Shown in pieces: positions 1 through 30,928 of a DNA stretch of 30,928 bases. The stretch is from a virus: the IMG/VR virus record IMGVR_UViG_3300033153_002437, positions 1-30,928 of that record. One strand, given 5' to 3'. Numbering within the stretch: the stretch's first letter is position 1; each line of letters opens with the position of its first letter. A model generated the notes under the pieces. It did not search any database and was not told the DNA's origin. It worked only from the letters and a program-made list of their open reading frames with translations. The translations under genes were made by a program, and so were the position numbers.

Positions 1-1107
1 GGTGATAAGTTTAGTACATCGTTAACTGCTGAGACAGATGCTGTTACATCAGGGTTTGCATTAAAACTAATGCAGATGCCTATTATTGGTAAAGGAATGG
101 AAGGACTATTCAAGTGGCTTAATAAAGTAGGAGTATTTCGTACTCAAGACTTAGGAGCTGTAAATGCTGATGGGTATAGTATGAATGACATCCTTAGCCA
201 AAAAGACTTCTTTGATAGTTATCAGACACTTGCTAAAGAGAGTAAGGTTAGTGCACAAGGCACTGCTAAAGCTTTTGCTAAGAATAGAAAGAATTATAGG
301 TCTACGTTTGTGAATAACATATGGAAGGCTATAGAGCCTGCTTTACCTACATTTGATGGTACTGAAGTGTCTAGTGAGCTTAGAACGTTGTTTAAAGATC
401 CATTTATGACATTTAACTACAGTGCTGGTATGAAGTCTATTAGACAATCACTGTCTAATGTACTTACTAATAAGCTTGTAACTAAAGTTATTACTGCTGA
501 AAAAGGTACTGCTGATTATACACTACTTGAGACATTAGCTGCTCAAGTAGGGATGAAGCCTGAAGAGTTACAAGTTAAACTTAATACTGATCCATTGTAT
601 ACTATAAAATTAAAAGGTAGTGAGATATCACTGGAATCTTTACTTAATGAGTATATAGATGCTAGTTATGGTGAGACTGTACAGAATATTATGGAAACTG
701 AGTTTAAAGAGTTTATTGAAGCTCAGAAGAATATTAATGATGCTTTTAAAGCTATGTTCCAGTTGTTTAATAAAGAATACACAGATGAGATAGCTAAGAT
801 ACATAAAGAGAAAGGTTTTGTTACTGAGGATGCTAAGTTAGAAGTTATTAATAAGTTACGTAATAAGTTCCCTGCTATTAAAGGGCCATTACAAGATAAA
901 GAAGATAAGTCTGATTATATTGGTATTTATAAGACTACTAATGCTACACCTAGTAGTGTTGATGAGAGGCTTAAACCGGCACAGACATATATAATTGGAG
1001 ATAATGGTGAGGTAGTTACTGATAAAATACGTCATGAGATTAAAGTATTTGAAGAAGCTATATCAGCTGGTGCTGTTGTACCTATTCACTTTATTGATGG
1101 TGCTTGA
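1..1107 (+). CDS. T7/N4-type (virion) RNA polymerase, catalytic part with motifs A and B; 5' partial
   Basis: The frame is open from base 1, so the gene starts outside the window; the ATG at 70 has no ribosome binding site. Counting from base 1, motif A of single-subunit RNA polymerases is visible as ETDAVTSGFALK with the catalytic Asp at residue 13. Motif B is RTLFKDPFMTFNYSAG with Arg128, Lys132 and Tyr140. The R-x3-K-x7-Y spacing is the same as in T7 RNAP (R627, K631, Y639) and N4 vRNAP (R666, K670, Y678); the Gly after Tyr is Ser here. The A-to-B distance (115 residues) is close to that of N4 vRNAP. Motif C is not in this ORF but directly after its TGA stop, in the same frame, in the next entry. 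The neighbouring giant virion protein suggests an injected virion polymerase that transcribes early genes. The family call comes from motifs only. Confidence 0.75.
   Translation, partial: GDKFSTSLTAETDAVTSGFALKLMQMPIIGKGMEGLFKWLNKVGVFRTQDLGAVNADGYSMNDILSQKDFFDSYQTLAKESKVSAQGTAKAFAKNRKNYRSTFVNNIWKAIEPALPTFDGTEVSSELRTLFKDPFMTFNYSAGMKSIRQSLSNVLTNKLVTKVITAEKGTADYTLLETLAAQVGMKPEELQVKLNTDPLYTIKLKGSEISLESLLNEYIDASYGETVQNIMETEFKEFIEAQKNINDAFKAMFQLFNKEYTDEIAKIHKEKGFVTEDAKLEVINKLRNKFPAIKGPLQDKEDKSDYIGIYKTTNATPSSVDERLKPAQTYIIGDNGEVVTDKIRHEIKVFEEAISAGAVVPIHFIDGA
1105..1107 (+). other. In-frame TGA separating RNA polymerase motif B from motif C
   Basis: The codons read GGT GCT TGA ATG GGT. The frame before and after the TGA is the same and stays open for 521 further bases. 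The catalytic Asp of motif C lies 17 codons after it. No AGGA-type ribosome binding site precedes the ATG at 1108, unlike almost every other gene here. The options are readthrough, reinitiation giving a two-chain polymerase, a real nonsense mutation, or a sequencing error. Confidence 0.85.
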
Positions 1108-1629
1108 ATGGGTAGTATTATTACTGAATTAAATGGTAATCTTACTGCTATACATGATGCTATTATGCCTCCACTTAATGTACTTAATGAAAGTGCTAAT
1201 AAGTATAATGAAGCTTACATAGAGGTTGGTAATAGTTATAGTGTTATAGAAGAGATCCAGAATCAACTTAAGTCTGCTATTAAAGGTGTTGATTTAGCTG
1301 ATGAGTATTATAATGAATACTATAGAACTGAAAATAAAGAAAAGATTGATAGACGTGAATTCATTGAAAGTACTATTAAGAACTTTGAAAAGTTATCTAC
1401 TACTGTTAAAGAGGCTCGTAAAGAGTTAAAGAAAGAAATTGATAAGGGTGTTGTTGTTGGACATATGGCTTCATTAGAAGAAGGAGTATACTTACATAAC
1501 GTAAATCCAGTTGACATTAAGACTGAAGCAGCTATAATTCCAGATAATATAAGTACAGATATCTCGGAAGAGGCAATTGCTAAAGCTAACGAGATGTTAG
1601 ATACAAACGAAGCAAACTGTAAAAAGTAG
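1108..1629 (+). CDS. RNA polymerase C-terminal part with motif C (173 aa if started at 1108)
   Basis: This is the in-frame continuation of the polymerase after the TGA. Residues 14-18 read AIHDA, which matches the HD of motif C (catalytic Asp, as in T7 RNAP D812 and N4 D951). The distance from motif B Lys to this Asp, counted across the TGA, is 254 residues; it is 281 in N4 vRNAP. The remaining chain is rich in Lys and Glu and probably helical (KEARKELKKEID near residues 101-112). The only plausible start is the ATG touching the stop, with no Shine-Dalgarno. It therefore needs readthrough or reinitiation to be made. It is followed after 7 bases by the next gene, which has its own AGGATAA. Confidence 0.65.
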   Translation: MGSIITELNGNLTAIHDAIMPPLNVLNESANKYNEAYIEVGNSYSVIEEIQNQLKSAIKGVDLADEYYNEYYRTENKEKIDRREFIESTIKNFEKLSTTVKEARKELKKEIDKGVVVGHMASLEEGVYLHNVNPVDIKTEAAIIPDNISTDISEEAIAKANEMLDTNEANCKK

Positions 1630-1636
1630 GATAAAT

Positions 1637-4600
1637 ATGCCCTGTAGAACAGCACCACAAGTAATAAATGATTTAACTAAAGTATTCATAAAAGACCTTA
1701 AGGCAGGTAATATAGCCCATGGCCTTGGTAAAACTCATGCTAATATAGTTAGTGAAGCTAGAAATAGTGCCACTATAATGGTAGAGAGAAGATTAGCTGC
1801 TATAAAAGAAGAGATGGAAGCTGAGGTAGATAAAGAAGCTGAACTTACTGGCGCTGCATTAGAGCTTAATGCTAATAAGCCTAGAGTACGTAGTGCTAAG
1901 AGTAAATCACTTGTTAGTGTTACTGTTGTAGAAGTTAATAATGATAAAGTATATGTTAAGTTTCCTAGAGGTGAAAAGATCTATAAGTATAACCCTGAAG
2001 AGGTATCTCTAGATCAAGGAGATGCTAGAACTATAGTTAATAAATACACATCGTTAAAGGCACCTACGAAGTCCGTGACGGACAAAACTCCTGCTAAAGG
2101 TAAAAGTACTCCTGTAAAGGTTAAGGAGGCTCCTAAGGCTTCTAATGAAGTTAAGAAAGGTACTAAGTTACTTCATGTAAGTACAGAGACGTTTGATGCA
2201 TTTGCAACAGCTGGTGAGGATATTGGGGATGGCTTCACTGTGGGTGTAGGTGTACATGTAGGTACTAAAGATACTACTGGTGAACTAGCTACTCAAAGAG
2301 GTAGTGATACTATAGTATATGATGTAACTATTAATGATGATATAAAAGTATTAGAGATGAAAGATACTGGTGATAGTAAGTGGACTGCTAATAATATGCA
2401 TGACCAATTAGTAGGTATATTTGGTGAAGTACCTTTAACTAAGAAGAGTACTGATGCAGAAGTAAGAGATTTTCTTATTAGTAAAGGGTATAGTGCAGTT
2501 AAATATGTTAATACTGAAGAGGGTGGAGTATCTTATATGGTACTTGATACCGGTAAGTTTGATATTAAAATAAAAGAAGATATTGAATTAGGAAGTACTA
2601 AAGAAGCTAGTAAAGTAAAATGGAAAGATGCTAATAGAATAGAAGATGAAGTACATGGTAATATAGAAGCTATGCAGAATCTTATGGGAGAACTTCATGA
2701 GTTAGGTGGAGGCAAGGCCTCTGATAAACATCTAGAGTATTTAAAAGGTCTATTAGGAAAGATGAGTCCAGACTTCTTCGAGAATATGAAGACTCATATA
2801 TTCACTGATGCTAAGAAGTCAGAAGGTATGGCTTTATCTAAAGATATTAAAGTAGCTGTACGTAATAAGCCTAATATAGCTAATAATCAAATGAGTGATG
2901 CAGAGGTATATGCACATGAAGTAGTACATAGTATGATTATGTTTGCTATAAGACAAGATACTAATGAATCTAGAAAGATTAAAAGACAATTAGAGCATAT
3001 GGTAGATGCTGCTTTAAGTAAAACTAAGTGGGAAGACTTTCTACCTGCTGAGAGTCTAGATGCTAAGGTAGAAGAGCAAGAAGCTAAAGAGATGTATGAT
3101 TATATCTTTAATAGTGAAAACTCTATAGAGGAGCTTATAGCACATACACTCACAAATCCAATAGTAATGGAACATATGAAGAGTGTAGATATAAAAGAAG
3201 AAGAGAAAGCTAAAACATTATGGGATAAAGTAATGAATGCATTTATCTCTGTAATGGAGATGATTAGTGGTGAATATTCATTTAAAGATAAAAGTAAGAA
3301 TGTATATGAGCAGGCATTAAACTTATCGTTTAAATTAGCTGAGTCAAATAATAAAGCAGTAAGAGAGAGAAATAGTAAGATTAATTTGGCAATGAGGTTA
3401 TGGCAAGGATTCCAGAAGTATAATATAAAGTCTGGAGAGATGTTAGAGAATACGTGGGATAAGTATGTGGATAAAGGGGATTATGTTAAACCTCCAAAAG
3501 AAGGATTCGCTAGAGCTAAATGGATGGTTGGTGCAATAGCTAAGATGATAACTAATCAGCACTATCGTAAGTCTATGGAACTAATCCTAAGTGGATTTGG
3601 ATTCCAGCCAGAAGGTGACATTCAATCCATACTCCGAGACTTCTTTAAAAGTGATGACTTAACCGAATCTGTAGATATGTTAGCACTTCTATCAGATAAA
3701 GTAGATACTGCTAAGAATATACTTATAACTGCTGTAGGGGATTTAGTTCATAAAGGATTTAATAGAAAATTAACTAATGATGAAGAATCTGCACTAACTA
3801 GAGTACTTATAGATACTGATATGTCTAGCATATCTGATCAGTTTACATCTAAGACTTTATCAAAATTATTAAGTGATGATACTGAAGTAGATAGAAGAAT
3901 AAGTAGAGTAAAACACAAGCTTAAAGAGCTGGATGATGTTAATTATAATTGGAATACTACACAAGGCAGTAGTTTAGGGTATTTCATGGCCACTGGTAAA
4001 GGGCATATAGCTCAAAGTATTAATGCTAGGAATATTGCTGCGGGAGTACACGCAACACACAGAAGAAAACCTAATGCTAAAGTGGTTAAAGCCTTAGATG
4101 AGCTTGCAACATTAACTGCATTGAAATATGTTAATGAAAAAGCTAGAGCACTAGTTAAAAGGTTAATGAGAGATAATAGAAATGGCGTTGAGAATGTGAT
4201 GAAGATTCACCAGGAGTTTAAGAAGGAATCAGCTAAAACTGTGTTTGCTAATAGCGAGGTAAATATGATTAAAGGTTATAGTAAAGAGACTTTTGATGAT
4301 AAGGTAAGTGTGGTTATTGCCCCTATAAGTGAAACTAAAGAGTTAGCTAATGATGGGTATGAGTTGAAAACTGAGTTACCAAAGAATAAACTTGATGATA
4401 AGAGTGTTCCTATGGGGATGTTTGTTGCTGAGTCGTATGAGATTGGGGAGTGGTATAGAAGCGCTACTAGACTAACAGGTGTTAGAAGTAGAGGTACAAC
4501 TCTTAAAGAAATTGCAATAAGTAATAAACATAATGATAAATTTGCTATTAGTAGAGCTGGTGCGTTAAAAGAAAAAGTAGAGATGAACAGAAGGAATTTA

Positions 4601-6166
4601 GTTAAGAAGATTGAGAAAGGGGAGTTAGATTTTAAAGATTTAGATCATGGGTTAATACCAGTGTTAGATGAAGATGGTTATGTAACTGATTATCGTTATG
4701 TGATGACTAATGAGAATAAGAATGATATCCTTAAGAAAGATAGTAGAATAAGTACTGTAATGAGCCATTCATTTGGTCATACATTAGATAAATATGAAAC
4801 TAAAGGTCAAAACGAGAGAGTTCTTGAAATGTTGTTAGGGGATATGGAGGAGAATTATATTGAAGGTAGTACTATTGGCAAGAACCAAAAGAAATACATT
4901 TTAATTAGTAGAGATAGTTCGAATCCTGAGATTGAAGAGTTGTATAAAGTATTGCCTCCTATGTTTAAGAGAGCAATGCAAGAAGAGGCTTCAAAAGGCT
5001 TGGCTGTGAGAGCTGATCTACTTCATAGTTACTTTGGATATAGACATGCTAGTTTAGCAGGTAATGAACTTATAAAATCTGTAACACCACGTATTATGCA
5101 TAAACTATTGAAAGTAGCTGAACATATGTGGATGGAGTTTATTAAGATTAGTAAAGTTGATATCCTTATTAAGATGCCTATTGTTATGGTAGGTAACCTT
5201 ATAAGTAACTTCATGTATTCTGTAATGACTGGTACTAATCCAGTGACATTAATAAAAGAGTATATAGAAAGCTCAAGAGCTGTAACTGACTACTTTAGAA
5301 GGCATAAAGAGCTTGTGGAGCTTAGATTAGCAAAGAAGACAGGTAATGTTGAAAAAAGAGATTTAAATAGGATTAAAACTTTAGAAAGACAATTAGCTGA
5401 AAGTTCTATTGCTGAGTTAGCTGAGCTAGGTATCTATCAATCTATAGTAGAAGATATGGAGCATCAAGATATAGAAAGTACTAATAAAGTTAAGCAACAA
5501 TTAGTTAACGAGTTAAGTAAAGCTCCTAAGATTGTACAGCAAGGATTAGAGATCTTATATTTAACAGAGAATACTAAGTATCATAAGATAATGAATGGTC
5601 TTCTTACTAAGTCTGACCTTGTAGCTAGAGATATTGAAAATAGAAAATTAAAAAGAATTCAAAAGTTACAGGCAGCTGGTAAAATGGACTTACCTAAATG
5701 GTATGTTGTTGAATCTAGTGGTAAAGATAAGTTAAAATCTTATAAATATAAAGCTGAAAAGCGTAGACTAACTGGCGATGAGAGAAAAGCATTTATGGTA
5801 AAAGCTGATAAACAGAGACATTCAACTGTACTTAACACGTTTATTAATTATAATAAGCCTTCAGGTAAAATTGAAGAATACCTTAACAGAATGGGGTTCA
5901 TTATGTTTACTAAGTATGCTAAACGTATTCAAAGAGTTATAGCAGAAACTGGTGCTAAGAATCCTCTTAACGTAATGGCTATACTATTAGGTGAAGAGTT
6001 TATTATTGGAGATGTTGAAACAATCTATGACCAACAGTTATTAACTAAGAGTTGGTATAGCCTTGGTTTAGGGGCTGGTGATATGATACCTGGAACTAAT
6101 CCTTTTGATAGGATTATGGAAGTTATTGAGCCACCATTAGTTCAACTAATTAGAGATCCTCTCTAG
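1637..6166 (+). CDS. Giant virion protein with ADP-ribosyltransferase-like and HExxH metallopeptidase domains (1509 aa)
   Basis: The protein is probably a large structural or ejected internal virion protein. Residues 175-305 (LLHVSTETFDAF, then GVGVHVGT) resemble ADP-ribosyltransferase-like domains of polyvalent phage proteins. Residues 427-431 are HEVVH, a zinc metallopeptidase signature, and EELIAH at 498-503 could supply the third ligand. Residues 150-170 form a Lys/Pro/Ala-rich linker. A hydrophobic stretch (IKMPIVMVGNLISNFMYSVM) lies near residue 1185 and may contact membrane during ejection. The C-terminus (NYNKPSGKIEEYLNRMG onward) looks like the end of other large phage internal proteins. 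The start is supported by AGGATAA. It follows the polymerase gene and ends the plus-strand block, overlapping the convergent gene by 4 bases. Domain calls are by eye; the virion role is inferred from size and position. Confidence 0.7.
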   Translation: MPCRTAPQVINDLTKVFIKDLKAGNIAHGLGKTHANIVSEARNSATIMVERRLAAIKEEMEAEVDKEAELTGAALELNANKPRVRSAKSKSLVSVTVVEVNNDKVYVKFPRGEKIYKYNPEEVSLDQGDARTIVNKYTSLKAPTKSVTDKTPAKGKSTPVKVKEAPKASNEVKKGTKLLHVSTETFDAFATAGEDIGDGFTVGVGVHVGTKDTTGELATQRGSDTIVYDVTINDDIKVLEMKDTGDSKWTANNMHDQLVGIFGEVPLTKKSTDAEVRDFLISKGYSAVKYVNTEEGGVSYMVLDTGKFDIKIKEDIELGSTKEASKVKWKDANRIEDEVHGNIEAMQNLMGELHELGGGKASDKHLEYLKGLLGKMSPDFFENMKTHIFTDAKKSEGMALSKDIKVAVRNKPNIANNQMSDAEVYAHEVVHSMIMFAIRQDTNESRKIKRQLEHMVDAALSKTKWEDFLPAESLDAKVEEQEAKEMYDYIFNSENSIEELIAHTLTNPIVMEHMKSVDIKEEEKAKTLWDKVMNAFISVMEMISGEYSFKDKSKNVYEQALNLSFKLAESNNKAVRERNSKINLAMRLWQGFQKYNIKSGEMLENTWDKYVDKGDYVKPPKEGFARAKWMVGAIAKMITNQHYRKSMELILSGFGFQPEGDIQSILRDFFKSDDLTESVDMLALLSDKVDTAKNILITAVGDLVHKGFNRKLTNDEESALTRVLIDTDMSSISDQFTSKTLSKLLSDDTEVDRRISRVKHKLKELDDVNYNWNTTQGSSLGYFMATGKGHIAQSINARNIAAGVHATHRRKPNAKVVKALDELATLTALKYVNEKARALVKRLMRDNRNGVENVMKIHQEFKKESAKTVFANSEVNMIKGYSKETFDDKVSVVIAPISETKELANDGYELKTELPKNKLDDKSVPMGMFVAESYEIGEWYRSATRLTGVRSRGTTLKEIAISNKHNDKFAISRAGALKEKVEMNRRNLVKKIEKGELDFKDLDHGLIPVLDEDGYVTDYRYVMTNENKNDILKKDSRISTVMSHSFGHTLDKYETKGQNERVLEMLLGDMEENYIEGSTIGKNQKKYILISRDSSNPEIEELYKVLPPMFKRAMQEEASKGLAVRADLLHSYFGYRHASLAGNELIKSVTPRIMHKLLKVAEHMWMEFIKISKVDILIKMPIVMVGNLISNFMYSVMTGTNPVTLIKEYIESSRAVTDYFRRHKELVELRLAKKTGNVEKRDLNRIKTLERQLAESSIAELAELGIYQSIVEDMEHQDIESTNKVKQQLVNELSKAPKIVQQGLEILYLTENTKYHKIMNGLLTKSDLVARDIENRKLKRIQKLQAAGKMDLPKWYVVESSGKDKLKSYKYKAEKRRLTGDERKAFMVKADKQRHSTVLNTFINYNKPSGKIEEYLNRMGFIMFTKYAKRIQRVIAETGAKNPLNVMAILLGEEFIIGDVETIYDQQLLTKSWYSLGLGAGDMIPGTNPFDRIMEVIEPPLVQLIRDPL

Positions 6167-6188
6167 ATATCTAGTCTAGGGGTCTTTA
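6138..6188. terminator. Possible bidirectional terminator between convergent operons
   Basis: A perfect 12-base palindrome (CTAGATATCTAG, 6163-6174) sits inside weaker outer arms (6154-6160 with 6179-6185, including G-T pairs). It is followed by TTTAAA on the plus side. A second small dyad (TTAGTTCAACTAA) is at 6138-6150. The location, where both transcription blocks end, suits termination, but there is no long T run, so the call is weak. Confidence 0.35.
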
Positions 6189-6339
6189 AAGCTTTTAAAA
6201 AGTAATAGGCTCCTGCAACTGCTCCTGTAAGGAGTACTCCAATAGCTAGTATATATGATATATACATTACACCTACAAATACTAATATAAAAACACATAG
6301 TATTACTACAATCCCTACTGCTTGAAAGAAGTTTGTCAC
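6163..6339 (-). CDS. Small two-helix membrane protein (58 aa)
   Basis: I do not recognise a family. The protein starts with GTG at 6339, preceded by AAAGGAGAGGTAA, and the GTG overlaps the TGA of the upstream gene (GTGA). Almost the whole chain is hydrophobic, with two likely membrane helices at about residues 7-27 and 29-48 separated by Tyr/Ser, then a short basic tail (LKALKTPRLDI). It is the last gene of the minus-strand block. Its TAG stop lies in the same CTAG tetramer that supplies the TAG of the convergent giant virion gene. Together with the upstream membrane protein it could act in lysis (holin-like) or membrane remodelling, but no motif decides this. Confidence 0.75.
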   Translation of the reverse strand: MTNFFQAVGIVVILCVFILVFVGVMYISYILAIGVLLTGAVAGAYYFLKALKTPRLDI

Positions 6340-6611
6340 TTACCTCTCCTTTTAGCTCTCCGTTTAAACTCTTGAAAGAAGCCGTTAGGGCCACTGAAGA
6401 ATGTTGGAGGACTTGCTAAAAAGCCTACACTTATAAATAGTGAGGCTATTGCTCCTACTGCCATACCGGCATAAGACCCACCAGTCATTAGCATGATAAT
6501 TATAAAAATAGCAGTATCGAAGAGTCCATCTTCATACCGCTTTCTATCAAACTTGATTTTAATAATCCAGAAGTTTAAGGCTACTACAATACCTAGTATA
6601 AAGAGTTCCAT
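6336..6611 (-). CDS. Hypothetical membrane protein (91 aa)
   Basis: The protein has three probable membrane helices (about residues 3-19, 32-48 and 50-66) and a very basic C-terminus (QEFKRRAKRRGK). It starts after TAGGAGAATAA. It overlaps the downstream 58-residue membrane protein by 4 bases, so the two are translationally coupled. Helices followed by a strongly charged tail are compatible with a holin or other lysis-linked protein, but there is no endolysin in the window, so this is only a guess. Confidence 0.7.
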   Translation of the reverse strand: MELFILGIVVALNFWIIKIKFDRKRYEDGLFDTAIFIIIMLMTGGSYAGMAVGAIASLFISVGFLASPPTFFSGPNGFFQEFKRRAKRRGK

Positions 6612-6857
6612 TTATTCTCCTACGTATTCTAATAGCTTAATATGCTTAGCTCTAAGCTCACTGAGCTCACGTTCTAGTTCTGCGGTAGTGTTTGTACCTT
6701 TTCCTTCTTTAAGGCCTCTAGTGTACTCTCTATGCTTCTCAAAGTCTATTGTTTCTTTAAGACCTGTTAAGCAGTTCTCATAATCATCTTGATAGATGAC
6801 TCTGTACCCATTAGCTACTATATAAGTAGGGATGGCTCTCATTTCTTGTAATGTCAT
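6612..6857 (-). CDS. Hypothetical protein with C-terminal coiled coil (81 aa)
   Basis: The family is not recognised. The start is supported by AAAAGGATAACAA. The first 45 residues are mixed (MTLQEMRAIPTYIVANGYRV), and the last 30 form a clear heptad-like Leu/Glu coil (TAELERELSELRAKHIKLLE). The gene lies between the SF1 helicase upstream and the membrane proteins downstream. The coil suggests self-association. Confidence 0.7.
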   Translation of the reverse strand: MTLQEMRAIPTYIVANGYRVIYQDDYENCLTGLKETIDFEKHREYTRGLKEGKGTNTTAELERELSELRAKHIKLLEYVGE

Positions 6858-6868
6858 TTGTTATCCTT

Positions 6869-8305
6869 TTAATCTAAATGTTTAGCGTTGTGTAGTTCAT
6901 ACATTGTTCGTGAAATTGCAACGTAATAAAGCCTAAGCTCCTCTTCAAATCTATTTAATACTTTAATATTATCTGAACCACTCTTCTTATACTTTCTTAT
7001 ATTAGCTAAAGCTTTAGTTACGGACTCATTAAGATCTGGAGCTATTGTTACAGAGTCAAACTCTAAGCCTTTAGAGGAATGTGCAGTTGTTAATGTCATA
7101 CCACAAGGTTTCTTAGCAGCTGCTCTAGCGTACTTAGCTAGGTTATTTAAGTCTGTTGGACCATGCTTTGTGACTACATTAAATGCATTAGATATTTCTT
7201 CATCCTCAGTATTTTTTAATACATAGCTACTTAAAGATGAGTATCTCTTTCTAAGTAGAGGGTTCTTTTCCCAAGCACTACGAAGCTTCTCTAGTTGCCA
7301 ATGACCAGAAGTTGTTATCTTCTTACCATTACCTAAGTTAGCTAATATAAGAGGTAGTTCTAGTATATCATCAATCTTTCTAGTAGTATGAAATTCTGTG
7401 CCACTATCCATTAATGTAAACATCATATCAAGTAGCCCTGAATTATTTCTAGAAATATAAGCTAAGCTATTGATATCATAGTCTTTATACTCTTGTCCAA
7501 TGAATTCAAATGTGGGGTCTAGATGTAGTGCTATAAAATCTTCTATGCCAGGAGCTATAGTGGACGATACTCTAAATGAGTGTGTAAGAGGTACTTCAAC
7601 AGCTGCATCTTTTAGAGCTTTAAACCCGTTAATAGTGTTGTTAAATGAGTAAACGTTTTGAAATGAGTCACCTACTGCTATTTTTTTAGTAGCTTTAATA
7701 AGTTTAAAGATTTCTATTGTTAATGCAGTTAAATCCCCTGCTTCATCCATCATTAGAAGGTCTACTTCTGGAGTAGGTACTTCACCTGATACTAAGTAAA
7801 TATGGTAGAGTTTTAAGTAAAAACTATGTGTACATGGGATTTCACCAGTAGCCATCTTATCTAAGTATTCTAGTACTAATTCACGTGATGCTTTATCAAT
7901 ATTCTGGGTATCAAGATACTTATTAGGATTTGTGTACTCTGATAAACAGAATGTCTCTAATGTATCAACTACTTTTCGTTTAACAAGAGTAGACACACGT
8001 TCTTTTACAGAGCTGGCTTTAAAGTATTGTACAACGGCTAAATCGTAAGGCTTTACAACTGCTTGATAAGCCAATGAATGTATTGTGGAACATTGTATAG
8101 CTGTACCTTTAAATTTCTTTACAGCTTCTAATTGTATTGATTTATTATAAGCAAGGTAAAGACCTTTAGTAACATTTAATTGCTTAGCCATTTCTATTAG
8201 TGTATGGGTTTTACCTGCCCCTGCTACGGCGGGGCATGTTACTATTGGTACACCAGGTCTTTGTAGTGTATCTATTACTGCTTGTTGTTGTTTAGTTAGT
8301 GACAT
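6869..8305 (-). CDS. SF1 (UvrD/Dda-like) DNA helicase (478 aa)
   Basis: This is an ATP-driven DNA helicase, probably acting in replication initiation or recombination. Motif I is AGAGKTH at residues 28-34. Motif II is MMDEAGD at 185-191, with Ala-Gly where UvrD-type enzymes usually have a Gln. A motif IV-like HSFRVSSTIAP follows in the middle of the chain. The C-terminus carries TLTTAHSSKGLEFDSV (motif V region) and LYYVAISRTMYEL (motif VI with its Arg). At 478 residues it is much shorter than UvrD and close in size to T4 Dda. The start follows AAGGAAATTAATAAAAT. It stands apart from its upstream neighbour by 71 bases that contain a hairpin, so it may have its own mRNA processing or expression level. 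Confidence 0.85.
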   Translation of the reverse strand: MSLTKQQQAVIDTLQRPGVPIVTCPAVAGAGKTHTLIEMAKQLNVTKGLYLAYNKSIQLEAVKKFKGTAIQCSTIHSLAYQAVVKPYDLAVVQYFKASSVKERVSTLVKRKVVDTLETFCLSEYTNPNKYLDTQNIDKASRELVLEYLDKMATGEIPCTHSFYLKLYHIYLVSGEVPTPEVDLLMMDEAGDLTALTIEIFKLIKATKKIAVGDSFQNVYSFNNTINGFKALKDAAVEVPLTHSFRVSSTIAPGIEDFIALHLDPTFEFIGQEYKDYDINSLAYISRNNSGLLDMMFTLMDSGTEFHTTRKIDDILELPLILANLGNGKKITTSGHWQLEKLRSAWEKNPLLRKRYSSLSSYVLKNTEDEEISNAFNVVTKHGPTDLNNLAKYARAAAKKPCGMTLTTAHSSKGLEFDSVTIAPDLNESVTKALANIRKYKKSGSDNIKVLNRFEEELRLYYVAISRTMYELHNAKHLD

Positions 8306-8339
8306 ATTTTATTAATTTCCTTATACTTATTATCATACC

Positions 8340-8361
8340 AGTACCCTCCATTGAGAGTACT
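8340..8361 (-). promoter_or_regulatory. Intercistronic stem-loop upstream of the helicase gene
   Basis: Two 9-base arms, AGTACCCTC and GAGAGTACT on the plus strand, flank CATT. Read as minus-strand RNA all nine positions pair (one as G-U), whereas on the plus strand one would be an A-C mismatch; this fits selection on the minus-strand transcript. No T run follows, so an RNA processing or stability element is more likely than a terminator. Confidence 0.4.
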
Positions 8362-8376
8362 ATATGCTAATATTAT

Positions 8377-8604
8377 TTAACGGTATTTAACAAGATTTAA
8401 CTTACTAAATATCCAGTCAACTTGAAGGCCTTTAAGTCTCTTCTCATTTTCAAACATTACTTTACGCATTGCAACGTTAGCTTGTAATGCATACGCACGT
8501 TTAGCTTCAGCATCTGTCATTCCTTCAGATACACCTAAACCGGCTTCTCTGAGTGCAGCTGCTGTAGCTTCGTCATCTAATTGTACAGTTTTCTTACTGT
8601 TCAT
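8377..8604 (-). CDS. Hypothetical protein (75 aa)
   Basis: The family is not recognised. I take the ATG at 8604 (AGGAG with 5-base spacing) rather than the TTG just before it. The chain is Ala- and Glu-rich and helical in its first two thirds (DDEATAAALREAGLGV, DAEAKRAYALQANVAM), with a basic end. It overlaps the upstream gene by 11 bases and is the last gene before the 71-base gap upstream of the helicase. Confidence 0.65.
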   Translation of the reverse strand: MNSKKTVQLDDEATAAALREAGLGVSEGMTDAEAKRAYALQANVAMRKVMFENEKRLKGLQVDWIFSKLNLVKYR

Positions 8605-8803
8605 CAATACTCCTATTAAATTTATATACTGTATTTCTAGTTATAACAATCATTAGATCATTAATAACTTCAATACTTGTAACTTTACTACTGTATAGGT
8701 CACCAAAGAAAAACTGAGTTCCATTAAAATTAAATGGGTTAGTTTCTCCCACATAACCAACACCAGAAGTATCTGGGTTATCTATACTAGTTAGTTTCCA
8801 CAC
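8594..8803 (-). CDS. Hypothetical protein (69 aa, GTG start)
   Basis: There is no ATG; the frame starts with GTG at 8803, preceded by AAGG about 8 bases upstream inside the end of the MazG-like gene, which it overlaps by 17 bases. The second half alternates hydrophobic and polar residues (KVTSIEVINDLMIVITRNTVYKF), suggesting a small beta barrel. Function unknown. Confidence 0.55.
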   Translation of the reverse strand: MWKLTSIDNPDTSGVGYVGETNPFNFNGTQFFFGDLYSSKVTSIEVINDLMIVITRNTVYKFNRSIDEQ

Positions 8804-9350
8804 CGGTAGCCTTTAATAAAGATGGTCGTGCCTTACTTCGTTTATCAAGAATACCTTGTAAAGCATCTTCAGGGCCAGTCCAGCCATCAGGCTTTAATTG
8901 CTTACCAAGCCCATCTTTAGGGCCACTTAGTTTAGCCATGTTACATCCTGATACAACTGAGAATATTTCCTCAATCTGCGCAGGAGATAGCCCCATTTTA
9001 GCTAGTTTTCCAATATGGAATACTACAGCATCTACAGATTTATCTACTTCTTGTACTTCTGATGGTAATGGTAAGCCAGTCCTAGTAAAGGAATCTCTAA
9101 TACTATTAGCCAGGCTAAGGCCTAACTGTCTAGCTTTAGGATATTCTTTATCCCCAGGTTTAAAACGATTACCATCTTGATCTTGGGTATTGTAAGCTTC
9201 TTCATAGCCTTCAAAAGATTCTTCTAATACATACGCTAGCTCTTTAAAAGCATCCATATCACCCTCTAAAAGACCAGCTTTAGAGTTGAAATCATAGATG
9301 CCTTGTATTAAGTTAGACACTTTTATATCTCTGATTAAGCTCTTTAACAT
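8787..9350 (-). CDS. MazG-like nucleotide pyrophosphohydrolase (187 aa)
   Basis: The protein probably hydrolyses nucleoside triphosphates to monophosphates and pyrophosphate. Phage members act in nucleotide-pool shaping or ppGpp metabolism. The metal-binding EExxE helix appears as LEESFEGYEE at residues 42-51. A second acidic helix (DKSVDAVVFHIGKLAKMGLS) and the typical late motif GCNMAKL followed by LKPDGWTGPEDAL match MazG / phosphoribosyl-ATP pyrophosphohydrolase folds. It overlaps the preceding 116-residue gene by 38 bases. It fits with the RNR genes of the same operon. The fold assignment is motif-based and moderately sure. Confidence 0.6.
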   Translation of the reverse strand: MLKSLIRDIKVSNLIQGIYDFNSKAGLLEGDMDAFKELAYVLEESFEGYEEAYNTQDQDGNRFKPGDKEYPKARQLGLSLANSIRDSFTRTGLPLPSEVQEVDKSVDAVVFHIGKLAKMGLSPAQIEEIFSVVSGCNMAKLSGPKDGLGKQLKPDGWTGPEDALQGILDKRSKARPSLLKATGVETN

Positions 9351-9663
9351 TATCTACAGCTTGAATTGTTGATAGCAGTTCATTAGCATTTTCAAATGTA
9401 ATAGTCCCTATTAACAGTTCATTTAATGTATTACCAGTAATCTCTGTTATCTTGGCAATTATATCATCACTAGGTAGTGACGATAATTTAGTAGAGGCAT
9501 TTACATGCTCACCGTATGTTAACTCCTCATCAGGGCTAACACCTTCAGTGGCTCTATCTACTGCTGCCTCATGGTCAGTCCAGTCTTGTACATCAACTTT
9601 ATTAAGTCCTAGATACGCTAATAATGCATCTTGGATTTTTCCTAATTCTTCCTGTTTACTCAT
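9313..9663 (-). CDS. Hypothetical acidic protein (116 aa)
   Basis: The family is not recognised. The ATG at 9663 follows AAAAGGATTAAA; longer versions of the frame have no ribosome binding site. The chain is acidic, helical and soluble, with Leu/Ile-rich helices near the end (TLNELLIGTITFENANELLSTI). Its last 38 bases overlap the MazG-like gene, so the two are probably coupled. Confidence 0.65.
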   Translation of the reverse strand: MSKQEELGKIQDALLAYLGLNKVDVQDWTDHEAAVDRATEGVSPDEELTYGEHVNASTKLSSLPSDDIIAKITEITGNTLNELLIGTITFENANELLSTIQAVDNVKELNQRYKSV

Positions 9664-9672
9664 TTTAATCCT

Positions 9673-9691
9673 TTTATTACTCAAATATCTT
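9673..9691. repeat. 19-base direct repeat, copy 1
   Basis: TTTATTACTCAAATATCTT is identical at 9885-9903, 212 bases away. It covers the end of one gene and the spacer to the next ribosome binding site. The two copies are read in different frames (ending KDI and KIFE), so the identity is at the DNA level. Confidence 0.8.
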
Positions 9692-9875
9692 TTGGATGCT
9701 TGAACATATGTACTTGCATATAGGTAAGTACTAAATCTTGCATGCCTTTTTCGAAGTCTAATATTGGGACTATACTACTAAAGCATTCATCATTATACTC
9801 CGATGTAAGCACCCATACATGCTCTTCTTCATCATAACCTGCTTTAAAGGTTACTTTATTCTTAACTATACCCAT
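9681..9875 (-). CDS. Hypothetical protein (64 aa)
   Basis: I start it at the ATG at 9875, which follows AAAGGAATAGCA; an upstream frame extension would overlap the PhoH gene and lacks a ribosome binding site. The N-terminal half is beta-like (KNKVTFKAGYDEEEHVWVLTSEY) and the C-terminal half helical (LVLTYMQVHMF). The gene is bracketed by the two copies of a 19-base direct repeat, as if it were a small cassette. Function unknown. Confidence 0.65.
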   Translation of the reverse strand: MGIVKNKVTFKAGYDEEEHVWVLTSEYNDECFSSIVPILDFEKGMQDLVLTYMQVHMFKHPKDI

Positions 9876-9884
9876 TGCTATTCC

Positions 9885-9903
9885 TTTATTACTCAAATAT
9901 CTT
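9885..9903. repeat. 19-base direct repeat, copy 2
   Basis: Identical to 9673-9691; it spans the last codons and stop of the PhoH gene and part of the following spacer. Confidence 0.8.
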
Positions 9904-11211
9904 AGCAACAAATGCTGCCAGTGGACTTCGGTAAATTGTATCTAATTTAATATAATTGAACTCAGGTGCAGTGCCTAAGTATTTATATAATGTCTTGTAC
10001 CCTTCATCAGCTCTATTCATGCCGTATGTCTGCCCAAAGGCATCACCTACTAGTATTACTTTAGAACCTTCAGATATACGGGATAATACTAACTTAAGCA
10101 TATCAGTATTAAGTAATTGGTATTCATCAACTATGAGACATGTATTATGTAAAGAGGTACCTTGTATCTCATCAATCTCAACAACACCAAATAACTCTTC
10201 CCATACCATATCTGATACAGGTACAGCCTTTTCTTCAATCTTTCGTTTACTTTGTGTAGCAGGGGCTTTTTTATCAAGTAGAAACTTTGAGTTAGACTCG
10301 ATACCGCCTAAGTGGCCAGACATCTTCTCTTCAGAAGTTCCTGGTTTATACCCTGTATATAAGTTACGATTCACTGAAACTGGAGGCTTAGTTACTAATA
10401 TTTTATCATATACTTGATACTGCTGCTGACCATTAGTACAAGCTAAAGAAGCCATTAATGTAAGCAATGTTTTACCTGTACCAAGTTTACCATCTATGAC
10501 AGTAAGAGGTATATTAGAATCAAATATAGCATCTAACGCACACATTTGCTCGCTGTCCATAGGAGTTATTAATACACCAGCATCTTTATAAGGTTTCATA
10601 GACTGAGATATACGAGAAACGGTTCCTGAGTGATTTACCCAGATATCATTCTTGTCTACCATTCTATCTATGATACAGTACTGATTTTCTTTTAAGGATA
10701 CCTTAAAGCGTTCATTAAACTCTTCTAGTTGCATTTCTTTTATTTGAACAAAACGTTTCTCATATTCAATAGTACCTTTAATAGTTGTTATACCGGTATA
10801 ATCATAATCAATAGTTTCGTTTTCAAGAGCATCCATTACTTCAACATTACGAGCTATAGCAATAGCCATAGCACCAATATCGTTAGTCATAAATGGTACT
10901 TGTTTCTGTTTAGCTGCTTTTACAATTCTTTCATCAGGAGTAGTAATAGCTGTAGGGATATTAGTTATCTCCACAGTCTTATTATCTAAACCTAACTTTA
11001 GAAGCTTAATGGCAGCCTGTGCGGCACGTTTAAGGTCTGGGTTACGCTTTAGGTTATCTAGCTCTGCTAAGACCGTGTAGGGGATTAGAGGATGTATACT
11101 CTTATCAAGTAACACCTCAGGATGGTCAATAAGTATATTAGTGTCTATCACAACACTCTGAGGCTTTATTTTAGCTTTTAGTAACTCAGCAGCTTCATCT
11201 GTAATATCCAT
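9889..11211 (-). CDS. phoH: PIN-PhoH fusion ATPase (440 aa)
   Basis: This is a PIN ribonuclease domain joined to a PhoH ATPase (PhoH2 / YlaK type), a pair thought to unwind and cleave RNA. The PIN part spans about residues 18-125, with acidic residues in VIDTNILIDH (Asp23), LAELDNL (Glu50) and FMTNDIGA (Asp111), so the nuclease centre looks intact. The PhoH part has Walker A GKLGTGKT at 241-248, Walker B CLIVDEYQLL at 358-367, and the sensor-like KVILVGDAFGQTYG. The start follows AAGGATAGGTA and overlaps the stop of the 43-residue upstream gene (TAATG). PhoH genes are common in marine and enteric phages; their job during infection is not settled. Confidence 0.88.
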   Translation of the reverse strand: MDITDEAAELLKAKIKPQSVVIDTNILIDHPEVLLDKSIHPLIPYTVLAELDNLKRNPDLKRAAQAAIKLLKLGLDNKTVEITNIPTAITTPDERIVKAAKQKQVPFMTNDIGAMAIAIARNVEVMDALENETIDYDYTGITTIKGTIEYEKRFVQIKEMQLEEFNERFKVSLKENQYCIIDRMVDKNDIWVNHSGTVSRISQSMKPYKDAGVLITPMDSEQMCALDAIFDSNIPLTVIDGKLGTGKTLLTLMASLACTNGQQQYQVYDKILVTKPPVSVNRNLYTGYKPGTSEEKMSGHLGGIESNSKFLLDKKAPATQSKRKIEEKAVPVSDMVWEELFGVVEIDEIQGTSLHNTCLIVDEYQLLNTDMLKLVLSRISEGSKVILVGDAFGQTYGMNRADEGYKTLYKYLGTAPEFNYIKLDTIYRSPLAAFVAKIFE

Positions 11212-11342
11212 TACCTATCCTTCTTACAATGTGATATTGGTTTACAGATTTCATCATATATACCGGCTTTAATAAGAAGTGATTTTATCTCTTCATTTGT
11301 AAGATTTTTTAAATGGGTTTTAATTGCTTCTACATCTGACAT
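11211..11342 (-). CDS. Small hypothetical protein (43 aa)
   Basis: The gene is too short for routine ORF calling but well supported: its ATG overlaps the stop of the GIY-YIG gene (TAATG), its own stop overlaps the PhoH start in the same way, and it fills the gap exactly. The N-terminal 30 residues form a charged helix (DVEAIKTHLKNLTNEEIKSL), and the tail has Cys and His (DEICKPISHCKKDR) that might bind metal. Function unknown. Confidence 0.6.
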   Translation of the reverse strand: MSDVEAIKTHLKNLTNEEIKSLLIKAGIYDEICKPISHCKKDR

Positions 11343-12064
11343 TATATAATCTTTCTAGCATACCATCCGGTAAATGCTTTATTCGTTTTATGAGGGTTAC
11401 TCATTTTGTTTCCTTTTTCATAAGTCTTTTTTAAAGACTTAAATGGGAAGCCATTATCTATACATGTTTGCTCAAAAGTACCATTACATATGACCATTAA
11501 AACATTATCATTATTAAAAATATGTATAACTAATGCTCTTCCATTACCACTACCACTGTTAGCTCTACTGATTAGTTCTTTCGTTATCAATGTATGCTTT
11601 TTACCATACATAAAGTTCTTAGAACCTTCATTTCCTGGATGATTATCCACTGCTTTCAATAGAGATTCTTTAGTATGTTTCTTACCATAAAATGGGTTAC
11701 CAATGCCAGTGAATTTACTGCTTTTAAAAGCACATAATTCTTTACTTTGTTTCACACCTAAGGTATCAAACCCTGTAGAAGTTTGATTAGATTTATTATA
11801 AAATGAAGTATTACTTGCTACTTTAAATCTAGTGTGTAATAATACTTCTAGCTTTAAAGCTATAACACGTGAAGCACATATTTTCACAATTTTATACTTA
11901 TAGTTATCTGGATTAGCTTTCTGGTCTGTTATAAATAACTTATCAGCACTAGAACTCAAATACGTAATACCTAAATCTTCAGTAGGGTGGCATAGACTAC
12001 TACGAACTCCATAGTAGTGCTTATTTAAGACTTTATTAGTTATCCTATATACGTAGTTATACAT
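11342..12064 (-). CDS. GIY-YIG homing endonuclease with NUMOD3 repeats (240 aa)
   Basis: This is a free-standing homing endonuclease. The GIY-YIG module is at the N-terminus: YVYRITN (about residue 4) and HYYGVRSS (16-23), then a helix with the likely catalytic Glu in ALKLEVLLHTRF and the Asn of FYNKS. DNA-binding NUMOD3-type motifs follow: GIGNPFYGKKHTKES and GSKNFMYGKKHT. The C-terminal part (residues 175-240) would be a further recognition region. It starts after AAAGGATAATTA. No intron is evident around it; it sits between the ClpP-like gene and the PhoH operon as a mobile insertion. Confidence 0.85.
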   Translation of the reverse strand: MYNYVYRITNKVLNKHYYGVRSSLCHPTEDLGITYLSSSADKLFITDQKANPDNYKYKIVKICASRVIALKLEVLLHTRFKVASNTSFYNKSNQTSTGFDTLGVKQSKELCAFKSSKFTGIGNPFYGKKHTKESLLKAVDNHPGNEGSKNFMYGKKHTLITKELISRANSGSGNGRALVIHIFNNDNVLMVICNGTFEQTCIDNGFPFKSLKKTYEKGNKMSNPHKTNKAFTGWYARKII

Positions 12065-12086
12065 TAATTATCCTTTGATAACAGTA

Positions 12087-12102
12087 GTATATTGTAATAT
12101 AC
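12087..12102. promoter_or_regulatory. AT-rich dyad upstream of the homing endonuclease gene
   Basis: GTATATT and AATATAC flank GT. The dyad lies in the 67-base gap before the GIY-YIG gene and could be an operator or a remnant of the insertion site. The base composition makes such dyads fairly likely by chance. Confidence 0.25.
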
Positions 12103-12131
12103 CTTAATGTAAGCTTAAATAGGATGTCATA

Positions 12132-12749
12132 CTACTTAGTTCTTTCTTTTAGTAATGTTGCAAGTTCTTCCAGTTTTTCAGTATCACCGGCTTTTCTGGC
12201 ATCTAGACGTTGTTGTACTTCATCTTTACTAAGCCAAATATCCTTACCTGCAATTACTAATTCCATTTCATGATCAGTTAAGAATCCATTGTAGACATCC
12301 TTAAATGCAAAGTTAAGTTGACTATTAGTGAACTCTAGCTGTGCACGCATTTCATGTCCTTTTCCTGAAGCACCTCCTGAGTAGTTATGTATCATAAACT
12401 GTAGGTAATCTGCCATTTCAATTTTTGCACATCTTAGTGCTATAATAGTAGACACAGATGCCACAGTCCCTGATAGCTTAGCGGTAACTTTACCTTTACT
12501 AGCTTTAATAGCATCTATTAACATAAAACCAGAGTCTACATAACCTCCACCGTTATTAAGGTGTAATGTAAATGTATCTTCTTTATATGCTGTACGCAAT
12601 AGGTGACATACTTGATTGTACTCACTAGGAGATTCTATTTGGTCAGTTAGATAAATATCTGTATGACGCGCTGATTGTAGTATGGGAACATAGTTATCCC
12701 ATACTGAGTGTTTTTGAGGAGCTGATCCTCCGATAATTAGTTCTTCCAT
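12132..12749 (-). CDS. ClpP-like serine protease (205 aa)
   Basis: This is a ClpP/crotonase-fold serine protease. The triad is visible: Ser98 in GTVASVSTI, His121 in MIHNYSGGASGKG (ClpP-type His motif), and Asp170 in GKDIWLSKDE. The N-terminal half has the typical TFTLHLNNGGGYVDSG oxyanion-side strand (Gly-rich). The length equals host ClpP (about 200). It lies in the replication/nucleotide operon, not with capsid genes, so a role in processing host or phage regulators is as likely as prohead maturation. A Clp ATPase partner is not encoded here. The start follows AAAGGAAGATA and overlaps the upstream stop. Confidence 0.85.
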   Translation of the reverse strand: MEELIIGGSAPQKHSVWDNYVPILQSARHTDIYLTDQIESPSEYNQVCHLLRTAYKEDTFTLHLNNGGGYVDSGFMLIDAIKASKGKVTAKLSGTVASVSTIIALRCAKIEMADYLQFMIHNYSGGASGKGHEMRAQLEFTNSQLNFAFKDVYNGFLTDHEMELVIAGKDIWLSKDEVQQRLDARKAGDTEKLEELATLLKERTK

Positions 12750-13030
12750 TATCTTCCTTTGTTGTTTACTAGTTTTCTGGCTAACATTGCTTTAAGAACT
12801 TCTTGCTCTTTTTCTAGGTGTGCTAGCTCTAGCTCGTCTTTAGATGTAGTTACTACAAAATTTGTTAAAGCACTATTTAAATCTTTTAAGCCTAGTAGAG
12901 ATGTGATTTCAATCAGTTGCTTTTTATGATTTATGTCACTTGCGTTTAGCTGTAATTCTTTGACTAGCTCTTCAGCAGCTGTTGTAGATTTACCAGTGCC
13001 AGGTCCTCCGAAGAGATTTATATTAGTCAT
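12749..13030 (-). CDS. Short P-loop protein (93 aa)
   Basis: The N-terminus is a perfect Walker A strand-loop (INLFGGPGTGKSTTAAE, residues 4-20), as at the start of phage AAA/kinase-like proteins of about 180-200 residues. Here, however, the chain ends at 93, and the rest is Leu/Glu/Lys helix (DELELAHLEKEQEVLKAML) without a Walker B motif. It may be a truncated ATPase that kept nucleotide binding, or a new small protein. The start follows AAGGAAAGATA; the gene overlaps both neighbours and so looks under selection. Confidence 0.65.
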   Translation of the reverse strand: MTNINLFGGPGTGKSTTAAEELVKELQLNASDINHKKQLIEITSLLGLKDLNSALTNFVVTTSKDELELAHLEKEQEVLKAMLARKLVNNKGR

Positions 13031-13241
13031 TATCTTTCCTTAGTAACTTACTATAAGCAAAGTCTGCAAACCAATAGGGATATGGTATAACTTTTAATGT
13101 AGATGTCCTAACTAATTTACGTAAGGCATATCTCAATTTAGAGGAGTATAGATAATGTGAGTTTATCTGTGAAGCATCTACTATAATATAGTCAGCATAC
13201 TCTGCAAGTACTAACTTATTCAATTGCTTCACCATTTTCAT
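13023..13241 (-). CDS. Hypothetical protein (72 aa)
   Basis: The family is not recognised. The ATG at 13241 (or the one at 13235) lies in the last codons of the ligase gene after AAAGG. The protein is basic and aromatic in its C-terminal half (KVIPYPYWFADFAYSKLLRK), with a hydrophobic strand LAEYADYIIVDAS, possibly one alpha/beta unit. It overlaps the short P-loop gene by 8 bases. Confidence 0.6.
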   Translation of the reverse strand: MKMVKQLNKLVLAEYADYIIVDASQINSHYLYSSKLRYALRKLVRTSTLKVIPYPYWFADFAYSKLLRKDND

Positions 13242-14319
13242 CAACCTTTCTAAAGCAAATGCCTACTGGCTTTTGAGGGATACCATCTTTAGATAGCATC
13301 TCATATTCAATTTTAAGCCATTTACCGATGTAATTGTCAGCAACTGCTGCCATTACTAATCGTTCTTCGTTAGTACCTTTAAGTTTTACTTTGAAAGTAC
13401 TCTCGTTACCTTCTTCAGTATCACAAATAAACACGGCATGGCCATTTTTATCTATAGTGTAGCTGTATACTCTGAACTCAGCATCTTGTGCAGTCTTGTA
13501 TTTAAACACATCTAAACTACGTTTATTATATTCATATACTCCAGTAGCATTACGAATAATAATACCTTCATAACCTGCTTCAACTGCTTGAGCATGTTGA
13601 GCATCAAGCTCTTCGTGGGAGTTAGCTATACCTACATTAATTAGAGGTAGTGATGGTGTAAAGATAGATACATCATTATACTTACCATACATGCTAGTAC
13701 ACCTGGTGGTATAATCACCTTCTACTTCAGGAAAGTCAAATATCCAAAACTTTAAGTTAGGAGTATCTGGATTAGTCTTCTTAGTAGCAGCCATAATATC
13801 TTGCAAGTAACTACCATGCGTATACATCTCACCATTAATAGAGTTAGTTCCTAAATGTCTAAGTAACGCTTGAGCTTCCAGTTTCTGATGTTCAGGGATA
13901 GGATACTCTTCTCCCCCACGTGATAGAAGCTTTAGTTCACCATCAGTTAGTCTATATTCAGCATTGACACCATTAAGCTTAACAGAAGTAAAACAAGGAA
14001 AATTGATCTTCTTCTTATGCTTATGGTAGTCGTTTACTTTCATAGGTAGTTTGACAGTGACTGGAGCTTCTTGTGACGTAGAGTAGTTAGCTTTCTGCTT
14101 CTTAGCCCATACTGCTTCAGCTTCTATAATTGCTTGTGCCTCTGCAGTGGTCTCGTTTGAGCGCCCTACATTCTTTGGTTTAGCTGTAGTAGATTTAGAT
14201 TGTTGTTTACCATCTAGTTGTCCCCAAGTTCTAGTGTAAGTAGCTCCTTCAATAACCATGTTGATTATCTGAGTAGCTCCTTTACTGGATAATTTGTATA
14301 GTCTTGGCAGTATTTTCAT
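13216..14319 (-). CDS. ATP-dependent DNA ligase (367 aa)
   Basis: The enzyme seals nicks in DNA using ATP. Motif I is VKLNGVNAEYR with the adenylated Lys114; Asn replaces the common Asp in KxDG. Motif III-like NGEMYTHG is at 162-169, motif IV EGIIIR at 251-256, and motif V VFKYK at 271-275. Residues 283-360 form the OB-fold domain. The first 80 residues (KLSSKGATQIINMVIEG, then TWGQLDGKQQ) resemble a WGR-like DNA-end-binding domain. The start follows AAAGGAAATAA and overlaps the nrdB stop. It is downstream of nrdA and nrdB, so supply of dNTPs and joining of Okazaki fragments share a transcript. Confidence 0.85.
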   Translation of the reverse strand: MKILPRLYKLSSKGATQIINMVIEGATYTRTWGQLDGKQQSKSTTAKPKNVGRSNETTAEAQAIIEAEAVWAKKQKANYSTSQEAPVTVKLPMKVNDYHKHKKKINFPCFTSVKLNGVNAEYRLTDGELKLLSRGGEEYPIPEHQKLEAQALLRHLGTNSINGEMYTHGSYLQDIMAATKKTNPDTPNLKFWIFDFPEVEGDYTTRCTSMYGKYNDVSIFTPSLPLINVGIANSHEELDAQHAQAVEAGYEGIIIRNATGVYEYNKRSLDVFKYKTAQDAEFRVYSYTIDKNGHAVFICDTEEGNESTFKVKLKGTNEERLVMAAVADNYIGKWLKIEYEMLSKDGIPQKPVGICFRKVDENGEAIE

Positions 14320-15386
14320 TTATTTCCTTTATCAAACTTCCATAAGTCATCTTGCATTTGTCCTAATTGATAACTTACGTTATCAATCTCTTGTAATGCT
14401 GATTGCTTACCATTGGGATTTCTATACTCATCAAACCAGATCTCTATATCGTTCTTCTGAACATTATACACAGGCTCTAGTTTAACTTCTTTAAGTCTAA
14501 AGTCAGCCCAGTACTGTAAGAAGTGTTCAGCTATCTCAAAGTTAAAACCTGGAGTTTCACCATCTTCTAATAAGTACTTAGTCCATTCTATTTCACGTCT
14601 CATTGTTTCAGCAAGAAGTGCTCTGAATGTTTCTTCAAACCACCCTGAGTCAAATAAGTACTTAAACTTAGGTGACCTAGAAAGCTTTTTCATGATTGTA
14701 GAACCAGTAGTTGTATGAACTGTCATTTCATCTACACTTAACTTAATCAGTAATTGGCTAAAGCCTTGAGCACAGTTGTTATATGCTTTATTTAATGACC
14801 ATGATGTATAAAATGAGAAAGGGAACTTAATTCCCTCTAGTAGAAATACACCTATAAGAGTTTCAAGTAATAACTTATGATTCTCTTCAGTATCTTCCCA
14901 ACCAGCTTTAACGGCTGCTATGAATCTGCCTGCAATATCTAGTTCTACCTCAACTCTTTCAGCAATCTTAGGGTCTGTGTAGATGATGTCTAAGAACTCT
15001 GTTGCTTGTGCTCCAAAGGCTTGATCAACTCCTGCAGAGTATGACCCTGCATGAATCTCTTCCATTGTTGCAATACGTTTGTATAAGTAGCCTAAGTAGT
15101 AATCATTAGAGATTTCACTTAAGTAACTAAATACATCAGGTACTAGTGAATCTAATACTGTTTGGTAAGCTAAGTTCTTCTGAAACTTTGATAAAGCCTC
15201 AGGAGGGAACTCATGCCATCTATCTTGAGAACAAGATACAATGTTAAGGAACCACATGTTAGATTCATCAACCTCAGCAAGCTTCTTAAATGAAGAATCA
15301 TATGTGAGGTCTAAACGACTTACTCCATCTGTTTCTCCAAAGAATAGCTCTTTGTTTTGTGTTGGTTTTGATTTTATGTTAATCAT
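14316..15386 (-). CDS. nrdB: Class I ribonucleotide reductase, small subunit (356 aa)
   Basis: NrdB holds the di-metal tyrosyl-radical cofactor that starts catalysis in NrdA. Ligands visible: Asp79 (QTVLDSL), Glu109-x2-His112 (MEEIHAGSY), Tyr116 four residues after His112 exactly as radical Tyr122 in E. coli, Glu184 (FLLEGIKF), and Glu220/His224 (VDEMTVHT). The last pair is ExxxH instead of the usual ExxH, a one-residue insertion. The C-terminal tail (KFDKGNK) should dock to NrdA. The start follows AAAAAGGAACCAA. It is separated from nrdA by a 55-residue Cys-rich gene. Confidence 0.92.
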   Translation of the reverse strand: MINIKSKPTQNKELFFGETDGVSRLDLTYDSSFKKLAEVDESNMWFLNIVSCSQDRWHEFPPEALSKFQKNLAYQTVLDSLVPDVFSYLSEISNDYYLGYLYKRIATMEEIHAGSYSAGVDQAFGAQATEFLDIIYTDPKIAERVEVELDIAGRFIAAVKAGWEDTEENHKLLLETLIGVFLLEGIKFPFSFYTSWSLNKAYNNCAQGFSQLLIKLSVDEMTVHTTTGSTIMKKLSRSPKFKYLFDSGWFEETFRALLAETMRREIEWTKYLLEDGETPGFNFEIAEHFLQYWADFRLKEVKLEPVYNVQKNDIEIWFDEYRNPNGKQSALQEIDNVSYQLGQMQDDLWKFDKGNK

Positions 15387-15398
15387 TTGGTTCCTTTT

Positions 15399-15566
15399 TT
15401 AATATAAATCTTCTTGTTGTGAGGATAATTCACCACAAAATATACACATTTTTATTTCTATATACTCTATGTGGTCTACTTTATTTATCTCACACCATTT
15501 AAAGTTATAGAAATGTGTACATAGTAATTGGTTCCACCAGGAGCTTATACTAGCTCCCGCAGGCAT
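15399..15566 (-). CDS. Cys/His-rich microprotein between nrdA and nrdB (55 aa)
   Basis: The ATG at 15566 follows AAGGATGTGGTG inside the end of nrdA, with which it overlaps by 17 bases; the ORF can be extended upstream but without a better start. Residues LCTHFYNFKWCEIN and CIFCGE supply two Cys/His pairs, so a small zinc ribbon is likely. CIFC could alternatively be a redox pair, because this is where many RNR operons carry a glutaredoxin; but the chain is too short for a thioredoxin fold. Function unknown. Confidence 0.6.
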   Translation of the reverse strand: MPAGASISSWWNQLLCTHFYNFKWCEINKVDHIEYIEIKMCIFCGELSSQQEDLY

Positions 15567-17763
15567 CACCACATCCTTCTTCCTCAATATCTCCCTCTAT
15601 AGGAGTATGAGTATAATATAAGGACTTAAGCCCTAACTCTTCAGCACACATAATATCACTAAGTACTTCATAAGCTGAATCAGGTTTAGCATAAGCTAAT
15701 GACACTGATTGAGACATACAAAGGAACTTCTGACGTATTGCTGCTAATTCAATTACATCTTTATTAGCTACGTTGAAAGTAGTTTGATACCACTCTCTGT
15801 TCTGGTTAAGATTAGGGACAACAAATGGTAAAGAGTAAGTACCTTCCTGTATAGTTTTAAACTTACGGATTGGGTCCACTCCCTCTGTTGCTGTAATACA
15901 CTTACCAGAAGTAGCTGTTGGAGCTATAGATAATATACGTGAATTACGAATACCATACTTAAGCATTTCAGTTCTAAGTTCTTCCCAATTCATCCTAAGA
16001 GGATAATTTAAGTCAGAGTCAGTTTTACCTAAGATAGATAACTCATGAGGAAATAAGCCTTGAGACCATTTAGTTTCAGCCCATACTTCACATCTACTAC
16101 GTTCTTTAGCTAACTGTACTGATGCTTTAATAGCATAGTAAGATAGTTCCTCAAATAGTTCATGAGTTCCCATACGTGCATCCTTACAGTCCCATAGAAG
16201 CTTGTTAGAAGCTAACCAATTCGCATAGTTAGAAACACCAATGCCAAGGTTTCTATGCCTCTGAGAGTGTCTTAGACCTGCTTCGTTAGCATAGAATGAG
16301 TTATCTATAGCATTATCAGCTGACTTAACTAATAAGTACATAGCTTCTTCTTTTTGCTCTGAAGTAAACGTTGTCCACTTCATAAGATTTTTAGAAGCTA
16401 AGTTACATAGACCAATATCACCTTTACCAACACCTTCAACAGTGTCATAAGACATTGACATTTCAACACATAAGTTAGAAGCTGTGATCTCTCCAGCACC
16501 AATGTTTTGAAGGTTATTGTTATCTGTGAAGAATGTGTAATTATTACCTGTCTCTGTTTTAATTCTAGCAATATGATTACCTAATTCACGAGCACTGTAT
16601 TTGCGCTTATGAATTCTTGTATTTTTACTATATTTATCATACAGTTCTGAGAAGTTATCTCCCCATGAATACGTTAGATCCTGTGTCTTTGCCGGATCGA
16701 TTAGGTAAACATCTTCATCGTTTCTAATTGCATTAGATAAGGTTTTGTTCCACTTAATAGCATATTGTATCTTTCTAGCTCTATCTTCATCTTTACCTGA
16801 TTCTTCTTTAGCAGAAGTAATCTCAGGAGATTCATAATGGAACCAGTTGTAATAAGCTATTAAAGCACTTGAACGTGTAGAACCTTGATTGTAACTACCT
16901 ACTACTGCTTGTGCAGCCTGTAAGTAAGGTAATACACCTGAAGACTTGCCATTGTTACCTTTAATAGGAGAACCTTTAGCACGTATAGGTGATACATCCC
17001 ATGCATCACCACCACCGTACTTAGATTCTCTAGATAACATATTAAGCGACTCATTGATTCCTTCTAAAGAATCATCAGGTTTATTCATACAACAACTAAA
17101 TAATGATGGACTAGGTTTTAAACTATTCACCATCTTAGGTGTTGCCTCTGTTACTGAGTGAGACGCTAGTTGATGATACTTAGCTACGATAGCTTCAATA
17201 CCATCTTTATACATCAACTGTACTGCTACTCTCATGTAAACATGTTGAGGTAACTCAGTTATAGTTCCTTTATACTTGTTACAGTACTTCTGAACAAATA
17301 AGTTAAGACCTCCAAAAGTAAATATCTTATCATAGTCAGGGTTAATTGCTTCTGATAAAGTATGTAAGTCTTTATCCTCTATTTCATCTAAAACAGCTAC
17401 TGAGTAGAGTCCTAAGGACTCGTTGTTTGCTATGATATCAAAATAGTCAGGATATTGAGCTCTCTTAACACCTATATCTTTATGTAATTTTAAAAGATAT
17501 AAGTTCTTAGCTATTTCTTCCCATTTAGGAGTCATATCTGATATAAGATTAGAAGCTGTTGATATAGCCTCATCATATAGTTTAGTGATATGTATCTTAT
17601 TATGTATCTTAATTGACATTGCTTCTAGTAGCTGTTTAGCGAAAATCTTACTTCCACCAGCGGCCCATAGAAGCACTTCATATAACTTGTTAGGGTCATA
17701 CGGGGCTACAGTACCATTACGTTTTATAACGTTATGCTGCTTGTCAGCTACTAGTTTAATCAT
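15550..17763 (-). CDS. nrdA: Class I ribonucleotide reductase, large subunit (737 aa)
   Basis: NrdA reduces ribonucleotides to deoxyribonucleotides. The N-terminus has an ATP-cone start (VIKRNGTVAPYDPNKL). The active site is complete: Cys224 or Cys225 (LFSCCMN), NLCVE with Asn430, Cys432 (thiyl radical site) and Glu434, and Cys453 in GLCNLAS. Near the end SLYYTHTP gives the radical-transfer tyrosine pair, and the tail GCGDACGS provides the shuttling cysteines. There is no AGGA before the ATG; it lies 5 bases after the stop of the upstream 57-residue gene, so translation is probably coupled. The structured non-coding region at 18256-18539 forms the head of this transcript segment. Confidence 0.95.
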   Translation of the reverse strand: MIKLVADKQHNVIKRNGTVAPYDPNKLYEVLLWAAGGSKIFAKQLLEAMSIKIHNKIHITKLYDEAISTASNLISDMTPKWEEIAKNLYLLKLHKDIGVKRAQYPDYFDIIANNESLGLYSVAVLDEIEDKDLHTLSEAINPDYDKIFTFGGLNLFVQKYCNKYKGTITELPQHVYMRVAVQLMYKDGIEAIVAKYHQLASHSVTEATPKMVNSLKPSPSLFSCCMNKPDDSLEGINESLNMLSRESKYGGGDAWDVSPIRAKGSPIKGNNGKSSGVLPYLQAAQAVVGSYNQGSTRSSALIAYYNWFHYESPEITSAKEESGKDEDRARKIQYAIKWNKTLSNAIRNDEDVYLIDPAKTQDLTYSWGDNFSELYDKYSKNTRIHKRKYSARELGNHIARIKTETGNNYTFFTDNNNLQNIGAGEITASNLCVEMSMSYDTVEGVGKGDIGLCNLASKNLMKWTTFTSEQKEEAMYLLVKSADNAIDNSFYANEAGLRHSQRHRNLGIGVSNYANWLASNKLLWDCKDARMGTHELFEELSYYAIKASVQLAKERSRCEVWAETKWSQGLFPHELSILGKTDSDLNYPLRMNWEELRTEMLKYGIRNSRILSIAPTATSGKCITATEGVDPIRKFKTIQEGTYSLPFVVPNLNQNREWYQTTFNVANKDVIELAAIRQKFLCMSQSVSLAYAKPDSAYEVLSDIMCAEELGLKSLYYTHTPIEGDIEEEGCGDACGS

Positions 17764-17768
17764 TTAAT

Positions 17769-17942
17769 TTAAACTCTGTCTGCTGCTACTAATATTGCCC
17801 TAAGTGGTGTAATGTCTTTTTTAATCTCACCAATAGCCTTACGAATACGTGCAGATTCTGCCTTCGTTTGCTTTGTTTGATAATTTGTAATTAGTTCTAC
17901 AGCGTTTTCCAGCTGCCCTTTAAATTGTGTTAATTCGTTCAT
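17769..17942 (-). CDS. Small basic helical protein (57 aa), possibly histone H1/Hc1-like
   Basis: The gene was recovered by reading the gap before nrdA. It has a good site (AAAGGAAACAA) before the ATG at 17942 and overlaps the upstream gene by 23 bases. The chain is helical and Lys/Arg-rich in its second half (TKAESARIRKAIGEIKKDI) with regularly spaced Ala/Leu. It resembles small phage proteins annotated as histone-like, but this is a visual impression only. It could bind DNA or act as a helical adaptor. It is directly upstream of nrdA (5-base gap). Confidence 0.7.
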   Translation of the reverse strand: MNELTQFKGQLENAVELITNYQTKQTKAESARIRKAIGEIKKDITPLRAILVAADRV

Positions 17943-18255
17943 TTGTTTCCTTTAATTTGTTTTCTCTTTCTAATAGATCATAGTACCAAGGTTTGTCAGG
18001 ATTCAATATTGAATCTTGCCGTCTTTTATCTTGTTTCTCTAATTGGTCTATCAGGGATCTCATAGTCTCATATAATGTTCTACCATTTTTAATGTTAAAA
18101 AACCCATATTGTTCACCTGTATTCAATTCACTCTTATAGTCCATACACACAATTTCATCATCAGTATCTGTTAAGTATACCTGTAAGATAGGACGAAGTG
18201 TGTGCTTTGTTCCGTCAGAACTTACACAAGTTGTAAGGTTTTCTGCAGTTTCCAT
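17920..18255 (-). CDS. Hypothetical protein (111 aa)
   Basis: The family is not recognised. The first half is beta-like (KHTLRPILQVYLTDTDDEIVCMDY), and the second is a charged helix (YETMRSLIDQLEKQDKRRQDS, then LLERENKLKETNERI). The start follows AAGGTAACATATA. It is the first gene after the structured non-coding region and so the first of the nrd transcript segment; a regulator or RNA-binding role is conceivable but unsupported. Confidence 0.65.
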   Translation of the reverse strand: METAENLTTCVSSDGTKHTLRPILQVYLTDTDDEIVCMDYKSELNTGEQYGFFNIKNGRTLYETMRSLIDQLEKQDKRRQDSILNPDKPWYYDLLERENKLKETNERINTI

Positions 18256-18539
18256 TATATGTTACCTTGTTATTTGTTTTATTTAAAAGACCGTTCCTCA
18301 GCTATGTATAACATCTGAGGAGAGGGCCAGTGTTTAACTAGTACTAAAGCTATTTGCCATGATGATACTAGAGCCGCTGGTGCTACCAGCTGGTATTTTG
18401 TACTAGACCAAAAACTAATACGAGTTACGGTTGTTACCTCTTGCCTTGTTTTGGCCCTTGTGGCTAACGTCCTAAACGAACTCCGATGGTTTTATACCTT
18501 GTAGTTTTTAGTCTTCAAGCAGACTCTACACCTGTGGTA
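18256..18539 (-). ncRNA. Structured non-coding region between ssb and the nrd operon (possible RNA element, promoter or origin)
   Basis: This is the longest gene-free stretch in the window and visibly less AT-rich than its surroundings. No frame is open for long. It holds three strong hairpins and two longer-range pairings: 18296-18320 (CCTCAG/CTGAGG with inner ATGT/ACAT); 18376-18390 (GCTGGT/ACCAGC, 3-base loop); 18501-18529 (AGTCT/AGACT under GTAG/CTAC). The pairs 18338-18344 with 18400-18406 (CTAGTAC/GTACTAG) and 18323-18329 with 18452-18458 (AGGGCCA/TGGCCCT) nest around the middle hairpin. The nested plan suggests one folded RNA. Isolated 7-base pairings arise by chance in 280 bases, so the long-range pairs alone prove little. 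The strand is given as that of the genes on both sides. Confidence 0.5.
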
Positions 18540-19199
18540 CTACTTAGCTCCAGGAAATCCTGAAGGCTTCTTAGCTGCTCCACCACCTGGAAATCCGCCA
18601 GTACTAGCTTTAGGAGCTGTTTTATCTCCACCACTTTGTTGAGCTTTTTTCCATGCAGCTACAGCTTCAGCAGTAACTCCATCGTCATATTTAATCTCCT
18701 CAGCTACTGCTGAGTCTTTACTTAGACGCTCACCGATGTCTTCACCTGAGATGATTTCAGCACCAGATGCACCATCAGTTTGACGGTAGAAACGTTTAAC
18801 ATCAACGTTTTCTTTAATCTCACCTTTGTACATTCTGTATGATACTTGGATCCATACTTTAACAGCTACGTCATTTAATTCAGGAATACAAGATAACTCT
18901 TTATTACCTTTTTTAAATGTTACTGTTGTAGCTTCTGGATCAGATAATTCATCTGTACCAAGTACTGTAGCTAATGATTCTAAAATCTTGTAACCAAATG
19001 TTGGTTGTCCGTTGATACCAATGATGTTGTTACCATAAGACATTGCCTTATCAAAGAAGTAATTCAGTTGGACTGCTCCATTTGTTGTTGTGGCTACTTC
19101 ACCATGCTTTAATGTTAGGTCGTAGATACCAGATTTCTGGATATACCCACTACCGCCTTCTTGTTTAACTGACTCTTCCTTCACAACTAAAAATGCCAT
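18540..19199 (-). CDS. Single-stranded DNA-binding protein, phage type (219 aa)
   Basis: The protein probably coats ssDNA during replication and recombination. The core (residues 1-165) is a beta-rich OB-like domain (IYDLTLKHGEVATTTNGAVQLNYFF; VKVWIQVSYRMYKGEI). The C-terminus is a low-complexity Gly/Pro/Lys tail (GGFPGGGAAKKPSGFPGAK). Unlike bacterial SSB the tail ends basic, not acidic. The start follows AAAGGATAATC. It is directly downstream of the Sak4-like ATPase, a pairing frequent in phage recombination modules. The family is inferred from composition and context. Confidence 0.65.
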   Translation of the reverse strand: MAFLVVKEESVKQEGGSGYIQKSGIYDLTLKHGEVATTTNGAVQLNYFFDKAMSYGNNIIGINGQPTFGYKILESLATVLGTDELSDPEATTVTFKKGNKELSCIPELNDVAVKVWIQVSYRMYKGEIKENVDVKRFYRQTDGASGAEIISGEDIGERLSKDSAVAEEIKYDDGVTAEAVAAWKKAQQSGGDKTAPKASTGGFPGGGAAKKPSGFPGAK

Positions 19200-19231
19200 G
19201 ATTATCCTTTATGTTTAATTATTAAATTCTA

Positions 19232-19894
19232 TTATAGCACGAATTCTTGTGCTTCAACCTTACTTGCAGTAAGTTTAGCTATATGATCATTGATATCATA
19301 CTTATCACTTTCTACTGCATCTTCAAGACCGTCTAAAGTTGTACGACATGGGTGTTTCATAGAACGTTGGTGTATAATGAATTTACCTGATTTCTTTTCA
19401 ATAAAGATAGCTTCATTAACTACACTCATCCAACTACCAGCTTTACCAAATTGACCTGTTGCAGGTATAATGTGACGTGCTGTATCAGCATCAAAGATAG
19501 TATGAGCTACGATAACTACATTAATTCCATTTGCTATTAATACATCTTCAATATACGCATTAAGGTTTAATGTGTCTCTGTTATTATTTTTATGAATATC
19601 AAAGCCCTTAAAGTTATTGTCGTTGTATGCTTGCATAGTACTATAGAATTGTGTAACTGTATCTAAGACTATTGTCTCAGGAAGTTTACCTACCTTCTCT
19701 TGGTATACACCAAGTTTTTCATTGATAGTGTCAATTAATCCATCAATACCATTATATTCTGTGATATTCATGTGAGGTACAGCAAAGCCATATTCCTTGC
19801 GGTCAAAGTTTACTACCATAGCGTTACTGATCTTAGACGCTGTTGTTGATTTACCAGTGTTTTCAAACCCACTGATTAATAATTTTATTGCCAT
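19232..19894 (-). CDS. Sak4-like RecA-fold ATPase (220 aa)
   Basis: This is a RecA-core single-strand annealing ATPase of the Sak4 / phage AAA type. Walker A is GFENTGKST at residues 9-17, Walker B is ETIVLDTVTQF (about 73-83), and INVVIVAHT carries the sensor-like strand with its terminal polar residue. The length fits the Sak4 family (about 220-250). The start follows AAGGAGCCAGT. Its neighbours, SSB downstream and the PD-(D/E)XK nuclease upstream, complete a recombination set (exonuclease, annealase, SSB). In the 81 bases upstream there is a CCGGT/ACCGG hairpin at 19909-19923. Confidence 0.8.
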   Translation of the reverse strand: MAIKLLISGFENTGKSTTASKISNAMVVNFDRKEYGFAVPHMNITEYNGIDGLIDTINEKLGVYQEKVGKLPETIVLDTVTQFYSTMQAYNDNNFKGFDIHKNNNRDTLNLNAYIEDVLIANGINVVIVAHTIFDADTARHIIPATGQFGKAGSWMSVVNEAIFIEKKSGKFIIHQRSMKHPCRTTLDGLEDAVESDKYDINDHIAKLTASKVEAQEFVL

Positions 19895-19975
19895 ACTGGC
19901 TCCTTATCCGGTAACTAACCGGTTATTTCGTTTGACGAGAGTTTAAAGACTTCTTCTTGGTCATATTTGTTACTA

Positions 19976-20305
19976 TTAAACTAGAAGAATCACTTGTAAT
20001 GTAGTGCCAGAAGTAACTCTCATTATACTTCTATAGTCTCGCCATGGTCTAATATTTTCATCTTCTATATGTGTGACATTAAGGCCAGATAAGGATGTAA
20101 GATTTTTAGCAGTTATTTTAATAGAAGCATCAAATCTATACATGTTATTTAAAACTTTATTAGCTACTTTAAAAGTATAAAATTCCTTATTATCACATAT
20201 CTGATTCTCATAAGTCATTTCACACAACTCTTTAGTAGGGTTGTTATACCCAAACGAAAGTATTTTTAACTTGATATTTTCTATAGTATCTTTATCATAT
20301 TCCAT
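19976..20305 (-). CDS. Hypothetical protein (109 aa)
   Basis: The family is not recognised. The start follows TAAAGGCTAAAAAG. It shows a helical first quarter (DTIENIKLKILSFGY) and a beta-like remainder (RFDASIKITAKNLTSLSGLNVTHIE; MRVTSGTTLQVILLV). Two Cys (CEMTYENQIC) lie 8 apart. It lies within the recombination gene cluster. Confidence 0.65.
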   Translation of the reverse strand: MEYDKDTIENIKLKILSFGYNNPTKELCEMTYENQICDNKEFYTFKVANKVLNNMYRFDASIKITAKNLTSLSGLNVTHIEDENIRPWRDYRSIMRVTSGTTLQVILLV

Positions 20306-20320
20306 CTTTTTAGCCTTTAC

Positions 20321-20533
20321 TTACAAATCAAATGGTTTATTAAATTTTTCCCAAGACATTTTAATAGATTCTTGTTCTTTTCTACTTTGCCTATCTAGTT
20401 CTTTCCAAATTTCTTCTTGCTTTTTCCAGAACTCTTTATTCATAGGTTTATCTTTTAGTGCTTCAGCTACATCACTAAATGAATTTAGTACTTCAAAAAG
20501 TGTTTTATCCATACTATGGTCTTGGGATATCAT
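20321..20533 (-). CDS. Hypothetical highly charged helical protein (70 aa)
   Basis: The chain is almost entirely a Lys/Glu helix (EFWKKQEEIWKELDRQSRKEQE) and might be a coiled-coil adaptor. The start is uncertain: the ATG at 20533 overlaps the nuclease gene by 20 bases, and the ATG at 20512 follows the nuclease stop by one base; neither has AGGA. Coupling to the upstream gene is likely. Function unknown. Confidence 0.55.
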   Translation of the reverse strand: MISQDHSMDKTLFEVLNSFSDVAEALKDKPMNKEFWKKQEEIWKELDRQSRKEQESIKMSWEKFNKPFDL

Positions 20534-21353
20534 TTATCTTTTGACGATAATCAGCCATAAGTAGGTAACGCATGTCTGGCCAGTCTTTAAAACATTGAAC
20601 AGACTCTGCTATAAGCATTAGTATTCCTTCTATAAAGGCATATGCTTGATCATCAAACGGTACTGTGAAGTTCTTAGTACGCACTGGTAATGTTTTAGTA
20701 GGCTGTACTGCATAGCACAGCTCTACTTGGGATATTTTAATACCTTTCTGATGTAAGATGTAAGCATAAGTATAGGCTTGCAGCTTGTAAGCATACGTAA
20801 ACACTGATGGTAACTTAGATGCTGTCTTGTAGTCACGTACTGTCAACTGCCCTACTGGTTTATGTAAGTTATCATTAGGCACTGTAGATGTGATTGCATC
20901 GTACGTACCACCCACAAATATTCCTGGTAATAACTCATGAGAGATGTAATCTTCAGTTGCTATTGTGTTAGCTTCAAGGACGTAGTCCTTGATTAATAGC
21001 TCTGACATATTACGCCATAGGTCATGCATCTTACCTGTATCATACTCTTCATTGTCACCATAAGAGTCTATGTGAGCTTCGATAGCTTCAGCCAGTTCTG
21101 CTGAGTTATGAGGTTCTTTAGCCATAAGACTATTAGCTACTACTTCACAGCATGCATGTACACAAGTTCCGAGAACGGTAGCCGTGCTACCTGTAAACTT
21201 CTTAGGTACTCCTAAAAGGTTCTCACTGTACCAAGTTACTTTGTCTGAGAAGAACTTCTCCACTCCACTTGGTGATATTTTAAAAGCACCTTCTGGTAAT
21301 TGATCCTTACCGTCGTAGTACTCAAATAATTCATTATAATCTATTTTACCCAT
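20514..21353 (-). CDS. PD-(D/E)XK exonuclease, Cas4/RecB-like (279 aa)
   Basis: This is a RecB-family nuclease that probably resects DNA for phage recombination. The conserved motifs stand in order: His66 in GTCVHACCE, Asp152 in VGGTYDAI, Asp174 and Lys176 in VRDYKT, and Gln192-x3-Tyr in YKLQAYTYAY. No Cys cluster for an iron-sulfur centre is evident, unlike Cas4 proper. The start follows AGGAAAGATAA. It belongs to the same run as Sak4-like and SSB. Confidence 0.8.
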   Translation of the reverse strand: MGKIDYNELFEYYDGKDQLPEGAFKISPSGVEKFFSDKVTWYSENLLGVPKKFTGSTATVLGTCVHACCEVVANSLMAKEPHNSAELAEAIEAHIDSYGDNEEYDTGKMHDLWRNMSELLIKDYVLEANTIATEDYISHELLPGIFVGGTYDAITSTVPNDNLHKPVGQLTVRDYKTASKLPSVFTYAYKLQAYTYAYILHQKGIKISQVELCYAVQPTKTLPVRTKNFTVPFDDQAYAFIEGILMLIAESVQCFKDWPDMRYLLMADYRQKINDIPRP

Positions 21354-21365
21354 TTATCTTTCCTG

Positions 21366-21467
21366 TTATCTTTTTTTAAATATACTTTCTAAAGTATCCT
21401 CAATAGCATCTGATATTTTATATTTCCAATGCCATAAATATATCATTATTTCTTGTTTAAAGTTCAT
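21366..21467 (-). CDS. Microprotein (33 aa)
   Basis: The ATG lies in the last codons of the RusA-like gene (11-base overlap), and the stop is 12 bases before the nuclease gene's ATG, filling that gap. The protein is one amphipathic helix with Trp (IMIYLWHWKYKISDAIEDTL) and a basic end. No separate ribosome binding site is obvious; translation would be coupled. Function unknown. Confidence 0.45.
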   Translation of the reverse strand: MNFKQEIMIYLWHWKYKISDAIEDTLESIFKKR

Positions 21468-21882
21468 CGTCATCCCCTTTAACTTTTCTTACAAAGATCT
21501 CCATCCTGGGATTATCTTTATCTTGTTCTTTTGCGTAAAATGTTTCTTTCACACAAAACTGTACATTATCTTCTTCCACAACTCCAGCTTTTTGAGCCAT
21601 ATCTAAAAAATATTTGCTCATTAAAGCTCCTACATTTAATAGGTCACTACCTTTATTTTTATAGTAATATTCATATGCTACTTCATATTTTCCAATTACT
21701 TTAAATGGATGAGCTGCAAGTTGAGGCGTAAATACTTCACTGTATTTTTGTTTTACTTCATTTTGAATATAATAATGAGCCGTTCTCAGCCAATTCATCC
21801 CCACAAGAAAAGTTTTATCTTTCTTTGTTTTAAATGTTTGGATGTAATATACTGGTAAGGTTATATGTAGGTAATCATCCAT
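21457..21882 (-). CDS. RusA-like Holliday junction resolvase (141 aa)
   Basis: The protein probably cleaves branched DNA before packaging or during recombination. The RusA pattern is visible: Asp80-x2-Asn83 (GSDLLNVGALMSK), Asp94 in the following helix, and GVVEEDNVQF with acidic Asp105, then the final strand MEIFVRKV. The length fits RusA (about 120-140). The start follows AAGGATAAGTAATAA, which overlaps the preceding 21-residue ORF. The assignment rests on spacing of acidic residues and is moderately sure. Confidence 0.65.
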   Translation of the reverse strand: MDDYLHITLPVYYIQTFKTKKDKTFLVGMNWLRTAHYYIQNEVKQKYSEVFTPQLAAHPFKVIGKYEVAYEYYYKNKGSDLLNVGALMSKYFLDMAQKAGVVEEDNVQFCVKETFYAKEQDKDNPRMEIFVRKVKGDDDEL

Positions 21883-21885
21883 TTA

Positions 21886-21951
21886 TTACTTATCCTTAGC
21901 ATCTTTTTCTTCTGGCTCCCAGTACTCATAGTACGAACGTTTACTTGGCAT
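21886..21951 (-). CDS. Possible microprotein (21 aa)
   Basis: The frame has AGGAGTTGGTA before its ATG, overlaps the upstream stop (TAATG), and ends just before the RusA-like start. The product is MPSKRSYYEYWEPEEK followed by DAKDK: acidic, aromatic and probably disordered. It could equally be a leader that couples translation. Confidence 0.4.
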   Translation of the reverse strand: MPSKRSYYEYWEPEEKDAKDK

Positions 21952-22271
21952 TACCAACTCCTATCATATGAATTGTTACCACTAATTAAATGGTCATTGT
22001 TGTCATAAAATTTAGACTTTTTCCACATAAAATCTTTAGCAGACATCTTATCTTCTTTACTTAAGAATTTCTCATACCTATCTGTGTATATTCGAGAGCA
22101 CTCACATCTCTGTGTTTCAACATAACCACCACTATGTGCCCCTCCATAGTAAGTACTTTTACCAGAACAGCATTGAGGAGATTTAAACATGTGCCATTTT
22201 ACTCTCTTTTTCTCTTCTTTTAGTTTGGCTTTCTTTACTAGCTCTTTTGCTATGTCTAGTTCAGACTTCAT
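21951..22271 (-). CDS. Hypothetical Cys-rich basic protein (106 aa)
   Basis: I take the ATG at 22271 (AAGGAGATTAAAG); a longer frame would overlap the upstream gene widely. The N-terminus is a Lys-rich helix (DIAKELVKKAKLKEEKKRV). The centre has CCSGKSTYYGGAHSGG and CEC, a possible zinc-binding cluster similar to DnaJ-type or HNH-less zinc ribbons. The C-terminus is polar. It overlaps the upstream gene by 11 bases. Function unknown. Confidence 0.6.
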   Translation of the reverse strand: MKSELDIAKELVKKAKLKEEKKRVKWHMFKSPQCCSGKSTYYGGAHSGGYVETQRCECSRIYTDRYEKFLSKEDKMSAKDFMWKKSKFYDNNDHLISGNNSYDRSW

Positions 22272-22461
22272 CTTTAATCTCCTTAATACATCTACTATCA
22301 ACTTGAAAGTATCTACCCTCACGACCACTGCTTAAGTGAGCACCTGAGTAGCTCTCATCGTCAGCTTTTACTAGTATCATAGTGCCATAATCAGCTACTA
22401 TTGTACCTGTTTGCCCAGCATGTAATGATTTAGAAGTAGCCTCTACTTTACTGCTCAACAT
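22261..22461 (-). CDS. Hypothetical small beta-barrel protein, KOW/SH3-like (66 aa)
   Basis: Residues 14-34 (HAGQTGTIVADYGTMILVKAD) have the Gly-x-x-Gly strand pattern of KOW or SH3-like barrels. The start follows AAGGAGAGCCAG and overlaps the upstream stop. Such barrels often bind nucleic acid, but this is inference. Confidence 0.6.
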   Translation of the reverse strand: MLSSKVEATSKSLHAGQTGTIVADYGTMILVKADDESYSGAHLSSGREGRYFQVDSRCIKEIKDEV

Positions 22462-22708
22462 CTGGCTCTCCTTTATAAGGTCTAGCTATTAGAAGCTCAC
22501 TCGAAGGTACCCACCCTTTTTCATGCCATTCTAAATAAGATTGTACAGTACTACATCTCTGTATCCTATAACCCTGTAGCCCTTTAGCTGTGTATTCTGC
22601 CACTCTATCTTCATACTGTGATTTATTATATACACTCATTCCTGAGATAATAACTACTACAAATAATATACCTAACCATATAGTTAGCCAAAATATCTTA
22701 CTATCCAT
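22448..22708 (-). CDS. Single-pass membrane protein (86 aa)
   Basis: I use the ATG at 22708 (GGAG with 5-base spacing); the GTG two codons upstream overlaps the ribosome binding site. One strong membrane helix (about residues 5-24) is followed by a soluble, charged domain (YEDRVAEYTAKGLQGYRIQR). Topology is probably N-out/C-in or the reverse; no signal peptidase site is seen. Function unknown. Confidence 0.65.
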   Translation of the reverse strand: MDSKIFWLTIWLGILFVVVIISGMSVYNKSQYEDRVAEYTAKGLQGYRIQRCSTVQSYLEWHEKGWVPSSELLIARPYKGEPDVEQ

Positions 22709-22720
22709 TAACACTCCTTT

Positions 22721-22783
22721 TTATTTATTCAGCTCCATATATACTGCTGTCATCACAGTTGCTTGTATTCTTTTATTCAACAT
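22721..22783 (-). CDS. Microprotein (20 aa) repeating the primase C-terminal peptide
   Basis: The ORF MLNKRIQATVMTAVYMELNK starts at 22783 within the end of the 38-residue ORF (GGGAG about 9 bases upstream). Its core RIQATVMTAV is nearly the same as RLQATVMTAI, the last residues of the primase C-terminal domain encoded at 23217-23248. The four base differences are silent or conservative. It may be the remnant of a duplicated primase end. Confidence 0.4.
   Translation of the reverse strand: MLNKRIQATVMTAVYMELNK
22740..22771. repeat. 32-base direct repeat, copy 1 (28 of 32 identical)
   Basis: The copy aligns without gaps to 23217-23248, 477 bases away. Both are translated in the equivalent frame on the minus strand. 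Confidence 0.75.
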
Positions 22784-22889
22784 AGTGTTTCTCCCAGTAT
22801 TTAATACATGCTTCATCAGTTTCCATGTAACCTTCATTGTTGAAAAAGTACATACGTACCATTTCTAAGAACTCTTGTGTGTGTTTCAT
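22773..22889 (-). CDS. Small acidic protein (38 aa)
   Basis: The ATG at 22889 overlaps the stop of the upstream gene (TAATG), with AGGA 9 bases before. The product is helical with aromatic residues (QEFLEMVRMYFFNNEGYMET). It lies between the two copies of the 32-base repeat. Function unknown. Confidence 0.5.
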   Translation of the reverse strand: MKHTQEFLEMVRMYFFNNEGYMETDEACIKYWEKHYVE

Positions 22890-23206
22890 TATCTCAATCC
22901 TAAATCAAATTTCATGTTAGATATAAGTGCCTCTTTATTAGCCATTATTTTCTCATCTAACCATATTACTTTTTCTTCATCTTTAAATGTAAAGGTAACC
23001 TTATGACTAGCAGTAGTCTCTTGTACAGATACTTCTCTTTTAATGAACATTCCTCTAGTCTCTGTCCAGTAATCTGTTTTAATAATGGCATTATCTAAAG
23101 AATTATCTATATCAATAATTGTTATTGGCAGTTCTTTAAAATACTGCTGCATCTTATGTAGACCCTTAGTTTTAGCAGTTTTATTAAATTCTTCAATATT
23201 TATCAT
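22889..23206 (-). CDS. Hypothetical protein (105 aa)
   Basis: The family is not recognised. The start follows AAAGGATTGAT, 10 bases after the primase C-terminal frame ends. It shows a short helix, then beta-like segments (LPITIIDIDNSLDNAIIKTDY; SHKVTFTFKDEEKVIWL), and a final helix. It lies inside the segment bounded by the 32-base direct repeats, so it may have arrived with a duplication or insertion. Confidence 0.65.
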   Translation of the reverse strand: MINIEEFNKTAKTKGLHKMQQYFKELPITIIDIDNSLDNAIIKTDYWTETRGMFIKREVSVQETTASHKVTFTFKDEEKVIWLDEKIMANKEALISNMKFDLGLR

Positions 23207-23215
23207 ATCAATCCT

Positions 23216-23572
23216 TTATATTGCTGTCATTACAGTTGCCTGTAATCTATGTTCTGGCATCGGATGATCCCAGAAGTTATTAATATTATGAAGTAAATCT
23301 ATAATATATTCCTTAGTTGCTCCAAGTTCTTTAGCCTTAGCTATAGCACCTAACATACTATTAGTCCCATCACCATTAACACAATCATATGCAAAGGCAA
23401 AGGTACTATAGGGTTGTTGTAATGCTTTATCAGCTACTGCTTTTGGTAAAGCTGTTGCTCGTTTCTCTTCTATTTCAGCTACCCTTGTAGAAGCAATAGT
23501 AAGGTGCCTAGAAGGATCGATCGTACCTTTACCTATAGTTGTGTATACCTTACGGTTATTATAGCTTAGGTA
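23216..23572 (-). pseudogene. Primase C-terminal (PriCT-like) part, out of frame with the catalytic part
   Basis: The frame is open for 118 codons with typical phage codon use but has no ATG, GTG or TTG near its beginning, so it cannot be expressed alone. It encodes an AEP-like hD motif (GTIDPSR) and a PriCT-like helical domain (GTNSMLGAIAKAKELG, then HNINNFWDHPMPEHRL). It takes over exactly where the upstream primase ORF stops (+1 relative to it). A single one-base change between 23559 and 23572 would fuse both into one primase of about 270 residues. Confidence 0.7.
23217..23248. repeat. 32-base direct repeat, copy 2, with internal hairpin
   Basis: It matches 22740-22771 at 28 of 32 positions. 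This copy contains a perfect 7-base inverted repeat (ATTACAG/CTGTAAT, 23229-23246) that the other copy lacks. Confidence 0.75.
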
Positions 23573-24020
23573 TTACAGTAGGTTTAGACAACTCTACTAT
23601 TACTCTATATTTACATGGGTTATTTTTATTAGATGTACGAGCTATGTGATGGTTTAAGTTCCCAAGTATTTGATGCATCTCTTCATCAGTTATTGTTGTA
23701 TCATCTATATCAAGACAAAGCCAAGTGATTACATTATTGACGTTACTACGTCCTCTAACTCTTCCCCAAGCTTGTGGATGTTTCTCTTTATCATATATTG
23801 CATCTTTTACAAGTGCATATTTGAATGGAGTAAATCCATAGTCATGAGATAAGATGTTACTTAACTGTTCAAAAGATACCTCATCGTATTGGAAGCCGTA
23901 AACGGCTTCATAAGATACTAGTTGTTTAAGGTAGCTAATACGGTCTTTAGAGGCATGAGCCTCTATTGCTTCTTGTATAGGAGCATTGTTTACTTCTATA
24001 TAGCTTATACCATGGTTCAT
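23559..24020 (-). CDS. Archaeo-eukaryotic-type primase, catalytic N-terminal part (153 aa, frame-broken)
   Basis: This part should synthesise primers. The AEP signature hDhD is seen as WLCLDIDDT with Asp104 and Asp106; later HHIARTS and CKYRVIVELSKPT match the second conserved region of phage AEP primases. It then stops (TAA at 23559-23561), far short of the usual 250-300 residues, while the missing third motif and PriCT-like end lie in the other frame at 23216-23572. The start follows AAGGATAGGTA. It is two genes downstream of the primase-helicase ATPase, which supports the role. Either the gene is damaged, the sequence has an indel, or frameshifting makes the full protein. Confidence 0.7.
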   Translation of the reverse strand: MNHGISYIEVNNAPIQEAIEAHASKDRISYLKQLVSYEAVYGFQYDEVSFEQLSNILSHDYGFTPFKYALVKDAIYDKEKHPQAWGRVRGRSNVNNVITWLCLDIDDTTITDEEMHQILGNLNHHIARTSNKNNPCKYRVIVELSKPTVIPKL

Positions 24021-24274
24021 TACCTATCCTTAAAAATTAATAATTTATGACTGTTATCGCCAAGTTCTATAAAATCTGATTCCATATGTGGTTTATAATA
24101 GACTATTATTCCCTCATATTTTGCAGATCTATTTTCAAATACCAGTTTACCAACTTTACTTAACATTAAAATTAAAGGCTTAGTTACTTGTATAACTGTA
24201 GGTTTAAATTTATATATGCTCTCATATTGCCCTATAGCTATCATAAGTTTAAACTTAAATTCTGCTTCTGTCAT
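24020..24274 (-). CDS. Hypothetical protein (84 aa)
   Basis: The ATG at 24274 has AAAAGGATAACG; the longer upstream frame overlaps the ATPase gene and is not needed. The chain alternates helix (EAEFKFKLMIAIGQYESI) and strands (PTVIQVTKPLILML; YEGIIVYYK). It overlaps the primase start by one base. Function unknown; replication context. Confidence 0.65.
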   Translation of the reverse strand: MTEAEFKFKLMIAIGQYESIYKFKPTVIQVTKPLILMLSKVGKLVFENRSAKYEGIIVYYKPHMESDFIELGDNSHKLLIFKDR

Positions 24275-24284
24275 CGTTATCCTT

Positions 24285-25697
24285 TTATGCCAACTCATCC
24301 CGTTCTTCATCATCAATAGTACCTTCATAAAAATGAATATAGTTATCGACGTACTCGTATTTATTAATATCATCGTATGCTTTAGCTAATTCAATTAACT
24401 CTAACATCTTATTCTGAGCAGCACCATTACCTTTAACAAATCCCATCTTACGTAATTTATGAATTGAGATACTAGCATAGCCAGATTCTACAATTGACAT
24501 CATGTAATCTGCGAATAGCTCATAAGGTTCTTTCTCAAGCTCTATTTCAAAGATATGAATATCTTCTGCAAAGATTTCTGAGAATCTAATAGCTTCTACC
24601 ATATGTTGTTTAGTGATACTATCTTCACCTTCTAAAATTGCAATAGCACCAGCTATTTTAAGACTCTTCCATTGTAAGTGAAGTCTATGTAAGTTAGTCA
24701 TTGTGAATTGATTAGGGATAGTATCTGCATACCATTCATTATATCTTGTGTAGTCACTAAATAAGTCCTCTACTTCTTCTGACACTGTTAATGGTGTATT
24801 AGTAGTACTAGTTGCTAATGATGTAAACCAAGGAGTTAGTGATAAAACTGCTTGCTCTACCCTGTCCCGTTCGGCTTTATCATATGCTCTAGATTGTAGT
24901 ATAGCATCTGGGCCTTTAAATTCTAGCTTCTTAACCTCTTCAGTTACATATGCAAAATGGCAACGTCTTGACAATTTAGTTGAAAATTCTTCTTTAAACT
25001 TACGCTTAACAATCTCATCATAGATAATGTTGATTGGTGAACCAAACATTAATGCTGAGTATGGAAGGTTCTTAATACCTTCTACTTGGTTGCTGTCATC
25101 CTTCAATATTTTAGGGGCTATTTCACCTGAATCATATCCTATTGCTAATGCAATAATGTTCTCTGATAAATCTTTGTTACTAACAAGTTCACTACCAATC
25201 TCATCAACATACATGTAACCAGATCCTAGTTTACCTTTTTCAAGGGCTGCTAAGTGTTTCATAGTTCCTGGTAATGTTGATACTGCTGACTTAAGATCAC
25301 GAGGCTTAGAGTAGTATTTACGCCAATCAGTAGGCTTCTTGCCATCTGTTTCTGCGTCTTCTACTGCTATTAGTTTAGCTGTAGCTTCTCTGCTTTCATC
25401 AATCTTTCTCAGTCCAGGTTGTAGTATATTACCTATACTCTTAACTGATTTACCTTTACCCGCACCACTGCCTCCTACTAAGAAGGCTATAATGTTTACT
25501 GGTATTTTAGCTCCATGCCACATAATAGGCTTTCGTAAATGACCTGCAAAGACTGTAAGTTCTGATGCAGTCATTAGTATTCGCATCTTTTCTGGTATAT
25601 TGCTAGGAATTACTTCAGAAGCTACTTCAAATACTTTTGGGTATTCTTTAGTAAAGCATCCATCTTTTTCAAGACTTGCTCTATATATTTCTAGCAT
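24285..25697 (-). CDS. DUF3987-like primase-helicase ATPase (470 aa)
   Basis: This is probably the replicative helicase-type ATPase. The nucleotide-binding loop is VGGSGAGKGKS at residues 74-84 with Lys81; Gly replaces the usual Ser/Thr after Lys, as in some phage members. Walker B is YMYVDEIGSE at 161-170 (Asp165, Glu166). MFGSPINIIYDEIV and KLSRRCHFAYVTEE carry later conserved polar and arginine positions. The C-terminal 100 residues contain a winged-helix-like segment (YASISIHKLRKMGF). The start follows AAGGGAAAACA. It is encoded next to the AEP primase, a pairing common in phages without DnaB/DnaG-type proteins. Confidence 0.7.
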   Translation of the reverse strand: MLEIYRASLEKDGCFTKEYPKVFEVASEVIPSNIPEKMRILMTASELTVFAGHLRKPIMWHGAKIPVNIIAFLVGGSGAGKGKSVKSIGNILQPGLRKIDESREATAKLIAVEDAETDGKKPTDWRKYYSKPRDLKSAVSTLPGTMKHLAALEKGKLGSGYMYVDEIGSELVSNKDLSENIIALAIGYDSGEIAPKILKDDSNQVEGIKNLPYSALMFGSPINIIYDEIVKRKFKEEFSTKLSRRCHFAYVTEEVKKLEFKGPDAILQSRAYDKAERDRVEQAVLSLTPWFTSLATSTTNTPLTVSEEVEDLFSDYTRYNEWYADTIPNQFTMTNLHRLHLQWKSLKIAGAIAILEGEDSITKQHMVEAIRFSEIFAEDIHIFEIELEKEPYELFADYMMSIVESGYASISIHKLRKMGFVKGNGAAQNKMLELIELAKAYDDINKYEYVDNYIHFYEGTIDDEERDELA

Positions 25698-25706
25698 TGT
25701 TTTCCC

Positions 25707-25958
25707 TTATAAGTGTTTTAGTAATATTCGTTTGGCTGTTTCTTTATTTAAATACACAGGATAACCCGTCACCATGCCCCCAGTGACATAAGTATCTCCA
25801 ATATCATTAGTATAAGTTTCTTGTGTGTGGACTTGTTGATCCATTCCTATGTATGAGGAAGTACATATACTTTTAATATGTATAGTTTTTAGTGTTTTCT
25901 TACTTAGATCAACTACATAAATAGTATCTTTAACACTGAATTTTGTATGTAATATCAT
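25707..25958 (-). CDS. Hypothetical beta-rich protein (83 aa)
   Basis: The family is not recognised. Strands dominate (HTKFSVKDTIYVVDL; LKTIHIKSICTSSYIGMD), and the end is a basic helix (NKETAKRILLKHL). The start follows ACGGATAAAC. It lies between exonuclease and helicase genes, separated by 2 and 9 bases. Confidence 0.65.
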   Translation of the reverse strand: MILHTKFSVKDTIYVVDLSKKTLKTIHIKSICTSSYIGMDQQVHTQETYTNDIGDTYVTGGMVTGYPVYLNKETAKRILLKHL

Positions 25959-25960
25959 GT

Positions 25961-26917
25961 TTATCCGTTAACCACTGACACTAATAAGTTGTCTTTAACA
26001 TCTTTAGATAATACACTCTGGCGTTTACGAGAAAAACTGCCACAGTCATTACATCTATATCGTTGAAACTTACTTACATTTGTAATAGAGTAACCATCTT
26101 TTATAATGTTTAGTGAAGCACACGAAGCACATCTTGCCTTTGTTGAGCCAGAAGATGTGGAAACATTAGGATGTCCTTTAGCCCATGGGCGGAGTCTTAG
26201 GTATAGTTCTTCAGTTACTAATACATCTTGAATGTTATAGTGCTTCATTTCTTGCCAGGCTTCTTCATTACCTTGCATACATGCTTTCCATAACTCAAAA
26301 CCGTGAAACTTTTTATGAGCAGATTTAGCAGATGTACATAATGCACCTGATAGGTACTCTAATGTATTCTGTTCAAATGCAAAATGCTTCTTAGCTATTA
26401 ACATTGTATCTACAACACGATAAGGTGATGGAGGACTAATGTTATTTAAGATTGCATATGCATTAATCTTTTTCATATCAAACTTTTGTGCATTATGCCC
26501 AACTACGATGTCAGCTTCATCTACTAGTTTTAGTATAGCTGCTGTAATCTTTGAATCATCTTCTGTACGAGTTTCATAATAGTACACTTTATCATTATGT
26601 AGCCATTTAGCTGCTACAGTCATCATATATGAACGATCACCATCTGGCCTCATCGGGCGACCTATATTTTGTTGCCATAAGCCCCAGTGCCAAGACATCA
26701 TAGGTGCATTCTCAATATCTAACGTAAGAATTTTAAGTGTAGACTCAGTTGTCTTAGGCTTTGTTTTACTCTTATTAAATCTAGCAGTAAGAGCTTGCCT
26801 TGAAACACCAAATGTTGTGGCTACATCTGCTATACTGCTGCCTTTGGCAAGGCTTTTAACTATCTTACTCCAGTTATCCGTTAAGATAGCCTTTGTTTGT
26901 TTGTTCTTTTTACTCAT
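25961..26917 (-). CDS. 3'-5' exonuclease (RNase H fold) with HTH and zinc ribbon (318 aa)
   Basis: This is probably the proofreading exonuclease of the phage DNA polymerase, on a separate chain. Residues 10-50 form a helix-turn-helix (SSIADVATTFGVSRQAL). The exonuclease spans 62-245: LTLDIENAP (Asp67, Glu69; Exo I), VVGHNAQKFD (Asn142, Asp147; Exo II) and YNIQDVLVTEE (Tyr227, Asp231; Exo III). At 263-292 a CxxC...CxxC ribbon (CASC and CNDC) resembles transposase-type zinc ribbons. The start follows AAAAGGAATATA and overlaps the microprotein upstream. The polymerase gene, seven genes upstream, lacks this domain. Confidence 0.8.
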   Translation of the reverse strand: MSKKNKQTKAILTDNWSKIVKSLAKGSSIADVATTFGVSRQALTARFNKSKTKPKTTESTLKILTLDIENAPMMSWHWGLWQQNIGRPMRPDGDRSYMMTVAAKWLHNDKVYYYETRTEDDSKITAAILKLVDEADIVVGHNAQKFDMKKINAYAILNNISPPSPYRVVDTMLIAKKHFAFEQNTLEYLSGALCTSAKSAHKKFHGFELWKACMQGNEEAWQEMKHYNIQDVLVTEELYLRLRPWAKGHPNVSTSSGSTKARCASCASLNIIKDGYSITNVSKFQRYRCNDCGSFSRKRQSVLSKDVKDNLLVSVVNG

Positions 26918-27009
26918 TATATTCCTTTTAATATAAATATGTCTATTAGTGCAAGCACCATAACGATAGAAGCGTAGGCTAAGCCTGTTATTATTCCTTT
27001 ATTGCTCAT
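26917..27009 (-). CDS. Single-pass membrane microprotein (30 aa)
   Basis: The gene was recovered between two genes: ATG at 27009 after GAGGGGTATT, ATGA overlap with the upstream gene, TAATG overlap with the exonuclease gene. It is nearly all one membrane helix (TGLAYASIVMVLALIDIFIL) with Lys on either side. It might recruit or modulate a host membrane complex, but no function is evident. Confidence 0.6.
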   Translation of the reverse strand: MSNKGIITGLAYASIVMVLALIDIFILKGI

Positions 27010-27254
27010 AATACCCCTCTTAAACTTGGAGGCTGCCACATAGGTTGCATCTGTGCTCGCATTTGCATATCACTTATCATTTGTTGTCTTTCTGCCTCAT
27101 GCTTAGCTTCATTAAACTCGTCATGATATGGAACCATTACTGTATAATTCCTCATAACATAGTTGTAAATCCAGCCACCTGGTACTCTAGTAATGTTTAT
27201 GTTACCTTCTGTATTTAAGGTATCGTGTAGTTTCATTGCATATATGTCATTCAT
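27006..27254 (-). CDS. Hypothetical protein with Met/Gln-rich tail (82 aa)
   Basis: The family is not recognised. The start follows GGAAGGAATTAACA and overlaps the upstream gene by ATGA. Residues 17-45 are beta-like (NINITRVPGGWIYNYVMRNY), then a helix with His/Glu and a Met/Gln/Pro-rich end (MRAQMQPMWQPPSL). Confidence 0.65.
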   Translation of the reverse strand: MNDIYAMKLHDTLNTEGNINITRVPGGWIYNYVMRNYTVMVPYHDEFNEAKHEAERQQMISDMQMRAQMQPMWQPPSLRGVL

Positions 27255-27429
27255 TGTTAATTCCTTCCATAAATTTACATACCATAGTGTATGCTAGTAT
27301 ATCTTCATCAGGTTGTGGATCTCCATTAGAGTCCCACCTGTAGTTATGTACAACATTAACTGAAATAAGTTTGTAACCTTCCCTCATTAACGTACTAGCT
27401 TCTTCTTCTGAGTACACTGTTCTAAGCAT
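27247..27429 (-). CDS. Hypothetical protein (60 aa)
   Basis: It is a small mixed alpha/beta protein (SEEEASTLMREGYKLISVNV followed by VHNYRW). The start follows TAGGACAATTAG. It overlaps genes on both sides by 8 bases. Function unknown. Confidence 0.6.
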   Translation of the reverse strand: MLRTVYSEEEASTLMREGYKLISVNVVHNYRWDSNGDPQPDEDILAYTMVCKFMEGINNE

Positions 27430-27763
27430 CTAATTGTCCTAATACCCAGTCACATGCTGAGAATATAGCTTCTGGTTCTGTGTGCCCATCTACTGTTAAT
27501 ATTTCTTCTCCCATATACGAGAGAATTGTGCATGTAGTTAATTCTGAAGATAACCTATAGCTATGTTTATCAGCCCACTCCTTGCACCTGTGTGCAAGTT
27601 CATGGATGTTGATTATATTCATACAATCTATATTTGAGCCATCAGACTTTTGAACTCTTGCTTCAAAGTATTCTAAAAAACTTCCATTATAGATATTTAC
27701 AACATCTTGAACTTTTGTACATTTAATTTTTAATACTTTACTTAATAGTTCCTTACTTATCAT
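27422..27763 (-). CDS. Hypothetical protein, paralogue of 28239-28622 (113 aa)
   Basis: The ATG at 27763 has GGAGG 8 bases upstream; a GTG two codons earlier is too close to that site. It shares ISKELLSKVLK with ISVELLQELLK, and RCKEWADKHSYRLSSE with KCKKWALSKGYQIMSG, plus a similar last helix, with the gene at 28239-28622. No known family. Confidence 0.65.
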   Translation of the reverse strand: MISKELLSKVLKIKCTKVQDVVNIYNGSFLEYFEARVQKSDGSNIDCMNIINIHELAHRCKEWADKHSYRLSSELTTCTILSYMGEEILTVDGHTEPEAIFSACDWVLGQLDA

Positions 27764-28043
27764 CCTCACTACCTCCTGTCCCAGCTAATACTAGGAATTT
27801 TAATGTATCATACTCGTTAGTTACTTCTATAGCCTCTATATCAATAGGGTCTGGAGTATGTTTATACTGCTGCTGCTCATAGTAGTTTTCTGCATAAAGT
27901 TTTAATCCTTTAACAAATACTAGGTTAAATAATCCAATTTCCTTAATACTTGTTACAGCTTCTACTGGTATTAGCATTTTATTATCAGGACTGTCACCAC
28001 GTCTGTACTTACTGTAAAGAGTTAGTTCTATAAATTTAGGCAT
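27753..28043 (-). CDS. Hypothetical protein, paralogue of 28036-28248 (96 aa)
   Basis: It is beta-rich (FIELTLYSKYRRGDSP, AVTSIKEIGLFNLVFVKG) and ends NEYDTLKFLVLAG. The gene upstream has the same plan with EDYSAIKFLLKMG. Start after GGGAGATACAG. It overlaps both neighbours by 8-11 bases. A compact single-domain barrel is likely; function unknown. Confidence 0.65.
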   Translation of the reverse strand: MPKFIELTLYSKYRRGDSPDNKMLIPVEAVTSIKEIGLFNLVFVKGLKLYAENYYEQQQYKHTPDPIDIEAIEVTNEYDTLKFLVLAGTGGSEDDK

Positions 28044-28248
28044 CTGTATCTCCCATTTTTAGTAGAAATTTAATTGCTGAGTAGTCTTCTAGTACATGTA
28101 ATGGATAAGAGCTATTTCCATAATTAAGTGTTATAGTTGATTTTACAGGAGCAGCTGTACAAGGTTCTATTGATTGTATATAATCTGTATTAAGCAATTT
28201 GTATTCACTATGGCCTATGTTAATAAAATGATTAACTTCTATAAACAT
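28036..28248 (-). CDS. Hypothetical protein, paralogue of 27753-28043 (70 aa)
   Basis: Start after AAAGGAGATTAA. It has the pattern FIEVNHFINIG, DYIQSIEP, STITLNYGN and DYSAIKFLLKMG, matching its downstream neighbour segment by segment but shorter in the middle. Function unknown. Confidence 0.65.
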   Translation of the reverse strand: MFIEVNHFINIGHSEYKLLNTDYIQSIEPCTAAPVKSTITLNYGNSSYPLHVLEDYSAIKFLLKMGDTDA

Positions 28249-28622
28249 TTAATCTCCTTTAATATTAATTCACAAATATCTATAATAGATTGTTCTTCAC
28301 TACTTGTAGATATTTTACTAGGTGTAGTATTACCATTACTAAATGTAAGTTCTGCTATACCATTATTAAATAAATCATAACCAGACATTATCTGGTATCC
28401 TTTTGATAAAGCCCATTTCTTACACTTAGTTATAACAGTACTTAGTAATACAGTAGTATCATGTGGTGGTAACTTATATAGTGTGTTATTGTCCCAGTTG
28501 AACAAGTACTCAATTCTATCAGTTATAATAGAAGATACTCTAGTAACTATTTGTTGCATGCCAGTGTTGGTTTTAAGAAGTTCTTGTAGTAATTCTACTG
28601 AGATATGTTTTACTAGTGGCAT
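28239..28622 (-). CDS. Hypothetical protein, paralogue of 27422-27763 (127 aa)
   Basis: The start is uncertain: ATG at 28622 has AAGG touching it, and TTG at 28631 has no site; the gene overlaps the polymerase end and is probably coupled. The N-terminal helix ISVELLQELLK, the central KCKKWALSKGYQIMSG and an end helix are shared with its paralogue. No known family. Confidence 0.6.
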   Translation of the reverse strand: MPLVKHISVELLQELLKTNTGMQQIVTRVSSIITDRIEYLFNWDNNTLYKLPPHDTTVLLSTVITKCKKWALSKGYQIMSGYDLFNNGIAELTFSNGNTTPSKISTSSEEQSIIDICELILKEIKCL

Positions 28623-30016
28623 CCTTGCCAACTATTATCAACTGGTATAACATTACCAGATTCATCTCTTTTAATACTACCATCTTTATTGTGATCTGGA
28701 GAATAGCCTCCTATAAGGACTTCACCTGTATACTTACATTTCATTCCAAGATGGTCTGAAACTTTTTCGTAAGTACCTTGTAAGATATCTCTTATTTCAA
28801 AACGTTTATCATCACGAACGATAAGGTCTACTTCATCATAAATACAGCATCCTTGTTTAAAATGAGGCCCATGTATAAGTCCTTGACGTTTAGCTTCTTG
28901 ATGATAGAATACTAGGTAGTGCTTCATTGCCTCAGCACCCATACCTTGTAGCTGACTATTAAGTGACGCATGAGCGTGACGTATAGGTACTCTACGACCT
29001 CCAAACATAGTTACGAAGCCATTTTCCTTAGCTTGTTTAGATATGTCCTTAATGAGGTCCTCAAGGCCTTCTGTCGATGCAATTAGATCTGCTTGTACTT
29101 TAGCACCGAATAGTGCCTGTACAATTAAATGGTCATCAAATGGTACCATTGCATCTTTTTTAATAGGATATAATGCTTTACCATCTAACTCAATTACACG
29201 ACGTGATAATCTTTTCTTCATTGCTGTAAATTGTTTCTTAGTATAATCCGTAAATGGATTATTACCAAGTAATGTATAACCTGTTAAGGTTGTACTACTG
29301 CCGTATAAGAATCCGAACCATAATGGTTTAGCATCATTACGGCTAATACCGCAGGCTTTAGCATTAAGAGAGTGAAGGTCAGTACCTTTATCTTTATCAC
29401 CAGAGGCGATAATACGATCAAGTCTTCCTCCATCGTATTTGTAAAGCATTTCTGCTAAGTTTACATTCTCTTGTCCTGAGAAGTCTGTTCCAATAAAAGA
29501 CCAGCCTTTAGGGGCGGAGAAGAGTTCTCTAAATTCTTTTTGTGCAGGTATCTGTGCAAGGTTAATCGAACTTGACGTGAACCTTCCAGTGACCGTACCA
29601 CAGGTATCTGTACGGCTTTTAACTGTGCACTGAGTTTCATTATAGTTCTTAATGAGGGAGCCATCGGCACCTCCTACTTGGGATTGGTCTTTAGATACTT
29701 TTAAATATCTTTTCAGCTTTTTACCAGCTGCATGTGACATATTTTCTAATGAATCAACATCAACCTTTACACCACCTTTGGCGGTGTAGTAGGGGAATTT
29801 ATACCCGTAGTCATCTTCCATCCATTTCTTAATATGCATACGAGAACCGGGATTAAATGGTTCATATTTGATTTGTTGGTAATCACCTTCTCTTGTTACT
29901 GATATGGTACGATGAGGTGAGGAGAACCATTTAATTGATTTTACACCTATTAATTTCTGATTACCATTTTTATAGGTTTTTAGTATAGGAATAGTGTACG
30001 GTGTTAATTGGCTCAT
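28613..30016 (-). CDS. polA: Family A DNA polymerase, polymerase domain only (467 aa)
   Basis: This is the replicative DNA polymerase. NPGSRMHIKKWMEDD (55-69) and TGRFTSSSINLAQIPAQKEFRELF (143-166) are the thumb/palm entry of PolA. Motif A is DFSGQENVNLA with catalytic Asp178 and Glu183; motif B is R226-x3-K230-x3-F234-x3-YG; motif C is CIYDEVDL with Asp394 and Glu395, with Tyr in place of the usual His. QLQGMGAEAMKHYL is the Q-helix. There is no exonuclease domain; a separate exonuclease gene lies about 1.7 kb downstream. The start follows AAGGATAATA. Confidence 0.9.
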   Translation of the reverse strand: MSQLTPYTIPILKTYKNGNQKLIGVKSIKWFSSPHRTISVTREGDYQQIKYEPFNPGSRMHIKKWMEDDYGYKFPYYTAKGGVKVDVDSLENMSHAAGKKLKRYLKVSKDQSQVGGADGSLIKNYNETQCTVKSRTDTCGTVTGRFTSSSINLAQIPAQKEFRELFSAPKGWSFIGTDFSGQENVNLAEMLYKYDGGRLDRIIASGDKDKGTDLHSLNAKACGISRNDAKPLWFGFLYGSSTTLTGYTLLGNNPFTDYTKKQFTAMKKRLSRRVIELDGKALYPIKKDAMVPFDDHLIVQALFGAKVQADLIASTEGLEDLIKDISKQAKENGFVTMFGGRRVPIRHAHASLNSQLQGMGAEAMKHYLVFYHQEAKRQGLIHGPHFKQGCCIYDEVDLIVRDDKRFEIRDILQGTYEKVSDHLGMKCKYTGEVLIGGYSPDHNKDGSIKRDESGNVIPVDNSWQGCH

Positions 30017-30059
30017 TATTATCCTTATTTTTTCATAGCTAGGCTATATTGGAATGCGT

Positions 30060-30317
30060 TCATATTGTGCAGTTTCCTCCTACTTCCCTGATATATGGAA
30101 AATCTCTAGGAGACTTAAGCCTAGTTAATTTTAATAATTCCAATACTCTGGTACGTAGTTCATTTGATTGCCATGGAGAATATGGCACTGCAGCTCGTAA
30201 TTTTACTAACTGATGAGCTGGTAGTGTGTTTTGTAGAGATTGAAACATTTGCATATCTACTTCTAGCGGGCTATTTTGTACAGTTTCTACTAATATCTTT
30301 AATTTAAATTCATCCAT
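30060..30317 (-). CDS. Hypothetical protein (85 aa)
   Basis: The family is not recognised. The start follows AAGGAAACTA. It is mainly helical (FKLKILVETVQNS, LRTRVLELLKLTRL) and ends GGNCTI. It lies between the zinc-finger GIY-YIG gene and the polymerase, with a 43-base spacer to the latter. Confidence 0.65.
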   Translation of the reverse strand: MDEFKLKILVETVQNSPLEVDMQMFQSLQNTLPAHQLVKLRAAVPYSPWQSNELRTRVLELLKLTRLKSPRDFPYIREVGGNCTI

Positions 30318-30325
30318 TAGTTTCC

Positions 30326-30928
30326 TTATGTTATTAATATACTCCTTATATCTATGGAGAATAGTTCAGTATTTCCTGATTGTAATAGGTCAGGCCCTAT
30401 ATATTTACATTCTTTACATTTATGTAGAATTTCAAGTTCTCTAATTGCAGCATCTTTCCCTTTTAAATAATATACTTCAGATAACACTTTAATAGTTGAT
30501 AGCTCTGTATTAGTAAAACGTTCTTTAACACTTCTATTAGTAATACCAATTTTATATGCCTTTCCATTATTAATAGAAAGGTAGTACAGGATAGCAGGTT
30601 TTGAAGCATCAAATCCTCCACCAGTACATGTTAGGCATTCTTGACCTCTCAAATGATCACTAGGTTTCTTTGCAAAACTACCATGTATGGGACATATTAT
30701 AATACCTTTTGTTTTATTATTAATATACTCAAATAATGAATAATCATATTTATTGTTGTATAACTCCTTACATTCCTGAATGAATTCGTTTACATTTTTA
30801 TCTTGGCCCACACATTTAGGACACCCTTTACCATTTAAGTGGTGATTAAACCTCTGAGTGAATATGCCATGTATTGGACATGTTATAGGATATTTTATAT
30901 TAACAGTTTTGAGTATAATAAAGGGATA
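30326..30928 (-). CDS. GIY-YIG (T5orf172-like) nuclease with tandem zinc fingers; 5' partial
   Basis: The frame is open to the window edge, so the GTG at 30811 is an internal Val and the gene begins outside. At least two tandem zinc-finger units are visible with the pattern CPIHGxF-x5-7-HLxGxxCxxC: the first ends CPKCVGQDKN, the second runs from ICPIHGSFAKKPSDHL to CLTC. Then comes ILYYLSINNGKAYKIGITNRSV, a GIY-YIG variant of the T5orf172 / MUG113 type, with RELEILHK carrying a likely catalytic Glu. It probably is a selfish or DNA-processing nuclease beside the polymerase gene. The stop is 8 bases before the next gene. Confidence 0.75.
   Translation of the reverse strand, partial: YPFIILKTVNIKYPITCPIHGIFTQRFNHHLNGKGCPKCVGQDKNVNEFIQECKELYNNKYDYSLFEYINNKTKGIIICPIHGSFAKKPSDHLRGQECLTCTGGGFDASKPAILYYLSINNGKAYKIGITNRSVKERFTNTELSTIKVLSEVYYLKGKDAAIRELEILHKCKECKYIGPDLLQSGNTELFSIDIRSILIT

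Follow-up and report, generated by a model that had tools for sequence, protein, structure and literature searches.

Where does the polymerase chain of this virus end, and what is a stop codon doing between its catalytic motifs? The window, that is, the whole stretch of DNA analysed here, is a linear 30.9-kb virus record whose position 1 already lies inside a gene. Read in frame 1, the sequence has no stop codon over nt 1-1104, meets a TGA at 1105-1107 with an ATG at 1108 directly behind it, and runs on to a TAG at 1627-1629. The original prediction saw in this frame a virion RNA polymerase (vRNAP) cut by the TGA between motifs B and C, and listed stop readthrough, termination-reinitiation giving a two-chain polymerase, a nonsense mutation and an error as options. 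The frame and the coordinates of the TGA are confirmed, and the features on which the question turns are these:

1-1104, plus strand: polymerase chain of the vRNAP up to the TGA, with motifs A and B, 5'-truncated at the contig end (phrog_2206 and alignments)
37-39, plus strand: catalytic Asp of motif A, D13 (invariant in 21 aligned sequences)
382-420, plus strand: motif B, R128-x3-K132-x7-Y140 (R128, K132 and Y140 invariant in 21 sequences)
1105-1107, plus strand: TGA within the frame at codon 369, peculiar to this record (a stop in no relative; inside predicted helix 363-376 of the model)
1108-1110, plus strand: ATG next to the TGA, encoding the conserved Met of PIHxIDGAxM (nearly all intact relatives have ATG here too; without an SD-like site)
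1108-1629, plus strand: remainder of the polymerase chain with motif C, to the true stop TAG (phrog_2206; the end matches the chain end of relatives)
1150-1158, plus strand: motif C, I384-H385-D386 (D386 invariant; aligned to N4 D951)

Is this a vRNAP at all? Both pieces match the vRNAP profile phrog_2206 (368 aa, E 3.6e-23; 173 aa, E 7e-8), and with the read-through product (P0001) the match is stronger than with either piece alone (E 7.2e-36). The key catalytic residues are invariant or nearly so in the 21-sequence alignment, and motifs A, B and C all stand at the positions first proposed. An alignment profile finds the N4 mini-vRNAP 3c2p (E 1.6e-13) and places D386 on the N4 catalytic residue D951; a profile was required for this, phmmer with the single sequence giving no real match in the PDB. 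The predicted fold can be superposed on N4 vRNAP 9pnq over 423 residues (Z 18.1, rmsd 4.5). The position of the T/DxxGR motif lies upstream of the contig start, outside the window, and phage records searched at the DNA level gave no match. The alignments thus identify the region as encoding the catalytic part of a Schitoviridae-type (N4 gp50-like) virion RNA polymerase.

How private is the TGA? It falls 17 codons before the motif C aspartate D386, with invariant residues on both sides (P361, H363 and D366 before it, D386 and A387 after it). No stop interrupts the match in any of the 20 other polymerase loci aligned, a hydrophobic residue (e.g. L, I, V or A) stands at codon 369 in the relatives in which it was read out, and 38 homologous ORFs, some of them overlapping fetches from the same contigs, pass the position in frame. 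In the predicted model (pLDDT 77.5) helix 363-376 contains the codon and runs into the motif C hairpin. Wherever homologous ORFs cover the window, the TGA is the sole in-frame stop on a coding strand, and no frameshift was seen there; two more hits, at 4278 and 4647, lie antisense to the gene of the C-terminal domain. When viral contigs were scanned with a degenerate pattern for a TGA at this position, only three unrelated contigs came up.

Could the TGA be decoded? That it is a sense codon throughout the phage has one in-frame TGA in its favour, against which five other ORFs of the window gene set end in TGA, there are 102 TGG codons and the 1509-codon neighbour has no in-frame TGA. Since those five ORFs terminate with it, TGA is not recoded; the doubt about whole-genome recoding voiced in the original prediction was well placed, and the chance of a recoded phage is negligible. 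Readthrough at a useful rate is a different proposal, in which a few full-length chains would suffice for the few virion copies. The frame and the motifs are conserved on both sides of the TGA, a second lesion downstream is absent and the need is low (4 +/- 1 vRNAPs per virion in N4, PMC12633501). A functional readthrough stop should be conserved in relatives; however, all of them have a sense codon here, no suppressor tRNA was found in the window, and the RNA fold at the TGA shows nothing distinctive compared with relatives and belongs to no Rfam family. Useful readthrough is therefore improbable, and the stop is not supported as a functional device.

Could translation instead restart at ATG 1108 and yield a working two-chain catalytic core, split between motifs B and C? 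The ATG adjoins the TGA directly and vRNAP similarity is kept in both pieces, but this ATG is the conserved Met codon and so is no evidence of a start. It has no SD-like sequence before it, as had been noted from the start; the break would fall within the predicted palm helix; neither of the ends created by the TGA carries a Cys, against 43 of 43 natural junctions (see below); and N4 RNAP II, offered as a precedent, keeps motifs A to C in a single chain. Reinitiation is accordingly a very remote prospect. Judged against relatives that hold intact polymerase copies, the TGA, which lies ~1.1 kb from the contig end, is most likely a private nonsense mutation or a sequencing or assembly error near that end; a mutant genome or a sequence error fits it far better than a functional device. 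By itself the TGA would be of importance only if fixed.

If the TGA is a lesion, which stop is the natural one? The original prediction, sound on the identity, the motifs, the TGA, the missing ribosome-binding site and the absence of recoding, is not borne out as regards functional readthrough or reinitiation, and it overlooked a natural split of the vRNAP, between a polymerase chain ending at TAG 1627 and a C-terminal-domain chain encoded by the 1509-codon neighbour. This boundary has the following features:

1618-1620, plus strand: Cys codon C540, third-last residue of the polymerase chain (EANCKK*), conserved in all split relatives
1628-1631, plus strand: AGGA, SD-like site of the C-terminal-domain gene, overlapping the TAG
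1637-6166, plus strand: vRNAP C-terminal-domain chain, a separate gene of 1509 aa (tblastn and alignment to vRNAP C-terminal domains)
1643-1645, plus strand: Cys codon for C3 of the C-terminal-domain chain, which begins MPC (18 sequences all share M1 and C3)

By alignment with the chain ends of relatives, the true chain boundary is TAG 1627 / ATG 1637, ~520 bases past the TGA. The C-terminal domain, part of the polymerase's chain in N4, is a separate gene with its own start here and across a large clade. An N4-type single chain of ~3,500 residues is therefore not seen in these viruses; the single-chain state is a trait of the type member N4 and is unnecessary for homology. The first ~300 residues of the C-terminal-domain chain (window 1637-2536) match one other locus only (L023, 45% over 137 aa) and form an exchangeable head region. 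The rest of the window (6869-30928), mainly on the minus strand, holds replication and nucleotide genes: a helicase, a PhoH-like protein, a DNA ligase, an exonuclease, a primase, a homing endonuclease, the large and small subunits of ribonucleotide reductase, and a DNA polymerase encoded as separate exonuclease and polymerase genes.

Is the split between the two chains real? A published survey that joined the ORFs manually attributed such splits, for AD45-P1 and pSb-1, to gene-calling faults or readthrough (PMC10654107), and the cysteine signal described below was thereby overlooked; GenBank likewise labels the AD45-P1 pair 'potential frameshift'. The split is found, however, in many separate contigs. 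Junctions between chains were tabulated first at 29 loci (40 junctions) and, with loci found later, at 32 loci (43 junctions). Among the first 40 the frame offset takes all three values (22, 10 and 8 junctions), the downstream chain has its own predicted start codon, ATG in 39, and an SD-like site is present in 37. The gaps range from -11 to 26 nt, apart from one of ~184 nt that contains an extra short ORF. To this must be added the pairing of cysteines across the junctions; in pSb-1, by contrast, the pieces lack Cys and resemble the products of frameshift errors. Frameshifting or readthrough as the cause of the split is rejected on the offsets, the separate starts, the SD-like sites and the paired cysteines, and it is scarcely credible that a gene-calling fault or either of these produced the polymerase/C-terminal-domain division.

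What, then, is the cysteine signal? C540 is the only Cys in its polymerase piece, and the Cys of MPC is the only one among 1509 residues. The same holds well beyond this record. At each of the 43 junctions, in 32 loci, the upstream chain carries one Cys close to its end and the downstream chain one at residue 3-6. In the 40 junctions of the 29 loci tabulated first, each facing end has exactly one, that of the upstream chain 0-5 residues from its end, and a neighbouring Lys accompanies 22 of these 40 upstream tags. Elsewhere in those 29 loci there is no Cys in 107,942 residues, so that the general absence of Cys from vRNAPs extends to these chains, with the terminal tags as the sole exceptions. 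Opposite-strand ORFs of the same loci contain 1.32% Cys (408 in 30,839), from which more than 1000 would be expected in 107,942 residues. Both kinds of Cys codon are used and the exact position differs between junctions, and therefore it is the residue that is conserved, not a DNA motif. The tags have a polarity: where the outer ends are seen, the first chain has none at its N-terminus and the last chain none at its C-terminus (a 5'-truncated contig does not reach the start of the first chain). One locus, L112, would be an exception to this polarity, with an N-terminal Cys on its first chain if the first ATG is used. Common descent links part of the junctions, so that the 43 do not count as independent events. 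The three loci that turned up once the rule had been stated (L111, L112 and L115) all obey it at the junction; a profile search of genome contigs with a closer alignment gave two loci. No description of terminal cysteines in split vRNAPs was found in the literature searched, which left most subscription literature outside.

Two observations on these loci stand apart. L111 (CALIBI010000067.1) and L112 (JAEHGX010000003.1) are split-vRNAP phage contigs in metagenome-assembled genomes (MAGs) labelled Sulfolobales and Falkowbacteria, labels that are probably binning errors. The genes upstream of the polymerase chain (444-1238 aa; e.g. L002:2457-4223, L014:2190-4157) have neither Cys nor end tags, and are likely to encode further ejection proteins.

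How do the fused enzymes compare? Fused N4-like vRNAPs have been described as lacking Cys, with the explanation that disulphides are avoided during passage (PMC3715699, PMC2784036, PMC3915230, PMC4837373). Here Cys is absent from 42 of 46 fused vRNAPs; the other four, counted from the first Met, have 25 (L049), 20 (L052), 2 (L053) and 1 (L079), which limits family-wide Cys avoidance and not the junction rule. Two of them (L049:1-13104, L052:1751-13867) are homologues on a long branch near the split clade that break the Cys-free habit. In a tree of the C-terminal domain (FastTree, with some long branches) the split state falls mostly in one large clade, with three changes in total. One fused enzyme, L006, is nested with good support beside the split loci L003 and L004 and has no Cys in 3141 residues; compared with L003, it lacks the end of the polymerase tail and ~248 residues from the start of the C-terminal-domain chain, and with them both cysteines. 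Re-fusion has thus removed the tags.

Chains have also been gained. Extra chains are present in L002 (408 aa), L024 (776 aa) and L025 (224 aa), a split lies upstream of the polymerase domain in L022, L026 and L080, and a shared module is its own chain in some loci and part of a neighbour in others. By its scatter on the C-terminal-domain tree, the extra chain arose several times. Every middle chain is tagged with Cys at its two ends and is otherwise free of it. In one group (L041, L042, L047, L070) and in L059 the additional chain matches AAA_30 and Dda-like helicase profiles and keeps the Walker A and DE motifs, although the predicted model of one such chain is weak (pLDDT 56). These SF1 (Dda/RecD-like) helicases (L041:6403-9342, L042:3370-5997, L047:3370-5820, L059:6456-9368, L070:4397-7429) are encoded between the polymerase and C-terminal-domain chains, without internal Cys and with a Cys tag at each end. 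To judge from this arrangement, they are probably injected along with the polymerase.

What might the facing cysteines do? The explanation that we find probable, on the evidence of sequence, has three parts: the TGA would be a private lesion, the TAG at 1627 the working end of the chain, and the facing cysteines would couple the chains through disulphides. With somewhat more reserve we also lean towards a train of separate proteins (N-terminal domain, RNA polymerase, sometimes helicase, C-terminal domain, in that order) coupled head to tail by terminal-Cys disulphides that would be broken in the cytoplasm. In this clade the giant polymerase is encoded as two or three chains, Cys-free except for one at each facing end. 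Once the virion meets an oxidising setting, we infer from the pattern of residues, each facing pair could form a disulphide, and the linked chains would then cross the tail and the periplasm in order as one string. The fused vRNAP of N4 would offer a parallel, passing with peptide links in place of disulphides. In the reducing cytoplasm the bonds would be reduced and the chains would separate. N4 vRNAP has been described as a beads-on-a-string arrangement of domains joined by flexible linkers, in which the C-terminal domain reduces polymerase activity (PMC12633501). The chain splits coincide with the interdomain linkers of N4 (domains from PMC12633501), and since they fall between domains, reduction could release the polymerase from its inhibitor. 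A counterpoint to the coupling is that virion assembly occurs in the reducing cytoplasm.

Do the cysteines need to pair with a neighbour? Metal binding, homodimers, lipid attachment or enzymatic ligation would be other roles for a terminal thiol. The Lys beside 22 of the 40 upstream tags could fit other thiol chemistry. Such roles sit less easily with tags that are confined to facing ends and lost on re-fusion, a restriction that points to pairing between neighbours. A usual metal site would need more than two thiols, and a middle chain has to have two different partners. We regard another thiol role as unlikely, though it keeps an appreciable share of probability.

Disulphide coupling would bear on how a 3,500-residue enzyme passes through a tail channel of ~35 angstrom, and on why vRNAPs avoid Cys. 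Cuts at domain linkers with facing cysteines suggest a direct and reversible answer, an end-to-end disulphide string that extra enzymes such as the SF1 helicases can join as further links. If this is true, the couplings would hold outside the cell and in the periplasm, enzymes could be added to the cargo, and the polymerase would be switched on by reduction.

How does the locus compare with known systems? N4 RNAP II (gp15/gp16) is likewise a polymerase of single-subunit type in two chains, and is made in the cell, not injected. Its 404-residue subunit (6dt7_B) spans motif A to motif C, aligned with model residues 1-490, whereas the TGA would part B from C; covering the whole aligned catalytic span in one subunit, it is a poor precedent for a break at that codon. 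The vRNAP of Shigella phage pSb-1 (gp101-103; L109:394-11182, NC_023589) is annotated in three ORFs. None of its breaks carries a Cys, and the reading frames continue across each of them, so it is probably one gene broken by sequencing frameshifts; the TGA resembles breaks of this type and not the natural chain junctions. With N4 gp50 and other Schitoviridae vRNAPs the window shares the polymerase fold and motifs, the C-terminal domain, the gene order, the Cys-free interior and the domains on flexible linkers, but N4 and most Schitoviridae have one chain and no Cys, as opposed to two or three chains with one Cys per facing end. A further close system is the vRNAP of the Alteromonas phages AD45-P1 to P4 (Efbeekayvirus). 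Their Cys tags were found nowhere described in the literature searched, and unlike the window they have no internal TGA and are annotated as a potential frameshift. They have the same split, with a chain that ends in HCKQ and one that starts with MTIC, and the isolate AD45-P4 concurs with AD45-P1 on these tags. AD45 is a cultured phage with a Cys-capped split vRNAP.
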